DNA from: Thermococcus sp.
Lineage (GTDB): Archaea > Methanobacteriota_B > Thermococci > Thermococcales > Thermococcaceae
Direction of reading: 5' to 3'
Length of the DNA stretch: 64,000 nucleotides
Assembly (NCBI RefSeq): GCF_015521605.1
Contig: NZ_WANV01000033.1
Span: 1 to 64,000, forward strand
The notes below the pieces were generated by a model that saw only the letters and a program-made list of their open reading frames with translations, had not been told where the DNA came from and searched no databases. Of the stretch, positions 1 to 64,000 are shown in pieces; positions within the stretch are counted from its first letter, which is position 1; every line of letters starts with the position of its first letter. Both the position numbers and the translations under genes were made by a program.

Positions 1-344
1 CCGTGCTCATGGATGTGCGAGCATCTCCTCAGGGGCAGGTCCTTCGCGTCTATGTCGAAGACCAGCTCCGCCCCGAGCCAGCCACCCATGCTTTTCGGCT
101 CCTCGTAGAGCGCAACGCTTGAGTATATCGCGTATGGGGCCGTTGCCCTCACGTAGTCCTCCAGGTCGCGGACGTCCATGAAAACGTTCTTCCTGTCGCT
201 CGGCCCCTCACCGGTGTGATCGAATCCGAACTCCCTCTCCTCAAGGGTCTTGACTATAAACTCCGGAAGCCTTTTGGCGCTCCATTCCTTTGAATAGTAG
301 CGCTTCCGCTCCTTTTCCGTCGCCTCTCTGAACAGCTCAGCCAT
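1..344 (-). CDS. priS: DNA primase small catalytic subunit PriS (5' part only)
   Basis: This is the N-terminal ~114 residues of the archaeal-eukaryotic primase catalytic subunit, which makes RNA/DNA primers for replication with PriL. The visible part begins MAELFREATEKERKRYY and contains the metal-binding acidic motif ELVFDIDAKD (the DxD of the AEP fold) about 90 residues in. The start ATG at 344 lies inside the last codons of priL (8-base overlap), so the two subunits are translationally coupled. The rest of the gene lies beyond the left edge of the window. Family and partner are firm; the missing part cannot be assessed. Confidence 0.93.
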   Translation of the reverse strand, partial: MAELFREATEKERKRYYSKEWSAKRLPEFIVKTLEEREFGFDHTGEGPSDRKNVFMDVRDLEDYVRATAPYAIYSSVALYEEPKSMGGWLGAELVFDIDAKDLPLRRCSHIHEH

Positions 345-1548
345 CTCCACCACCCTCGACGTTCTCTTCTTCCTTACCCTTTCTGCCCTCGATGTAGAGG
401 CGCCTGAGATAGTAAGTCAGTGGATTCTTGATGTTCCTGCAGTGTCTGTCCGGCTTGCAGAGCTGCGGAGCGTTCGCCCGTATCTTGGAGCAGTTCGGCG
501 GGAAGTACCACGTGGAGTTCCCGCTGTCCTCAAGGGTTGGCCTGTCGGTTAGGCCAAAGCCGAGGTGGTACCAGATGTTTTTGACCTCATGCGGCTGATC
601 CTCGAAGAGGGGTGGAGAACAGCGGTTTCCGGCCTCGATTATGACGGGCAGTATCTCCTTCTCAACCACGCTAAGGTCGCTGACGCAGTCTCTTATTCTG
701 ACGTCCCTTCTGGAGGGGCTTGGACACAGTCTCGCGTAGCTCAGAAAACTCGTGAGGAGAACCGTTATGGCGTAGTTTCTCAGTCCCGAGGGGACACCCC
801 CAAGGGCGATTTTCACGCACGGAGGGAAGAGTTCAAAGCGCAGTGGCTGGGCTTCAGCCGAGCCCATTCTCTCAAGTCTCTCTTTGAAGTACTCCCTTGC
901 TATCTCGCCCAGCCTTTCGTAGAGCTGAAGGTAGTAGCCTGGAAGCTCATCTCTCACCTCATACAGAAGGTTAACGGCCCTTTCGAAGTTCTTCTCAAAG
1001 GACTTCTCCCAGAGCCTCAGGGCCTGCTCCGTGGTCAAATACGCGTGCCCCTTCCTGAGGTACACCTCTTTGAGGCTTCCCTCCCACAGCTCCAGGAACT
1101 TTCCAAGATGTACCTTGTACCTCAACCTCAGCCTTTCCCTCTCATCGGGAGGAAGTTCGTGGTGGTGGGTTCTCTCGAGTATCGTCCTGTCCCGCGGGGG
1201 TATGTCCCCCTCCCTAACGGTCCTCAGCTCGACCGCGGTTCCGCTTATTCTTCCCGCCCTTCTCAGCCTCTCGGAGTATATCTTTGAGTTGGCCTCCTTT
1301 ACGAGCTCCATCTCAATGCCGTACGGGGAGAATGCGAGGGCACCGAGGAGCGCATAAAACGTCAGCAAATCCTGAACGTCACCCATATCGAGAACATCCC
1401 TTGGTACCTCTCCGGACTTTACCCATGAAACCCTCTCCAAGGCCTGTTCTATTCCAACGTAGGACGGGATTATCGACAGCAGTTCTGTTATTCCACCAAA
1501 CTCTTCCTTCACGAGCCTTTTGGCTTTATCACCGAAGGGATCAAGCAT
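337..1548 (-). CDS. priL: DNA primase large subunit PriL
   Basis: The 403-residue regulatory subunit of the replicative primase. The C-terminal half has the four cysteines that hold the primase [4Fe-4S] cluster: FPPC (residue 244), PPNC (353) and the pair in LCKPDRHC (364 and 370). An upstream in-frame ATG exists at 1563, but the ATG at 1548 is preceded by a good ribosome site (GAGGTGA, about 5 bases away), so I chose it. The gene is first in the priL-priS operon. A TATA-like GTTTTATGT lies near 1585-1593 on this strand. Confidence 0.93.
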   Translation of the reverse strand: MLDPFGDKAKRLVKEEFGGITELLSIIPSYVGIEQALERVSWVKSGEVPRDVLDMGDVQDLLTFYALLGALAFSPYGIEMELVKEANSKIYSERLRRAGRISGTAVELRTVREGDIPPRDRTILERTHHHELPPDERERLRLRYKVHLGKFLELWEGSLKEVYLRKGHAYLTTEQALRLWEKSFEKNFERAVNLLYEVRDELPGYYLQLYERLGEIAREYFKERLERMGSAEAQPLRFELFPPCVKIALGGVPSGLRNYAITVLLTSFLSYARLCPSPSRRDVRIRDCVSDLSVVEKEILPVIIEAGNRCSPPLFEDQPHEVKNIWYHLGFGLTDRPTLEDSGNSTWYFPPNCSKIRANAPQLCKPDRHCRNIKNPLTYYLRRLYIEGRKGKEEENVEGGGDG

Positions 1549-1750
1549 GGCTTCACCTCTCATCGATAGGTTTACCTTGGGACATAAAACGGTTTCCGTG
1601 GCTGGGGGAGGTCACTCATGAATCGGGCCAATTTTTCAAAAAGCCTCAGAGAGGCTGTTTATGGTACTTGCAGGCGCAAATAGCGTAAACTTCCGAACAA
1701 TCGCCCGGCCATATTGATTTAAACTGGAGTGGCCACTTGCACCCCAAAAG

Positions 1751-1759
1751 TTTTATATC
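1751..1759 (+). promoter_or_regulatory. TATA box of the KaiC-like ATPase gene
   Basis: TTTTATATC inside the 277-bp gap between the divergent priL and KaiC-like genes. Transcription would begin about 25 bases downstream (near 1782), giving a leader of about 45 bases with the ribosome site GGGTGA before the ATG at 1826. Confidence 0.6.
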
Positions 1760-1825
1760 TCTTTGGTTCCACATGTTATATTAGACATAAAGAGAGAGTT
1801 CGCAAAGATTTCACGGGTGATTTGG

Positions 1826-2575
1826 ATGGTCATGAAATACACTGTCGAAAGAGTAAAGAGTGGCATTCCCGGTTTTGATGATCTAATCCAGGGCGGCTTT
1901 CCATTGGGAACCACAGTTTTGGTTACCGGCCCAACGGGCAGCGGTAAGACTACTTTTGGAGTTCAGTTCGTCTACAAAGGAGCTGCAGAGTACAATGAGC
2001 CGGGAGTCATAGTCACCCTTGAGGAAAGGGCACAGGACCTGAGAAGGGAAATGCTGGCCTTTGGGTGGGACCTTGAACAGTACGAGAGGGAGAGAAAGAT
2101 AGCCATAGTTGACGGAGTGAGCGCTGTCGTGGGTCTCCCATCCGAGGAACAGTACGTCCTGGAAGGCAACCTCAACGCCGAGGACTTCCTCCGCTACGTC
2201 TACCGCGTCGTCAAGGCCATAAATGCCAAGAGGCTTGTTATCGACTCGATTCCCTCCATCGCATTCAGGCTCCAGGAGGAGAGCAAGATAAGGGAGGTTC
2301 TTCTCCAGCTCAACACGATACTCCTTGAGATGGGTGTCACGTCGATACTCACGACCGAGGCCCCCGACCCAAGCAGGGGTAGAATAAGCCGCTATGGGAT
2401 GGAGGAGTACATAGCAAGGGGCGTTGTCCTTCTGGACTTCGTGGAAAAGGAAGTCGAACTGAAGCGCTATCTCCTCATCAGGAAAATGCGCGAAACCAAG
2501 CACTCGATGAAGAAGTATCCCTTTGAGATCAACGAGGAAGGTATCGTTGTCTATCCGAGCGGTGAAGTCTACTGA
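1826..2575 (+). CDS. KaiC/Rad55-like RecA-superfamily ATPase
   Basis: A 249-residue single-domain KaiC-like ATPase. It has the family N-terminus (GIPGFDDLIQGGFP), Walker A GPTGSGKT at residues 35-42 and a Walker B-like RLVIDSI near residue 140. Archaeal genomes carry many such single KaiC domains; most have no known substrate, and roles in signalling or DNA repair have been proposed. The start at 1826 (ATG GTC ATG) is preceded by GGGTGA; the frame is open further upstream, but nothing supports an earlier start. It stands alone and ends just before the next gene's promoter. The family is sure, the function is not. Confidence 0.88.
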   Translation: MVMKYTVERVKSGIPGFDDLIQGGFPLGTTVLVTGPTGSGKTTFGVQFVYKGAAEYNEPGVIVTLEERAQDLRREMLAFGWDLEQYERERKIAIVDGVSAVVGLPSEEQYVLEGNLNAEDFLRYVYRVVKAINAKRLVIDSIPSIAFRLQEESKIREVLLQLNTILLEMGVTSILTTEAPDPSRGRISRYGMEEYIARGVVLLDFVEKEVELKRYLLIRKMRETKHSMKKYPFEINEEGIVVYPSGEVY

Positions 2576-2610
2576 CCCCTCTTCTTTATTCCCTTCCAGT
2601 TGGGGGTAAG

Positions 2611-2619
2611 GTTTTTAAG
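2611..2619 (+). promoter_or_regulatory. TATA box of a leaderless gene
   Basis: GTTTTTAAG centred about 27 bases before the ATG at 2641, with no ribosome site between. The distance matches archaeal leaderless mRNAs. Confidence 0.55.
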
Positions 2620-2640
2620 TTCCTGTTCTTACCATCAATC

Positions 2641-3807
2641 ATGGTCACAAACAAAGAACTTAAAATTGTCCTTTTAATTGGTTCGGCAGTGGTTTTAATT
2701 GCGATGGCCACCATAGGTGCCTCGCCGGGGAAACTCGATAAGTTTACGGGGGTCTGTGTGTACTCCTCGGACTCATTCTCCATCCTGAGCGACGGCAGGA
2801 TTTCCGTGGGGGTGTATTCACCTCTCCAGGAGGGAGTGGTCTATCGGGTGGAGGGGAGGATGTACAACACGAGTTCCGGTCTCAGGATCAGACACGTCCG
2901 AATAGAGCAAGCTGAACCAACGTTTCCGCTGTCCACCGTGAAGGGTGCCTACTGGACGTCCTCGGGTCATTACATATTGACGCCAGAGAAGGTAAAGCTG
3001 GCCGTCCCCCTGCCGGTTGAAAAAGGGGAAATGGTGACGGTGGAGGGAATATGGTACCGGAACAGGTTCTATCCCCTCGGGTACAGTGTGTTGGGGTTTT
3101 CCGAAAGGCCCAGAAACGGCATGCCCTGGCGGGTCGAGGGCACGGTGATTTACGGCGGCACAAGGCCGGTGCTCTGGAACGGAAGCGAGGAGGTGGTTCT
3201 TTACCTCCCCTACGGGACAGAGGTGGAGGTCGGGAGACGGGTTAGGGTGGTGGGCATAGTCAGGTTCTACTCACGGCTTTCCCTCATCGTTGACTCTCCA
3301 GACGATGTTCTCGTCGTGGGGCACGGTGAGAGGGTTCCTGTTTCGAAAGCGTCCATCGGGGACATCGCCGTTGGGAACTGCACGGTGATTGGTGTCGGCC
3401 GTTCGCTCAAGCTCGACTGCACGGGGCTAAGGCTCAGCAACTTCAGGGCGAGAGTGGGTGACAGGGTTTACTTTGAGGCGGTCAAAAGAAAATCCTCGCT
3501 CTACTGCGTTGATTGCCGCGTTATAGAGCCAAGGGAGCATCTCCCCAATGAGATATGCTCGTTCTCTGAGGGAAAGTTTGCCAGGATATCCGGACGGGTG
3601 GAGTGGGTCAAGGTGTACAAAAACGGCTTTGGGCTGGCCAACGTTACAGGGGATAAGTGTTGGGTACTTCTTAAGCTCAGAAAGTCCCTCGACGTTTCCC
3701 TGGAGGTCAACCAGAGCGTTACCGCCTATGGGTTCTTCACAACGTACAGGGGCATGCCCGCCTTTGAAGTCCCGTCGGGTGATGACCTTTGCTCGGAGAG
3801 ATGCTGA
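2641..3807 (+). CDS. Exported protein with repeated OB-like beta segments
   Basis: A 388-residue protein with one N-terminal membrane segment (residues 8-27, LKIVLLIGSAVVLIAMATIG), so it is membrane-anchored or secreted. The rest is beta-rich with several spaced repeats of the type 'VxVxGxxxxY' (VEGRMY, VEGIWY, VEGTVI, VVGIVRFY, ISGRVEWV), which resembles consecutive OB folds. My recollection is that archaea encode exported OB-fold proteins next to TctA-like membrane proteins, as here. Six cysteines in the C-terminal half could form disulfides. The stop overlaps the next gene by 19 bases, so the two products are probably made together. Function unknown. Confidence 0.8.
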   Translation: MVTNKELKIVLLIGSAVVLIAMATIGASPGKLDKFTGVCVYSSDSFSILSDGRISVGVYSPLQEGVVYRVEGRMYNTSSGLRIRHVRIEQAEPTFPLSTVKGAYWTSSGHYILTPEKVKLAVPLPVEKGEMVTVEGIWYRNRFYPLGYSVLGFSERPRNGMPWRVEGTVIYGGTRPVLWNGSEEVVLYLPYGTEVEVGRRVRVVGIVRFYSRLSLIVDSPDDVLVVGHGERVPVSKASIGDIAVGNCTVIGVGRSLKLDCTGLRLSNFRARVGDRVYFEAVKRKSSLYCVDCRVIEPREHLPNEICSFSEGKFARISGRVEWVKVYKNGFGLANVTGDKCWVLLKLRKSLDVSLEVNQSVTAYGFFTTYRGMPAFEVPSGDDLCSERC

Positions 3808-4916
3808 AGGGCATTGCCGCCGGAACAATCAGCGGCGTTCTCCCGGGAATCCATGTGAATACTCTGGGGGCGTTTCTGGCGGAGGTCGGGACGAGCGGTA
3901 ACCTGTTGCTGTTTTCGATGGGTCTGACCCACACGTTTCTCGATGTTGTTCCGTCGGCCTTTCTCGGTGTTCCCGATGAGGGAACTGCCCTCGGGATTCT
4001 CCCAGCACACAGACTCGTTCTTCGGGGGAGGGCAATGGAGGTCGTCAGGATAGCACTGTGGGCGAGCCTCCTTGCGGTACTGATGGCGATACCTCTTTCC
4101 CTGCTCTATCCATTCTTGGCCCGGGCCTACGCTCCCCGGACAGGTAGGATAGCGGTGGGCCTTCTGGCCCTACTTTTAATCCTCACGGAAAGCGGTTTGA
4201 AGAAGATTTACGCGATGCTGGTGTTCCTCCTCTCCGGTCTGCTGGGGATTCTGGCGTTCAGGCTCCCGCTGGAGGAGCCGTACTATCACCTCTTCACTGG
4301 TCTATTTGGCATTCCCGTGCTGGTTACGGCGCTGATAGGTGGGGGAGGAAACATCTCTGAGGGCAGTGCAGAAATTGATATGGATACAAAGCGCTTCATT
4401 GGCTTTTCTCTTCTGGGGACGTTCCTTGGAATGGTCGCCTCACTGATCCCGGCCTTCACCGCCTCCCAGGCGGCCCTTATGGGCTCTTTTTTCTCAAGGG
4501 ATGAGCGCTCGTTCCTGACGGTTGTTTTTTCCGTCAACACCTCCAACTTTCTGTTCTCCTTCATGAACTTCCTGGAAACTGGGAGGGTAAGAAACGGCAT
4601 AGTGGCCCTCATGAGTCCCCCGGGCCGGGGTTTTCTGCCGTACTACGCTCTGGCGGCGGTCTTTGTTTCCCTCCTAGTTGTGAGCTACGGAGAGGCCTTG
4701 GCGGGTGCTGTACTCAAGGCTCTGGCCCGCATACCCTACAGGCTCCTAAACGGCGCCGTTGTGATCCTCCTCGTGTTTCTGTCCTTATATTTCGATGGCC
4801 CTCTAGGACTTCTTGTCCTGGCGGGAGGGAGCATGGTAGGCCTTCTGGCGGTGCTCTTTGGGGTCAAAAGGACGAACTGCATGGGAGTCCTCATGCTCCA
4901 AATAATAATCGGATAA
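3789..4916 (+). CDS. TctA-type (DUF112) polytopic membrane protein
   Basis: A 375-residue hydrophobic protein with about 9-10 predicted membrane segments. The N-terminal GISAG-like glycine pattern (GTISGVLPGIHVNT) and an internal repeat (GGGGNISEGSA) fit the TctA/DUF112 superfamily of tripartite tricarboxylate transporters. It is shorter than bacterial TctA (about 500 residues), as in other archaeal members. The start is either TTG at 3789, with GGGTGATG about 5 bases upstream, or ATG at 3801. No TctB or TctC subunit lies nearby; the partner is instead the exported OB-like protein, which argues against ordinary tricarboxylate uptake. Family likely, substrate unknown. Confidence 0.82.
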   Translation: MLGEMLKGIAAGTISGVLPGIHVNTLGAFLAEVGTSGNLLLFSMGLTHTFLDVVPSAFLGVPDEGTALGILPAHRLVLRGRAMEVVRIALWASLLAVLMAIPLSLLYPFLARAYAPRTGRIAVGLLALLLILTESGLKKIYAMLVFLLSGLLGILAFRLPLEEPYYHLFTGLFGIPVLVTALIGGGGNISEGSAEIDMDTKRFIGFSLLGTFLGMVASLIPAFTASQAALMGSFFSRDERSFLTVVFSVNTSNFLFSFMNFLETGRVRNGIVALMSPPGRGFLPYYALAAVFVSLLVVSYGEALAGAVLKALARIPYRLLNGAVVILLVFLSLYFDGPLGLLVLAGGSMVGLLAVLFGVKRTNCMGVLMLQIIIG

Positions 4917-4926
4917 GAAGAGAGGA

Positions 4927-5235
4927 TCAGACGGACTTTTCCTTAAGAATCCTCTGAAATTCGGCGTAGTCCGTTACTATCCTCCTGTCGTCCAGGGTCG
5001 TGAAGTATGCCTTCTTTCGTTTGATTTTTTTAACATCCGTGTACTTCATCTCGGGCGGATCGTAAGAACCCGGTTCGACAACCTCGTCTTCCACCGTGTA
5101 GGTCTCGAGGTCTGGCTGTCCGACGTACTTCCAGACCTCGTAGAAGACCTCGGGCTCAAGGTGGATTTCTCCGTCAATCTCTATCCAATCCGCCCCTATC
5201 TCCTCAAGAAACTCCTTCACTACCTCGAAGTGCAT
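4927..5235 (-). CDS. Conserved small protein, function unknown
   Basis: A 102-residue acidic soluble protein with no membrane segment, beginning MHFEVVKEFLEEIG. I do not recognise a named domain. The middle (LEPEVFYEVWKYVGQPDLETY) and the basic stretch VKKIKRKKAYF near residue 68 look like a compact alpha/beta fold. The ATG at 5235 is preceded by GGTGGT; the frame is open further upstream but without a better start, and would run into the divergent methyltransferase gene. It ends 11 bases from the convergent TctA-like gene. Confidence 0.75.
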   Translation of the reverse strand: MHFEVVKEFLEEIGADWIEIDGEIHLEPEVFYEVWKYVGQPDLETYTVEDEVVEPGSYDPPEMKYTDVKKIKRKKAYFTTLDDRRIVTDYAEFQRILKEKSV

Positions 5236-5305
5236 AGAACCACCGGCATAATATAGGACGCTAAGGGTTATATACCTATCGCCGAACTTCCACCGGTGGT
5301 GAGAG

Positions 5306-6496
5306 ATGGCAAGGGTAATCGTTGACGCCCAGGCTGCGAGGGCAATAGGAAAGGGTGCGATGATAGTCTTCAAGAAGGGTGTTGTGAGAACGGAGGGCGA
5401 GTTTGAGCCGGGGGATGTAGTTGAGGTCTACACACGGGGCGGCAAGTTCCTTGGAAAGGGCTTCGTCAACCCCAACTCCAACATCATGATCAGGCTGGTG
5501 ACCAAGGATCGCGAGACGGAGATAAACAAGGAACTCTTCCGTGAGAGAATCAGGAGGGCCAACGAGTACCGCAAGAGGGTTCTCGGCTACGATAAGGCTT
5601 ACCGCATGGTATACGGCGAGGCGGACTACCTTCCCGGCCTTATAGTTGACCGCTTCAACGAGATAGCCTCCATCCAGATTTCAAGCATAGGGATGGAGAA
5701 GTTCAAACTCGACCTTGCGGAGGCAATAATGGATGCCGAGCCGGAAATCGAGACGGTCTTCGAGAAGAACACCGGCCGCTCAAGGAGGAGGGAAGGTCTG
5801 CCCGAGATAGAGCGCGTCCTCCTCGGCAAGGAGAAGTACCGGACGGTAATCAAAGAGGGCAAAGCCAGGTTCATCGTGGACATGCGCGGCCAGAAGACGG
5901 GCTTCTTCCTCGACCAGAGAGAGAACCGCATTGCACTGGAGAAGTACGTCAAGCCGGGGATGCGCGTTCTGGACGTCTTTACCTACACGGGCGGCTTCGC
6001 GATACACGCGGCCGTTGCCGGCGCTGACGAGGTTGTGGCGGTGGACAAGTCTCCCTGGGCCATCAACATGGTCAAGGAGAACGCCAAGCTCAACGGCGTC
6101 GAGGATAGGATGAAGTACGTCGTTGGGAGCGCCTTCCCGATCATGGAGGAGATGATAAAGCGCGGTGAAAAGTTCGACATAGTTATCCTCGATCCCCCCG
6201 CCTTCGTCCAGCACGAGAAGGACCTCAAGAGGGGGCTTCGCGCTTACTTCAACGTGAACTACGCCGGCTTACAGCTGGTGAAGGAGGGCGGAATACTCGT
6301 GACAGCTTCCTGCTCCCAGCACGTGGACATGCAGGCCTTCAAGGACATGGTTATTGCAGCGGCAGCCAAGGCCGGCAAGTTCCTCAAGCTCCTTGAGCCC
6401 TACAGGACGCAGGCCCCAGATCACCCGATACTGATGGCCTCGAAGGACACGGAGTATCTCAAGGCCCTCTTCCTCTACGTTGAGGATATGAAATGA
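5306..6496 (+). CDS. RlmI-like class I rRNA cytosine-C5 methyltransferase
   Basis: A 396-residue SAM-dependent RNA methyltransferase of the RlmI/PH1915 type. Residues 1-75 form a PUA RNA-binding domain (PGDVVEVYTRGGKFLGKGFV). Then come the EEHEE-like middle region and a Rossmann domain with motif I VLDVFTYTGG, acidic motif VVAVDKSP, motif IV VILDPPAF and the catalytic-cysteine motif VTASCSQHV. RlmI homologues make m5C in 23S rRNA. The start follows GGTGGTGAG. A C/D box guide RNA begins directly after the stop and may share the transcript. Confidence 0.92.
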   Translation: MARVIVDAQAARAIGKGAMIVFKKGVVRTEGEFEPGDVVEVYTRGGKFLGKGFVNPNSNIMIRLVTKDRETEINKELFRERIRRANEYRKRVLGYDKAYRMVYGEADYLPGLIVDRFNEIASIQISSIGMEKFKLDLAEAIMDAEPEIETVFEKNTGRSRRREGLPEIERVLLGKEKYRTVIKEGKARFIVDMRGQKTGFFLDQRENRIALEKYVKPGMRVLDVFTYTGGFAIHAAVAGADEVVAVDKSPWAINMVKENAKLNGVEDRMKYVVGSAFPIMEEMIKRGEKFDIVILDPPAFVQHEKDLKRGLRAYFNVNYAGLQLVKEGGILVTASCSQHVDMQAFKDMVIAAAAKAGKFLKLLEPYRTQAPDHPILMASKDTEYLKALFLYVEDMK

Positions 6497-6499
6497 TTG

Positions 6500-6572
6500 A
6501 GCGGGGACGATGAGGAGAAAGCACCTCCCCTGAGACCGGCGTGAATGCTGAGACGCCCACGGTCTGAGTCCC
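6500..6572 (+). ncRNA. C/D box guide sRNA (2'-O-methylation), predicted
   Basis: All four boxes are in order: C box ATGAGGA (6510-6516), D' box CTGA (6530-6533), C' box ATGCTGA (6545-6551) and D box CTGA (6564-6567). The C and C' boxes each differ from RTGATGA at one base. The C-D' spacer is 13 nt and the C'-D spacer 12 nt, as usual in archaea. The ends pair: GGGAC before C with GTCCC after D, extended by ATTGA with TCAAT around a short bulge. A T6 run follows at 6601. The D guide (GACGCCCACGGT) predicts methylation of the U in ACCGUGGGCGUC; the D' guide (GCACCTCCC) predicts the fifth base of GGGAGGUGC. I could not assign the targets. Confidence 0.75.
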
Positions 6573-6600
6573 TCAATTGGTCGCTTTACCACCGAAACTC

Positions 6601-6606
6601 TTTTTT
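6601..6606 (+). terminator. T-run terminator behind the C/D sRNA
   Basis: Six consecutive T (followed by ATTT) on the plus strand, about 30 bases after the sRNA 3' stem. Archaeal transcription commonly ends at such runs. Confidence 0.5.
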
Positions 6607-6660
6607 ATTTGGTTGTTCAAACGACCAAAATCGCAGAAGTTATGGTTGTTACAACGACTA

Positions 6661-7404
6661 TTACAGCCTGAGTATCAAACTGTGCCTCCACCTGGTTCCG
6701 GCCTTGAACCTGATGTCCCTGACTGAGTAGCCTAACTCTTCTCCCTTTTCCGTTATGGCTTTAATCAGGGGCTCCTTGTCGGGGAGGAAAAGGGCGACCT
6801 TTCCTCTGGGGTCCAGATGGTCCAGGGCTTCTTTAATGAGCCTCACAGAGAACCCCTCGCCGTATTCTCCACCCCCAACACCTTCCTTCTCCGTTAGAAC
6901 CCCCTTCGTCGGCCTCTCATAGTAGGGCGGGGCGGAGAAGATAACATCGAACTTCTCCCCCGTGGGGATTACTCCCTTTATTATCCCCCCATCGCTCTTG
7001 ATGAGCCTTACCTTAGCGAGGTTCCCCTCAACGTTCCTCATCGCGTACTCGAAGAACTCATCGTCGAGCTCTGTCGCGGTAACGTCACAGTTGAATATTT
7101 TCGCCGCCATGAGGGCCATTAAAGCCGTGTGCCCCGTCCCTATCTCCAGAACCCTCTCTCCCCCGCGCAGGAATGTCTTGAGGAAGAGGTAGCGCGAAAC
7201 CGGGGTCGTGACGAGCCCCCTCGGGTGATACTCTATATCGAGACCGAAGACCGCTTTAGCAATCGCCCTGTTGTAGAGTATCCTCGCTTCCCTGTTCGAG
7301 AAGTCAAGCCTTCCGCGTTCGTCGAGATATTTCTCCAGCTCCGGAAACAGCTTCACTGCCTCTTTTACCGGCAGTCCGAGCTTTCCGTCCTTCCAGGTGG
7401 GCAT
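6661..7404 (-). CDS. RlmF/METTL16-like RNA methyltransferase
   Basis: A 247-residue SAM-dependent methyltransferase. Motif I is VLEIGTGHTALMAL (about residue 85), the acidic residue is in TATELDDEF, and the catalytic motif is SAPPYYERP, the (N/S/D)PPY/F signature of adenine-N6 methyltransferases. The overall plan fits the RlmF/METTL16 family (DUF890); archaeal substrates are not settled. There is no clear ribosome site before the ATG at 7404, only a pyrimidine-rich stretch. The gene lies 37 bases behind the M20 peptidase gene on the same strand and is probably the last gene of that operon. Confidence 0.85.
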   Translation of the reverse strand: MPTWKDGKLGLPVKEAVKLFPELEKYLDERGRLDFSNREARILYNRAIAKAVFGLDIEYHPRGLVTTPVSRYLFLKTFLRGGERVLEIGTGHTALMALMAAKIFNCDVTATELDDEFFEYAMRNVEGNLAKVRLIKSDGGIIKGVIPTGEKFDVIFSAPPYYERPTKGVLTEKEGVGGGEYGEGFSVRLIKEALDHLDPRGKVALFLPDKEPLIKAITEKGEELGYSVRDIRFKAGTRWRHSLILRL

Positions 7405-7441
7405 GGTGGAGGATGGAAAAGGGAGGAGAAAAGGTTTTCGC

Positions 7442-8710
7442 TCAGAGAAGCGCCAGAGCGGCCATGACCTTCGCGTCCTCGACCATGTTCTCTATCTTCG
7501 CGTACTCGTTGGGCTGGTGGGCGGTCTCGTCGAGGGTCGCCCACACGACCGCCGGAATCCCGAGCTTCCTGAAGTAGGCCGCAAAGGTTCCGCCGCCTAT
7601 TCCGCCGACCTTTGCCTCCTTCCCGCGGAGCTTCCTGAGCGCTTCCTGGAGGAGCTTCACTATCTCGCTGTTCGGGTCGGTCGGCTCTGGAGCGTCCATG
7701 CGCTGGAGAACCTCGAACTCTATCTCGGGCAGAACTTTTCCATCGAACTCCTTCCGGTATCTCTCCTTGACCTCCTCCGCCAGTCTTTCGGCGTCTCTCA
7801 GGATATCGTCTATGCTGTACCTCGGCAGAATCCTGCAGTCGAAGACGACCTCGTGCTCGCCCGGCGCTATGTTCGGGCTGTCGGCCGGGCCGCGAACCAT
7901 CGTCGGCTCGAAGGTGCTCTCCGCTGGCTCGAAGAGCTCGTCCCTCTCGCCGTACTTCTCATGTAGGAGCCTGTCGAGGTGGTACGCAAAGTCCAGAGCA
8001 ACGCGGTGGGCGTTGAGGCCCTTGTCGGGCATGCTCGCGTGAACCTGCCTGCCCCTGACCTTTATCCTGAGCCAGAGGATGCTCTTCTCGGCCACCTCGA
8101 TGAAGGTTCCATCCTCGTTTCCACCGTCGGGGACGAGAACCAGGTCATCCCTGCGGAACAGCTCCGGGTGCTCCCTCATCAGCCACTCGACACCGTACTT
8201 GCTCCCCGTCTCCTCGTCGCTGACGAAGGCTAGGATTACGGTTCTCTTTGGCCTTATCCCGAGGTTCATCATGGCCTTTACAGCATAAAGGCTCGCGACG
8301 AGGCTCTGTCCGTTGTCCTCGCTTCCCCTTCCGTAAACCTTGCCGTCCTTGACGACCGGTTTGAAGGGCTCGGTGACCGTCCACCTGCTCATGTCGCCGG
8401 GCGGAACGACGTCTATGTGGGTGAGAATCCACAGCCTCGGACTGTCCTCACCCTTTTCACCGTAGTAGTACGCTAAAATGCTCGGCCTCACTCCGTTCTT
8501 GGCCCTCTCGTCCGGCGCGTTGTAGACCTCGACCTTGTCGAAGGGCCAGGCCCTGATTATCTCAAGCAGCTTCTGGGCCTTGTCATATTCTCCCTCGTAG
8601 CCGTAGTCCGGGCTTATGGCCGGTATCTTTATGAGTTCGACGAGGGTTTCAACCATGTCATCGCGGAGCTTTTCTATCTCCTTAGAGACCTTTCCGAGGG
8701 TTTCGCTCAT
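7442..8710 (-). CDS. M20-family metallopeptidase (dipeptidase/carboxypeptidase type)
   Basis: A 422-residue di-zinc aminoacylase/peptidase. Metal ligands and catalytic residues are visible in LTHIDVVPPGD (His, Asp), GRGSEDNGQS (bridging Asp), FVSDEETGSKYG (catalytic Glu and ligand Glu) and VPDGGN, with the last His in LDETAHQPNE. The dimerisation domain lies in the middle (KVRGRQVHASMPDKGLNAH). The enzyme is cytosolic and probably cleaves short peptides, which fits the oligopeptide transporter two genes upstream. ATG at 8710 with GGTGAT is preferred over an upstream GTG at 8722. The PqqD-like gene ends 12 bases before it. Confidence 0.9.
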   Translation of the reverse strand: MSETLGKVSKEIEKLRDDMVETLVELIKIPAISPDYGYEGEYDKAQKLLEIIRAWPFDKVEVYNAPDERAKNGVRPSILAYYYGEKGEDSPRLWILTHIDVVPPGDMSRWTVTEPFKPVVKDGKVYGRGSEDNGQSLVASLYAVKAMMNLGIRPKRTVILAFVSDEETGSKYGVEWLMREHPELFRRDDLVLVPDGGNEDGTFIEVAEKSILWLRIKVRGRQVHASMPDKGLNAHRVALDFAYHLDRLLHEKYGERDELFEPAESTFEPTMVRGPADSPNIAPGEHEVVFDCRILPRYSIDDILRDAERLAEEVKERYRKEFDGKVLPEIEFEVLQRMDAPEPTDPNSEIVKLLQEALRKLRGKEAKVGGIGGGTFAAYFRKLGIPAVVWATLDETAHQPNEYAKIENMVEDAKVMAALALL

Positions 8711-8722
8711 TCCGATCACCAC

Positions 8723-9058
8723 CTAAACTATCTCGTCCGTCCTTTTAAACTCAATCAAATACCTCTTCCCCAGTTCGAGGAGAAAGACTACCAAGCGCTC
8801 GTATAGGGGCTCGACTTCATCACCGAAGCGCGCTCGGAGAGCCTTCCCTATCTCCATAACGTTTCTCCTCCCGTCGCAGAGCTCCCAGATGTACGCTCCA
8901 ACTTCGTCGAGTTCTATTCTCCTGTGCTCGCCGTGGAGCTTTCTCGCGAGAAAGTCAAGCTTTGAGTCCATTGGAATGAGGAGGTAGTACTTCCCATCGA
9001 TTTTCCTCAGCTCGACCTTTTCGTTGCGGACTGGGACAAGGTTCATGTATTCCTCCAT
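8723..9058 (-). CDS. PqqD-like (RRE-fold) protein
   Basis: A 111-residue protein with the PqqD pattern: an N-terminal beta hairpin (DGKYYLLIP), then a winged-helix part with IELDEVGAYIWELCDG and NVMEIGKALRARF. In RiPP pathways such domains (RRE) bind leader peptides, but stand-alone archaeal copies are uncharacterised. ATG at 9058 follows GGAGGAAG; an upstream in-frame ATG at 9079 lacks one. A TATA-like CCTTTAAAT lies just upstream (about 9082-9090). It leads an operon with the M20 peptidase and the RlmF-like methyltransferase. No radical SAM maturase or precursor gene lies alongside. Confidence 0.82.
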   Translation of the reverse strand: MEEYMNLVPVRNEKVELRKIDGKYYLLIPMDSKLDFLARKLHGEHRRIELDEVGAYIWELCDGRRNVMEIGKALRARFGDEVEPLYERLVVFLLELGKRYLIEFKRTDEIV

Positions 9059-9097
9059 GGTTCTTCCTCCAGTGCTCAAAATTTAAAGGTTGGGAAG

Positions 9098-9104
9098 AAA
9101 AAAA
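9098..9104 (-). terminator. T-run terminator of the OPT transporter gene
   Basis: Seven T on the minus strand, 8 bases after the OPT stop codon, following a GC-rich CTGCCCG. Confidence 0.55.
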
Positions 9105-9111
9105 CGGGCAG

Positions 9112-10986
9112 TCACTCCTTCCTGCCCGTCATGTAGAGCCAGACGGCTATTCCTGCCAGGGCAAGGACACCGATGAGGTTGCTACTGAAGCCGAAGCTCG
9201 GTGCAACACCGGCAACTATGAGTGCCGCGAAGAATATGCCCATAAGGGCCTCACCGGCGATGAGTCCAGCCGCACCGAGGACACCCGGGTCGGTCGGCTT
9301 CTCTGCCCCGTCTCCCCTGGCCTTGCCGACGAAGTACCTGAGGAGACCGCCGATGAATATCGGGACGCCGAGGCTGAGCGGCAGGTAGATGCCGACCGCG
9401 ACAGGCATGACCGGGGTTCTGAACTTGGAGCCCCTCATTGCGAGTATCTCGTCGAGGATTATGAGGGCTATGGCTATCCCGGCGCCGATGTAGATCATGT
9501 TCCACTCAAGGTTGCCGGTGAAGACACCCTCGGTGACCTTGGCCATGAGGAAGGCCTGCGGCGCGGCTAAAGCGTTCTCCTTGGCGGTCGGGGTTCCGGC
9601 TATACCGTAGGCCTGGATGAGCAGGTTGAGCACCGGGGCCATGACGAGGGCGGCGAAGAACGTTCCAACTATCTCGAAGACCTGCTGCCTCTTGGGGGTC
9701 GCGCCGACGAGGTAACCGGTGGCAAGGTCCTGCATGGTGTCACCGGCTATGGCAGCTGCCGTACATATCACAGCGGCGACGAGTATGGTGGCCGCCATGC
9801 CCTCCATTCCGCTGAGGCCGAGGGCCTTGAGCACGAAGGCAGTGAAGAGCAGGCTCATGATGGTGATTCCCGAGACCGGGTTGTTGGATGAACCGACGAC
9901 ACCCGCCAGGTAGCCAGCTATCGAGCTTCCGAGGAAGCCGACGATGAGGAGTATCACCGCCATAACCGCCGCGATTCCTATTGATCCGATGATGTGGAAG
10001 TACAGCAGGAACAGTGGTATCACGAAGGCCGCTATGAGTATCAGCACGTAGTTGAGCGGAAGGTCTTCCTCGGTTCTGAGGACTGCCTCTCCCGCCTGCC
10101 TCTTCTTGGCGACCTCAAGACCCGCCTTGATGCCCCTCTTTATCGGGTTCCTGAGCTTAATGAGGCTCCAGATTCCACCGACGACCATTGCACCAACGCC
10201 CATGTACCTGATCTTGGTGCTCCATATGACCCACGCGAGGTCGATAGGACTGAGGTCGGTGCCGCTCATCTGGCCCGCGTATATGGGTATGGCTATGAAC
10301 CAGGCTATTGCACCGCCGAGGAACACGAGGAAGGCTATGTTAAGGCCGACGATGTAGCCGACGGCAATGAGCGCCGCTGAAAGGTCGCTTCCAAAGTAGT
10401 AGACGCGTGAGCCCACCATCTTCGCTGCCTCAACGGTGCCCCTCCAGAGGCCCGAGCTTCCGAGGAGCTTGAAGAGGCCTCCGAAGATTCCACCGTAGAG
10501 GATGGGCTTTGCGTGGCTTCCGCCTTTATCTCCGGCTATGAGAACCTCGGCACAGGCGGTACCCTCGGGGTACGGGAGCTTCTCCTCGACTATGAACGCC
10601 CTCCTGAGTACGACTGTGAAGAGGGCGCCGAGGGAACCACCGAGCGCTGCTATCAGTGTCACGATGTAGTACGGGAAGGTCGTGTAGTAGCCCAGAACGA
10701 CCAGCGCCGGGAAGGTGAAGATGACTCCGGCCGCGAGCGACTCACCCGCTGACGCCGCCGTCTGGACCATGTTGTTCTCCAGGATGTTCCTGTCCTTGAA
10801 GGCAAAGAGTATCGCCATCGAGATGACTGCCGCCGGGATGCTGGCACTGACGGTCATACCGGCGTACATGCCGAGGTATGCGTTCGCTGCACCCATCACT
10901 ATCGATAAAATAACACCCAGGACAAAGGCCTTGATGGTGTACTCCGGTAGGGATTTTTCGGGAGGTATGTACGGTTTGAACTCCAT
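9112..10986 (-). CDS. OPT-family oligopeptide transporter
   Basis: A 624-residue membrane protein with about 15-16 hydrophobic segments, typical of the OPT family of proton- or ion-coupled peptide (or metal-chelate) transporters. Recognisable pieces are the opening EFKPYIPPEKSLPEYT, the duplicated NAYLGMYAGMTVSASIPAAV-type segment and the FLMAKVTEGVFTG region. The ATG at 10986 follows GGGGGTG; an upstream ATG at 11025 has no ribosome site. The long upstream region has a TTACACA-type motif (see the regulatory entry). A peptide-use role is supported by the neighbouring M20 peptidase. Confidence 0.9.
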   Translation of the reverse strand: MEFKPYIPPEKSLPEYTIKAFVLGVILSIVMGAANAYLGMYAGMTVSASIPAAVISMAILFAFKDRNILENNMVQTAASAGESLAAGVIFTFPALVVLGYYTTFPYYIVTLIAALGGSLGALFTVVLRRAFIVEEKLPYPEGTACAEVLIAGDKGGSHAKPILYGGIFGGLFKLLGSSGLWRGTVEAAKMVGSRVYYFGSDLSAALIAVGYIVGLNIAFLVFLGGAIAWFIAIPIYAGQMSGTDLSPIDLAWVIWSTKIRYMGVGAMVVGGIWSLIKLRNPIKRGIKAGLEVAKKRQAGEAVLRTEEDLPLNYVLILIAAFVIPLFLLYFHIIGSIGIAAVMAVILLIVGFLGSSIAGYLAGVVGSSNNPVSGITIMSLLFTAFVLKALGLSGMEGMAATILVAAVICTAAAIAGDTMQDLATGYLVGATPKRQQVFEIVGTFFAALVMAPVLNLLIQAYGIAGTPTAKENALAAPQAFLMAKVTEGVFTGNLEWNMIYIGAGIAIALIILDEILAMRGSKFRTPVMPVAVGIYLPLSLGVPIFIGGLLRYFVGKARGDGAEKPTDPGVLGAAGLIAGEALMGIFFAALIVAGVAPSFGFSSNLIGVLALAGIAVWLYMTGRKE

Positions 10987-11054
10987 GGCTGCACCCCCAT
11001 GAATGGTGGCGTAGTAATTGAACACATCTGATGTTAAAAATGTTTTGCTGAATG

Positions 11055-11098
11055 GGCATTTTTACATATTCTAGAAAAAATTTGGCATTTTTGTGTAA
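11055..11098 (-). promoter_or_regulatory. Direct-repeat element upstream of the OPT gene
   Basis: Two copies of GGCATTTTT (plus strand 11055-11063 and 11084-11092) spaced 29 bases apart start-to-start; the distal one continues as TGTGTAA. On the transcribed strand this reads TTACACA..AATGCC upstream of the AT-rich promoter region. A near copy (GGCATTCCTGTGTAA) occurs at 39731-39745, upstream of another minus-strand gene. Confidence 0.4.
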
Positions 11099-11223
11099 CA
11101 TGTAGTTGCATCAGTTTGGTGTTACTGCCCGCCCTTCTGGTCAAGATGTTATAATGTGCCCATCTATACCTGAGATATATGCCGTCAAATTCATATGTCA
11201 AAACGACCCAATGAAGGTAATGC

Positions 11224-11232
11224 CTTATATAC
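11224..11232 (+). promoter_or_regulatory. TATA box of the MBL-fold gene
   Basis: CTTATATAC-type box; the start site would be near 11254, leaving a short leader with GGGGGTG before the GTG start at 11281. Confidence 0.6.
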
Positions 11233-11280
11233 CCTCACTGTGATACCCCTACGTCTGCAAAAGAAAACGGGGGTGTATTG

Positions 11281-12096
11281 GTGATTGAGATAACGTTCCT
11301 TGGCAGCGGGGGCGGCAGGTTCATTACGATAACCCAGTTCCGCTCCACCGGGGGTTTCCACATCCGGGCCAGCAGGAACATCTACGTTGACCCGGGGCCG
11401 GGAGCACTCGTGAGGAGCTGGCGGTACAAGCTCGACCCGAGGAGGCTGGACGCGATCTTCGTATCCCACAGGCACGTCGACCACTGCAACGATACCGAGG
11501 TCATGATAGAGGCCATGACGGGCGGTGCACTGAAAAAGCGCGGCATGCTGATAGCATCGAAGAGCGTCGTGTACGGCGATGAGACGCACACCCCTGCGGT
11601 GAGCAAGTACCACATGGACGTCCTTGAGAGCATCCACATACCCGAACCCGGAAGCAAGATAGCCATCGGTGAGGAGGAGCTGATAATAACCCCCACCGTC
11701 CACTCGGACCCCACGACGATAGGATTTCGCATGAGGACCCACTACGGTGATATATCCTACATTCCGGACACAGCGTACTTCGATGGGCTCATAGACTGGC
11801 ACGATGGTTCAAAGCTCCTGATAGCCGCAGTAACGAGGCCGAGGGATATGGGTATTCCCTACCATCTGAGCACCGATGATATCGTCATGATGCTCAAGAG
11901 AATGAAAGAAAAACCGGAAGTGCTCGTGATGAGCCACATAGGGATGAAGATGCACTTCGCGAACCCCTACAAGGAGGCCAAGTACATAGAGACCGTCACC
12001 GGCGTCAAGACCTATGTTGCGAAAGAGGGCTTCAAGGTCATGGTGGAAAAGAACGAGATATCGGTGAGGACGCTTAGGCCAGCCAGGTTTGTCTGA
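11281..12096 (+). CDS. MBL-fold metallo-hydrolase
   Basis: A 271-residue metallo-beta-lactamase-fold enzyme. The zinc motif is SHRHVDHCND (HxHxDH, near residues 62-69), with further ligand histidines in TVHSDP and MSHIGMK and the metal-bridging Asp in IPDTAYFDG. The plan is like PhnP/RNase Z-related hydrolases, but nothing fixes the substrate. I chose GTG at 11281, 5 bases after GGGGGTG; a TTG at 11278 is also in frame. It is followed 10 bases later by a small membrane-protein gene in the same direction. Confidence 0.85.
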   Translation: MIEITFLGSGGGRFITITQFRSTGGFHIRASRNIYVDPGPGALVRSWRYKLDPRRLDAIFVSHRHVDHCNDTEVMIEAMTGGALKKRGMLIASKSVVYGDETHTPAVSKYHMDVLESIHIPEPGSKIAIGEEELIITPTVHSDPTTIGFRMRTHYGDISYIPDTAYFDGLIDWHDGSKLLIAAVTRPRDMGIPYHLSTDDIVMMLKRMKEKPEVLVMSHIGMKMHFANPYKEAKYIETVTGVKTYVAKEGFKVMVEKNEISVRTLRPARFV

Positions 12097-12106
12097 GGGG
12101 GTTTTG

Positions 12107-12328
12107 ATGGGCAGAAAGGCTCTCGCTTTGGTTTCAATTTTCTCATTTCTTTCCAACCTGTTCTTCGGCGAGTCCCGTCTGTCGCTCGACCTTCTGCTCC
12201 CCCTGTTCCTTTACTGGCTCTACCTTGCAGGGATGGAAGAAAAGCCCCATGTGGGGCTTCTAATCAGGGATTTTGCGGTAATCTTCTCGGCCGGCACAGC
12301 GGGCTGGGTGCTCGGGACCCTGGTTTGA
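12107..12328 (+). CDS. Small membrane protein, unknown
   Basis: A 73-residue protein with two or three hydrophobic stretches (ALALVSIFSFLSNLFF, LLLPLFLYWLYLAGM and the C-terminal FAVIFSAGTAGWVLGTL). It starts at ATG 12107 after GGGGG and lies 10 bases behind the MBL gene, so the two are probably cotranscribed. I recognise no family. Codon use is like the neighbours. It ends 16 bases from the convergent phosphohexomutase gene. Confidence 0.65.
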   Translation: MGRKALALVSIFSFLSNLFFGESRLSLDLLLPLFLYWLYLAGMEEKPHVGLLIRDFAVIFSAGTAGWVLGTLV

Positions 12329-12344
12329 CGATGGAAATGATGTC

Positions 12345-13709
12345 TCAGCCCTTCTTCATAACGTCTTCCACTGCCCTCGTGACGGTTTCGTAGGCAAGCT
12401 CAAACAGCTCGTCGCGCCTCTTTTCACTGGGAGCTTCAACGACGACGCGTATCTTCGGCTCGGTGCCGCTTGGCCTCACGAGAACCCATGAACCGTCTTT
12501 CAGCTGGAGGCGGTAGCCGGAAATCGTCAGAACCTTCTTCACCTCTTTCCCCAGCTTTTCTTCGAGTATCCTGTATGCCCTCTCAAGGGCGGCCTTCTTG
12601 AACCCGTCCGGGCACTTCACGTTCTTCTTGGTGAGGTGGTAGGTCGGTATCTCCTCCCGGATTATCTGTGAGAGCGGCTTTCCGCGCTCGTCTATGAGCT
12701 TTATGAGAAGCCCCATGGTCACGAAGCTGTCTATCCACGGGCCAAACCTCGGGTGGACCAGCTTCCACGGCTCCGCTGCGAATATCGCCCCGTACTTCTT
12801 TATCCCATCGTGGGGCTGGCCAAGGGGAATTCTTACAACCCTGCCGCCGGCGTTCTCAACGACGTGGTCTATCCTTGAGCCGGTGTCTATGGAAACGACG
12901 ACCGTCCCCCCTCCATGCTCCTCCACGTATAGCTTCGCGAAAAGCGCTATAACAGTGTCCTCGTTCACGTACTGTCCCTTCTCATCGAAGACAGCTATCC
13001 TGTCCGCGTCGCCGTCCTGGGCAACGACAAGATCAACGCCGAGCTCCCTGGCCAGCTCGCCGAGGTAGGCTATGTTCTCGTACCTCGGTTCCGGCTTCCT
13101 TCCCGGGAAGTGGCCGTCAACGTGGGCGTTTACGCTTATCACCTTTGCCCCCATCTCGCGGAGCAGGTAAGGCGCCAAAACGCTCCCGGCACCGTTGGCG
13201 CCGTCGTAGAGGACTTTGAGGTCTGTTTCATGGTTCACGAAGTCAAGAACGGCCCCTATGTACTCGTCCCCAATGTCGAGGCTTTTAACGGTTTTTATCT
13301 CGTCCCACCTGGCCTTTTTGAACCTTGCCGAGAAGACCAGCTCCTCCAGTTCCCTCTCCTGCTCGACGTAGAACTCCGTTCCATCGCCGTTGAAGACCTT
13401 TATCCCGTTGTCGGTCGGCGGGTTGTGGCTCGCTGTGATCATGACTCCTCCATCGCCGTACTCCCGCGTCCCCCATGCTAAGGCGGGCGTCGGGATCAAA
13501 CCGAAATCAAGAACCTCGGTTCCCGTCGATAGAAGCCCTGAGACAAGCGCGCTCTGGAGCATTACGCTCGACGTCCTGCCGTCCCTCGCGACGGCCACCG
13601 TTTCCCCCTCGATGTAAGTCCCCACTGCCCTTCCAATGTCCATTGCAAGTTCGGGCGTGACCTTCTCCCACAGGGTGCCCCTAATTCCAGCGGTACCGAA
13701 GAGCTTCAT
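12345..13709 (-). CDS. glmM: Phosphoglucosamine mutase / phosphohexomutase
   Basis: A 454-residue alpha-D-phosphohexomutase. The catalytic phosphoserine loop is TASHNPPTDNG (about residues 91-101), the metal-binding loop is AQDGDADRIAVFD, the sugar-binding loop is FAAEPWKLVHP and the phosphate-binding loop is VRPSGTEPKIRV. Archaeal members interconvert glucosamine-6-P and glucosamine-1-P, and often mannose or glucose phosphates too, so the substrate is not certain from sequence. It starts with MKLFGTAGIRG after GGTGGTGAT. Products feed UDP-sugar synthesis for glycosylation. Confidence 0.88.
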   Translation of the reverse strand: MKLFGTAGIRGTLWEKVTPELAMDIGRAVGTYIEGETVAVARDGRTSSVMLQSALVSGLLSTGTEVLDFGLIPTPALAWGTREYGDGGVMITASHNPPTDNGIKVFNGDGTEFYVEQERELEELVFSARFKKARWDEIKTVKSLDIGDEYIGAVLDFVNHETDLKVLYDGANGAGSVLAPYLLREMGAKVISVNAHVDGHFPGRKPEPRYENIAYLGELARELGVDLVVAQDGDADRIAVFDEKGQYVNEDTVIALFAKLYVEEHGGGTVVVSIDTGSRIDHVVENAGGRVVRIPLGQPHDGIKKYGAIFAAEPWKLVHPRFGPWIDSFVTMGLLIKLIDERGKPLSQIIREEIPTYHLTKKNVKCPDGFKKAALERAYRILEEKLGKEVKKVLTISGYRLQLKDGSWVLVRPSGTEPKIRVVVEAPSEKRRDELFELAYETVTRAVEDVMKKG

Positions 13710-13738
13710 ATCACCACCATGACTACTTGGGAGGCGGT

Positions 13739-14143
13739 TTAAATAGGTTTAGTCACGTATATGGCCAGTCCGCGGTAGTTCACCAGTTTCATTCTCCTGG
13801 GCATCGTATCGCCAGTTAGGGGGAGAATATAAACCGGGAGCCTGAGCCTTTCCCCAAGGCGCAGAATCGGTCTCACAATCTCCGGCGTGGGTCTCACCGA
13901 GTAGAGGGCTTTAACCCCGCGGTAGAGCTCAAGGTTCGGGGCAAAGACGTCGTCCCTCACCGCGTTGATGCCCAGCTCCCTGGCCCTTCTTACGGATTCT
14001 GGGTTCCAGTCAACGGCCAGAACGTCGTAGCCGAGTTCTTTGAGCCTCAGTGCCACCTTAAACTGAAAGCCTATGCCAAGTTCTGCCACTTTCCCCTTCG
14101 GAACGTTTTGGGCTATAAAGTCGGCGAAGTCTTCGACTGGCAT
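13739..14143 (-). CDS. UPF0146 family protein (small Rossmann-like)
   Basis: A 134-residue protein matching the archaeal UPF0146 family. The N-terminus has a methyltransferase-like pattern: VAELGIGFQFKVALRLKELG, then VLAVDWNPESVRRA. No catalytic motif IV is obvious, so it may bind SAM or a nucleotide without being a proven methyltransferase. It begins MPVEDFADFIAQNVPKG and lies between malK and glmM on the same strand, with short gaps (32 and 29 bases). Confidence 0.8.
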   Translation of the reverse strand: MPVEDFADFIAQNVPKGKVAELGIGFQFKVALRLKELGYDVLAVDWNPESVRRARELGINAVRDDVFAPNLELYRGVKALYSVRPTPEIVRPILRLGERLRLPVYILPLTGDTMPRRMKLVNYRGLAIYVTKPI

Positions 14144-14175
14144 GGGAGAAAATGGGGAGGGGAATTTAAAAAGCT

Positions 14176-15294
14176 TCAGAACACTGCCTTTCCGCTCCCC
14201 TTCTCAAAGACGTGGGCCTTGCGCATGTCGAAGACGACGTCTATCTCCTGGCCTTCCTTCACTTTGGACTCCGACCTGAACGCTCCAAGGAAGGCCACGT
14301 TTCCGACGTGCAGGTGGACGATCTTCTCACTTCCGAGGTTCTCGATAATGTCCACCCTTGCACGCACCATGTTTTCGCCGGGGATCTTTACCTGGGCGAA
14401 CACTGCATCGTAGAGGTCTTCGGGCCTTATGCCGAAGATGACCTCTTTTCCGACCAGGTTCCTCTCTTCAAGCACCTCGACCTGGTCGGGCAGGAGTTTG
14501 AGCTTAAATTCTCCGAAGTCTGCAAAGCCGTCCTCTGTTATCGTCGCATCTATGAAGTTCATGGGCGGCGCGCCTATGAAGCCCGCCACGAAGGTGTTCG
14601 CCGGCCTGTCGTAGACCTCCTCCGGTGTTCCGAGCTGCTGCAGAACTCCGGCGTTTATTACCGCTATCCTGTCGCCCATGGTCATCGCCTCGACCTGGTC
14701 GTGGGTGACGTAGATTGTGGTAACGCCGAGCTGTCTCTGGAGCCTCTTGAGCTCCGCACGCATTTTCACACGAAGCTTGGCGTCGAGGTTGCTGAGGGGT
14801 TCATCCATAAGGAAGACCTGCGGTTTTCTGACTATTGCCCTTCCAAGGGCGACGCGCTGCCTCTGGCCGCCGGAGAGCTCCCTGGGCTTTCTTTTGAGGA
14901 GCTCTGTCAGGCCGAGGAGCTCGGCCACCTCCCTGACGCGCTGGTCTATCTCCTGTTTCGGAACCTTTCTGAGCTTGAGGGGGAAGGCTATGTTGTCGTA
15001 GACTGTCATGTGGGGGTATAACGCGTAGCTCTGGAAGACCATGGCTATGTCCCTGTCCTTTGGAGGGACGAATACTCCCTTCTCAGGGTCTGCGACGAGC
15101 CTGTCGCCGATGTAGATCTGCCCTTTCGTTGGTTCCTCCAGCCCGGATATCATCCTGAGTGTGGTCGTCTTTCCGCAACCGCTCGGCCCGAGGAGGACGA
15201 GGAACTCCCCGTCCTTGATATGAAGGTTCATATCCTTCACTGCCGTGAAGTCCCCAAACATCTTCCAGACGTTTACGAGCTTCACTTCTGCCAT
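14176..15294 (-). CDS. malK: Maltodextrin ABC transporter ATPase (MalK-type)
   Basis: A 372-residue ABC ATPase. Walker A is GPSGCGKTT, the Q-loop lies in MVFQSYALYPH, the signature is LSGGQRQRVALGRA, Walker B is VFLMDEPLSNLD and the switch His is in VTHDQ. The C-terminal third (from about 240) is the OB-type regulatory domain of the MalK/UgpC group (FGIRPEDLYDA). The length agrees with MalK of Thermococcus litoralis as I recall it. ATG at 15294 follows GGGGTGAT. It is the last gene of the mal operon, separated from the amylopullulanase by a short gap holding a T6 run. Confidence 0.92.
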   Translation of the reverse strand: MAEVKLVNVWKMFGDFTAVKDMNLHIKDGEFLVLLGPSGCGKTTTLRMISGLEEPTKGQIYIGDRLVADPEKGVFVPPKDRDIAMVFQSYALYPHMTVYDNIAFPLKLRKVPKQEIDQRVREVAELLGLTELLKRKPRELSGGQRQRVALGRAIVRKPQVFLMDEPLSNLDAKLRVKMRAELKRLQRQLGVTTIYVTHDQVEAMTMGDRIAVINAGVLQQLGTPEEVYDRPANTFVAGFIGAPPMNFIDATITEDGFADFGEFKLKLLPDQVEVLEERNLVGKEVIFGIRPEDLYDAVFAQVKIPGENMVRARVDIIENLGSEKIVHLHVGNVAFLGAFRSESKVKEGQEIDVVFDMRKAHVFEKGSGKAVF

Positions 15295-15306
15295 GGTATC
15301 ACCCCT

Positions 15307-15312
15307 CAAAAA
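15307..15312 (-). terminator. T6 run between amylopullulanase and malK
   Basis: Six T on the minus strand, 14 bases after the amylopullulanase stop and before the malK ribosome site. It could end part of the transcripts, or do nothing if read-through is efficient. Confidence 0.3.
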
Positions 15313-15326
15313 AGAGAAGGAAGGCG

Positions 15327-18300
15327 TCAGCGCCTCCTCCTGAGGAGGAGCGGTACTGCCGCGAGTGCCACTATGAGGGCCGGACCGCAGATTCCTCCGC
15401 CTTCCTCAGGGGTGGTCGTCGTTGTGGTGGTCTCGCTCGGGCTCGTCGTTGATGGGGATGTGGTGGTTGTTTCGCTGGGGCTGGAAGTGGTGGTGGTCTC
15501 GGTCGGGGTAGTGGTGGTTTCAGTTGGGGTTTCGGTCGGGGTCGGCTGCTCGCCGCCAGTTCCCTCAATGAGCGGTATCATGAGCACCGTCGCCAGGGTC
15601 TTCTTTTCGAGGTCGTAGCTGCTCAGCTGCTCCTCCTGGGTGGGCTTGAAGCCCTCGGGAACGAGCTCGTCAACGACCCTCGGTGCGAGGTTGTCTATGA
15701 CTGCCTGCGGGTCTGCCCCGCCAAGCTTCCACTGTTCCGCCTGAACGGCAACGGGCCTCCATTTGTCCGGACCGTATCCGTCCTGAGAACCCACGAGGAT
15801 TGAAGCGTAGAGGCCGTAGTCGGAGATGCTCAGGTACTTCTTCGGGACCTTGACTATTATTGCGTTCTTGACCGGGTCAGCGGAAATCTGCATCTCTCCC
15901 TGGTAAACGGTTCCATCCGGGAGGACTATCAGGTTGCCGTAATCCCAGCCGGCTATCCTCAGCGCGAGGTCCCACGGGTGGTTCGGGTCGAGCTGGACGT
16001 TGCTTCCCGGCCCGTCCGGGAACATCTTGATGGCGCTCGTGTTTCCGCCGTCCTTGAAGTCGAAGTAGGCCTCGATTATCTGGAGGCTGAAGCCATTCGG
16101 CCCGTTCCACGGGTTGCCTCCAAGGTCCTTGAAGTAGAACTCCAGCGTCCAGTCATCGCTTCCCTCGATCATCTTGAACTTGAGCAGGTCGAGGTGGCCC
16201 GGCACGAAGACCTTATCGGTGGCATAAGTATAGGTTCCTGGCCCGTGGTCGTCCCCTTCGGGGTCGTTCACGACTATGCCCTGTTTGAGGAGTGGCAATG
16301 CCTTGACCGTGGCAAGCTTGACTTCGTTGGCATCGTAGGAGCTGAGCTGCTCCTCCTGGGTGGGCTTGAAGTCGGCCGGAGCGAGCAGGTCCATGACGCG
16401 CGGGGCAACGTTGTTGATCACCGCCTGCGGGTCTGCACCTCCGACCTTCCACTGCTCTGCTTCGACTGCGACGGGCCTCCATTTGTCCGGACCGTATCCG
16501 TCCTGGCTTCCCGTGAGGACGACTCCCCAGAGGCCGTAGTCATCGTTTATCTGGATGTACTTCTTCGGAACCTTGACTATTACCGCGTTCTTGACGGGAT
16601 CGGCCGAGATCTGCATCTCACCTTGGAGTGCGGTTCCGTTCGGCAGGACGATGAGGTTTCCGTAGTCCCAGCCTGCTATCCTGAAGGCAACGTCCCACGG
16701 GTGGTCTGGGTCAAGGTTAACGTTCGCCCCCGGCCCGTCCGGGAACATCTTGATGGCACTGCTGTTTCCACCGTCTTTGAAGTCGAGATAGACCTCAATT
16801 ATCTGCAGGCTGAATCCGTTTGGCCCGTTCCATGGATTGCCGCCGAGGTTCTTGAAGTAGAACTCCATGACGTAGCTGTCGGTCTGCTCAAGCATCCTGA
16901 AGCGGAGGAGGTCAAAGGCACCATCAACGAAGACCTTATCGGTCGGGTAGGTGTATGTTCCTGGCCCGTGATCGTCCCCCTCGGGGTCGGTTATGTCAAC
17001 TATGGGGACTCCCTTGACCTCCGTCGGAAGCCTGAGCTCCACGGGGGTGCTTATCACCTCAAGGTTTCCGTTCTTGACCGTTGAGACAGCGAAGTAGAAG
17101 TCGTCGGGAGTCTCTATGTAGTCGAAGGGTACAACGACTTCGATTCCATCGCTTGTCTCCTTGACGGTGGCCTCTCCGAGCTTCTCGCTGTTCTCATAGT
17201 CTGTCGCCCCGTAGATTTCCGCCTTGCCGTTCCGGTAAACGATGTGCTTGGTTATCATCAGCCCGACGCTGTCCCTTGAGAACGGGAAGAGTGAGTACCG
17301 CAGCTCGCTTGGCCTCTCCTGGAGGAGGGTAAAGGTGTTTCCTACCCTCTTGCCCTTCTCCCAGATGCTCACCTCGAACTCGTCAAGGTTGCCCTTGACA
17401 ACGAAGTGCAGTCCGTCCCCATCGAAGTAAACGCTCACACCGCTCGATGTCGGGGACATGCTGGAGAAGTTCTTTATCTCCCCGTCCTTGAGCCCGACGA
17501 GGGCCCGGGTGGTGTAGGGCTCACCGTCAGGGAAGTAGTTTCCGAAGAGGTAGCTCGGCGGCTCGGTTCCGGCCAGCTTGTATATCTCGTAGAGGTAGGT
17601 CTTCAGGTAGCGGTCGAAGGTGTAGTCCTGCCCGCTGTCCTGGTCGCTCCCGTACCACCAGAACCAGTCGCTCGCCTCGGCGCGGAGCAGGTACTCGTAG
17701 GCCTTCTCCCAGTCGGCCTGGTTCATCCTGTCCCTGTTCTCCATCAGGGTCTTTCTGGCCAGGTAGAGCCAGTACCAGCCGTAGTTCTCCTGGGGCTCTC
17801 CTATCCACGTGGAGAGGGTTCCGTCTATCCAGCTGCTCTCGGGCCACTGCATCTCCTCCCTGACGCCAGCCATGTCGTAGAGCTCGCCGAGGCTCTGGGC
17901 CTTGAGGAGGGCGTTGACGTTGTCGCCCGTGAGGTTAAGCCTCTCCATCATCTGCGGCGTGAGCTTGTTGGCCTTGTCGCCGTAGAGCTTGATGTACTCG
18001 CTCGGCGTGAGGGTTCTTATGAGGCCCTGCTGCTGGAGCTCGGTCAGCTTCTTGTAGAGCTCGGTGAGGAAGAGCTTGCCGTCGTACGGGTAGTGCTCCC
18101 ACGGGTTCTCACCGTCAAGGGTCACCACGTAAACGAGGCTGCCATCGTAGTTCTGCTTCTGGAGCTTGAGGAGCTCGTTGACGAAGTCCTCGACGGCCTG
18201 GTACTGGTTCATTCCGCTGTAGGTGAAACCAACGCGGTCGCTGAGTGCATGGTCGCGCGGGAAGAGGTAGATCTTCTTTCCATTGAACTCGGCCACCCAG

Positions 18301-19376
18301 GGCTTGTAGTAGTTCTCAACGGTTCCCTCTATCCCGAGCTTCTGGAGAACCATCTGGTCGGTCATGACCCACTGCCAGCCGTTGTCGGCGAGTATTTCGA
18401 GGGTCTTGTCGTTGAGGGCACTCTCTGCCGCCCACCCGCCGACAGGGACGGCGGTTCCGCCGCCGAGGTACTGCCTGTACAGCTCGTCCGCCTTTTTGAC
18501 CTGGTCGTTGAAGTCGCTCTCCCAGCCGAAGTCGTTGAGTATCGGGCCTATCGGGTGGGCGTAGGGCACGACCGTGACTTCAACGTTGCCGTTTCCGAGG
18601 AGGAGGTTTATCTTCTCATGCTCCTCGAAGGTGTGGTTGAGAAGCCACATCTGGGCATCGAGGACGGTTTTGACGTCGTCCCTCGTGTAGCCGCCCTCGT
18701 CGACCTTGTCGTAGAGGGCCTTGAGCTCGGGATGGGTCATTATGTAGTTGTAGTCTATCCATGCGAGGTTGAAGAGCACGGCGAGGTCTATGTAGTCCTG
18801 CTCGGTGAACTCGTTTGTCACGGCAACCTTCTGCTCCTCAAGTGGCAGATTGGCGTACTTGGCCTTTGCAGCCATCATCTTGTTCTTCAGCTCGGTGTAG
18901 CGGTCCCAGAAGTCCCTTATCGGGTTGCCGTTGGGGTCTGTTATAGGCTCACCGTTCCAGGGTATGGTGTGGTCAAAGAACCCTCCCGGTGCCTGGAGCA
19001 TGAACCACTTCTCGTCGACCGTCAGGGGCTCCCCGTTGGCTATCTTCTCGGTGACTATCTGGTAGTTGTCCTTGGCACCGTTCATGTAGTCCGCCAGCTG
19101 GGCTATGAGGGAACCGGACAGGTCGATGGTGGCGTGAACCTCCGGGTACTGGCTGAGGTAGTAGGCCATCTTCCAGTAGTTGTTCGCCGCGTGAAGCCTG
19201 ACCCAAGGCCTCGTGTATATCCCCTGGATCGGGTCGTAATAGTAGGGCTGGTGCTGGTGCCAGACTATTATCACGTTCAGCGGCTTCGGCTCCGCCGCTC
19301 CGACCGTTTTAGCGTTCGCTCCTACGATGCTTCCAAGCATCAAAATTGCAATAAAGAGGGCAATTACCCGTCTCAT
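15327..19376 (-). CDS. apu: Surface-anchored GH57 amylopullulanase
   Basis: A 1349-residue type II pullulanase cleaving alpha-1,4 and alpha-1,6 bonds in starch, pullulan and glycogen. It has a signal peptide (residues 1-27), the GH57 motif HQHQP at 40-44, nucleophile Glu318 in GGWAAESA and acid/base Asp421 in TLDGENPWEH. After subtracting 27 residues these match Glu291 and Asp394 of the T. hydrothermalis enzyme. Two tandem beta-domains of about 240 residues follow (glucodextranase-C/CBM9-like, each with DPEGDDHGPGTYTY), then a Thr/Ser/Pro/Glu linker and a CGP-CTERM anchor (GGICGPALIVALAAVPLLL then RRRR). It sits between malG and malK in the mal operon. Confidence 0.95.
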   Translation of the reverse strand: MRRVIALFIAILMLGSIVGANAKTVGAAEPKPLNVIIVWHQHQPYYYDPIQGIYTRPWVRLHAANNYWKMAYYLSQYPEVHATIDLSGSLIAQLADYMNGAKDNYQIVTEKIANGEPLTVDEKWFMLQAPGGFFDHTIPWNGEPITDPNGNPIRDFWDRYTELKNKMMAAKAKYANLPLEEQKVAVTNEFTEQDYIDLAVLFNLAWIDYNYIMTHPELKALYDKVDEGGYTRDDVKTVLDAQMWLLNHTFEEHEKINLLLGNGNVEVTVVPYAHPIGPILNDFGWESDFNDQVKKADELYRQYLGGGTAVPVGGWAAESALNDKTLEILADNGWQWVMTDQMVLQKLGIEGTVENYYKPWVAEFNGKKIYLFPRDHALSDRVGFTYSGMNQYQAVEDFVNELLKLQKQNYDGSLVYVVTLDGENPWEHYPYDGKLFLTELYKKLTELQQQGLIRTLTPSEYIKLYGDKANKLTPQMMERLNLTGDNVNALLKAQSLGELYDMAGVREEMQWPESSWIDGTLSTWIGEPQENYGWYWLYLARKTLMENRDRMNQADWEKAYEYLLRAEASDWFWWYGSDQDSGQDYTFDRYLKTYLYEIYKLAGTEPPSYLFGNYFPDGEPYTTRALVGLKDGEIKNFSSMSPTSSGVSVYFDGDGLHFVVKGNLDEFEVSIWEKGKRVGNTFTLLQERPSELRYSLFPFSRDSVGLMITKHIVYRNGKAEIYGATDYENSEKLGEATVKETSDGIEVVVPFDYIETPDDFYFAVSTVKNGNLEVISTPVELRLPTEVKGVPIVDITDPEGDDHGPGTYTYPTDKVFVDGAFDLLRFRMLEQTDSYVMEFYFKNLGGNPWNGPNGFSLQIIEVYLDFKDGGNSSAIKMFPDGPGANVNLDPDHPWDVAFRIAGWDYGNLIVLPNGTALQGEMQISADPVKNAVIVKVPKKYIQINDDYGLWGVVLTGSQDGYGPDKWRPVAVEAEQWKVGGADPQAVINNVAPRVMDLLAPADFKPTQEEQLSSYDANEVKLATVKALPLLKQGIVVNDPEGDDHGPGTYTYATDKVFVPGHLDLLKFKMIEGSDDWTLEFYFKDLGGNPWNGPNGFSLQIIEAYFDFKDGGNTSAIKMFPDGPGSNVQLDPNHPWDLALRIAGWDYGNLIVLPDGTVYQGEMQISADPVKNAIIVKVPKKYLSISDYGLYASILVGSQDGYGPDKWRPVAVQAEQWKLGGADPQAVIDNLAPRVVDELVPEGFKPTQEEQLSSYDLEKKTLATVLMIPLIEGTGGEQPTPTETPTETTTTPTETTTTSSPSETTTTSPSTTSPSETTTTTTTPEEGGGICGPALIVALAAVPLLLRRRR
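15620..17010 (-). repeat. Tandem 720-bp intragenic duplication in the amylopullulanase gene
   Basis: Two copies of the C-terminal beta-domain coding region. Matching blocks are exactly 720 bases apart (for instance at 15751 and 16471, where 30 bases in a row are identical). The period equals 240 codons, so the frame is kept. Confidence 0.85.
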
Positions 19377-19385
19377 ACTATCACC

Positions 19386-20654
19386 TCATTCCTTCAGGCC
19401 TCCGATCGTGAGGCCGCTCCTTATGTAGTTCTGGGCGAGCATGAACATTATGAACACCGGCAGGGCGAAGAGCAGGGCAGCGGCCCCGAAGTAGCTCCAG
19501 TCGATGCCCCTGCCGATGCCGCCCATTAGGAGGTATATCCACACGGAAAGCGGCTGGTTCTTCTCCGTCAGGAGGAGGCTTGCCAGAATGAACTCTGTCC
19601 AGCCTCCTATGAAGGCGAATATCGCAACGGTCGCTATTCCGGGCAGTGCCATCGGGAGGAGCACGTGCCGGATTATCTGGAGGTAGCTGGCGCCGTCGAC
19701 CAGAGCCGCCTCGTCGAAGTCCGGGCTTATCGAGTCGATGTAGCCCTTCAGGAGCCACGTGTTGAAGGGCACACCGCCGGCGGCGTAGATGAAGGACAGC
19801 ACCGGCAGCTTGTCGTAGAGGCCGAGCTTGACGATCATACCGTAGAGCGCTATCAAGCCCGCTATTCCAAGACCTCCAGCCACCTGGGTGAACATCAGGT
19901 AGAAGTACAGCACGTGATCCCTGCCGAAGAACTTCATGCGCGAGAACGCATAGGCGGCTGGAACGACGAATATGAGGGTCAGCAGCACCGCAAGGCCGGC
20001 TATTATAAGGCTGTTCTTGAGGTAGCCGAAGAACACTGAATTGACGAACATGCCTATGTGGGTGAAGGTAACCTTTCCTGAGTTCCTGATCACGATGTAG
20101 TTCCTTCCGGTCGGCCCCTGGAGGAGTATCCCGGAGAATGAAGTCCCCCCAACCTCGCCGTTCGTGATTTCGAGGTTCCTGACGAGTCCGAAGCCAATGC
20201 TCCCGTCCTCGTTGACCTTGGTGAGGACGAACAGCCCCTTAACGTTCCCTTTCAGCTGTCCCTGTACGTTTTCGCCCGCGGAGACCTCGAAGACCGCACT
20301 GGACAGCGGTATTTCAAACGTGAGCCCGGTGAATGGCCCGTATTTGACCTTTCCGATGAGCTTGCCGTTGACAACGTAGAGCTTCCCGTCCTGGATGTGT
20401 GCGCTGCCCTCGATGGTTCCGGTGAAGTTCTCGTTTATTCTGCTGCCCTTGAACCCGAAGAGCACCTCCCTGTACGAGTCGAGGCTAACGTTCTGGGGAA
20501 TCAGATGAAACTCGGTGGTTGCGAGTGTTGAGCCCGGACTTATTGAGACCACGAAGATGTAGTAGACCGGGAAGAGTATTATGAACATGACGAACACTGC
20601 CAGTGCCGTGAGAACGAGGCTCCTCAGAGCCTCACCCTTCCTCATGCGCCTCAT
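19386..20654 (-). CDS. malG: Maltodextrin ABC permease, MalG-type
   Basis: A 422-residue inner-membrane permease. The N-terminal segment (VLTALAVFVMFIILFPVYYIF) is followed by an extra external domain of about 150 residues, as in archaeal MalG, and then the five-helix core. The EAA motif that docks on MalK is EAALVDGASYLQIIRHVLLP. It overlaps malF by 4 bases. The start at 20654 (MRRMRKG) is probable; an internal ATG lies three codons on. Together with MalF it forms the channel for maltodextrins. Confidence 0.92.
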   Translation of the reverse strand: MRRMRKGEALRSLVLTALAVFVMFIILFPVYYIFVVSISPGSTLATTEFHLIPQNVSLDSYREVLFGFKGSRINENFTGTIEGSAHIQDGKLYVVNGKLIGKVKYGPFTGLTFEIPLSSAVFEVSAGENVQGQLKGNVKGLFVLTKVNEDGSIGFGLVRNLEITNGEVGGTSFSGILLQGPTGRNYIVIRNSGKVTFTHIGMFVNSVFFGYLKNSLIIAGLAVLLTLIFVVPAAYAFSRMKFFGRDHVLYFYLMFTQVAGGLGIAGLIALYGMIVKLGLYDKLPVLSFIYAAGGVPFNTWLLKGYIDSISPDFDEAALVDGASYLQIIRHVLLPMALPGIATVAIFAFIGGWTEFILASLLLTEKNQPLSVWIYLLMGGIGRGIDWSYFGAAALLFALPVFIMFMLAQNYIRSGLTIGGLKE

Positions 20655-21550
20655 CCTTTAGCACCCTCCTGGAGCCTGGTTATCCTAACGTTGACGTACA
20701 TGTACACCGCCAGGACGAGGGTCGCTATTATCATCACCGCCGCTGCCCTGCCGTAGTGGGGCGTCGCACCGAAGGCCTTCCTGAAACCGTAGAGCAGTAT
20801 GAACTTGTCCTCGAAGAGGCCCGCGTTGTAGATATAGGGCACCATGAAGTACTGGAAGCTGGCCGCGCTGGTTAGTATCGTGGCAAAGGCTATCGGCTTT
20901 CCAACTATTGGGAGAACCACGTGCCTTATCCTCTGCCAGTAGCTGGCACCGTCTATTATTGCCGCCTCTACCAGCGTCTCGGGAACCGACTGGAGGGCGG
21001 CGGTTATGACCGTTATCATGAAGGGGTACGCCAGCCATACCTCAATGATGTTCAGGGCCAGAAAGCCCCAGAGCGGGTCGTTAATCCAGTTCGGGAGCGT
21101 TTGGACTCCCAGGGATTTTAGCATCTGGTTTATGGGGCCAAAAATCGGGTCAAACATGAACTTCCACACGGTGACCGAGAACAGGAGCGGAAGCGCCCAG
21201 GGTATTATCAAGAGCGAGCGGTAAACCATCTTCCCCCTAACGTACTTGCTGTTGTAGAGCAGGCTGAGGAAGATTCCGGCAAGGACTTTGAGGGTAACGC
21301 TCGTCAGCACGAACAGCCACGTCCACAGGAACGCGCTCCTGAACTTCTCGTCGCTCAGTATCCACCTGAAGTTGTCAAGCCCCACGAAGGTCAGCTTGGG
21401 TGCCTGCGGCGCCTGAATCGGGAAGTTTCCGAGCTGGGCGTTGGTGAACGCCAGGTAGATCGAGTACACTATAGGCCACAGGTTGAAGAACAGGAACGCT
21501 GCTATTCCGGGGAGTATCAGAAACACGGCGATTGTTGTGGTCTTTTTCAT
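20651..21550 (-). CDS. malF: Maltodextrin ABC permease, MalF-type
   Basis: A 299-residue permease with six membrane helices and the EAA docking loop EAAIIDGASYWQRIRHVVLP. The N-terminus (MKKTTTIAVFLILPGIAAFLFFNLWPIVYSIYLAF) is the first helix. It lies 38 bases behind malE; that gap has a small hairpin (GGCT/AGCC) and T-rich stretches that may lower transcription relative to malE, as in many binding-protein operons. The 4-base overlap with malG suggests coupled translation. Confidence 0.92.
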   Translation of the reverse strand: MKKTTTIAVFLILPGIAAFLFFNLWPIVYSIYLAFTNAQLGNFPIQAPQAPKLTFVGLDNFRWILSDEKFRSAFLWTWLFVLTSVTLKVLAGIFLSLLYNSKYVRGKMVYRSLLIIPWALPLLFSVTVWKFMFDPIFGPINQMLKSLGVQTLPNWINDPLWGFLALNIIEVWLAYPFMITVITAALQSVPETLVEAAIIDGASYWQRIRHVVLPIVGKPIAFATILTSAASFQYFMVPYIYNAGLFEDKFILLYGFRKAFGATPHYGRAAAVMIIATLVLAVYMYVNVRITRLQEGAKG

Positions 21551-21588
21551 CCCAATCCCTCCAAAAAGGTAGGAAAAGGGAGAAGGCT

Positions 21589-22956
<1,368 letters not shown>

Positions 22957-22976
22957 TTAGATTTTGGGTGATATAG

Positions 22977-22993
22977 TATCATCGGCAGTGATA
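22977..22993 (-). promoter_or_regulatory. TGM operator (TrmBL1/Tgr site) of the mal operon
   Basis: On the minus strand the sequence is TATCAC-N5-ATGATA, 11 of 12 bases matching the Thermococcales glycolytic motif TATCAC-N5-GTGATA. It overlaps the downstream edge of the malE TATA box and lies before the expected start site, the position from which Tgr is known to repress glycolytic genes. A second, wider pair (TATCAC at 22947, GTGATA at 22968, N15) partly coincides with the ribosome site. Confidence 0.85.
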
Positions 22994-22999
22994 TATATA
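22991..22999 (-). promoter_or_regulatory. TATA box of the mal operon
   Basis: TATATATAT-type box on the minus strand; the start site would fall near 22970, giving a leader of about 30 bases to malE. Confidence 0.75.
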
Positions 23000-23063
23000 C
23001 CTTGCGCTTTCCTGTTCAACTATGGGTGGATGAATATGATGGAACCCCGATGAAGAGTTGAGT

Positions 23064-25004
23064 TCACCCTTTTAGCACGGTGAAGGACCAGGGTGCCAGT
23101 GTAACCTTTCCCCCTCCTTCGGGAAGGTACTTTCCGGGCACGCCGATGGTTTTTCTCTCCCCGGAATAGTTTATCCCGACGAGAATGCTCTCGTCACCGT
23201 GGATTCTCTCGTAGAGGAGCAGTCCGCCCTTGAAAGATAGGGGCCTGAACTCTCCCAGCTGGAGCGCCCTGCTCCCCCGTCTGAGTCTGACCAGTTCCTT
23301 GGTGACCTTCAGCACGTTGAGGTTCCACTCCTCCTCGTTCCACTTCATCGGGGTTCTCCCCGCGCTCAGGCCTTCTCCGCCACCGTTGAGGCCAACCTCG
23401 TCCCCGTAGAATATCGAGGGAATTCCCTTGTACGTCATCAGAAACGCCAGCGCGCAGAGGTATTTCCTTTCGTCCCCGACCAGATCGATGAAGCGCTCGG
23501 TGTCGTGGTTGTCGAGGAAGTTGTACATGGCGTACTCGGCTGGCCCATAATGGACACTCAGAAGCTCCAGGCCGTTGAGGAACTCCTTTGCGGTGATTTC
23601 GCCCTCCACGAAGAACCTCAGAATGAGCTCGTAGAGGGGGTAGTTCATGGTGCCGTGAAAGACGTCGAACAGCCAGAGCCTGGCGTCGTCCATGACCTCC
23701 CCGAAGAGGTATGCCTCCCCCGGCATAGCCCCCCTTATCTCCCTCCAGAGTTCGGGAGGAACGCCGTGGGCAACATCGAGACGCCAGCCGTCGGCGCTCT
23801 CAAGCCAGTACATCATCACGTCCTTTATGAACCGTCTCACTTCGGGATTATCGTGGTTCAGCCTGGGCATCAGCCAGACGGAATAAAAGCTCTCGTAGTT
23901 TCTTTTCATCCCCTTGAGCTCTCTATATTTCTCCGGCCACGGCTCCTTGGATTTCAGAACTTCCATGAACTCTTCCTGGACAACGGGGAATCCGGTGATC
24001 CTGTAGAAGTCCTTATACCTGCTCCTTTCGCCCTTCAGAATGACGTCCTTGAAGTAGGGGTGGAAGAAGCTCGTGTGGTGAAAGACTCCATCGAGGACCA
24101 GCCGCATGTCCCTCTCTCTGAGCTCCTCAACGAGCTTTCTGAAAACCCTCCAACCGCCGAGCTTCCTGTCTATTCTGAAGTAGTCCGTAACGTCGTAGCG
24201 GTGGTACGTCATGGACTCGAATATTGGGGTGAGGTAGAGCGCGTTTACGCCGAGGCCTTCAATGTGGTCGAGCCTCTTTGTTATCCCCGCCAGATCCCCA
24301 CCGTAGAAATCCTCACCCTTGAAGGCCTCTCCCCCGGACGTTCCGGTCAGGCCTTTCTCGAACCGGTCGGGCATTATCTGGTAGAACACCCTCCCGAAAA
24401 TCCACCCTGGGGGCTCTGACTTGTAGGGTTCGGCGTCAAATGGGCCGTATTCGATGGTTTTCCTTCCGGATTCTACGAGGAAAGAGTACTCGACTGCCCC
24501 CTCGCCGGAAAGAACTGTCTCGAAGTACTCGAAGAGTTCATCGTGGGCCTTTGGCCTCATCTCGATTTCCCTGTTTCCGGCCCTTAGGACGACCTTTGAG
24601 GTCTCTCCCCTCAGTGAGCGGAAGATCACGTGGGTTCTCCCGGCGAAGGAGTAGAGGTAGGTGGCGCTCGGCCTGTGGAAGAACTCGCCCTCCCCGATTA
24701 TTCTCGCCACTCTAACTTTCCTCTCGAACTTGTACGATAACCTCCTGTAGGTTTCCCCCTCCGGGTTTTCAGGGTCGGGCCGAAACTCCCCCTCCACCGA
24801 AAAGCCGTAGTGCCAGATCCCCTCAGGGAGCTCCAGCCTTATGCTCCACCTTTCCCCCTTCGGCCTCATTCGGAAGCTGCCTTCGTTGAAGGCGTTGAAG
24901 CTTCCAAGGAGGTAGGCGTAGCTCCCTTCCCTTGGTATCGAAAACTCAACCTCGGCGACCCTGCCGAATTTTTCATCGGGATTGAACCCGAAAATTTTAT
25001 ACAC
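23064..25004 (-). CDS. GH13 neopullulanase / cyclomaltodextrinase
   Basis: A 646-residue GH13 enzyme of the neopullulanase-cyclomaltodextrinase group. There is an N-terminal beta-domain (residues 1 to ~220), then the barrel with regions DGVFHH, GWRLDVAHG (nucleophile Asp), FGEVMDD (acid/base Glu) and FLDNHD. There is no signal peptide, so it should act in the cytosol on imported dextrins. The long open frame continues upstream, but homology begins at GTG 25004 (VYKIFGFNPDE), preceded by GGGTGGGG; earlier starts would overlap the divergent regulator gene. It lies downstream of the mal operon's promoter region, on the same strand as malE. Confidence 0.9.
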   Translation of the reverse strand: MYKIFGFNPDEKFGRVAEVEFSIPREGSYAYLLGSFNAFNEGSFRMRPKGERWSIRLELPEGIWHYGFSVEGEFRPDPENPEGETYRRLSYKFERKVRVARIIGEGEFFHRPSATYLYSFAGRTHVIFRSLRGETSKVVLRAGNREIEMRPKAHDELFEYFETVLSGEGAVEYSFLVESGRKTIEYGPFDAEPYKSEPPGWIFGRVFYQIMPDRFEKGLTGTSGGEAFKGEDFYGGDLAGITKRLDHIEGLGVNALYLTPIFESMTYHRYDVTDYFRIDRKLGGWRVFRKLVEELRERDMRLVLDGVFHHTSFFHPYFKDVILKGERSRYKDFYRITGFPVVQEEFMEVLKSKEPWPEKYRELKGMKRNYESFYSVWLMPRLNHDNPEVRRFIKDVMMYWLESADGWRLDVAHGVPPELWREIRGAMPGEAYLFGEVMDDARLWLFDVFHGTMNYPLYELILRFFVEGEITAKEFLNGLELLSVHYGPAEYAMYNFLDNHDTERFIDLVGDERKYLCALAFLMTYKGIPSIFYGDEVGLNGGGEGLSAGRTPMKWNEEEWNLNVLKVTKELVRLRRGSRALQLGEFRPLSFKGGLLLYERIHGDESILVGINYSGERKTIGVPGKYLPEGGGKVTLAPWSFTVLKG

Positions 25005-25018
25005 CTTCCCCACCCAAG

Positions 25019-25035
25019 TATCACTACTGATGAAT
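25019..25035 (-). promoter_or_regulatory. Degenerate TGM site in the GH13/regulator divergent promoter
   Basis: Read on the minus strand: ATTCAT-N5-GTGATA. One half is perfect and the other matches 3 of 6 bases of the TGM consensus. It lies downstream of an AGTTTATTC TATA candidate (about 25034-25042) for the GH13 gene and just upstream of the regulator gene, so it could serve both. Confidence 0.5.
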
Positions 25036-25076
25036 AAACTATTGCGAGTGAAACTTAAAAGTTTGGAGGTCTCGGC

Positions 25077-26099
25077 ATGAAGGAAGAGGAAATTATTGAT
25101 AAGCTTCAGAAGCTTGGCCTCACCAAGTACGAGAGCCTTGCCTACATAACCCTTCTCAAGCTCGGCCCCAGCAAGGCCACGGACATAACCAAAGAGAGCG
25201 GGATTCCCCACACCAGGGTTTACGACGTTCTGAGCTCCCTTCACAGGAAGGGTTTTGTTGACGTTATGCACGGGTCTCCGAGGCTCTACAAGCCCGTTAA
25301 TCCCGAGGTGGTGCTTGAAAAAATAAAGGAGGACTTCATAGAGGACATTGAAAACCTAAAGGTCGCTTTCCTCGACCTCTACCGCGATGTTCACGGGGAA
25401 GATCTGCCCGAAATCTGGACGATTCAGGGGTTCGACAATACTGTCGAGCGCGCCGAGTACGTCATAAGAACGGCCAAGCACGAGGTTCTCATCAACACAC
25501 CCTTCGAGTTCCTCAAGCTTCTCAAGGGCGAGATACGCGCGAGGAAGGACATAATCTTCGTCATCATAAGCAACTTCGAGGAGATACCCGACTGGCTGAA
25601 GAGGGACAATATAATCCTTGCCAGAACCGGCGGCGCCCCCTGGCTGATGGCCAGCTGGATAATCGGCGACCTCAACTACGCCCTCTTCTTCGGTGCCCTG
25701 CCCAAGGACAGGCGGAAGGAGAAGTTCTATTCCTTCTGGGCAAAGAGCCCCAAGATAATCCAGAACTACATGCACTGGTTCTATACGATATACCTCGACA
25801 ACAGCGAGATCATTAAGGCCCTTGATTACGAGTCCCTTTCCAAGCCACTCTCCCTCGTCAACATAAGAACGCTGATCACGGTGCTCAAAATGGCCGGGAT
25901 GCCTAGGAGAGCGGAGATAGTGGGCAAGATGATAGACACCAAAGAGAAGGTAACGCTCGATGGCACCATAGTGGACTACGAATACACACCGCTGACGGCG
26001 AACATAACGTTCAGGTACAACGGGAACGAGCTTAAGGTTGGTGGTATAGGCAGCTACTTCGAGGACGTTGAGGGGGAGAAGTTCATACTCCTTGAGTGA
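25077..26099 (+). CDS. TrmB-family transcription regulator (TrmBL1/Tgr type)
   Basis: A 340-residue regulator with an N-terminal winged helix (LQKLGLTKYESLAYITLLKLG, then ATDITKESGIPHTRVYDVLSSL), a short coiled linker, and the C-terminal sugar-binding domain of the TrmB family. In Thermococcus kodakarensis the orthologous Tgr sits in the same place beside the maltodextrin genes; it represses glycolytic genes and activates gluconeogenic ones through TGM sites. The ATG at 25077 follows GGAGGT. TGM-like sites occur at malE, the GH13 gene and the GH57 gene at 39.8 kb, supporting the assignment. Confidence 0.9.
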   Translation: MKEEEIIDKLQKLGLTKYESLAYITLLKLGPSKATDITKESGIPHTRVYDVLSSLHRKGFVDVMHGSPRLYKPVNPEVVLEKIKEDFIEDIENLKVAFLDLYRDVHGEDLPEIWTIQGFDNTVERAEYVIRTAKHEVLINTPFEFLKLLKGEIRARKDIIFVIISNFEEIPDWLKRDNIILARTGGAPWLMASWIIGDLNYALFFGALPKDRRKEKFYSFWAKSPKIIQNYMHWFYTIYLDNSEIIKALDYESLSKPLSLVNIRTLITVLKMAGMPRRAEIVGKMIDTKEKVTLDGTIVDYEYTPLTANITFRYNGNELKVGGIGSYFEDVEGEKFILLE

Positions 26100-26151
26100 G
26101 ACCGTTCTTTCTTTTCAATTCGTTGAACTCCTTGTAGGAGAGGTGATGCCA

Positions 26152-27504
26152 ATGAAGATTCTGGTCATAGGGTTTGAGTACCTGCCCGTAAAGGTGGGTG
26201 GCCTCGCCGAGGCGATAACCAGCATAGCGGAGGGGCTGAGCGAGCTCGGAAACGAGGTCGTCGTTTTCACCCCGGATCACGGGAAAAGCCTCGGCGAAGT
26301 CGTCGGTTCCTTCAGGGTTTCGGCCTTCGGTGGGGAAGTTTCGATAACTGTCAGAAAGCGTGAGCAGAACGGGGTGGTTGTGTACTCCCTCGGCGGGGGA
26401 CTCCTCAGCGAGCCCGATGTTTACGGCTCGAATTGGGAAGGTCTGCTCAGGAAGACTGTCCTCTTCGGGAAGGCCAGTGTGGGGCTCATGAACGAGCTGA
26501 TCGACGCCTTTACTCCGGACGTAATCCACGCCCACGACTGGCACACCGTCTTTGCCCTTGGCCTTCTAAAGAAGTACTTCGGCATAAGAAGCGTTTTCAC
26601 GGTTCACAGGCTCAACAAGGCCAAGATTCCGGGGCACTACTTCCACGACGCAAACCTCGGGGAACTTGCACCGTACCCGGATATAGACCCCGAGCACACC
26701 GCCGGGTACATAGCGGACGCCGTAACGACCGTCAGCAGGAGCTATCTGTGGGAGGAATGGGGGTTCTTCAAGCACTTCGAGGGCAAAGTTACGCATGTCT
26801 TCAACGGTATAGACTGCTCCTTCTGGAACGAGGAGCTCATGGAGACGAAAGACCTCCCCAGGGAGGAGCGGCGGAAGCTCGTGCTGGAGCGCTTTGGCCT
26901 GAGCGATGGGAAGGCCTTCATGTTCATAGGGCGCTTTGACAAGGCCCAGAAGGGAGTTGACACCCTCCTAAGGGCTATAGAGGTTCTCTCTGCGGATCCG
27001 GCCTTCAAGGAGATGAGGTTCGTCATAATCGGTAAGGGTCACCCGGAGCTTGAGGCCTGGGCCAGAGCCGTTCAAAACCGCTTCCCCGAGAACGTCAGGG
27101 TGATTACCGAACTCCTCAGCAGGGAGACCGTTAGGGAGCTCTACGGTTCGGTGGACTTCGTGATAATCCCCTCGTACTTCGAGCCCTTCGGGCTGGTGCA
27201 GCTTGAGGCCATGTGCCTCGGGGCGATACCCATAGGCAGTTCGGTCGGGGGGATAAAGGACACCATAATAGACCTTAACTCCGATCCGGAGAACGCCACG
27301 GGACTGCTCGTTCCCCCGAGGGACGCTTTCGCGTTGGCGAGGGCCATGGTGTTCGCCAAGGAACTGGATGATTCGACCCTGAGAAAGCTCAGGGAGAACG
27401 GGAAGAAGAGGGCGAGGAAAGACTTCACGTGGGAGAACGCCTGCAGGAGGTACGTGAGGGTTTACGAGGGGGCCGTTGACAAGGCCGTTCCGTTCCTCCA
27501 CTAG
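26152..27504 (+). CDS. glgA: Glycogen synthase (GT5)
   Basis: A 450-residue retaining glucosyltransferase that extends alpha-1,4-glucan from ADP- or UDP-glucose. The substrate-binding motif is KVGGLAEAI (K-x-G-G-L, near residue 15). The C-terminal domain has [20 protein letters not shown] and the GT-B nucleotide motif [15 protein letters not shown]. The ATG at 26152 is 5 bases after GAGGTGAT; an ATG six bases earlier lies inside that ribosome site. It follows the regulator gene by 52 bases in the same direction and may share its transcript, linking glucan storage to maltodextrin control. It overlaps the convergent RNase P gene by 4 bases. Confidence 0.92.
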
Positions 27505-27869
27505 CGCCAGCCGTACTCGGCCAGGAATTTCTTTTTCAGCCTTTTTATCGTTCCAGAGACGCCGAGGGTTATGAAGACAGCCCTTGAGCCGTTTATATGG
27601 GTGACCAGTGTCAGGGCAAAGCGGAGCTCCTCCACGTGCTTCCTGTCGACCCTAACGATTCCGGTCTGACTCTTTTCGTCGAACTTTATGAACCAGGGCT
27701 TTGCCCTCGCCGAGCCGAGGGTCCCCAGCGTTGAGAGGCTCGCCTCCCATATGGCCCTCTTTATTTCGTCCTTCTTAAACTGCCTCTCTCCGATTACCTG
27801 AAAGGCTATGTAGCGGTGCTTGTCCCTCAACGTTGGTGGCAGGTATTTCGGCCTCTCCCTCATAGGCAT
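27501..27869 (-). CDS. rnp2: RNase P protein component 2 (Pop5/Rpp2)
   Basis: A 122-residue archaeal Pop5 homologue, one of the RNase P proteins needed for tRNA 5' maturation. The family opening [20 protein letters not shown] is intact, followed by [19 protein letters not shown] and the C-terminal [13 protein letters not shown]. The start is ATG 27869 or the ATG two codons on. There is no ribosome site, but a TATA-like CTTAAAAAG is centred 27 bases upstream, which fits a leaderless mRNA. The open frame further upstream is antisense to the radical SAM gene and is not coding. Confidence 0.9.
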
Positions 27870-27892
27870 CTGCACAACTTTGCCCGCCAACC

Positions 27893-27900
27893 TTTTTAAG
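27893..27900 (-). promoter_or_regulatory. TATA box of leaderless rnp2
   Basis: CTTAAAAAG on the minus strand, centred about 27 bases from the rnp2 ATG. Confidence 0.55.
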
Positions 27901-27935
27901 CCCTCCCCCGCGTTTAGGGTTAGCGAGGTGAGTCG

Positions 27936-29021
27936 ATGGTTCGGGAGACGCCTTACTTTTCCTACGCCGTGGGAGAGCTTCCCCGGGGCTGCCAGCTCTG
28001 CGTTAGGGGTGAGAAGCTTGTCCTCTTCACAACCGGGGCATGCCCGAGGGACTGCTTCTACTGCCCGCTGAGCGAGACGCGGAGGGGGGACGTTGTCTAC
28101 GCCAACGAGAGACCGGTGAGAAGCCTTGATGACGTCAGTGAGGAAGCCCTCCTGATGGAGGCGAAGGGTGCCGGCGTTACCGGCGGCGACCCGCTGGCGA
28201 GGCTCGACAGGACGGTTGAGTATATCCGCTCCCTGAAGGAGGCCTTTGGCGAGGACTTTCACGTCCACCTCTACACCACCGGCGCCCTGGCGACCAAAAA
28301 GAACCTCGAAAAGCTCTACGATGCCGGTCTGGATGAGATACGCTTCCACCCCGACCTGTTCAACCCGAACTCGAAGCTCTTCAAAGTCGAAATCGAGAAC
28401 ATAAAGAACGCCTTCGACTTCGACTGGGACGTGGGCGGCGAGATCCCCTCGGTTCCAGGGCAGTTCGAGAGGATGAGGTGGTACGCGGAGTTCCTCGACA
28501 ACCTCGGGGCGAAGTTCCTCAACGTGAACGAGCTTGAGTTCAGCGAGACAAACCTGAGGGCCATTCTCGACAGGGGGTACAGGCCGATAAGCGACGAGAG
28601 CGCCGCAATAAAGGGCTCCCTTGAGCTGGGGCTGAAACTCCTTGAATGGGGCGAGGAGAACACATCGCTGAGCTACCACCTGTGCACTGCCAGGCTGAAG
28701 GATGCGGTCCAGCTCAAGAACAGGCTGAGGAGGATGGCCAAAAACGTGGCCAAGCCATACATGGAGATCACCGAGGACGGGACTCTCCGCTTTGGAATAG
28801 CTGAGTACGAGGATTTAGACGAGCTCTACACCCTCCTCGTGGAGGAGGCCGAGGTTCCCGAGGAGTGGCTGTACGTCAACAGGGCGAAGGGCAGGATAGA
28901 GATGCCGGAGGAAGTCGCGGTCGAGCTGGCGGAGGCGATAGAGGGCGACGTTAGGTTCTTCATCGTCGAGGAGTACCCGACCTTTGACAGGCTTGAGGTC
29001 GAGAGGATTCCACTACCTTGA
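27936..29021 (+). CDS. Radical SAM protein (COG2108-like)
   Basis: A 361-residue radical SAM enzyme. The cluster motif is CPRDCFYC (CX3CX2C, residues ~35-42), preceded by a further cysteine pair in RGCQLC that may bind another metal or cluster. The barrel follows ([20 protein letters not shown] with the GGE-like GGD). It resembles the archaeal family related to pyruvate-formate-lyase activase, whose substrate is unknown as far as I know. The start ATG follows GAGGTGAG. It is monocistronic, convergent with the ATPase gene, and its 3' end lies 40 bases from one copy of the 25-bp repeat. Confidence 0.85.
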
Positions 29022-29060
29022 ATTCTACCCCATTTTCCATAGGTTACCGGTTCTGGGGGC

Positions 29061-29085
29061 GTAAGTAACTTACGGGGGCATAAGT
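29061..29085. repeat. 25-bp direct repeat, 3' copy of the ATPase cassette
   Basis: Identical over 25 bases and in the same orientation as 30148-30172. It consists of GTAAGT, one A, ACTTAC, spacer GGGGGC, then ATAAGT. Another GGGGGC precedes it. It touches the last base of the ATPase stop codon and lies between the ends of two convergent genes, where no promoter is expected. Confidence 0.95.
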
Positions 29086-30137
29086 CAATCGAGGAGGACA
29101 ATCTTTGTCAGGGGATCCATCAGCTGGTAGGTTCCATTCTTTTCCATGATCCACCCCATTTTCCTCAGGTTTTTGAGAAGTTCGTAGAGCCTCGGCTCAG
29201 GGGTTCTCACACCCTTGACTTCCAGATAGTCCCTCAGGAGGCTCCACCTGTTGTAGCCCAGCGCAATTCCCCGGAGTATCTCAACGTAGCGGGGAGTTCT
29301 CCTTTCGAGTTCCCTTAGCTCCCCCAGGATTAACCCCCGGGCCGTTTCGAGGGTTCTATCAAGGGCCCTTTCAAAGTTCCCGCTCCTTAAGTATTCAACG
29401 CCGAAGAGCACAAGCCAGCCAGGTATGCCGTCCAGCGTCTCAACGGCGTGCTCTATGGCCTCTTCCGGGACGTCAGTACCCGCCTCCTTAAACCCCGCCT
29501 TCAGGAATTCCCTTGACACCTCTAGCTCGAAGGGTTCGATGTAAACCTCTCCCGCTGCTCTTCCGTAGAGCGGGCTGTTGTAATCACCAATCCCAAGGAA
29601 GTCGTGGAGAAGGCCGACCTCGGAGCCCGTGAGAATAATCCTGAGGTTCGGAAGGCTATCGTATGCATGGGCAAGGAGGGCTAGGAGCTCTTTTCCACCC
29701 CTGGAGCCGTAAAAACGGAGGTACTGGGCCTCATCAAATGCTATAACAAGCCCCCCGGTCTTCTCACCGATTTCGTTGAGTTCCCTAAAAATGTCCCTCA
29801 GCGAGGCATCCCGGGGTTCCACTCTGAGGAACTTCAGGTTAAGGGAGACCTTAAACCTTGAGATTATCCTCTGTAAGAGGCTTCCCTTCGACTGAAGCTC
29901 CCTGATGAGGTCCTCCTTGGTGATGTGGCCGCTCTCGGCGTAGAGTTCCCTGCAGTCAATCAGTATTCCGGGGTTCTCGTTTAGGTACGCCCTGAGAATC
30001 GAGCTTTTGCCAACCCTTCTGATGCCAAGGAGGAGGCTCAGCGGATACGTCTCAACGCTTTTTTCAAGCTCTTTAAATTCCCTCTCCCTGTCAAAGATAT
30101 CCTCTCTCCTTTGCTTGGGTCTTAGGTCGAACAGCAC
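29085..30137 (-). CDS. Archaeal ATPase (PF01637-type AAA/STAND-like)
   Basis: A 350-residue protein of the expanded archaeal ATPase family. It opens with FDREREFKELEKSV, Walker A is LLGIRRVGKSS, Walker B is GLVIAFDEAQYL and the sensor-like motif is RIILTGSEVGLL. A C-terminal winged-helix part follows (VEILRGIALGYNRWSLLRDYL, NLRKMGWIMEKNGTYQLMDPL). The start is GTG 30137 with GGTGG five bases before it. The cellular role of this family is unclear; many copies lie in variable regions. The gene is exactly bounded by two 25-bp repeats; the upstream one covers its start site, which suggests autoregulation. Confidence 0.88.
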   Translation of the reverse strand: MLFDLRPKQRREDIFDREREFKELEKSVETYPLSLLLGIRRVGKSSILRAYLNENPGILIDCRELYAESGHITKEDLIRELQSKGSLLQRIISRFKVSLNLKFLRVEPRDASLRDIFRELNEIGEKTGGLVIAFDEAQYLRFYGSRGGKELLALLAHAYDSLPNLRIILTGSEVGLLHDFLGIGDYNSPLYGRAAGEVYIEPFELEVSREFLKAGFKEAGTDVPEEAIEHAVETLDGIPGWLVLFGVEYLRSGNFERALDRTLETARGLILGELRELERRTPRYVEILRGIALGYNRWSLLRDYLEVKGVRTPEPRLYELLKNLRKMGWIMEKNGTYQLMDPLTKIVLLD

Positions 30138-30172
30138 TTACGCCACCGTAAGTAACTTACGGGGGCATAAGT
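30136..30172. repeat. 25-bp direct repeat, 5' copy, with an extra half-site
   Basis: Half-sites alternate with fixed spacing: ACTTAC (30136-30141), six bases, GTAAGT (30148-30153), one base, ACTTAC (30155-30160), six bases, ATAAGT (30167-30172). The 25 bases from 30148 are identical to the copy at 29061-29085. This copy sits between the TATA box and the GTG start of the ATPase gene, the place for an operator. Confidence 0.95.
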
Positions 30173-30178
30173 TATAAG
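30171..30178 (-). promoter_or_regulatory. TATA box of the archaeal ATPase gene
   Basis: CTTATAAC on the minus strand directly abutting the 25-bp repeat; the expected start site (about 30149) lies inside the repeat. Confidence 0.6.
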
Positions 30179-30219
30179 GGTTTCGAAAAAATTATTTGCC
30201 TTTGGGGATATTAACGGCC

Positions 30220-30996
30220 ATGCGGGTCTTCATCAGGGATTACCTCATCCCTTGGCTGTTGGTTATCATCTTCTGGGTTGCCATCTGGGTTTTTGTTCCT
30301 GGGAAGGAGAAAAACCTCTCGCTTCCGAACGTCCTTTCGGTTTTCGTTCTACTGCCTATATTTCTCCTCATAGCCCTGTATTTCGTTGGAAGAACCCTTG
30401 AGAACTACGGCTACTCGAGAAGGGACGTTAGAAGACTCCCGGAGATGATCGAGAGAACCCACGGCAGGCTCTACCTCTCCAGGGAGATTTTTGATACCAT
30501 CGCAAATGCACTTATTTTCTGGGGACTGTTTTCTTCGGCCGTTTTGCTGACAGGGAACCCCCTGTGGGGAGTTGTCAACGCCGTCGCGATGTTCGCGCTG
30601 ATATTTTCGTTTTTCGTTCTGCTGGTCTCGATGATAATCTGGGTGGTGGTATTTCCGCACTCCCTCTACCGGATTTTCACAGGTAAAGAACCGCACAGGG
30701 GTCTCCTAGATTTTGTCGTCGAGTACAACCTCGTTCTCACTGTACTTCTCATTGCAGTCAGGCTCATCGCGCTTCACGTTGGCGATGTTTCGGCCCCCCA
30801 CTACATCATGGAGCTAATCGCCTTCGGAAGAAACGACCGCGTTGTGAATGCTCTTTTCGAGCTTTCGGCGCTGAACTTCCTCTTTGGGCTGGTCGGCTTT
30901 TACGGGCCAAGGAGAATCGGAAATGCGACGGCCTTAATCCTGGCTCTTATCGTCTCCTGCCAGCTGTGGGTTGCCTGGGGTTTGCTGTTTGGTTGA
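30220..30996 (+). CDS. Polytopic membrane protein, unknown
   Basis: A 258-residue protein with about seven hydrophobic segments (for example IPWLLVIIFWVAIWVFV, VLSVFVLLPIFLLIALYFV, NAVAMFALIFSFFVLLVSMI) and a cytosolic-looking loop RRDVRRLPEMIERTHGRLYL. I recognise no transporter or enzyme signature. ATG 30220 is the most likely start; the frame opens at 30196, but that TTG lacks a ribosome site. It is divergent from the repeat-bounded ATPase gene, and the two share an 82-base intergenic region. Confidence 0.7.
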   Translation: MRVFIRDYLIPWLLVIIFWVAIWVFVPGKEKNLSLPNVLSVFVLLPIFLLIALYFVGRTLENYGYSRRDVRRLPEMIERTHGRLYLSREIFDTIANALIFWGLFSSAVLLTGNPLWGVVNAVAMFALIFSFFVLLVSMIIWVVVFPHSLYRIFTGKEPHRGLLDFVVEYNLVLTVLLIAVRLIALHVGDVSAPHYIMELIAFGRNDRVVNALFELSALNFLFGLVGFYGPRRIGNATALILALIVSCQLWVAWGLLFG

Positions 30997-31033
30997 GGGA
31001 AAGCGTTAATTACGCCAAGCACTATTCACGGAC

Positions 31034-31216
31034 ATGGATGGAGGTAGAAAATATGCTCCAAAGAGAGCTGGCAATCTTCACGTGCTTATGATGGCCTTTG
31101 GAACAATGAGCGAAGAGGAAGTCGAGAGGCTTAAGAAGGAGCTCAAGGAAGTCGAAGACTGGATAAACTCTTGGGCACCCACTCAATTGGAGAATTCAAG
31201 AGAAGACGAAGAATGA
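31034..31216 (+). CDS. Possible small acidic protein (or gene remnant)
   Basis: An open frame of 60 codons whose second half ([20 protein letters not shown]) has the codon pattern and charged helix expected of a real protein, while the first half ([18 protein letters not shown]) does not look native. The strong GGAGGT just inside the frame points to another ATG (31054) in a different frame that stops after 12 codons, as if a frameshift had split an older gene. Starts at 31088 or 31106 are also possible. Unknown function, low certainty. Confidence 0.4.
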
Positions 31217-31238
31217 AATTTTGGAAAAGTGAGAAGGC

Positions 31239-34200
31239 TCAAACCCTCTCAATCCCTATCTTCGCCTGAACTTCGGGCCACTCGACGACGTAGCCTTTTG
31301 CTTCTCCAAAGACTACCTCGGTCGCCCTCGCCTCCTTCATGATGTAGTCGAGGTTCTCCTGGAGGAGCTCGCGGTTCTCGTCGGTGGTCTCTATGGTGAC
31401 GACTATTCTGTCGTTGACGTCGAGGTCGAGCCTCTTGCGCATCTCCTGTATCCTGCGGACGAACTCCCTGGCGAGTCCCTCCGCGAGGAGCTCCCTCGTG
31501 AGTGTCTTGTCCACGAAGACCCTTCCGCCCTCAAAGTCCTCTGCAACGAAGAAGTCCGGCAGCTTCTCCTCTATGCTCAGGTGCTCCCTGGTAAGGTGGA
31601 AGGTCTTGCCCTCGATTTCAACGTCCATCTCTCCAGCCTCGTAGAGCTCCCTTCCGTTCTCGTTTATCCACGCTATGACGAGCTTTGCATCTCCCTTGAA
31701 CTCCGGCCCGACCTTGGCGAAGTTGGGCTTTATGATAAGCTCGCGCTCGACCCTGCCAACGACGACCTCTTTGGCGTTGAGCTGGTCCTTAAGGAGCCTG
31801 TTGAGCCTCTCGACGGCCTTCGCAACGGTTTCGTCCTCCGTCTCTATGATTATCCTCCTGACCGGGTAGCGGAGCTTTATCTTCGCCCTCTGCCTCGCTG
31901 AAGAGCCGGCCTCGACGATCCTCCTGACGTACTCCATCTCCCTCTCAAGCTCCTCGTCCCTCGCCCCTTCCTCGGCCTCCGGCCAGTCGAGCATGTGGAC
32001 GCTCTCCACACCGACGAAGGGCCTGAGCATGTTCTGGTATATCTCCTCCGCTATGTAGGGCGTAAACGGCGCCATGAGCCTGAGTAGCACATCGAAGACC
32101 TTCCAGACGGTGTAGTATGCCGCCAGCTTGTCGGGGTCGTTGCCCTCGACCCACATGCGCTTCCTGATGAGCCTCACGTACCACCTGCTGAGATCCTCAA
32201 CGACAAAGTGGTATATCGCCCTGGTGGCTCTCGTGAGCCTGAAGGTCTCCACGCCCTCAGTGACGTCGCCTATCAGGCCGTTGACCCTGCTGAGTATCCA
32301 GCGGTCTTCTTCTCTGAAGGGAATCTCCTCCGGGTTGAGCTTGGTCGGATCGAAGCTGTCGAGGCTCATGTAGGTGGCACTGAGAACGTAGACGTTCCAG
32401 AGTATGTTGAGCATGCGCTTGACCTGTGCCAGTCCCTTCCAGCTGAAGCGGAGGTTCTCCCACGGGTTGGTGGCCCAGAGCATGTAGAACCTGAAGGGGT
32501 CTCTGCCCTCCTTCTGGACGACCTCCTCCGGGCGGATGATGTTGCCGAGGCTCTTGCTCATCTTGTCGCCCTTTTCATCGAGGACGTAGCCGTGCATGGC
32601 GACCTTTCTATAGGGAACGGTGTCAAAGGCTATAACGCTTGCAGCCTGCTGGGAGTAGAACCACTTGGTTACCTGGTCTTCACCCTCGACGATGAAGTCA
32701 GCCGGCCAGAGCTTCTCGAAAAGCTCCTTGTTCCTCGGGTAGTCCAGCGAAGCCCAGCTCGCTATTCCGCTGTCGAACCACACATCAACGACGTCCTTGA
32801 CGCGGCGCATCTCCTTGCCGTTGACCTTTATTATGAAGGCATCCACGTAGGGCCTGTGCAGGTCCTCCGGGCCGAGCTTCTCCTCTATGGCCTTGAGCTT
32901 CTCCTCGTAGCTCTCCGGGAGCTCTATTCTCTCGCCGTTAACCTCTATCGCGACGCTGAGCTCCACCAGCTCCTTGAACGAGCCGACGACGTATATCTCG
33001 CCGTCCTCGGCCTGCCATATCGGGAGCGGGATTCCCCAGTAGCGCTGCCTGCTTATGACCCAGTCGCCGCTGTTCATGACGCCGTTGTCGTAGCGCACTT
33101 TGACCCAGTCCGGGTACCAGGTGACCTTCTCGTCGTTCTCCTTGATTATCTTGTCCTTGACCTTGCTGACCTTGAGGAACCACTGGTCTGTGGCTCTAAA
33201 TATGAGCGGGGTCTTACAGCGCCAGCAGTGCGGGTACTTGTGCTCTATAGTCCCGGCCTTCACGAGGTAGTCCTTGGCTCTGAGGTGCTCTATTATCTCC
33301 TTGTCGGCGTCCTTGACGTAGGTTCCCTTCCAGTAGCCCTCGGTGTAGCGTCCCTCGTCGTCAACCGGGCTGTAAACCGGCAGACCGTACTGCCTTCCGA
33401 CCTCGTAGTCCTCCTCACCGTGGCCAGGAGCGGTGTGAACCAGGCCTGTACCGTCGCCGAGGGTTACGTGCTCACCGAGGATAACCCTGTGGGCCCACTC
33501 GTACTTCTCGCGGAACTCCTTTTGGGTCGGATACTCGTCCATGAGTACGTGCACGTAGCGGAGTCCCTCAAGCTCCTCGCCCTTGAACTCTTCGACTATC
33601 TCGCCCCTGACGCCGGCTTCGCTCAGAACCCTCTCGACGAGGGCCTTCGCTATTATCCAGTACTCCTCCCCAGAGTCTGTCTCGACCCTGACCTTGGCGT
33701 AGTCGTACTCCGGGTGAACTGTAACCGCTAAGTTGGCCGGGAGCGTCCAGGGGGTAGTCGTCCAGATGAGAAGGTACTCGTTCTCCTTGCCCTCTATCGG
33801 GAACTTGACGTATATGCTCGGGTCCTCCCTTATCTTGTACTCGCCGCGGACCTCGTGTTCTGCTAAAGCCGTCTCACAGCGCGGGCACCAGTGCAAAACC
33901 CTCTTGTCCTTCTCCAAAAGCCCCTTTTCCCAGGCCTTCTTAAGCGTGAACCAGCCTGATTCGATGTACTCGTTCTTTATGGTCATGTAAGGGTTGTCCC
34001 AGTCCATCCAGACGCCGAGCATCTTGAACTGCTCGGTCATTATCTTGAGGTTGTTGAGGGCGAACTCCTTGCACTTCCTTATGAACTCATCAACGCCTAT
34101 CTCGGTCTCTATGTCCTTCTTGACCTTGAGCCCAAGTGCCTGCTCGACCTTCACCTCTATCGGGAGGCCGTGCATGTCGAAGCCCGGCTGCCTGCGCACG

Positions 34201-34436
34201 TCGTAGCCCTGCATGGTTCTGAAGCGTATCACCATGTCCTTGATTATCTTGTTCCACGCCGTTCCGAGGTGTATGGCACCGCTGACGTAGGGCGGCCCGT
34301 CGAGGAAGTAGTACTTCGGGCCATTTGACCTGCTTTCCTTCACCTTCTCATAGGTGTTGTTCTCCTTCCAAAAGCGCTCGACCTTTTCCTCAAGCTTCCC
34401 TGGGTTGTACTCCCTAAACTCCGGTTCCTTTATCAT
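31239..34436 (-). CDS. ileS: Isoleucyl-tRNA synthetase
   Basis: A 1065-residue class Ia synthetase. The HIGH motif appears as GAIHLGTAWN (about residue 55), the KMSKS loop as DKMSKSLGN, and the CP1 editing domain between them contains the Trp-rich WTTTPWTLPAN. The anticodon-binding and C-terminal domains follow; CWRCKTP in the editing region contains a short Cys pair. Full length for an archaeal/eukaryotic-type IleRS. The ATG follows GGAGGG. It has a long leader of about 110 bases with a tiny upstream frame (see findings). Confidence 0.97.
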   Translation of the reverse strand: MIKEPEFREYNPGKLEEKVERFWKENNTYEKVKESRSNGPKYYFLDGPPYVSGAIHLGTAWNKIIKDMVIRFRTMQGYDVRRQPGFDMHGLPIEVKVEQALGLKVKKDIETEIGVDEFIRKCKEFALNNLKIMTEQFKMLGVWMDWDNPYMTIKNEYIESGWFTLKKAWEKGLLEKDKRVLHWCPRCETALAEHEVRGEYKIREDPSIYVKFPIEGKENEYLLIWTTTPWTLPANLAVTVHPEYDYAKVRVETDSGEEYWIIAKALVERVLSEAGVRGEIVEEFKGEELEGLRYVHVLMDEYPTQKEFREKYEWAHRVILGEHVTLGDGTGLVHTAPGHGEEDYEVGRQYGLPVYSPVDDEGRYTEGYWKGTYVKDADKEIIEHLRAKDYLVKAGTIEHKYPHCWRCKTPLIFRATDQWFLKVSKVKDKIIKENDEKVTWYPDWVKVRYDNGVMNSGDWVISRQRYWGIPLPIWQAEDGEIYVVGSFKELVELSVAIEVNGERIELPESYEEKLKAIEEKLGPEDLHRPYVDAFIIKVNGKEMRRVKDVVDVWFDSGIASWASLDYPRNKELFEKLWPADFIVEGEDQVTKWFYSQQAASVIAFDTVPYRKVAMHGYVLDEKGDKMSKSLGNIIRPEEVVQKEGRDPFRFYMLWATNPWENLRFSWKGLAQVKRMLNILWNVYVLSATYMSLDSFDPTKLNPEEIPFREEDRWILSRVNGLIGDVTEGVETFRLTRATRAIYHFVVEDLSRWYVRLIRKRMWVEGNDPDKLAAYYTVWKVFDVLLRLMAPFTPYIAEEIYQNMLRPFVGVESVHMLDWPEAEEGARDEELEREMEYVRRIVEAGSSARQRAKIKLRYPVRRIIIETEDETVAKAVERLNRLLKDQLNAKEVVVGRVERELIIKPNFAKVGPEFKGDAKLVIAWINENGRELYEAGEMDVEIEGKTFHLTREHLSIEEKLPDFFVAEDFEGGRVFVDKTLTRELLAEGLAREFVRRIQEMRKRLDLDVNDRIVVTIETTDENRELLQENLDYIMKEARATEVVFGEAKGYVVEWPEVQAKIGIERV

Positions 34437-34490
34437 GCCAAAACCCTCCAGAAATGATCTTTAGGATGGACTACCCTAGAACAGGGGGAC

Positions 34491-34544
34491 TCAGGCCGCG
34501 AAACGGGCGAAGCGAAGGATAAAACACTCCCCCCTCATGGGCAT
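34491..34544 (-). other. Possible leader ORF before ileS
   Basis: A 17-codon frame (MPMRGECFILRFARFAA, stop TGA) in the ileS leader. Its ATG lies about 26 bases from the centre of the CCTTATAAGG box, as for a leaderless message. It has one Ile codon only, so classical attenuation is not supported. It may be chance. Confidence 0.25.
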
Positions 34545-34565
34545 CGGGGCAAAATTGGGAACTTC

Positions 34566-34575
34566 CCTTATAAGG
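34566..34575 (-). promoter_or_regulatory. Palindromic TATA box (ileS leader promoter)
   Basis: CCTTATAAGG, identical on both strands. On the minus strand transcription would begin near 34545. Confidence 0.55.
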
Positions 34576-34604
34576 TTTTTGGATAGAAATCCCGAGGGAT
34601 ATGG

Positions 34605-34666
34605 GACTGTGCCCTCCCCGACCGACCCCAGGTCACTTCTCCCAGGGGCGTGAGGGGGAGGGCCCG
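34605..34666 (-). ncRNA. H/ACA guide sRNA for pseudouridylation of 23S rRNA
   Basis: A single-hairpin archaeal H/ACA RNA on the minus strand. The lower stem is a perfect 9-bp GCCCTCCCC/GGGGAGGGC (34655-34663 with 34611-34619). The upper stem is CCCC/GGGG with a G-U pair. The apical kink-loop has GA and TGA flanked by GG/CC. The ACA box is at 34608-34610, three bases from the presumed 3' end. The pocket arms CTCAC and CGGTC pair with GUGAG and GACCG, fitting the universally conserved 23S segment GACCG-UC-GUGAG at E. coli U2593 (Pyrococcus Psi2685 as I recall). The pocket-to-ACA distance is 14 nt. A TTTAAA box sits 26 bases before the 5' end. Confidence 0.9.
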
Positions 34667-34688
34667 GTTGAACTTGGGGCGAGGATGA

Positions 34689-34694
34689 TTTAAA
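34689..34694 (-). promoter_or_regulatory. TATA box of the H/ACA sRNA
   Basis: TTTAAA on the minus strand, overlapping the stop codon of the upstream gene; its centre lies about 26 bases from the 5' end expected from the stem. Confidence 0.6.
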
Positions 34695-35055
34695 CCTGAC
34701 GCTCCGCCTCGGGCTCGCCCTTCCTTCTGCTCTCGTTCTTTATGACCTGAATCACGTAGTCTATGAACTTTCTGACCTCTTCAAGCTCCTCCTCAGGGAT
34801 ATCCTTGATTTTCCTGTTCTTGGTCTTGTATGTGAGTAGTTTCAGGAGGGCAAGCCTTCCGAGTGCCGTTCTGGTGCTTATCTCTCCCTCCTTCCAGTCG
34901 TGCCATATGGCGTTGGCTATGCCGTAGAACTCCGGGATGCTGTCGAGCCCGGGATCGCCAACGTCTATGACCTCTTTTCCGAGGTACTTGTAGCGCCTCT
35001 CCTTATCCTCCTTCGAGAACTCCTTGGTTCTCTCCTTGATGTACGCGTGCACCAT
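34690..35055 (-). CDS. Conserved helical protein, unknown
   Basis: A 121-residue, highly charged, mostly helical soluble protein (MVHAYIKERTKEFSKEDKERRYKYLG ... KFIDYVIQVIKNESRRKG). I do not recognise the family. A central GKEVIDVGDPGLDSIPEFYG segment could be a conserved loop. The ATG at 35055 follows GGTGGTGG; a GTG three codons upstream is less likely. TATA-like AATAAATTTTT lies about 35 bases upstream, in the divergent region shared with the DUF116 gene. The H/ACA RNA promoter lies at its 3' end. Confidence 0.75.
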   Translation of the reverse strand: MVHAYIKERTKEFSKEDKERRYKYLGKEVIDVGDPGLDSIPEFYGIANAIWHDWKEGEISTRTALGRLALLKLLTYKTKNRKIKDIPEEELEEVRKFIDYVIQVIKNESRRKGEPEAERQV

Positions 35056-35128
35056 GGCCACCACCCCCGGGAAACAATTCGACCTAAAAATTTATTAACT
35101 TTTTGTTTCTAAATCCCTTCCCAAAGGC

Positions 35129-35136
35129 TTATATTC
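35129..35136 (+). promoter_or_regulatory. TATA box of the DUF116 gene
   Basis: CTTATATT; the start site would be near 35158, with ribosome site GGGAG before the ATG at 35181. Confidence 0.5.
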
Positions 35137-35180
35137 ACGCCGGGATTGAAATACCACAAAGGGCTGTGGCGGGAGACGGC

Positions 35181-35792
35181 ATGGGTATCGAAAACCTCGT
35201 TGCAAAACTGCTTGCTTCCGGTGCTGACCTGAGCACAAGGAGCGCTGTCAGGGCCGTGCTCTCTCTGATGGGTGAAGATGAGGAACTGGCGGATCAAATC
35301 TACGTTGAGCTCAAAAACAGGGCCCATGCTGAGGATTTTGCAAAAGTTCCTCCCGAGAAGAGGGCGGTCTTCATCCCCCAGTGCCTCAGAAACTTCCGCG
35401 AATGTCCTGCGGAGCTTGGGGAGTACGGCTTTGAATGCATGAAGTGCGGGCGGTGCCAGATATGTTCCATTATCGAGGCCGGGGAGGGAATGGGTTACAG
35501 GCAGTTCTACATAGTCCCCGGTGGAAGCCTCGTCAAGAAAATCCTCAAATCCAAAGTCCCGAGGGGGGAGATCAAGGCTGCCGTTGGAATCGCCTGCTGG
35601 CCGGAGCTTGCCGAAGCCGCTGAGAAGCTTTCCCATCTCCGGCTTCCTCTCCAGGCCGTGCCGCTCATCCGGGCGGGTTGCATAAACACCGCGGTCGACC
35701 TCAGGCGCGTTGAGGAGACCTTGGCGATGGGGGTCGTCCCGGTGGAAAAGAGAAGGATTTCAATTGATTCCAGCGCTACTCCCGGTTTCTGA
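35181..35792 (+). CDS. DUF116 cysteine-rich protein
   Basis: A 203-residue protein of the DUF116 family. The conserved cysteines are in IPQCLRNFRECPAE, MKCGRCQICSI and GIACWPEL, suggesting a bound Fe-S cluster or zinc. The C-terminal half (QFYIVPGGSLVKKIL, AVPLIRAGCINTAVDL) looks like a Rossmann-type domain. The function of DUF116 proteins is unknown to me. ATG 35181 follows GGGAG; the frame is open for 26 codons upstream without support. It overlaps the 3' end of the convergent EamA gene by 17 bases. Confidence 0.82.
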   Translation: MGIENLVAKLLASGADLSTRSAVRAVLSLMGEDEELADQIYVELKNRAHAEDFAKVPPEKRAVFIPQCLRNFRECPAELGEYGFECMKCGRCQICSIIEAGEGMGYRQFYIVPGGSLVKKILKSKVPRGEIKAAVGIACWPELAEAAEKLSHLRLPLQAVPLIRAGCINTAVDLRRVEETLAMGVVPVEKRRISIDSSATPGF

Positions 35793-36606
35793 CCTCGTTC
35801 CATATTCCGGCCATTATCAGCGCCGCGCCCAGGTAGCCCTTGGCGCTGAGGACTTCCCCTATCGTTATGAACGCCGCTATGTGGCCGAATATCGGTTCGG
35901 CGGAGTATATCAGCGCCGCCTTGTGGGCCTTCGTGTTCCTCTGGTGCTTCACCTGGAGGGTGAACGCTATGACCGTCGCGAACAGCGACGTGTAGAGCAC
36001 CCCGGCCCAGGGCAGCGGGTCCGTGGGGACAGCGAATGGCTCGAAGAGGAGCGCAAATGCCAGCGAGAAGACGAAGTTCCACGTTATCTGCCAGAAGGCT
36101 AAGCTTAGGTAGTCCTTCTCCCCAAAGCGCTGAACGAGGACTATCTGGAAGGCGAAGCTGAGGGCACAGAGTACCGTAAGCAGGTCGCCGTAGTTGAAGT
36201 TCAGGCTCGCCCCTGAGATCAGGTAGAGGCCGGTCAGAGCTACTGCAAGTGAAACGGCATCCCTGAGCTTGAGCCGATCCCGAAGAAGGAAGTACGCTAT
36301 GAAGGGAGTGAATACCACGTAGAGGGACGTTATGAAGGCCGAATTCGAGGCGGTGGTGTACTTCAGCCCGACTATCTGGAAGCCGTGGCCGAAGAAGAGT
36401 GTAACTCCGAGGACGAAACCCTCCCTGAAGGTCTCCCCCCTCAAAACCCTCGACCGGAAGAGGAGGAGCATCAGGAGCGAGGCTATGCCGAAGCGGTAGG
36501 CCAGGAAGAGTATCGGCGGCAGGTAGTCGAGGCTAACCTTCATGGCGGGAAAGGTGAAGCCCCATATCGCGGTTATACCGAGGAGTACAAGCTCGGAGCG
36601 GTTCAT
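35776..36606 (-). CDS. EamA/DMT-family transporter
   Basis: A 276-residue membrane protein with ten predicted helices in two EamA repeats (ITAIWGFTFPAMKVSLDYLPP and the second, LVQRFGEKDYLSLAFWQITW). It is a drug/metabolite-type exporter or importer; the substrate cannot be told. No ribosome site precedes the ATG at 36606, but TTATAA lies 26 bases upstream, so the message is probably leaderless. The frame continuing upstream overlaps the divergent ferredoxin gene and is not coding. Confidence 0.87.
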   Translation of the reverse strand: MNRSELVLLGITAIWGFTFPAMKVSLDYLPPILFLAYRFGIASLLMLLLFRSRVLRGETFREGFVLGVTLFFGHGFQIVGLKYTTASNSAFITSLYVVFTPFIAYFLLRDRLKLRDAVSLAVALTGLYLISGASLNFNYGDLLTVLCALSFAFQIVLVQRFGEKDYLSLAFWQITWNFVFSLAFALLFEPFAVPTDPLPWAGVLYTSLFATVIAFTLQVKHQRNTKAHKAALIYSAEPIFGHIAAFITIGEVLSAKGYLGAALIMAGIWNEVRNRE

Positions 36607-36628
36607 CGCGTTGTGTAGTGCCCCCTCG

Positions 36629-36635
36629 TTTATAA
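36629..36635 (-). promoter_or_regulatory. TATA box of the leaderless EamA gene
   Basis: CTTATAAAC on the minus strand, centred 26 bases before the ATG. Confidence 0.6.
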
Positions 36636-36690
36636 GACCTTCCCTTCGCATAAACATGCATCTGTGCGTTTTTACAGTGGTTTCATAAGG

Positions 36691-36698
36691 GTTATATA
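36691..36698 (+). promoter_or_regulatory. TATA box of the ferredoxin-WOR operon
   Basis: GTTATATA; start site near 36720, ribosome site AGGTG, ATG 36733. Confidence 0.65.
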
Positions 36699-36732
36699 GG
36701 CTGAGTTCCAAGTAGGATAATAGGTGTTTCCC

Positions 36733-37260
36733 ATGGGTGAAGAAGTGGTGGAGAAGGTATGGATCCTGATAACCCCGGACAAGTGCAGCGGCTGCAGGCT
36801 GTGCGAGGTGGCCTGTTCGCTGGAGCACGAGGGAATAATATGGCCGGAGGCATCGCGTATAAGGATATACGAACTCCTGCCAGGCGTCAACGTTCCCCAC
36901 ACCTGCGTCCAGTGCCCGGATTATCCGTGTGTGAACGCGTGCAACTTCGATGCGCTGAGCGTCGACGAGAAAACGGGTGCCGTGCTGGTGAACGAAGAGA
37001 AGTGCACCGAGTGCGGGGCGTGCGTCCTTGCCTGTCCCGGCAACGTCCCAAGGATTCCGGTGGGCAAGGGCAGTGTGGTGATCTGCGACCTCTGCGGGGG
37101 GCAGCCCAAGTGCGTTGAGGTCTGCCACGAGGCCGGCCACGATGCACTGACGCTGGTGAAGGGCCAGTACCGCTCGGTGTACAGGACATTCGCGAAGGAC
37201 CCGGTCGAGAAGAGCGCCGAGCTGGCGAGGAAAATGTACGGAGAGGAGTTTCTGGGGTGA
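36733..37260 (+). CDS. Ferredoxin-like 4x[4Fe-4S] partner of WOR5
   Basis: A 175-residue poly-ferredoxin with four cysteine groups: CSGCRLCEVAC, CVQCPDYPCVNAC, CTECGACVLACP and CDLCGGQPKCVEVC, enough for four cubane clusters. It resembles the PF1479-type protein that accompanies the tungsten oxidoreductase WOR5 in Pyrococcus and relays electrons from it. ATG 36733 with AGGTG is preferred to a GTG at 36724. Its stop overlaps the region of the WOR start codons, so translation is coupled. Confidence 0.88.
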   Translation: MGEEVVEKVWILITPDKCSGCRLCEVACSLEHEGIIWPEASRIRIYELLPGVNVPHTCVQCPDYPCVNACNFDALSVDEKTGAVLVNEEKCTECGACVLACPGNVPRIPVGKGSVVICDLCGGQPKCVEVCHEAGHDALTLVKGQYRSVYRTFAKDPVEKSAELARKMYGEEFLG

Positions 37261-37265
37261 TGGAG

Positions 37266-39137
37266 ATGAAGGGCTACGCTGGAAAGCTCCTGGACGTTAA
37301 TCTGAGCACGGGAAACGTGAAAACTGTCGAGCTGGATGAGGACATGCTCCGCTTCTACGGCGGCAGGGGGCTCGGCACTTACATCCTCTGGAAGGAGCTC
37401 GGCGAGAGGTGGGAAAAGGTAGACCCGCTCGGCGAGGAGAACCTCCTCCTGATCCTCACCGGCCCGCTGACGGGCTACTACCCGGGAATAAAGACCGCTG
37501 TACTGGCCAAGTCCCCGGAGAGCAACGGTGTGGTGGGAAGCGTCCTCAGCAGCGAGGTGGGAATAGAGCTTAAGGCGAGCGGCTACGACGGGATAATAAT
37601 CCGCGGAAAGGCCAGGGAGCCGGTTTACCTCTTCATCAACGACGACGATGTGGAGGTGAGGGACGCCTCAAAGTACTGGGGAATGGGAGGCCTTGAGCTC
37701 CACAAGACCCTGCTGAAGGAAGTCCACGACGAGCTGAGGAAGAAGGCCAAGCTGAGGGGCGTCCCGAAGGAGCCCGCCATGATGTACATCGGCAGGGGCG
37801 GAGAGGAGAAGGTGAGGTTCGCCGCAATAATGAGCAAGCTGATGCACGCAGCAGGTTACGGCGGCTTTGGGGCAGTTATGGGGAGCAAGAATCTCAAGGC
37901 GGTCATCGTTAAGGGGAATAAAGCTCTGCCGGGGGTTCACGACAAAGAAAAGTTCAAGTCCCTCCTCAGGGAGTTCCAGAGGGAGCTTTTGACCCTTACC
38001 ACCTTCCGCCAGTGGGGGACCGGGGCAGGTGGCTACAGCGTCGGCAAGGACCGCTCAAGCCAGCCGGTCAGGAACTGGCAGGAGGAGTACCACGACGACG
38101 AGAGGATAAGCGTGGTGAACTTCGAGCTCAAGGCCTGGGTCAAGAAGTACTGGGCCGACTACGGCTGTCCCGTCAACTGCATGAAGATATCCTACCTCCG
38201 CTATGGCGAGTACAAGGGCTCGATAACCGACGCCCCTGACTACGAGCTGATGGCCTACATGGGGACCAACCTTGGCGTTTTCGAGCCGGAGAAGGTCGTC
38301 TACCTGTCCTACCTCGTTGACGAACTCGGCCTCGACGGGATAAACGCGGGCAACGTCCTCGGTTTTGCGGCGGAGCTCTACCAGCGCGGAATCCTTACTG
38401 AGGAAGACATCGGCTTCAAGCTCGAATGGGGCGATGAGAAGGCCTTCGCAAGGCTCCTTGAGCTGATAGTTAACAGAGAAGGCATCGGAGAGATCCTGGC
38501 CGAGGGGACTTACCGGGCCGCGAAGAGGATCTCGGAGATGAAGGGCGTCGATGCCATGAGATATGCAGTCCACGTCAAGGGGATTGGAGTGGGCGCCCAC
38601 GGGATAAGGAGCGACCTCGACTACACGAGGGACATAAGCTACGCGGTTTCAGTCCAGGGAGGCGACCACACGGCAACCGCCGGTCTGCCGGCGAGGAGCT
38701 ACGAGGGCGAGCTGGTGAATGCCTTCTACGACTCGGCCGTTATATGTATGTTCACGACGAGACCGGGCTTTGAGCGGATTATCGAGTTCGGAAACGCGGT
38801 TACGGGCTTTGAGCTGACGCCGGAGAAGTGGTTCAACGAGACCGGCCTGAGAATAATCCACCTCCAGAGGATCCTGCTCCTCCTCGGGGGGCCCGACGTC
38901 CACTGGGACCCGAGGAAGGACGACGACAACCCGGAGAGGTTCTACGAGCCCCTTCCGACCGGGCCGGTCAAGGGTAAAGCTCCAACCAGGGAGGAGATAA
39001 GCGAGAAGGTCCGCCAGTACTACGAGCAGGTCGGCTACGACGAGCATGGAATCCCAAGGGAGGAAGTCCTTGAGGAGCTCGGCCTGAGCGAAGCGAAGCG
39101 CGAGGTGAAGCGCATAAGGGAGCGCCTTGGCCTCTGA
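37266..39137 (+). CDS. Tungsten-containing aldehyde ferredoxin oxidoreductase, WOR5-like
   Basis: A 623-residue AOR-family enzyme oxidising aldehydes with a tungsten bis-pterin cofactor and one [4Fe-4S] cluster. The N-terminal AOR domain begins MKGYAGKLLDVNLSTG, with the pterin contact GRGLGTYI. The cluster cysteines are in YGCPVNCMK and a third near the end (AVICMFTT region). The pterin/tungsten motif is DAPDYELMAYMGTNLGV. Adjacency to the four-cluster ferredoxin and to a MoaD-like protein supports a WOR5-type assignment rather than AOR, FOR or GAPOR. GTG 37257 and ATG 37260 are alternative starts. Confidence 0.88.
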   Translation: MKGYAGKLLDVNLSTGNVKTVELDEDMLRFYGGRGLGTYILWKELGERWEKVDPLGEENLLLILTGPLTGYYPGIKTAVLAKSPESNGVVGSVLSSEVGIELKASGYDGIIIRGKAREPVYLFINDDDVEVRDASKYWGMGGLELHKTLLKEVHDELRKKAKLRGVPKEPAMMYIGRGGEEKVRFAAIMSKLMHAAGYGGFGAVMGSKNLKAVIVKGNKALPGVHDKEKFKSLLREFQRELLTLTTFRQWGTGAGGYSVGKDRSSQPVRNWQEEYHDDERISVVNFELKAWVKKYWADYGCPVNCMKISYLRYGEYKGSITDAPDYELMAYMGTNLGVFEPEKVVYLSYLVDELGLDGINAGNVLGFAAELYQRGILTEEDIGFKLEWGDEKAFARLLELIVNREGIGEILAEGTYRAAKRISEMKGVDAMRYAVHVKGIGVGAHGIRSDLDYTRDISYAVSVQGGDHTATAGLPARSYEGELVNAFYDSAVICMFTTRPGFERIIEFGNAVTGFELTPEKWFNETGLRIIHLQRILLLLGGPDVHWDPRKDDDNPERFYEPLPTGPVKGKAPTREEISEKVRQYYEQVGYDEHGIPREEVLEELGLSEAKREVKRIRERLGL

Positions 39138-39157
39138 TTTTCCTCTTGGTGGTTCTC

Positions 39158-39439
39158 ATGAAAGTGACCCTGATACTCTACGGGGAGCACGCCCTAAAAC
39201 ACGGCCCTCGAAAGGAGCTTGAGGTGGAGGAAGGCAAGAGAGTGGGCGAGCTGCTCAGGGAGCTGGGAATAGGGACGGACGAGCACCACATCCTGGTGAA
39301 CGAGAAAAGGGTGGAAGAAAGCCATCCCCTCAGGGAGGGCGACAGGATCAAGGTGCTCCCGGTGGTCTACGGCGGGTCACTCGCCGGGCCCGTGGACGCA
39401 CTCCATGTTCATGGCCAGAAGCATCTCGACGTAGCCTGA
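39158..39439 (+). CDS. MoaD/ThiS-like sulfur carrier with C-terminal extension
   Basis: A 93-residue beta-grasp protein (MKVTLILYGEHALKHG ... ILVNEKRVEESHPLREGDRIKVLPVVYGG). In this family the chain normally ends at the Gly-Gly that is thiocarboxylated. Here GG (residues 72-73) is followed by 20 more residues. Codon 74 is TCA, one substitution from TGA. The protein probably supplies sulfur for the pterin cofactor of the WOR enzyme 20 bases upstream, but it would need processing to work. ATG 39158 follows GGTGG. The extension overlaps the convergent gene by 63 bases. Confidence 0.8.
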   Translation: MKVTLILYGEHALKHGPRKELEVEEGKRVGELLRELGIGTDEHHILVNEKRVEESHPLREGDRIKVLPVVYGGSLAGPVDALHVHGQKHLDVA

Positions 39440-39685
39440 TTCCAGGTTCTCCTTTATTTTATCCGCCAGTGCCTGGAACTCCTCAAGGGTGAGCGGCCTT
39501 TTGCTCTTCAGCCACTTGATCTTCCCGTCGTTCTTGTCAAGAATGACGATCTCCCCCTCGGTGATGAGCGGGACGTAGTTCATCTTTATGCCGTAGAGCT
39601 CCTCGGCAAAGGCCAGCTTTGCCCTCATGAGTTCGAGGTAGTTGGCCAGGTCCTCGCCGAGAATCAACCTGAATTCGCGCTCCAT
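39377..39685 (-). CDS. Conserved small protein, unknown
   Basis: A 102-residue soluble protein (MEREFRLILGEDLANYLELMRAKLAFAEELYG ... LAMNMECVHGPGE). I do not recognise a domain. The start at 39685 follows GGTGGAAAG. Its stop codon is the reverse complement of codon 74 of the overlapping MoaD-like gene. The promoter (ATTAATAAA, 39713-39722) is enclosed by an inverted repeat CACAGG/CCTGTG, and a TTACACA..AATGCC motif lies just upstream, so it is probably regulated. Confidence 0.7.
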   Translation of the reverse strand: MEREFRLILGEDLANYLELMRAKLAFAEELYGIKMNYVPLITEGEIVILDKNDGKIKWLKSKRPLTLEEFQALADKIKENLESGYVEMLLAMNMECVHGPGE

Positions 39686-39708
39686 CTTTCCACCGCTGGA
39701 ATTTCAAT

Positions 39709-39745
39709 GCACAGGTTTATTAATCTATCGGGCATTCCTGTGTAA
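39709..39745 (-). promoter_or_regulatory. Inverted repeat and TTACACA motif around the promoter of the 39377-39685 gene
   Basis: On the minus strand CACAGG and CCTGTG enclose an ATTAATAAA TATA box, and TTACACA-GG-AATGCC (39745-39731) lies directly upstream. The second element matches the one upstream of the OPT gene (11084-11098) at 13 of 15 positions. Confidence 0.45.
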
Positions 39746-39792
39746 AGATGCCCTCTTTTTTCAGGCCGAAAGTGAAATAAGGGCAAAAGATA

Positions 39793-39809
39793 TATCACTC
39801 CCGGTGAGA
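39793..39809 (+). promoter_or_regulatory. TGM-like operator of the GH57 gene
   Basis: TATCAC-N5-GTGAGA, 11 of 12 bases matching the TGM consensus. It overlaps a GATATAT TATA candidate (39789-39795) and ends 2 bases before the first ATG, a repressing arrangement like that at malE. Confidence 0.7.
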
Positions 39810-39811
39810 CA

Positions 39812-41551
39812 ATGGAGATGAAGTACGCCCACCACTTCCACGCCTACCAGCCCGGCGACATAGTCTACGTTAAAGACGGTGACGGTTCAAGGCCAATTGA
39901 GTACGATGAGAGGAAGAGCCCGGTCGCGGTCAAAATTCGCGGCGAAGAGGTGAGAGGCGAGAACTGGACGAGGGCTATGCTCTACTCCTACGAGCACATA
40001 GCCGACACCCTCTCGCGCATGAAGGGGGTGAGCGTGGACATAGAGCCCTTCACATTCCTAATGCTTCTCCACTACCGCAGGAAGGCCTTTGAGGACGCCG
40101 TTGGGCTCCTCCGTAGGTTTGATGCGGTTCCCACAACGCCGTTCCACCCGATCGTCCCTCACCTCGATGAATTCGAGCAGAGGATCCTCGCGCGGGTCTC
40201 CTTTGACTTCTATGCACCTCTGGTCGAGAAGAGGCAGGTAATCGGCTACTGGCTCCCCGAGGCCGTGATAACAAGGGAGGGTGCCTCGGTGGTCGAGTCT
40301 TCAACTGACAGAAGGCTGGTCTTCCTCCTCGACGAGAGGCAGCTCCTCTACGACCTCCCCCAGGCGAAGCACTCCTGCAACCGCTACGGAAACTCCTTCG
40401 TCTTCGGGAGGGAGTGGCGCATAAGCGACGCCTTCGCCTTCAACACCCTCGACGTTCCCGGTCTGGTCTCCGCTACCCTCTCCTACCGCGACGACCACAA
40501 GGAGAGCCTCGGCGTCCCCTACCTGGTCTTCACAGCGAGTGACCTGGAAAGCCTCCTCGGAAACCCGCAGCAGCTCGACCGCTTCACCGCCTGGATGGAG
40601 GGGCTTGAGCGTAACGGCGTCGAGAGGGTCTCAGCGATGGAGTTCGTGAGGAGAAAGCTCTCCGGTGAGTTCAAACGCCTCGACGGCGAGTGCTCCTTTG
40701 AGATGCGCGTCAAGGACCACTCCTCCTGGAGCGACTACTTCGATTTGAGCCCCGACGGCAAGACGAGCGATTCAAGGTGGCTCGGCTACAGGAGGGCCGA
40801 CGGGAAGGTCTTCGCGAGGGAGGTGAAGGGGAGAAAGATCTCCCAGCTCTGGAAGGTCGCCTTCACGCGCCTGTTTGAGGAGCTGAACAAGGCGGTTAGG
40901 CTTGGAGTCATCAAGGGCCTCGAAGGCCTCGGGGTTGAGCCTTCAAAGGCCGAAGAGTTCCTCGTCCGCTACGCGCGTATCTTCTTCAGGGACTACTACG
41001 AGTACTTCGGCATGGAGACCTCGTCCGACTATGTCATTGAGCCGGTGAACGGCGAGAGGGAAGCTTTGAAGCTCGGAAGGGTCTACTACCTCATGCTCCT
41101 CGCCAACCACTCCTGCCCCCGCTTCTGGGAGAACCTCGACACGAGGGTCGCCTTCGGCAACGTCTCGGTCATGGCGAAGGCCCTCATTGAGCTGATGAAG
41201 CACTTCGACGGCAGTGAGCTTCAGAGCCTCTTCATTGGAGCCTACCTGAGGCTCCTCAACTTCGAGAGCCTCTACAACCTCTGGAATCTCGGCGCGATGC
41301 CCTCCCTGGGGGGCTGGGAGACGGGTGAGAAAGCGTGGCTGGATGCGTTAAAGCCAGAAGTCCCGACCAGCGGCTACAACGTCGTGACGAGGGCTGCACT
41401 CTACGTTGGAAGGCTCGACCTGCGTGGCGAGCTCCGCTCCCTTATCGAGCCCTACAACCTTGAGTGGGCCGTCGCCGACACGGGCCACATCCCGGGCGAG
41501 GTTCACGGGGAGTGGGAGAACCGCGAGTGGTGCGAGCATAGGGGACATTAG
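39812..41551 (+). CDS. GH57-like glycoside hydrolase
   Basis: A 579-residue protein related to GH57. Motif 1 is HHFHAYQPGD near the N-terminus and the catalytic-Glu motif is GYWLPEAVIT (about residues 150-159). There is no signal peptide, so it should be cytosolic. It differs from the amylopullulanase and typical branching enzymes in length; the specificity is unknown but probably an alpha-glucan or related oligosaccharide. Starts: ATG 39812 (GGTGAG ribosome site) or ATG 39818, which would suit a leaderless transcript from the GATATAT box. A TGM-like operator suggests control by the TrmBL1/Tgr regulator 14 kb away. Confidence 0.8.
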   Translation: MEMKYAHHFHAYQPGDIVYVKDGDGSRPIEYDERKSPVAVKIRGEEVRGENWTRAMLYSYEHIADTLSRMKGVSVDIEPFTFLMLLHYRRKAFEDAVGLLRRFDAVPTTPFHPIVPHLDEFEQRILARVSFDFYAPLVEKRQVIGYWLPEAVITREGASVVESSTDRRLVFLLDERQLLYDLPQAKHSCNRYGNSFVFGREWRISDAFAFNTLDVPGLVSATLSYRDDHKESLGVPYLVFTASDLESLLGNPQQLDRFTAWMEGLERNGVERVSAMEFVRRKLSGEFKRLDGECSFEMRVKDHSSWSDYFDLSPDGKTSDSRWLGYRRADGKVFAREVKGRKISQLWKVAFTRLFEELNKAVRLGVIKGLEGLGVEPSKAEEFLVRYARIFFRDYYEYFGMETSSDYVIEPVNGEREALKLGRVYYLMLLANHSCPRFWENLDTRVAFGNVSVMAKALIELMKHFDGSELQSLFIGAYLRLLNFESLYNLWNLGAMPSLGGWETGEKAWLDALKPEVPTSGYNVVTRAALYVGRLDLRGELRSLIEPYNLEWAVADTGHIPGEVHGEWENREWCEHRGH

Positions 41552-41567
41552 GGAAACAATTTTGGAC

Positions 41568-41572
41568 TTTTT
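41568..41572 (+). terminator. T-run behind the GH57 gene
   Basis: Five T about 17 bases after the stop on the plus strand. Confidence 0.35.
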
Positions 41573-41648
41573 ATCCAACTTTTCTGCCCGGCACATAACT
41601 TTTTAAACTATTCTTGCCCTATAAACAAATCCAGGCGGTACTTTCCAG

Positions 41649-41885
41649 GTGCGGGTGGTGGTGTCCTTGAAGAGGCCGGAGTTCGAGGGGGAGGGTGAGT
41701 GCCTGCTTGAGCTCATCTTTGGGATTCTCGATGGTGCGATGTACCTAAGGATAAGGCGCGTTCTGGATGAGATTGAAAGGTGGATTGGCAGGAGCAGAAT
41801 GCTCCTCCTACTCCTTCAGGTTCCACTTCTCTCTGCTCAGGAAGAGGTAAGCCTCGTTCTCCAGCTCTTTCGGAACGTAATCTAG
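41649..41885 (+). CDS. Possible small protein, 3' part antisense to cca
   Basis: An open frame of 78 codons. The first ~45 residues (VSLKRPEFEGEGECLLELIFGILDGAMYLRIRRVLDEIERWIGR) look protein-like with normal codon use, while the rest is the antisense of cca and looks low-complexity. CTATAAAC lies 26 bases before GTG 41649 (leaderless start); GTG 41661 has GGGTGG before it. It may be a real short gene whose stop was lost, or non-coding. Confidence 0.4.
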   Translation: MRVVVSLKRPEFEGEGECLLELIFGILDGAMYLRIRRVLDEIERWIGRSRMLLLLLQVPLLSAQEEVSLVLQLFRNVI

Positions 41886-43175
41886 CAGAATCTCCGCGTT
41901 TCTGATGTTCTCCCTCACGTTCTTCCCCATGGCAATCCGGTTCTTCTCGATGAGTTCAACGATGACTCCGGAGACGTCTTCCTTCACGGCCTTTTCCGCG
42001 AAGAGTCTCTTTCCGATGATCCACACCCGCTCGTTCTTTCTGTAAAAGTCCCAGCCCCTCTCCGTGAAGAACTCGGGCCCGGGCTTTATCTTCACCCTTT
42101 CCCGCTCCCTTCTGTCCACTTCCAGCATTATGAAGGCCCTCTCACCTTTACGTCCAACGTCCCAGCCGAGGACGCTGAAGCCCTCTCTGGAGAGGGCCTT
42201 CTCAAAGCCCCGCGCGCTCCTCTCCAGCTGGGGGATAAGGACGTCCTCGACGAGGTTCGGGGCATTGAAGGCCAGAGTTACGAGGTGAGTTCCCTTCCTT
42301 CTGAGTTCCTCAAGGTAGTTCCCGCTTCTCTTCTCTTTCCCGAAGAAGAACTCCCCGGAGGGCCTCTCCAGAAACTGGTGTGCCCTGAAGTAGAAAACCC
42401 CATAGCGCTCCCAACTCAGGTTCGCCGCGACGTTCCTCCTCGGGTCGACGGGGTCGATGACTATGAGCGGTCTGTCGGCATCGGCCTCGCGCCTGATGGT
42501 TCGCATAGCGGTCTCATACTCGCGCTTGAGCCAGTTCCCGGGGTCGATTATCTTCTGCCTCAGCATGAAGTCGGTGTTTTTGAGGACTTCGAGGAACGAG
42601 CCGTATTTGATGACCAGAATCTCGGCCAGATAGCCCGAAAAGCCCCTGACGTAGATCTCGCTTCCGTAGGCGTTTATACCCTTCAAAAAGCGCTTGAGGA
42701 GCCTGACTTCCTCGTTTCTCCCGTTGAGGTTCTCAAGGACCCAGCGGTTGTGGAGTATCGAGCGGTCAACGGCGGTTCTGACGTCCCCCCAGCTCTTAAC
42801 GTCGTAGCAGGGCACGAGGTCAACCTTCACGCCCTTATAGCGCGCCCTCACGTAGGGGTGTTCCGCATAGGCGAGCTCGTAGGAATCGAGCCTCTCGGCT
42901 ATGGCCTTTCCGAGCTCCAGTCCCTTCTTCCGGAGCTCCTCAAGCGGGGTCTCAAGGGGGAAGGCAAGGAAAAGGTCGATGTCGTGGTCTCCGGCCAAAT
43001 AGGTGTCCTTCGCGAGGGAACCCACGAAGTAGGGTTTAACGTCGAGGCCGAGCTCCCCTATGGTCTCCACTGCCAGCTTTTCAAGCTCTTTCATCAGGCC
43101 CTCGACGAAGGCCCTCTCATCCTCCGTGGGCCTTATCCTGGGCAGGACTTCTTCGATGACAGCCTCGACGTCCAT
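41808..43175 (-). CDS. cca: CCA tRNA nucleotidyltransferase (archaeal class I)
   Basis: A 455-residue enzyme that adds or repairs the CCA end of tRNA. The nucleotidyltransferase signature is GSLAKDTYLAGDHDIDLFLAF (GS plus the DxD metal ligands, near residues 52-72), with the third acidic residue in GVKVDLVPCYD. The tail domains include the RRNVAANLS segment typical of archaeal CCA enzymes. The length agrees with the family. It lies downstream of thpR and an exported-protein gene on the same strand, with a 61-base gap holding its own ribosome site (GGTGAC). Confidence 0.95.
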   Translation of the reverse strand: MDVEAVIEEVLPRIRPTEDERAFVEGLMKELEKLAVETIGELGLDVKPYFVGSLAKDTYLAGDHDIDLFLAFPLETPLEELRKKGLELGKAIAERLDSYELAYAEHPYVRARYKGVKVDLVPCYDVKSWGDVRTAVDRSILHNRWVLENLNGRNEEVRLLKRFLKGINAYGSEIYVRGFSGYLAEILVIKYGSFLEVLKNTDFMLRQKIIDPGNWLKREYETAMRTIRREADADRPLIVIDPVDPRRNVAANLSWERYGVFYFRAHQFLERPSGEFFFGKEKRSGNYLEELRRKGTHLVTLAFNAPNLVEDVLIPQLERSARGFEKALSREGFSVLGWDVGRKGERAFIMLEVDRRERERVKIKPGPEFFTERGWDFYRKNERVWIIGKRLFAEKAVKEDVSGVIVELIEKNRIAMGKNVRENIRNAEILLDYVPKELENEAYLFLSREKWNLKE

Positions 43176-43236
43176 GTCGTCACCTGTTAGTATTTGGCCA
43201 TTGTGTGGTTGATATACTTTTTGTTCCGGCCTTTGC

Positions 43237-44472
43237 TCATCGTTTCGTCTTTCTGAATACCATCAGAGCAATCCCGACAAGTGCGAGGGCGGTAAGGGCA
43301 ATACCATAGTAGTTCTTCCCCTTCGGTTCCGTCTCTTGAGGGTTGTCGAGTTTTTCATCTTCCTTTTTTGGCTCGCTCCTTTCCCCCAGTTTTACCACGC
43401 TCAGATGAAGGTCAGGTGCCTTGAACTCCGCTGGAACGGCCCTTACATCAACAGGCTCGTCTCTAAAATGAATTTTCAGAGCGTAGCACTTTTCCGTTTC
43501 TCCATTTTGTCTGAGTGGGACAGTGAGTATCGTTCCCTTGGAGAGCAAGACCAGGGAGTCGTTCATTATTCCCGCGACCTTCCCAGAAACGTTGGGGTAC
43601 TCGAGAGGTTCCCCCTCAGAGTTTATGATGAAAGTTCCAGTAGTTGTGTCGAAGGCGCAAACCTCCCCGTTACAGAAGGCGCCCTGTATTCTCATTGTCC
43701 AGAATGCGTCCCAGTTTTCTCCTTTTGGACACATGTAGGAGTTAAACCACTCGATTTTTCCGTCTGGAGAAACTTTCAGGGCAAAGTAGTCCGCTATCCA
43801 CGGTGCATCACTTCCACCGCCGTAGACCCCAGCAACGAGAGCATAGTTCCCCATGGAATGGGCAGTATCGGGAGAGTCATGGTAGCTTGTGTTGATGACT
43901 TTGGCCCAGAGGAGACTTCCGTTCAGCGAGAGAGTCCCGAGGAAGAGATGGGACTTCGGATCGTCTGGAAGACTGATGGTTCCAACGACCAGAATGGCCT
44001 CTCTAAGGGGAGCGACAAAGCGTACCTCAACCCTGGGGGTTCGCTCATTGGTTCCGTTCGGGAGGATTTTGGTGGCCCAGAGGATTCTCCCGTTCCGGCT
44101 TATACGCCCCACAACGTTGTCCGTCAAGAGTGCAATATCTCCATTGGGCAGGGGCTCTGCGTCCTCAACGCTCAGGTTCTTTGCCCAGAGCAGGGTTCCG
44201 TTACCGTCGAGCTTAGCCAGAAGGCCTCCAAGGAGGAGAACTCCATCATTGGAGGGAATCAGGCGTTCGATATAGGCATTCCTTTGGAGCTCAAGGGCCC
44301 AAAGAGGTTCCAGGCTTTTGGTAAGCTTAACAAGGGTGTTGTTTTCGGTTATGGCGTATATCCCGTCTGAGACGGCAACATCTTTGAAGGCCCAGTCCTG
44401 GCCCAGTGCAATGTTTGAAGGGGGGAGAAGCAAAGCCACAACGAGAAGAAATGAGAAAACCTGCCGCTCCAT
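43237..44472 (-). CDS. Exported repeat protein (beta-propeller-like) with C-terminal anchor
   Basis: A 411-residue protein with a signal peptide (VFSFLLVVALLLPPSNIALGQ), about seven repeats of the type 'GxLLWAKxL' (PLWALEL, TLLWAKNL, RILWATKI, SLLWAKVI, KIEWFNSY) as in PQQ-like propellers, a charged linker (KKEDEKLDNPQETEPKG) and a C-terminal membrane segment with a Lys/Arg tail (YYGIALTALALVGIALMVF then RKTKR). It should face outward on the cell membrane. ATG 44472 follows GGGGGC; the longer frame would overlap thpR. No enzyme motif is visible. Confidence 0.78.
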   Translation of the reverse strand: MERQVFSFLLVVALLLPPSNIALGQDWAFKDVAVSDGIYAITENNTLVKLTKSLEPLWALELQRNAYIERLIPSNDGVLLLGGLLAKLDGNGTLLWAKNLSVEDAEPLPNGDIALLTDNVVGRISRNGRILWATKILPNGTNERTPRVEVRFVAPLREAILVVGTISLPDDPKSHLFLGTLSLNGSLLWAKVINTSYHDSPDTAHSMGNYALVAGVYGGGSDAPWIADYFALKVSPDGKIEWFNSYMCPKGENWDAFWTMRIQGAFCNGEVCAFDTTTGTFIINSEGEPLEYPNVSGKVAGIMNDSLVLLSKGTILTVPLRQNGETEKCYALKIHFRDEPVDVRAVPAEFKAPDLHLSVVKLGERSEPKKEDEKLDNPQETEPKGKNYYGIALTALALVGIALMVFRKTKR

Positions 44473-44488
44473 TCTATGCCCCCAGACC

Positions 44489-45043
44489 TCATTCGGCCAG
44501 CTCGAACCTCGCCACCGTCTCGTAAATCGGCCCATTAGGAGTAAGCGTGCTCTTCTTCAGCTCTATCGCCTCGACGTCGAACTCCCCGAAGTCCTCGTTG
44601 GCGAGGTCTTTTAACGCCATCGCCAGCTCAAGCTTGTCGCGGACGAACTTGACACGGCCAATGGTGATGTGCGCCACGAAGTCCTTGTCCTTCTTGAAGC
44701 CCAGGCGGCGCATCTCCCTCTCCACATCGGCCGCTATCGCCTTTATGCCCTCGTCGTTCTCTATGCCGGCCCAGATTACCCTCACGTAGTTCGGGTTCGG
44801 GAAGACGCCTATTCCCTTAACGCGAACGCGGTGCTTTTTGTGCTTCTTCGCTATCTCCTCCAGGGCTCTCTTGACCTCCTCGGCCAAGGCTTCGTCTATC
44901 TCTCCAAGGAACTTGAGCGTCACGTGGAAGTTCTCCCTCTCGACGAACTTTATCTTTGCCGCTTTGTTCCCTATTCTCTCCTGGGCCTTCAGGAGGTTGT
45001 CGCGGACTTCGTCGCTAACCTCTATCGCTATGAATGCCCTCAT
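44489..45043 (-). CDS. thpR: RNA 2',3'-cyclic phosphodiesterase (LigT family)
   Basis: A 184-residue 2H phosphoesterase. The two catalytic motifs are HVTLKFLG (about residue 40) and HITIGRV (about residue 125). Family members open 2',3'-cyclic phosphates and can join tRNA halves in vitro as 2'-5' ligases. It starts [13 protein letters not shown] after GGTGGTG. Two genes away lies cca, another tRNA-end enzyme. Confidence 0.93.
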
Positions 45044-45365
45044 AACACCACCGAGAAAAGTTGGGGAAAGGGGTTAAAGGGGTTTCGAACCATTGTTCTT
45101 AAAAATATGAGTTCTTCATGATCAGGATTAACTCATCCTAAAAGTGATGAAGTATGTTATAAGCTAGGGGAGGGCGAGAGGTTCTTTTTAGGTAGTCATT
45201 AAAAGATATCCTGTTTGGAAGGGTGTGATGAAGTCAATTACTCCAATATCTCCCCCATTAATTGGCTGATTATCCCACTTTAGAAATCAAAAGTAAACAT
45301 GAACAGAAGGAAAAAGAAGTATGGGTGAGTATCGGATTCAACACTTCTGTCCCGTACTGGTTGCG
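45044..45365. other. 322-bp AT-rich gap
   Basis: It holds the thpR promoter region near 45050-45080 (minus) and marks the start of the AT-rich island. I see no convincing gene: the plus-strand frame at 45262-45477 is antisense to the membrane-protein gene and has no ribosome site. No tRNA or guide-RNA boxes were found. Confidence 0.6.
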
Positions 45366-46475
45366 TTATAAAGGTGGAGGTAATAACACAAAATTCATTA
45401 TTCCTGAGATTAGAGCTGAGACTATTGCTGTCTTTGTGCTTTTCACCTGTCTCTTCAAATTCTTGGCCAGGAGATAGTAAGATATTCCCCATGCGGTGAG
45501 TGTTCCAACATCTAGGAGGATCCTTATTGTCCATGTAAAGTGCATATCCACAAAATATGGAATTGCCTTGATCGGTATTGCCACTAACCCCCAATATGCT
45601 AGTGGGTAGAGGTTTAAACAGGAACTTACCTGTATCTTTCTGGAGTTTGTGATTTTTATTATTGTCCAGGTTGTTAATATCGTCAAAGTGACCCACAGTG
45701 TCACTTTTAGTATTGACCCTACCATTATCTGGAGCACGAGAACTTGGAATTCTCCTGTTAGAAGGATTGGGACGATTTGATTCAAGTGGAACAGAAAGCC
45801 AACGGTGAAGATCTGAACACCAATATCAAGGAATCCCTTCACAAAAAATGAAAATAAAAATCCTGTTAGAATTAATCCACCAACAATTATTTCCAGCATA
45901 TTTCCATATTTGCCCAGATAGTATCCTATGAAATATGCATATACTGCCAGAAGGGAATACAAGATTATCTCTTTTCTGTTTTGGTTCTGCTCATTAGTAA
46001 TGATTCCCATTGTTCCTATCATAAAAGCTCCAATCAAGGATGAACTAGACATGTTCCCATTGCCTTGGAGTATTACAATAGAGATGCTTGTGTAGATGAG
46101 TGCAAGGAGGATTACTAAGTACTTTAAGGGGATAGAATATACTTCTGAAGATCTCGAGAAGAGGGTATATGCAATTATAATCCCACACATCATTCCAGTA
46201 AATAACGGAATCACCTGAACATAAAATACGTCATTGCCTCTAGTGAAGTAGGCTGTAAGGGTGTAAATGAGTATGACGGAGTAGCCCCACAATTTCTTGA
46301 TATTGCCTACTTTGGCTGTGGTGATTATGCCCGTGGCTGTTATATAACCAGCAATGCTCAGTGCAACTAAAAGATAGATTTCTCCAAACGTTAAATTGCC
46401 CTCCCAGTACATAAAAGGGAATATAACAAAAGAAAAAAGGAGTATTGTAACCGTGCTGAGGTTTATCTTGCTCAT
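45366..46475 (-). CDS. Polytopic membrane protein of the AT-rich island
   Basis: A 369-residue protein with about 10-12 membrane helices (STVTILLFSFVIFPFMYW, IYLLVALSIAGYITATGII, IVGGLILTGFLFSFFV, GVQIFTVGFLFHLN and others) and few charged loops. I recognise no family. Codon use is AT-rich, unlike the neighbouring housekeeping genes. Its ATG at 46475 is 5 bases after the stop of the secreted-protein gene, with the ribosome site GGGGTGAG inside that gene's last codons, so the two are coupled. Plausible roles are export, modification or immunity for that partner; none is shown. Confidence 0.72.
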   Translation of the reverse strand: MSKINLSTVTILLFSFVIFPFMYWEGNLTFGEIYLLVALSIAGYITATGIITTAKVGNIKKLWGYSVILIYTLTAYFTRGNDVFYVQVIPLFTGMMCGIIIAYTLFSRSSEVYSIPLKYLVILLALIYTSISIVILQGNGNMSSSSLIGAFMIGTMGIITNEQNQNRKEIILYSLLAVYAYFIGYYLGKYGNMLEIIVGGLILTGFLFSFFVKGFLDIGVQIFTVGFLFHLNQIVPILLTGEFQVLVLQIMVGSILKVTLWVTLTILTTWTIIKITNSRKIQVSSCLNLYPLAYWGLVAIPIKAIPYFVDMHFTWTIRILLDVGTLTAWGISYYLLAKNLKRQVKSTKTAIVSALISGIMNFVLLPPPL

Positions 46476-46480
46476 AAATC

Positions 46481-47149
46481 TCACCCCGAGGGCACAATGA
46501 CAAAAACATCAATGCTGAACTCTGTCCCAGCGATTGCTCCTAGTAATGCACCAACTGCAGAAGGTAACTCCAAGCCTGCTGCCAGAATGCCGCCAATAGT
46601 GCCGCCAAGGCCTCCTGCTATGGCTGTTTCAACGGGATCTCCCCCTATGTATCCGTACACAAGAATTCCGGTCTTCTTGTTGAATTCAACTGGAACTTCG
46701 AAGGAAGAACTGGCCCACCATCCATGGTGCGGGGTGCTGAACTCGTAAAATGGGTATCCTGCATTGTATCTAACGCCCTGATACTCCCATTCCTCACTTC
46801 CAAGTGACTTAACCATCGAAGGATATATTTTGAATCCTTTATTAGTTGCTATTTTCACGTGATAAGTGCCTATTGGAAACCTGCCGATGGCTATTTTGAA
46901 AGACCCTTTTGAGTTTTTAGGAACGACATACACTCTGTAATTATCAAACTGCTGAGGATGTCTGTATTCCTGTCCATTAACTTTCACGATTGTGGTGAGC
47001 TGCGCAGTTAGGCCCCAGCTAGCTGGTTTCTGTGGATTTTTGGGGGCCTTCTCAGGAGTCACATACCAGGATACAGCCATTGCTCCTCCAGCCGTCACTC
47101 CAATCATTAGCAGTCCTAACAGGACTGCGAACAGTGGCTTCCATCGCAA
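46481..47149 (-). CDS. Secreted protein with glycine-zipper segment
   Basis: A 222-residue exported protein: signal peptide MRWKPLFAVLLGLLMIGV up to about residue 25 (AGGAMA), then a beta-rich domain with many aromatic residues. Near the C-terminus is a hydrophobic, glycine-spaced stretch (AGGLGGTIGGILAAGL, GALLGAIAG) able to insert into or span a membrane. It ends FVIVPSG without a CGP-CTERM anchor. TTG 47149 is 5 bases after GGGGTGA; GTG 47158 is an alternative. Coupled to the membrane-protein gene behind it. Glycine zippers occur in pore-formers, some bacteriocins and membrane-associated proteins; the function here is unknown. Confidence 0.72.
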   Translation of the reverse strand: MRWKPLFAVLLGLLMIGVTAGGAMAVSWYVTPEKAPKNPQKPASWGLTAQLTTIVKVNGQEYRHPQQFDNYRVYVVPKNSKGSFKIAIGRFPIGTYHVKIATNKGFKIYPSMVKSLGSEEWEYQGVRYNAGYPFYEFSTPHHGWWASSSFEVPVEFNKKTGILVYGYIGGDPVETAIAGGLGGTIGGILAAGLELPSAVGALLGAIAGTEFSIDVFVIVPSG

Positions 47150-47200
47150 GTGGTTCACCCCCCTTATAGTTTTTGCATTACTATTTGGATGATTTATCCC

Positions 47201-47208
47201 TTATAAGC
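47201..47208 (-). promoter_or_regulatory. TATA box of the secreted-protein operon
   Basis: GCTTATAAG on the minus strand; start site near 47178, about 28 bases before the TTG start. Confidence 0.55.
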
Positions 47209-47353
47209 TTTTCCGTTTACTCTTAGTAAAAATTCTTCCCTTTATTTTCGAGTATGGATTTATTCTAATGCGAGTTTTCCTCTTAGAACTTTTCAAAAGA
47301 AGTCTGAGTAGAGGAGTTGCATGGCGATGCAAAGAAAGTGCAAGAAAGAAACC

Positions 47354-47818
47354 TCATTCTCTCACGACGACCGGGAACTCCTCCCAGGGAAAGACTATCC
47401 ACTTGTCGGTGCGGAAGACGTAGAAGTCCGGAACCACTTTAGTCCAGGGCTTCATGCTGAGGCAGGCAACCTTAACCTCCTTCGCCCCTGCTCTCTTGAC
47501 CTCCTCGATAACAACCTCGAGGGTCTTCCCAGTGTCGCTGACGTCGTCGACTATGACGACCTTCTTGCCCTCCAGCGAGCCGTGGAGGGGGATCGTTATG
47601 CGTGGCTTTTCCATCCTCTCCTCGATGTCCTTGTAGAACTTGACGTCGATGACCTTGACCTCGATGTCGCCGAGGATGTGGCTGAGCCTCACCGCCGGGA
47701 TGAGCCCGCCCCTCGCTATTCCCACTATGACGTCGGGTGTGAAGCGCTTTCTTATCTCGTCTGCAAGCGCGAATATCGCCCTGTCAACCTGCCACCAGGT
47801 GAGGTAAACCTTGTCCAT
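47354..47818 (-). CDS. Purine-type phosphoribosyltransferase
   Basis: A 154-residue type I phosphoribosyltransferase. The PRPP loop is VVIVDDVSDTGKTL (about residues 88-101), with the pyrophosphate loop in GIARGGLIPAVRLSH. Archaeal proteins of this group are annotated as xanthine/guanine or hypoxanthine phosphoribosyltransferases for purine salvage; the base is not certain. The start MDKVYLTWWQVD follows GGAGGTG. GC content is normal, so it interrupts the AT-rich island. Confidence 0.87.
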   Translation of the reverse strand: MDKVYLTWWQVDRAIFALADEIRKRFTPDVIVGIARGGLIPAVRLSHILGDIEVKVIDVKFYKDIEERMEKPRITIPLHGSLEGKKVVIVDDVSDTGKTLEVVIEEVKRAGAKEVKVACLSMKPWTKVVPDFYVFRTDKWIVFPWEEFPVVVRE

Positions 47819-48201
47819 CTCAACACCTCCGAATACAGGGGGTTAACGCTAAGTCCACTTAAGGCTTTCCTCTGAGTGGCAAAAGTTAAAACGTGGCCCT
47901 TAAAAAGGATGCTTTGACAGGGAAATGTTAATCGAGTATCATTTTTGGGATGTGAAACGTTTACATGACAATTGGCTCCATTTATATGTTGTTTTACTTC
48001 GCTTTCTTTTGATTCATTTTGCCTGCAATGGGGTGCTCTGAAAAAATTTATCTCTCAAAAAAGAAAAATTACTTTGGATAGCAGGAAACATTTATATGGC
48101 AGAATAGAGCAGGGCATATTGGGGTGCCAGTTAGAGTTTAGTAGTGTGCTTGACTGCTGATGTTTCAGGCCCAAGAGCGTTGATTGTGGGGGGATTAATT
48201 G
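47819..48201. other. 383-bp AT-rich intergenic region with two TATA-like boxes
   Basis: It holds the minus-strand promoter of the phosphoribosyltransferase and, on the plus strand, two similar boxes (CATTTATATG near 47981 and again near 48089). The second suits the membrane-protein gene at 48202, with a leader of about 85 bases. A short plus-strand frame at 47972-48160 has no ribosome site and uncharacteristic composition, so I do not call it. No RNA gene recognised. Confidence 0.55.
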
Positions 48202-52540
<4,339 letters not shown>

Positions 52541-52667
52541 TTATGTCGGTCACCCCTACATATACCTTACCCCGTTGGAAGTTGCCGGGGTGACGAATTT
52601 ATGCCCCTAACTTTGCCTGGTATGTAAGGTGGTAGAAAAGGGGGATGTCGGATAATTTATCCAAATG

Positions 52668-53102
52668 TCAAAGGCCCTCGTAGACCAGTTTGAGCCGATA
52701 GGCGTGCTTGAGCTCTTCCCCGGCCATCATTTTAAAGATGTGCCCCAGCGAACCCTCCAGTATCTGGGAGAGCCTCGTGTAGAGCTCGTAGGCGTGTTTC
52801 TCCCTCACGAGAGCTTCGAGGATTAACTCTTCGAGGCTTTTTGGCTCCGCCCTCCCGTCGCTCAGCATGGGTTCGAGGGAGAGAGAGTCGAGGTAGTCTA
52901 TGACCGCGGTTTCCTCCAGCGTCCCCTCCGAGAGCATCCCCTCAAGGGTCCTCCTGTGCCTGAGCTCCTCTTCCGCCATCAGCTGGAAGGTCTCCACGAG
53001 TTCCGGCCTCTCGAAGGTGGCAAAGGTCTCGCCGAGCTTGTGGAGGTTGTAGAGCTCGTTCTCCTGCCATATGAGCCTTTCGAGGAGTTCCTGGAGCTTC
53101 AT
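52668..53102 (-). CDS. Ferritin-like / rubrerythrin-type di-iron protein
   Basis: A 144-residue four-helix protein with the ExxH pattern in both halves: MAEEELRHRRTL and MAGEELKHAYRL, plus the single glutamates in IWQENELYNLHK and VREKHAYELY. This is the di-iron site of the ferritin-like superfamily; there is no rubredoxin domain. Probable roles are oxidative-stress defence or iron handling. It overlaps the upstream HAD gene by 4 bases and is cotranscribed with it. Confidence 0.83.
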   Translation of the reverse strand: MKLQELLERLIWQENELYNLHKLGETFATFERPELVETFQLMAEEELRHRRTLEGMLSEGTLEETAVIDYLDSLSLEPMLSDGRAEPKSLEELILEALVREKHAYELYTRLSQILEGSLGHIFKMMAGEELKHAYRLKLVYEGL

Positions 53103-53914
53103 TCCGACGCCTCCATAATGGTTTCCATATAGTCGAGCAGTTCCTTAACGCTTGGGATGACTAAATCCGGCCTTGTCCCCGTCCCCTCAACGTCCTTCAG
53201 CGTGCTCACCCCGGTTAGAACCATCACCGCCTTCATGCCGAAGCGCTTTGCGAAGGCCATGTCGGTGTCGAGCCTGTCGCCGACCATCCATATCTCATCA
53301 GCGTTGAGCCTGCTCCTCGCCACCTCGTAGGCCGGTTCGTTCGGCTTTCCTATGATGATGGGCTCGACATCGGTTGAGGCTCTCAGCGCGGCTATTATTG
53401 AACCCGCGCCGGGGTAGAGGCCCTCCTCGGCGGGATAGGTTGTGTCCGGATTGGTGCCTATGAAGCGCGCTCCGTTTCTTATGGCCAGCGTGGCGTACTT
53501 GAGCTTCTCGTAGGTTAAAGCCGGGTCGAGGCCGACGACGACGTATTTAACCTCTTTCCACAGGCCTTTCCGGGCATCGTCGATGCCAACGATTCCCCAG
53601 CCGAGGCGCTCCATCTCCCTGTGAAGACCATCGCCGCCGATGACGAAGACCTTCCCTGGCTCCATGTGCCGCTCCATGTAGAGTCTGGTGGCGAGGCCAG
53701 AGGTGACTATAACCTCCTCCGGGACATCGATTCCCATCGAAAGGAGCTTCTCCCTGTACATGGAGGGGCCCCTGGTCGAGTTGTTGGTGAGGAAGATGAA
53801 AGGAATGCCTTTCTCCTTCAGAAAGCGTATAAGCTCCCCCGCCCCCTCAACCGGCTCTCTCCCCCGGTAGATGACCCCGTCCATGTCGAAGATGAGGCCG
53901 ATTTTTCTCCGCAT
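53099..53914 (-). CDS. HAD-IIA (NagD-like) phosphatase
   Basis: A 271-residue HAD-superfamily hydrolase. Motif I is FDMDGVIYRG (nucleophile Asp), motif II is FLTNNSTRG, the motif III lysine is in IGKPNEPAY, and motif IV is MVGDRLDTDMAFAK. The C2-type cap places it with NagD/4-nitrophenyl-phosphatase enzymes that act on small phosphorylated metabolites. It is the first gene of a two-gene operon with the ferritin-like protein. Confidence 0.9.
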   Translation of the reverse strand: MRRKIGLIFDMDGVIYRGREPVEGAGELIRFLKEKGIPFIFLTNNSTRGPSMYREKLLSMGIDVPEEVIVTSGLATRLYMERHMEPGKVFVIGGDGLHREMERLGWGIVGIDDARKGLWKEVKYVVVGLDPALTYEKLKYATLAIRNGARFIGTNPDTTYPAEEGLYPGAGSIIAALRASTDVEPIIIGKPNEPAYEVARSRLNADEIWMVGDRLDTDMAFAKRFGMKAVMVLTGVSTLKDVEGTGTRPDLVIPSVKELLDYMETIMEASE

Positions 53915-53944
53915 GGAAAAAGAATGGAGGAAGGGTTTAAAAGT

Positions 53945-54541
53945 TCACTGCTCGGCACTGAGCTTCATGTCGACAACCACCCTGTCGGTCTGGCACTCGT
54001 TTCCCGCTTTTTCTGAGAACTTAAGGGTCATCGTGACTCTCAGGACATCGCCCCCCTTGAGAGGTTTCTCCGCGAGCACTATCCCCCTCCCGCTGAGCTC
54101 CCGCAGGCTCTTCCCCTCCACCGAGCCGACCGTCCACGAATCGTCCCCGAGGTAGACATTCAGCTCCTTCACGATGAGGTAGCCGCTGAGCTCCCCCGTG
54201 TCTGTCGTGTTGTCGACGGCCTTTTCCGCGGGGCTCATAGAGCCGTCTTCGAGGTCTTTGACGTTGAGCACCATGCTCAGCCTGGAGACGTCGATGTCGC
54301 CGCGGTTTTTGACGTAGAACGTAAAGGTTCCCTCGTCGCCGGGCTTCAGGTCGGAGAAGTCAAAGAGCTTGAGGTCGTTGTAGAACCTGTTTCCGTCTTT
54401 GCTTATGGCTATGTCGAACTCCCCGGAGGATATCTCGTTGTTCTTCGAGAGGGCCGTGTCGGTGAAGAGGGAGCTGGAGAACCCGGCGAGCACCAGCAGG
54501 CTGGCGAGGAGGCCGATTGCTACAACTCCTGCATATTTCAT
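53945..54541 (-). CDS. TasA/camelysin-like secreted fibre protein
   Basis: A 198-residue exported protein with a signal-like segment (VVAIGLLASLLVLAGFSSSLFTDTA) followed directly by the mature N-terminus, and the jelly-roll pattern of TasA/CalY proteins (SSGEFDIAIS, FDFSDLKPGDEGTFTFYVKNRGD). TasA-like proteins build extracellular fibres or bundling pili by donor-strand exchange in Bacillus and in some archaea. ATG 54541 follows GGTGGTG. A TATA box lies at 54588-54596. It is next to the DUF1616 gene on the same strand; no SipW-type signal peptidase is in the window. Confidence 0.8.
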   Translation of the reverse strand: MKYAGVVAIGLLASLLVLAGFSSSLFTDTALSKNNEISSGEFDIAISKDGNRFYNDLKLFDFSDLKPGDEGTFTFYVKNRGDIDVSRLSMVLNVKDLEDGSMSPAEKAVDNTTDTGELSGYLIVKELNVYLGDDSWTVGSVEGKSLRELSGRGIVLAEKPLKGGDVLRVTMTLKFSEKAGNECQTDRVVVDMKLSAEQ

Positions 54542-54587
54542 GAAGCACCACCTAACGTAGTAGGTCGGAAGAATTACGTAAGGCATG

Positions 54588-54596
54588 CTTATAAAA
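54588..54596 (-). promoter_or_regulatory. TATA box of the TasA-like gene
   Basis: TTTTATAAG on the minus strand; start site near 54566, so the TasA-like gene has its own promoter behind the DUF1616 gene. Confidence 0.6.
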
Positions 54597-54625
54597 TTTT
54601 CTCTTGAAATAGTAAGAAGTGGGGT

Positions 54626-55615
54626 TCAGGAGGTCACCTTCACGTTGAGCTTGAGGCTCTGCACCGTGCCGTTTATCGCCTCAAGGATGAGGTTCCTGGC
54701 CCCGGTTTCTGCGTAGTTCCCGTCCGGAGGTGCGGGGGGAAGCTCCGGAGGTTTGTCCTTGAAGAGGAGGAACCAGACCTGCCACTGGCCGGGTTTGTCG
54801 ATGCTGAAGGTGTAGTTGGCCTCGAACTGCGGCGTCCAGTTGCCTTCGATGTTCACCGGGACGCTGGGCAGGGTTACGTTGAACCAGCCGGGCATGGGGT
54901 ACATCTCGTGGATTATTGTCGTGTTCGTGCTGTTGTCCCACGTCAGGTTCACCAGCCATATCTGGACGTAGTAGGTCACGTTCCTGTGCTCGTGGTTGAC
55001 TATGCCGATGATGACGGTGCCGTTCTCTCCTGCAAACAGGTCGGTCGGGTAGTCGGCGGCCTTTCCTCCCGGGCCCAGGATGTAGAACTCGGTGAAGGCC
55101 TCACCGGGTTTCGGGTGGGTGACCACGTAGGCGAGCGTCCCGATGGAGGTCAGTATGGCGATTATCAGGATGACGGTCAGTGCCCTGTCGAGCTTACTTG
55201 AGCGTTCCCACTCGAGTTCCTCCTTTATTCTGTCGAGGGTTATCCACGGTATCCAGGGACTTATCGCTTTTTTCCTCCTGTAAATTGCCGCCAGCGAGAA
55301 TACCATGTTAAAGACCGTCAGGCTGACGAGTATTGGGATGAGCCTTATGCCCCACGGGGTGTAGTTCAGGGCGAGGCCGATGAGCGGAACGATGGCTATG
55401 CTGAGGCCGAAGCTGAGGGCGAGCCTCTCAAGGCTGTCGAGCTCCTTCCTCTCTGGGAAAAGGGCGGTTATAAAGACGTAGCCGGGGAAGAAGAGGACGA
55501 AGGCCAGGCCGAGGGCCTTTCTTAGAATGCTGTCAGGGTAGACTGCAATAAGGACGTCGAGGAGGAGTGAGAGTGCCATAATCATTATTAAATCCCAGTA
55601 GTCGCGTAGGTTCAT
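54626..55615 (-). CDS. DUF1616 membrane protein
   Basis: A 329-residue protein. The N-terminal half has four membrane segments (LIMIMALSLLLDVLIAVYP, ALGLAFVLFFPGYVFITALFP, LALSFGLSIAIVPLIGLAL, IPILVSLTVFNMVFSLAAIY) and a fifth near residue 150 (ALTVILIIAILTSIGTLAYV). The outer domain carries many N-glycosylation sequons (NVT, NLT, NST, NTT, NYT). This matches DUF1616 proteins, which occur in archaeal cell-surface gene clusters; function unknown. It overlaps the preceding gene by 4 bases. Confidence 0.87.
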   Translation of the reverse strand: MNLRDYWDLIMIMALSLLLDVLIAVYPDSILRKALGLAFVLFFPGYVFITALFPERKELDSLERLALSFGLSIAIVPLIGLALNYTPWGIRLIPILVSLTVFNMVFSLAAIYRRKKAISPWIPWITLDRIKEELEWERSSKLDRALTVILIIAILTSIGTLAYVVTHPKPGEAFTEFYILGPGGKAADYPTDLFAGENGTVIIGIVNHEHRNVTYYVQIWLVNLTWDNSTNTTIIHEMYPMPGWFNVTLPSVPVNIEGNWTPQFEANYTFSIDKPGQWQVWFLLFKDKPPELPPAPPDGNYAETGARNLILEAINGTVQSLKLNVKVTS

Positions 55616-55854
55616 GCACTCAGCACCTCGTAGACCTTTTTCATAACGATTATTACGAATATGACGATGAGGAGTTCAACCATGGGCTTCAGGCTCTCCT
55701 TCTGCTCCCTGCTCATGAAGAGGCCTCCCACTTCCAGGGTTATGAGGAGGCCTATGAGGGTCAGCGTCAGGAACACGTCAACGCTTCCAGCGGTGAGGGC
55801 CGATACGATGATCCAGAGGGACAGGACGAGCACTATGTAGTCCTCTACATCCAT
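55612..55854 (-). CDS. Small membrane protein of the surface cluster
   Basis: An 80-residue protein with two membrane segments (YIVLVLSLWIIVSALTAG and VFLTLTLIGLLITLEVG) and a hydrophobic C-terminus (VELLIVIFVIIVMKKVYEVL). ATG 55854 follows GAGGA and lies within the end of the upstream gene (10-base overlap); the end overlaps the DUF1616 start by 4 bases. Tight packing suggests one operon 56591 to 54626. No family recognised. Confidence 0.75.
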   Translation of the reverse strand: MDVEDYIVLVLSLWIIVSALTAGSVDVFLTLTLIGLLITLEVGGLFMSREQKESLKPMVELLIVIFVIIVMKKVYEVLSA

Positions 55855-56591
55855 TCCTCGACGCCTCCCAGCTTTCTCGCCGATATCTCTATCCCGTAGT
55901 CCTTTTCCTCCACCTTCTCCACGTGGATTAGCTCCCCCGTGGCCTTTGCGAGGGCGAGCAGCACCGAGGAGCATATCGGACAGGGCATCTTTTCACATGC
56001 TCCGGCATCGCAGGGAATCGTCGGCTGGACGATCACCCTGAAGGAGTTCTCGGCTTCCTCTATGTAGACCCTCCCTGCCAGTCCGAGGGCCTTGAGCACG
56101 GAACCGGCGGCCGCCTCAACCTCTCCGGGCCCTGCACCGGCCAGGGAATACTCAAGGTGCTCCTCGTACTTCTTTACAAGATCAACACCCAGCGGCCCGA
56201 GGAAGAGCCCCATGGCCCTGTCGTTTGGAACCTCCGTCAGGAAGACCGTGCCCTCGTCTATCCTCGCCAGGTCAATCTCAAAATCCTCATGGAGAGGGAC
56301 GAACACCCCTCCTTCGGGCAGGTTCTCGAAGGGGGGTATGTAAACGGAATTTCCTTCCAGCCTCAGGTTCTCAACGAATGACCTGGAAAACCTCTCGTAG
56401 GATTTCATGACCAGGCCTACGGACTCCCTTTTCACGTACCCTGAGGACTTGAACGTGAGCACAACGGCCCCCAGGAACATCCCGGCGATCCCCAGGTTTA
56501 TGTAGCCGGCCACGACGTTGAGAAAGCCGTAAACGGCCAGGAAGCCGCCGGCCGCGAGCAGAGAGGCACCCACGATGTTCTTCGCTTCCAT
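55845..56591 (-). CDS. Membrane-anchored cytosolic protein with CPIC motif, unknown
   Basis: A 248-residue protein with two N-terminal membrane helices (VGASLLAAGGFLAVYGFLNV and YINLGIAGMFLGAVVLTF), then a soluble domain of about 190 residues. Near the C-terminus is a cysteine group CDAGACEKMPCPICSS that could bind a metal. ATG 56591 follows GGGGGAGAG. It begins the operon leading to DUF1616 and is divergent from the MoxR cluster (68-base gap), so the two arms may be co-regulated. No known family. Confidence 0.75.
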   Translation of the reverse strand: MEAKNIVGASLLAAGGFLAVYGFLNVVAGYINLGIAGMFLGAVVLTFKSSGYVKRESVGLVMKSYERFSRSFVENLRLEGNSVYIPPFENLPEGGVFVPLHEDFEIDLARIDEGTVFLTEVPNDRAMGLFLGPLGVDLVKKYEEHLEYSLAGAGPGEVEAAAGSVLKALGLAGRVYIEEAENSFRVIVQPTIPCDAGACEKMPCPICSSVLLALAKATGELIHVEKVEEKDYGIEISARKLGGVEEWM

Positions 56592-56659
56592 TCTCTCCCC
56601 CACGCTCACAACAACCATTAACCTTAAAAGATTTGTCTTACCATGAGTTGTTGATTAAA

Positions 56660-58438
56660 ATGAGGAAACTGGCACTCTTCCTGCTCATCTTCATGCTGGT
56701 TTTTGGCTATGGTACCGTTGCCGCCAGGGGGCCGGACTACCTGACGGCAGGTTCTGACGATTACGGGACTTACATTTACTTCAACTCCTTTTTGAGCGAG
56801 TTTAACCTTCTCTTCTCTGGGATTATTGGCGGAGAGAACGGCACGGTTGAAACTGCTGCGGAACTGTACTCCCAGCTGAACGCCACCTACGAGACCCTCA
56901 TAACCTACTCGGCCACCGGAATCGGCCAGAGCGCCCTTGATGTTGCCCCCTACTTCGTCCAGATGGGTTCGTGTGCCGTTGAGATGGCCTCCGGGAACGG
57001 GCTCTTCAGAGAGTCTTTTTCGGAGGGCGACTACCCCGGTGCAAGGAGGGCGCTGATAAGGATGAAGCTGGGCCTGAGGGAGTGCCGTTCTGCCCTCGAT
57101 TCGATCTCCTCCGCAACCCTCACCGGGCCAAACGGAACCCGGCTGGCGTTTGACGTGGGAGAGTTGCGCGCTAGGCTGGGGGAGCTTGATCTCCTGATTG
57201 GGAGGTATGAACGGCTTCTGGATCAGGTCCAGGTTCCCGAAAACTTTACACTCTCCGTCTCCAATCCTGCCCCCTACGCCTACGAAAACGTGACCTTCTA
57301 CGGCTTCACCCTTGGCCTCAAGGACGTGCGGATCCTAATAAACGGCACGGCCTACAGGGCCAACGTCACCAACGGAATGTTCCACCTTGAGGTTTCCTTC
57401 GAGAGGCCTGGAGTTTACCATGCCACGGCACTCGGCCTCAACGGGACCCGGGAGGTCTTTTCAAACACCGTGAACGTGTCCGTTGGGAAGGTTCCCACGA
57501 AGATACTGGCCAGCGAGAGCGTTTCGCAGGGCGTTACCATCGAGGGCTACCTCCTGGACTACTTCGGCGATGGCGTCCCCTGGAGGAGGATACTGCTCAA
57601 TGTTGGCAACGAGACGTACTACGGGATAACCGACGAAAACGGGAGCTTCCGGTTCTTTGTGGGAAACGTCTCAGAGGAGATGAACGCGACTGTGGTCTTT
57701 CCCGGCGATGGGATAAGGATGGAGAGCTCCCTCGTGCTGACCCTCTTCCCCGCCAAGGACAGGCCTCTGATAAGGCTGTTCCGGGAGGGAACCCGGGTCA
57801 GGGCTGGCGAGGACGTCCCGATAAGGGGAACCGTCTACGGGGACTATGAACTGCCCCTGACGATCTATGTGGACGGCAGGCCATATTCGAGCCTCAGGGC
57901 CAATGGGAACTTTACGTTCACCGTCAGGCTCTCCCCGGGGAGGCACGAGGTGTACGCCTACTTCAGCGGGAGCGATGAGCTGGCTCCGGCGGCCTCAAAC
58001 GTCCTCGTTCTTGAGGCGGTTCCAATAGACTACACCCGGAGATTTTTGCTCTTCGTTCTATTCCTCATTATCGCGTTTGCGGGCTACAGGCTCATGACCA
58101 AGAGGAAACCCGCGGGGAGGGAACCCGGAGAGGCTCTGGCAGGAGCCCTCAGACCCGGGGAGGGGGTGTCCATCCAGGGGAAGCCCGACCTGAGAAGGGC
58201 CTACAGGGTCGTGTACGGTCTGCTGAAGAGGATCTACGGTCTCCCGAAGTCCACGACCCCCAGGGAGCTCCTCTCTCTCCTGAATTCCGAGCCCTTTGCG
58301 GACAGCCTCGCCGCCTTAACGCGGCTCCACGAGAGGTACGTCTACGGGAGGAAGAGGCCGGGCGCGAGGGACGTACTGAAGGCCATCAAACACGCCTCCC
58401 TGGTGATCGTAGGGGTTTTCGTGAGGGATGAGCTATGA
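56660..58438 (+). CDS. Exported/membrane protein with C-terminal DUF4129-like domain
   Basis: A 592-residue protein with a signal peptide (LALFLLIFMLVFGYGTVAA), a helical outer part, Ig-like beta-domains rich in N-glycosylation sites (from about residue 195: FTLSVSNPAPYAYENVTFYG; later VPIRGTVYGDYELPLTIYVDG), a membrane helix (FLLFVLFLIIAFAGYRL) and a cytosolic tail of about 110 residues resembling DUF4129 (YRVVYGLLKRIYGLPKSTTPRELL). Such proteins accompany MoxR/DUF58 sets. No clear ribosome site; a CTTAAAAG box about 30 bases upstream fits a near-leaderless start at ATG 56660. Confidence 0.78.
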   Translation: MRKLALFLLIFMLVFGYGTVAARGPDYLTAGSDDYGTYIYFNSFLSEFNLLFSGIIGGENGTVETAAELYSQLNATYETLITYSATGIGQSALDVAPYFVQMGSCAVEMASGNGLFRESFSEGDYPGARRALIRMKLGLRECRSALDSISSATLTGPNGTRLAFDVGELRARLGELDLLIGRYERLLDQVQVPENFTLSVSNPAPYAYENVTFYGFTLGLKDVRILINGTAYRANVTNGMFHLEVSFERPGVYHATALGLNGTREVFSNTVNVSVGKVPTKILASESVSQGVTIEGYLLDYFGDGVPWRRILLNVGNETYYGITDENGSFRFFVGNVSEEMNATVVFPGDGIRMESSLVLTLFPAKDRPLIRLFREGTRVRAGEDVPIRGTVYGDYELPLTIYVDGRPYSSLRANGNFTFTVRLSPGRHEVYAYFSGSDELAPAASNVLVLEAVPIDYTRRFLLFVLFLIIAFAGYRLMTKRKPAGREPGEALAGALRPGEGVSIQGKPDLRRAYRVVYGLLKRIYGLPKSTTPRELLSLLNSEPFADSLAALTRLHERYVYGRKRPGARDVLKAIKHASLVIVGVFVRDEL

Positions 58439-59457
58439 ACAGGGTGTTTTACGGCGTGCTCCTCATAGTGGGCATCGGCCTCATAATAATGCCCCTCTCG
58501 GTTCCGGTCTTCAAGAGCGACGCCCCGTACAGCGTGCTCAACACGAAATGGAACGGCATCTCTGGCTTTGGGAAGCTCCTCTACACGAGCGGAGAGATAA
58601 CCCCCCTCCTCGCCCCCTACGACTCAGTGGGGCTTGGGGAGCTGGAAGGGACGCTCGTTGTTGTGGGGCCGGACGTCGACTTCTCGGAGGGGGAAATTGA
58701 GGAGCTTAAGAGGTTTCTGGAGAAGGGGAACACCCTCCTCCTTGCGGACGACTTCGGTACCGGCAACCAGATTCTTGCCGGCCTTGGGCTGGACGTCAGG
58801 TTATCAAGGAAGCCCATCCTGAGCCTCACATACTCCAAAAACGCCGATTTTCCGGTGACTATGGACGTAAGGGACCCGGAGCTTGCCAAGGGGGTCTCCC
58901 TGCTAGTTATGAGCCGGCCGGCGGCTATACTCAACGTGCAGAACGCCCTGGTTTACACCAGCAACGCCTCGATGCTCGACGGGACTTACGGTGCTTTCCC
59001 GGTCGTTGCAAGGATTCCCTACGGGAAGGGGATGATAATCCTCGTCTCCGACCCGGACATCTTCACGAACTCGCTCTACAGGGAGAACGAGCCCTTCCTG
59101 AAGAACCTTGTGGAGGGCCTCCCGAAGAAGACCTTCTACATCGATGAGGCCCACCACGCCGACTTCAACCCCTACTCCTCAGGAAGCGTCGTCATAAGGA
59201 GGACGGTCAACAGGGAGCTGGTGTTCTACTACGTGCTCTTCGTGGCGTTCATAGCTTTCATCTTTGAGAGCGGCGTTGCTGGGAGAATACTCGCGTGGCT
59301 CGCCTCCCTGGTGGCGAGACTCTTCGGGGAGGAGGGGCCTGACCAGGAAGAACTCATCCGGAGGCTTGAGGAGAAGGGCCTTGATGGGGATAAGTTAAAA
59401 ACCATACTCGAGGAAATCAGAACCGGGTCGAGGATAGGTGGTGGTTATGGACGGTAA
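58435..59457 (+). CDS. DUF4350 membrane protein
   Basis: A 340-residue protein with an N-terminal helix (VLLIVGIGLIIMPLSVPVF), a GATase/ThuA-like DUF4350 domain (LEGTLVVVGPDVDFSEGEIEELKRFL, NTLLLADDFGTG, YGKGMIILVSDPDIFTN) and a C-terminal helix (FYYVLFVAFIAFIFESG) with a charged cytosolic tail. It overlaps the preceding gene by 4 bases (ATGA) and the MoxR gene by 11. DUF4350 proteins are regular members of MoxR-DUF58 loci. Confidence 0.87.
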   Translation: MNRVFYGVLLIVGIGLIIMPLSVPVFKSDAPYSVLNTKWNGISGFGKLLYTSGEITPLLAPYDSVGLGELEGTLVVVGPDVDFSEGEIEELKRFLEKGNTLLLADDFGTGNQILAGLGLDVRLSRKPILSLTYSKNADFPVTMDVRDPELAKGVSLLVMSRPAAILNVQNALVYTSNASMLDGTYGAFPVVARIPYGKGMIILVSDPDIFTNSLYRENEPFLKNLVEGLPKKTFYIDEAHHADFNPYSSGSVVIRRTVNRELVFYYVLFVAFIAFIFESGVAGRILAWLASLVARLFGEEGPDQEELIRRLEEKGLDGDKLKTILEEIRTGSRIGGGYGR

Positions 59458-60376
59458 GGGGTTTATGCAGCGTCTTAAAAGAGAGGTCAGCAAGGCCGTT
59501 GTGGGAAAGGAGGATATAATCGAACTCCTCACCATCGCTCTCCTCTCTGAGGGTCACGTTCTCATAGAGGGAATCCCCGGGGTGGCGAAGACCACCATAG
59601 CCAAGGCCTTCGCAAGGGCCATAGGGCTGAGCTTTTCGAGGATACAGCTCACCCCCGACCTTCTTCCGGCGGATATAATAGGCGTCGTCTACTACGACCA
59701 GAAGAGCGGCGAGTGGAAGACGAAGCGGGGGCCGGTATTCGCCAACATAGTCCTCGCTGACGAAATCAACAGGGCCCAGCCGAAGACCCAGTCGGCGCTG
59801 CTTGAGGCGATGCAGGAGAGGCAGGTGACCATAGAGGGCACGACCTACGGGCTCCCCCAGCCGTTCCTGGTGATAGCCACGATGAACCCCCTTGAGCATG
59901 AGGGTGTTTACGTCCTGCCGGAGGCCCAGCTCGACAGGTTTCTGCTCAAGATCGAGATAGGCTTCCCGGACAGGGAGGAGGAGATAAGCCTCCTGAAGAG
60001 GAAGAGCCTCGGCGAGTTCTACGACGTCGAGCCCATAATAACCCACGAAGAGCTCATGGGCCTCATCGCCGACGTGAAGAGTGTCAGCGTCAGCGACGAG
60101 GTGATAGAGTACATCTACGCCCTCATCTCAAGGACGAGGAGCGATGAGAGGCTCCTGTTTGGCGCGTCCCCCAGGGCTGGCGAACATCTGCTCTACGCGG
60201 CCAGGGCCTCCGCTTTCCTTGACGGGAGGGACTACGTCATCCCGGACGATGTCAAGAAGGTCGCCCCCGCTGTCCTCGCCCACAGGCTGATGCTGAGGGC
60301 CGAGTACGAGCTGGAGGGCGTCAAAGTTAGGGACGTCATAGAGAACGTGCTCGAGGACACAGAGGTTCCGGTGTAG
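59447..60376 (+). CDS. MoxR-family AAA+ ATPase
   Basis: A 309-residue AAA+ ATPase. Walker A is IEGIPGVAKTT (MoxR-type GxPGxAKT), Walker B is IVLADEINRAQPKTQSALL, sensor 1 is VIATMNPLEHEGVYVLPEAQ with the arginine finger in LDRF, and sensor 2 is in GASPRAGEH. MoxR proteins act as chaperone-like ATPases on DUF58/VWA partners to assemble or activate surface or metal enzymes. ATG 59447 follows GGTGGTGG. The DUF58 gene follows 3 bases after its stop. Confidence 0.93.
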   Translation: MDGKGFMQRLKREVSKAVVGKEDIIELLTIALLSEGHVLIEGIPGVAKTTIAKAFARAIGLSFSRIQLTPDLLPADIIGVVYYDQKSGEWKTKRGPVFANIVLADEINRAQPKTQSALLEAMQERQVTIEGTTYGLPQPFLVIATMNPLEHEGVYVLPEAQLDRFLLKIEIGFPDREEEISLLKRKSLGEFYDVEPIITHEELMGLIADVKSVSVSDEVIEYIYALISRTRSDERLLFGASPRAGEHLLYAARASAFLDGRDYVIPDDVKKVAPAVLAHRLMLRAEYELEGVKVRDVIENVLEDTEVPV

Positions 60377-60379
60377 TCG

Positions 60380-61693
60380 ATGAAGCGCGAGGACCTCATC
60401 TTAACCCTCTCCTTTCTCCTGATCCTTGAAGGCTACCTCGGGGAGAGCACAGCCCCCGCATTACTGGGGTTTTTCTTGCTCCTCTACGTCTACGGCCTCC
60501 GCTCGGTCGTTGAGCTGAAGATCGTGGGGGAAAGGGTTCTCGAAAGCCATCAGCTTGAGGAAGGAAAGCCTGCAAAGGTCTTCGTGAGAATAATAAACGG
60601 GGGGAGCGGCGCTTCCGTGAGGCTCGCCGACCCAAACGGGGAATTCGAGGCTTCCGGCCTTGGGGAGTTCTATCTTGAGCCCGGTGGGGAATGGGAGGGC
60701 TCATACTCAATAAAACCGAATGCCCGCGGCAGATTCGTTCTCAAACCCCTTCGGGCCCTGGTTCAGGACGCGAGGGGCCTCTACTTTGAAGAGTTCCTGA
60801 TCGGTGAGAGTACTGAGGTCACGGTTTACCCCTCCGTTGAGAGCATAAGGGACGCGGCGAGGCTCGACTACAACCTCAAGCTGGCCGAGGCCTACAAAAG
60901 GGGCGTCCTCCTCGGCACCGAGAGCCTTGAGATAAAGGACCTCAGGGAGTACCAGCACGGGGACGACTTCAAGAGGATAGACTGGAAGGCCACCGCCAGG
61001 CTGGGTGAGGTCATAGTCAGGGACTTCCTGAGGGAGAGCAACGCCGACGTTTACATCTTCCTGGACAACACGAGGGAGATGCGCAAGGGCCTGAAGATGG
61101 CCAAGATAGACTACGCCTCGGTTCTCGCCCTTCAGCTGGCGGCGAGCCTCGTCAAGAGGTTCAGGGTGGGGATGGTCATCTACGACGACGAAACCGCCGA
61201 ACTCGTCAGGCCGGGCAAGGGCTCCCCACAGCTTGAGGCGATGAGGAGGAAGCTCGCCATACGCGGCAGGAGGGGCAGGATGAGCCTCAGGTTCGACTTC
61301 GAGACCGGCTTCGGTGAGAGGGCGAGGGAGTTCCTCGGCAAGGTGCTCCCGCTCAAGAAGGGGCGGAAGGGGAGCACGGGGGTCTTCGAGGGCCTTTCCA
61401 TGGTAAAGCAGAGCTCCTACATCATCTTCATAACCGACCTCAGCAACCCGAGGGAGCTCTACCGGGCGGTCGCCCTGGCCAGGAGAACCCACAGGATTCT
61501 GATACTCTCCCCCAACCCTGTCCTCTTCTACTCCGGGAAGCTCGACGAGAGAACCCTTGAGAGGCTCTACCGGGCCTACACCCAGAGGGAGGAGCTGTTA
61601 AAGAGGTTCAGCCTCCTGGCTCCGACCATCGACCTCGGGCCGAGCGACTACCTCCGCGAGCTGATGAAGGCGTCCAGCGGGTGGGGCAGATGA
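60380..61693 (+). CDS. DUF58 / VWA-like membrane protein
   Basis: A 437-residue protein. Two N-terminal membrane segments (LILTLSFLLILEGYL and APALLGFFLLLYVYGL) are followed by a beta-domain, the DUF58 signature LREYQHGDDFKRIDWKATAR (about residues 190-210) and a von Willebrand A-like domain (VYIFLDNTREMRKG, with a MIDAS-like DNT variant). It is the usual partner of MoxR ATPases. It ends in an ATGA overlap with the next gene. Confidence 0.92.
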   Translation: MKREDLILTLSFLLILEGYLGESTAPALLGFFLLLYVYGLRSVVELKIVGERVLESHQLEEGKPAKVFVRIINGGSGASVRLADPNGEFEASGLGEFYLEPGGEWEGSYSIKPNARGRFVLKPLRALVQDARGLYFEEFLIGESTEVTVYPSVESIRDAARLDYNLKLAEAYKRGVLLGTESLEIKDLREYQHGDDFKRIDWKATARLGEVIVRDFLRESNADVYIFLDNTREMRKGLKMAKIDYASVLALQLAASLVKRFRVGMVIYDDETAELVRPGKGSPQLEAMRRKLAIRGRRGRMSLRFDFETGFGERAREFLGKVLPLKKGRKGSTGVFEGLSMVKQSSYIIFITDLSNPRELYRAVALARRTHRILILSPNPVLFYSGKLDERTLERLYRAYTQREELLKRFSLLAPTIDLGPSDYLRELMKASSGWGR

Positions 61694-62238
61694 TCGGCGT
61701 TATCTCGGTCGTCATAGCGGGCATCATCACGGGAAACCACGTCCTCCTCCTCGCGCCGGTAGTGTACCTCGCGGGCCTGAGGAGCAGGGACGTGGGGCTG
61801 GTTGCCTATCTGATCTTCGCCCTCTACGCCGGGGGCAGGCTTCCACCCACCGACCTGTACACCTACGACGGCCTTGTGACGTCTCTGGTCTTCTCGGGCT
61901 CCATGGTGCTTCTCTTGGATGATTCCCTGAGGGGAAAGACCAAGCCCGGGAGACTTGAGCTACTGGTGCTGCCCCTCATGCTCCTCGGAGTCCTCGTCCC
62001 CGAGGCCTTCATAGCGGGGGTGGTGTTCTACTTTGCCCGGGGGTTCAGGGTCGATGTCAGGGTGGCGGCCATCCTTGTGACAGCGTCGGCGATTTTCTTC
62101 CTTCTCAGGAACTACCTGGGCGGCCTGGGATCCGCCCCAGACCAGGTCGCCGTGCTCGCGGGCTTCTCAATGTTTTTGGCCGTGCTGACTATGCTCAGGG
62201 GAAATCTTAAAAAGGTGGACTCCTTTAGGTGGAAATGA
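61690..62238 (+). CDS. Membrane protein closing the MoxR operon
   Basis: A 182-residue protein with about seven hydrophobic segments (MIGVISVVIAGIITGNHVLLL, VGLVAYLIFALYAGG, LVTSLVFSGSMVLLL, LLVLPLMLLGVLVPEAFIAGVVFYFA and others). It starts in the ATGA of the DUF58 stop, after GGTGGGG. No family recognised; it is likely a membrane component of the same complex. Confidence 0.78.
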   Translation: MIGVISVVIAGIITGNHVLLLAPVVYLAGLRSRDVGLVAYLIFALYAGGRLPPTDLYTYDGLVTSLVFSGSMVLLLDDSLRGKTKPGRLELLVLPLMLLGVLVPEAFIAGVVFYFARGFRVDVRVAAILVTASAIFFLLRNYLGGLGSAPDQVAVLAGFSMFLAVLTMLRGNLKKVDSFRWK

Positions 62239-62308
62239 ATTGGGAGTCCTCTGCCCATACTCGTGATGCTGTGCATCGAAATTATAACGGACTGTAACGG
62301 TGACTTCG

Positions 62309-63181
62309 ATGAGAACCCTGATAATCATCCCCGCCTACAACGAGGAACTGACTATCGGGTCAGTCGTGGCCCTGGCCAGGAAGTACGGTGATGTTTTGGT
62401 AGTTGACGATGGAAGCAGTGATAGAACGTCCGAAATAGCCCAGAAGGCCGGGGCGGTTCTTATACGGCACGATTCCAACAGGGGAAAGGGCGCTGCTCTG
62501 GGCACGGGATTCGAGTATGCCCTCAGCAAAAACTATGATGTGGTCGTCACCATGGATGGGGACGGCCAGCACAATCCTGATGAGATACCCTTAATTTTGG
62601 AACCCATTGTCAGGGGAGAGGCCGACCTCGTGATAGGGTCGAGGTACCTTAACGGGAGCAGAAAGAAGATACCGCTGTACCGGCGCATCGGTCTCTGGGT
62701 TCTTAACAAAGGAACCCAGATGGCGGCGGAGGTCAATGTTGATTCTCAGAGCGGATTCCGGGCCATTACCCGCCGGGCGTTAAGGACCCTGAACCTTAAC
62801 AGCACCGACTACTCGATAGAGACCGACATGGTTGTAAAGGCAAGGGACGCTGGGATACGGATCGCTGAAGTCCCCATAAACGTCCGCTACGATGTCCCCA
62901 AAAGGCACAAGAAGAACCCCTTATCCCATGGGCTCGGTGTCCTGGCGAGCATCGTGGGGCTGATAGGGTACAGGCGGCCCCTGCTGCTCTTCAGTCTTTT
63001 AAGCCTCATTTCCTTCGTGGTTGCAGGCGTTCTGGCCTACTGGGCGCTGGAGCCGTACTACGCAGGCGGAAACGTCTATCTCACCCAGGCCATCGGCGCC
63101 GGAATTTTCACGATAATTGGGATACAACTGTTCATCGGCGGTCTTATGCTTAATGTGCTGGCAAAGATGGTGAGGGAGTGA
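62309..63181 (+). CDS. GT2 glycosyltransferase, dolichol-phosphate-sugar synthase type
   Basis: A 290-residue GT-A enzyme. The opening TLIIIPAYNEELTIGSVVAL, the DDGSSDRTSEIA loop, the metal motif MDGDGQHNPDEIP (DxD type) and the DLVIGSRYLNGSRKK segment match DPM1/AglJ-like transferases that load a sugar onto dolichyl phosphate. Two C-terminal membrane helices follow (LLLFSLLSLISFVVAGVLAYWAL and AIGAGIFTIIGIQLFIGGLML). It is the probable start of a glycan or lipid-linked oligosaccharide cluster. ATG 62309 follows GGTGAC. Confidence 0.88.
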   Translation: MRTLIIIPAYNEELTIGSVVALARKYGDVLVVDDGSSDRTSEIAQKAGAVLIRHDSNRGKGAALGTGFEYALSKNYDVVVTMDGDGQHNPDEIPLILEPIVRGEADLVIGSRYLNGSRKKIPLYRRIGLWVLNKGTQMAAEVNVDSQSGFRAITRRALRTLNLNSTDYSIETDMVVKARDAGIRIAEVPINVRYDVPKRHKKNPLSHGLGVLASIVGLIGYRRPLLLFSLLSLISFVVAGVLAYWALEPYYAGGNVYLTQAIGAGIFTIIGIQLFIGGLMLNVLAKMVRE

Positions 63182-63184
63182 GAT

Positions 63185-64000
63185 ATGAGTCTTTCAAATA
63201 AGGCGAGCGTAATTATAGTCACGTACAACCACAAAAAATACATGACGGACTGTTTAACTTCCGTTCTGGGCAATGACCCGTTAGAGGTTATCGTTGTTGA
63301 CAATGGCTCCACGGATGGAACTCCTGAATTCATCGAAGAGAATTTCCCAGAGGTTAAGGTCATAAGGAGTCCAAAGAATATGGGATATGGGGGAGGGAAT
63401 AATTTGGGGGTTGTGCATGCAAGGGGAGAATATGTTGTAATTTTAAATCCGGATACTAAAGTTGGAAAAAACTGGCTTGAAGAGCTTTTAAAACCCTTGG
63501 GAAAAGAAGAAAAACTAATTACTACACCAAAGATTTTGACATATGATGGCTCTAAAATAAATACCTGTGGCAACATAGATCACTTTACTGGACTAACATT
63601 TACAAGGGGCCTAAATGAAAGTCCTGAAAAGTTTGATAGATTTGAATACTTAAGTGGTTTGTCTGGAGCTTGTTTTGCTATGAGAAGAACGGACTATCTA
63701 GAGCTTGGGGGTTTTGATGAAAACTTTTTAACATACATGGAAGATGCGGAATTTTCTTGGAGGGCTCATGCTGAGGGATTTAAGATTTTGTATGTGCCAA
63801 CTTCAATAGTATATCATGATTATGAGCTTAGAGTTCCCCCCCAAAAAATTTATCATCTTGAAAAAGGAAGGTATATAGTTTTAAGGAAGTACCTAAGCTG
63901 GAAGGAGCTTTTGCTAATGCTACCCTCATTGTTGGCAACTGAAATACTGACATGGGGCTACTCACTTTTAAATGGGGTTGAGGGGGTTAGGTTCAAGATT
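63185..64000 (+). CDS. GT2 glycosyltransferase (rhamnosyltransferase-like), cut by window end
   Basis: At least 272 residues, still open at the right edge. It begins MSLSNKASVIIVTYNHKKYM, with VIVVDNGSTDGTPEFI, the NMGYGGGNNLGV loop, ILNPDTKVG (DxD-like) and GLSGACFAMRRTDYLELGGF plus YMEDAEFSWRAHAEG, the pattern of WcaE/RfbN-like transferases. It follows the DPM-like gene by 3 bases. From about 63320 the bases become clearly AT-rich and codon use changes, which suggests transferred glycan-cluster DNA continuing to the right. Confidence 0.88.
   Translation, partial: MSLSNKASVIIVTYNHKKYMTDCLTSVLGNDPLEVIVVDNGSTDGTPEFIEENFPEVKVIRSPKNMGYGGGNNLGVVHARGEYVVILNPDTKVGKNWLEELLKPLGKEEKLITTPKILTYDGSKINTCGNIDHFTGLTFTRGLNESPEKFDRFEYLSGLSGACFAMRRTDYLELGGFDENFLTYMEDAEFSWRAHAEGFKILYVPTSIVYHDYELRVPPQKIYHLEKGRYIVLRKYLSWKELLLMLPSLLATEILTWGYSLLNGVEGVRFKI

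Follow-up and report, generated by a model that had tools for sequence, protein, structure and literature searches.

The PF01637 ATPases are numerous and largely uncharacterised archaeal genes, for which structures have been solved while the function is little known. Several described systems are comparable in part with the unit considered here. Integron cassettes usually contain one gene flanked by direct copies of a site, with the promoter located outside and with precise empty sites, and in the formation of solo LTRs the flanking direct repeats, which carry regulatory sequence, recombine and leave one copy. A precedent for an ATPase acting as a regulator is IniR, the mycobacterial STAND-type ATPase regulator, which joins an AAA+ ATPase to a promoter-acting DNA-binding domain and whose ATPase domain was likened by its authors to SSO1545 (PMC5760070). 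This 818-aa protein has a MalT-like domain in its middle and controls another operon, and flanking repeats are not described for it (PMC5760070). In the open-access literature no cognate sites, autoregulatory palindromes, repeats, or cassette behaviour were found for the PF01637 family.

The window analysed here is a 64,000-nucleotide stretch of a Thermococcus sp. genome (contig NZ_WANV01000033.1), in which a PF01637 ATPase gene, designated as type A, lies between two copies of a 25-bp site. The unit resembles integron cassettes in having one site when empty and two direct copies when occupied, but it possesses no integrase, no platform, and no arrays, and it lacks the encoded recombinase that is the defining feature of both integron cassettes and transposons; unlike the integron site, its site is an operator-like promoter element touching the start and stop codons. 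Similarly to solo-LTR formation, regulatory repeats would recombine to a solo copy; however, the unit has no reverse transcriptase and the repeats are only 15–42 bp long. In comparison with IniR, which controls another operon, the window ATPase has a site at its own promoter.

These features are probably best explained by a self-regulating DNA-binding ATPase residing in a cassette that is lost by recombination between its operator copies and regained by gene transfer. The ATPases would form a family of autoregulated DNA-binding AAA+ proteins, each having a palindrome of its own as recognition site; the protein presumably binds this palindrome, between the TATA and the start, via the C-terminal winged helix and represses or tunes its own transcription. 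With a second site copy at the stop codon, the gene would become a one-gene cassette bounded by direct repeats. Recombination between the copies, proposed from the observed allele pairs, would remove the gene and one repeat precisely and leave a solo site, and the gene may return to the same small set of loci by horizontal transfer, as suggested by the observed tree conflict. Recombination of the 15–42-bp repeats is most likely carried out by the general repair or replication apparatus of the host and not by a cassette enzyme. With this explanation each PF01637 subfamily gains a candidate cognate DNA site and a testable autoregulator role, and the patchy ATPase distribution would be accounted for by precise repeat-mediated loss and horizontal regain.

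Anatomy of the window locus

Table 1. Features of the ATPase locus, in window coordinates.
Feature	Position	Strand	Basis
3′ (downstream) copy of the 25-bp site	29061..29085	+	aligned with empty and occupied relatives
5′ (upstream) copy of the 25-bp site	30148..30172	+	
Type-A archaeal ATPase gene, 350 aa, GTG start	29085..30137	-	ORF list, Pfam, PDB match
5′ operator-like array, four half-sites ACTTAC/GTAAGT, 6-1-6 spacing, running into the GTG	30136..30172	.	
BRE/TATA-like ATPase promoter TTTCGAAACCCTTATAA, outside the repeat	30172..30188	-	
Radical-SAM protein gene (rSAM), conserved left neighbour of the site	27936..29021	+	
Membrane-like protein gene (MEMB), function unassigned, divergent from the ATPase	30196..30996	+	
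ileS, conserved right edge of the variable interval	31239..34436	-	

As the earlier note had described, the ATPase gene has at both ends a copy of the same 25-mer, GTAAGTAACTTACGGGGGCATAAGT, the two copies being identical in 25/25 positions and in direct orientation, with a repeat-to-repeat distance of 1,087 bp; shuffled sequence gave 0 matches. The ATPase is the sole ORF inside this 1,087-bp unit. The 3′ copy shares its last base with the ATPase stop codon (a one-base contact) and is preceded by an outer GGGGGC spacer (29055–29060). Before the 5′ copy there is an extra half-site ACTTAC (30136–30141) overlapping the GTG codon, the order of the 5′ array being ACTTAC-GCCACC-GTAAGT-A-ACTTAC-GGGGGC-ATAAGT. 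As a small correction, the 3′ copy has three half-sites and the preceding GGGGGC spacer, not four half-sites as in the 5′ array. The same array layout with other half-sites is present in ATPase paralogues. The former assignment of the 5′ copy as an autoregulatory operator agrees with its placement between the TATA and the start, and its equivalents are placed likewise in every subfamily examined. The gene-proximal dyad spacer (30142–30147) is G-rich on the coding strand, as in nearly all subfamilies, with the variants GGTGGC, GGTGGG, GGGGGTG, and GGGGGC at the expected Shine-Dalgarno position, so that the operator and the ribosome site may coincide.

The MEMB gene, whose likely true start is the ATG at 30220, had no Pfam match. 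This gene is the divergent or downstream neighbour of the 25-bp site in the window and in the loci L095, L097, and L119, and in most relatives with MEMB the site is upstream of the MEMB gene's own TATA-like stretch; in genome G025 (L097) the site and the MEMB gene are duplicated, one on each side of the ATPase. Between MEMB and ileS (31034–31216) a 60-aa remnant-like VapB antitoxin homologue was noted, whose match is confined to the C-terminal half of PF02697.

The window ATPase was matched by PF01637 (ATPase_2) at residues 15–243 (2.3e-23; 83.6 bits, cut-off 33.2) and by the MCM_C-like winged helix PF21100 at residues 279–337 (4e-10), thus passing the family cut-off and carrying a winged helix as in the solved relatives. 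In phmmer comparison residues 1–348 matched PDB 2QEN, a Walker-type ATPase (E 2.2e-167), and 2FNA (SSO1545) was a more distant homologue (3.7e-54), the likeness to these structures being full-length homology over the ATPase and the winged helix. No recombinase domain was found by Pfam in the window ATPase or in the neighbours tested by Pfam, the transposase domain was likewise absent from the ATPase, and the unit ends are direct, not inverted, repeats. Comparison with defence families gave weak matches to the candidate families PDC-S27 (9.8e-9) and PDC-S01. When winged helices were compared across subfamilies, a simple residue code for site choice was not found: types A and B have the common half-site GTAAGT, yet their C-terminal domain identity is 37%.

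Occupied and empty alleles

In the scan of the window's genome (2.03 Mb, 42 contigs), which the earlier note had proposed, the exact 25-mer was confined to the window pair, and the only other site with ≤3 mismatches (C39:53729–53753) was located directly upstream of another PF01637 ATPase, which also has a second site copy at its end. Among the 16 PF01637 matches of this genome flanking repeats were found in the A and B types only. The site pattern was present in 61/94 family genomes, with essentially 0 matches of the reversed-pattern control in the 94 genomes, and in the loci read the matches are situated 0–2 bases from ATPase starts, at stops, or alone. In non-Thermococcales relatives (L204, L206–L208, L211, L213, L214, L226) flanking repeats were not above shuffles. 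Housekeeping genes are found close to the cassette places; three of these encode aminoacyl-tRNA synthetases, namely, ileS and valS for type A and argS (probably, by eye) for E1, and type C is close to a gene resembling by eye that of ribosomal protein L3.

Two possibilities were named earlier as fatal to a cassette. A pair of copies fixed in all genomes was rejected by single-site ATPase-free alleles, and a repeat scattered over many unrelated sites was rejected because the A/B, C, and F sites followed adjoin family ATPases or mostly orthologous solo positions.

In type A, where 60 loci were read, the predicted ATPase-free orthologous locus with a single copy was found many times at ileS and again at valS. 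The ileS locus (from rSAM to ileS) includes 19 alleles with one site and without ATPase; in these, the sequence to the left of the site matches that to the left of the 3′ copy, and the sequence to the right matches that to the right of the 5′ copy. Two-site alleles were identified in the window, G050, G055, G086, and G092, as well as in G059, whose 3′ copy carries a one-base insertion; in G022, G025, and G062 the two-site allele is larger and encloses the MEMB gene as well. Alleles with the 5′ copy only are present too, the ATPase being intact in G023, G040, G043, and G070. At the second type-A locus, identified as valS by its NCBIfam name, single-site alleles (L125/L126/L128) stand against two-site alleles (L129/L133/L092).

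The ATPase TATAA, which is outside the repeat, is intact at ileS in 19/20 occupied versus 1/19 empty type-A alleles (Fisher p 5.8e-9), and the sole occupied allele without it belongs to G059, whose ATPase carries internal stop codons. The empty alleles contain mostly one- or two-base variants of the ATPase TATA, and such a decayed box is read from the sequence as a promoter relic, hence as a sign of earlier occupancy. At the empty type-F site of G013 the ATPase TATA is intact, which points to a very recent loss. The assumption that all solo sites are pre-insertion sites was dropped, since decayed ATPase TATA boxes persist beside solo sites and the box is intact in G013.

Among the 17 readable solo ileS alleles, the inner spacer GCCACC that marks the 5′ operator is absent throughout and the outer spacer of the 3′ copy is present in most; the valS solos have the locus's own outer spacer GGTACC. 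Solo spacers of the 3′-copy type at ileS and valS are expected from a crossover inside the 13-bp core, although a pre-insertion site would give the same pattern. Identity to the consensus was found in 5/18 solo sites versus 11/17 occupied 5′ copies, while the conservation of solo sites (0.92) is far above that of the flanks (0.73 and 0.59), which suggests that the losses are mostly recent or that solo sites retain some function. Solo sites were also found in genomes without detectable family ATPase (G002, G041), and their better preservation even there is not explained by old unused relics, which weighs against the preferred explanation.

Probable horizontal history of the window ATPase

The earlier note left it open whether the cassette had been inserted or lost. 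By comparison of the alleles the clearest empty/occupied cases look like precise losses, while the window copy itself appears to have been acquired horizontally. In the ATPase tree the window gene is grouped with G050, G055, G059, and G008 (another genus) with moderate support, while in the IleS tree the closest relatives of the host are G037, G038, and G014, all with empty alleles. A tree constrained to keep the window ATPase among the ATPases of the host relatives was rejected by 144 log units with a p-AU of 1.4e-11, a value that is somewhat optimistic because the constrained group was chosen after the first tree had been seen. This comparison of trees, based on one marker protein (IleS) that itself adjoins the locus and including two half-length rows, places the window ATPase off the host tree, and the gene was therefore probably acquired horizontally. 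At least 7 occupancy changes are needed on the IleS tree.

According to the nearest relatives, the left flank of the window belongs with empty alleles such as that of G016, the right flank with empty G026, and the ATPase with G050/G055, and the MEMB gene beside the ATPase is likewise incongruent. Possibly the whole rSAM-ileS interval was received by homologous exchange and not by site-specific insertion. The valS-locus ATPases form one cluster in the ATPase tree, so that a subtype mostly remains at its own locus; such fidelity would follow from homologous exchange between the conserved genes on the outside, and a site-specific mechanism is not needed. The two loci of type A together with the tree conflict could reflect gain of the cassette at new places, but also exchange by homologous recombination.

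The same observations can be considered in terms of a true mobile cassette, where a circular or linear form consisting of the ATPase and one site integrates site-specifically at the solo site, which thus serves for attachment, the reaction being driven by the ATPase or by a host recombinase recruited by it, loosely like an integron cassette. Such an element would fit the attB/attL/attR-like anatomy seen at several loci and in several subfamilies, the ATPase tree conflict, and the difference of the window ATPase history from both flanks, although the incongruence of the MEMB gene agrees with a larger tract having been exchanged homologously. The ATPase also has a weak PHROG match (E 2.7e-5) to an ATPase of phage DNA transposition; however, IMG/VR contigs, phages, and plasmids contained no exact site copy and no relative, and the unit is without recombinase. 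Moreover, the TATA is outside the unit, yet it is intact in the window and decayed in nearly all empty alleles, so that the state of the window is not accounted for by insertion of the cassette alone, and a mobile cassette in this sense is unlikely. A further extension, in which a single contact, that of each ATPase with its own operator, would control expression as well as promote precise excision and integration at solo sites, is judged quite unlikely; in that case the archaeal ATPases of Thermococcales would be recombinase-less single-gene mobile elements, with solo sites beside housekeeping genes and with sites and proteins diversifying together, and if the ATPase truly promoted recombination, it would represent a minimal mobile gene of a new type.

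Sites of the other subfamilies

In support of the operator role, types A, B, C, D, E1, E2, F, and G all have their own palindrome between the TATA and the start codon. In the window's genome the PF01637 proteins of 350–370 aa at L013, L014, L015, and L017 each have a different palindrome between the TATA and the start.

The cognate second copy at the stop codon is often present in B, C, and F and probably in D, and it is absent from all E1, E2, and G alleles examined. Recurrence of the 3′ copy in these subfamilies and in A, always cognate to the 5′ copy, and the convergent orientation of the ATPase gene and its 3′ neighbour at the ileS and valS loci could be accounted for by a loop, where the ATPase bridges two working operators, looping its own 1.1-kb gene, and the deletions are accidental by-products; in a variant, bridging blocks read-through from the convergent gene, and the proposal as a whole is compatible with the preferred explanation. 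Nevertheless, many intact occupied alleles are without the 3′ copy, both in type A (the four genomes mentioned above) and in all E1, E2, and G alleles examined, which argues that this copy is not generally needed and makes the loop doubtful.

Solo sites were also left by B, C, E1, and F. In type B the single-site L142/G015 is a clean empty allele with flanks matching both sides of occupied alleles; L142 retains the 5′-type inner spacer, which counts against the explanation by loss preferred here. In type C the two-copy alleles of G021, G031, G036, G054, G060, and G070 have a constant 1,121-bp period, the D flank restarts directly past the 3′ copy (L273 versus G032, 94%), and solo sites were found in seven genomes, including the window's own, with flanks that in several of them resume exactly at the end of the occupied allele's second copy. 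The solo type-C site of the window's genome, CTTGCGGAGGTACAAGTAACTTGTGGGGGTGCAAGT (G000:C18:19239–19274; L291, L322), has no type-C ATPase nearby and is another emptied cassette place.

One 5′-type site of type F was found in each of 29 genomes, and the part of these loci that was read comprised eight two-copy alleles and twelve solos. Comparison of G013 (empty) with G017 (two copies), which are sisters in the IleS tree, revealed a clean 1,092-bp indel at the palindrome, corresponding to the gene and one repeat, with flanks almost identical over ~170 bp round the junction; each of the two genomes consists of a single contig, so that collapse of a draft assembly is unlikely. Sister hyperthermophile species offer natural single-gene deletion pairs. 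In E1 nine solo sites were found and all occupied alleles examined are without the 3′ copy, which means that the two-copy intermediate was lost there or that another route exists and likewise counts against the preferred explanation.

Ordinary deletions only, with the operator surviving by chance or serving the neighbour gene, would be another account of the empty alleles. At ileS the site is upstream of the neighbour's promoter, and several untidy empty alleles (L093, L094, L101, L104) keep ATPase remnants, showing that ordinary decay occurs as well. At the same time the exact junctions in several subfamilies, the precise G013/G017 indel, and the solo spacer pattern at ileS and valS, which differs from that of the 5′ operator, make random decay as the sole process very improbable, and loss by recombination between the operator copies remains the preferred explanation. 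In L094 (G021; 5964–7035) an N-terminal remnant of the ATPase is situated behind the 5′ array and an unrelated 255-aa ORF fills the interval, which is decay in place rather than clean removal.

Two further arrangements of sites were observed. At L015 (G000:C41) a type-F-like palindrome, CCTCACCAGTTACTGGTGGGAG, is located ~15 bases past the ATPase stop, while the ATPase's own 5′ palindrome, CCCCATACAGTATGGGG, differs from it; the former is a foreign solo site at the end of another ATPase. Upstream of the E1 ATPase at L328 (G063:C68:14955–15035) there are three to four tandem E1 sites with an exact 19-bp period, which suggests cooperative or filament-like binding.
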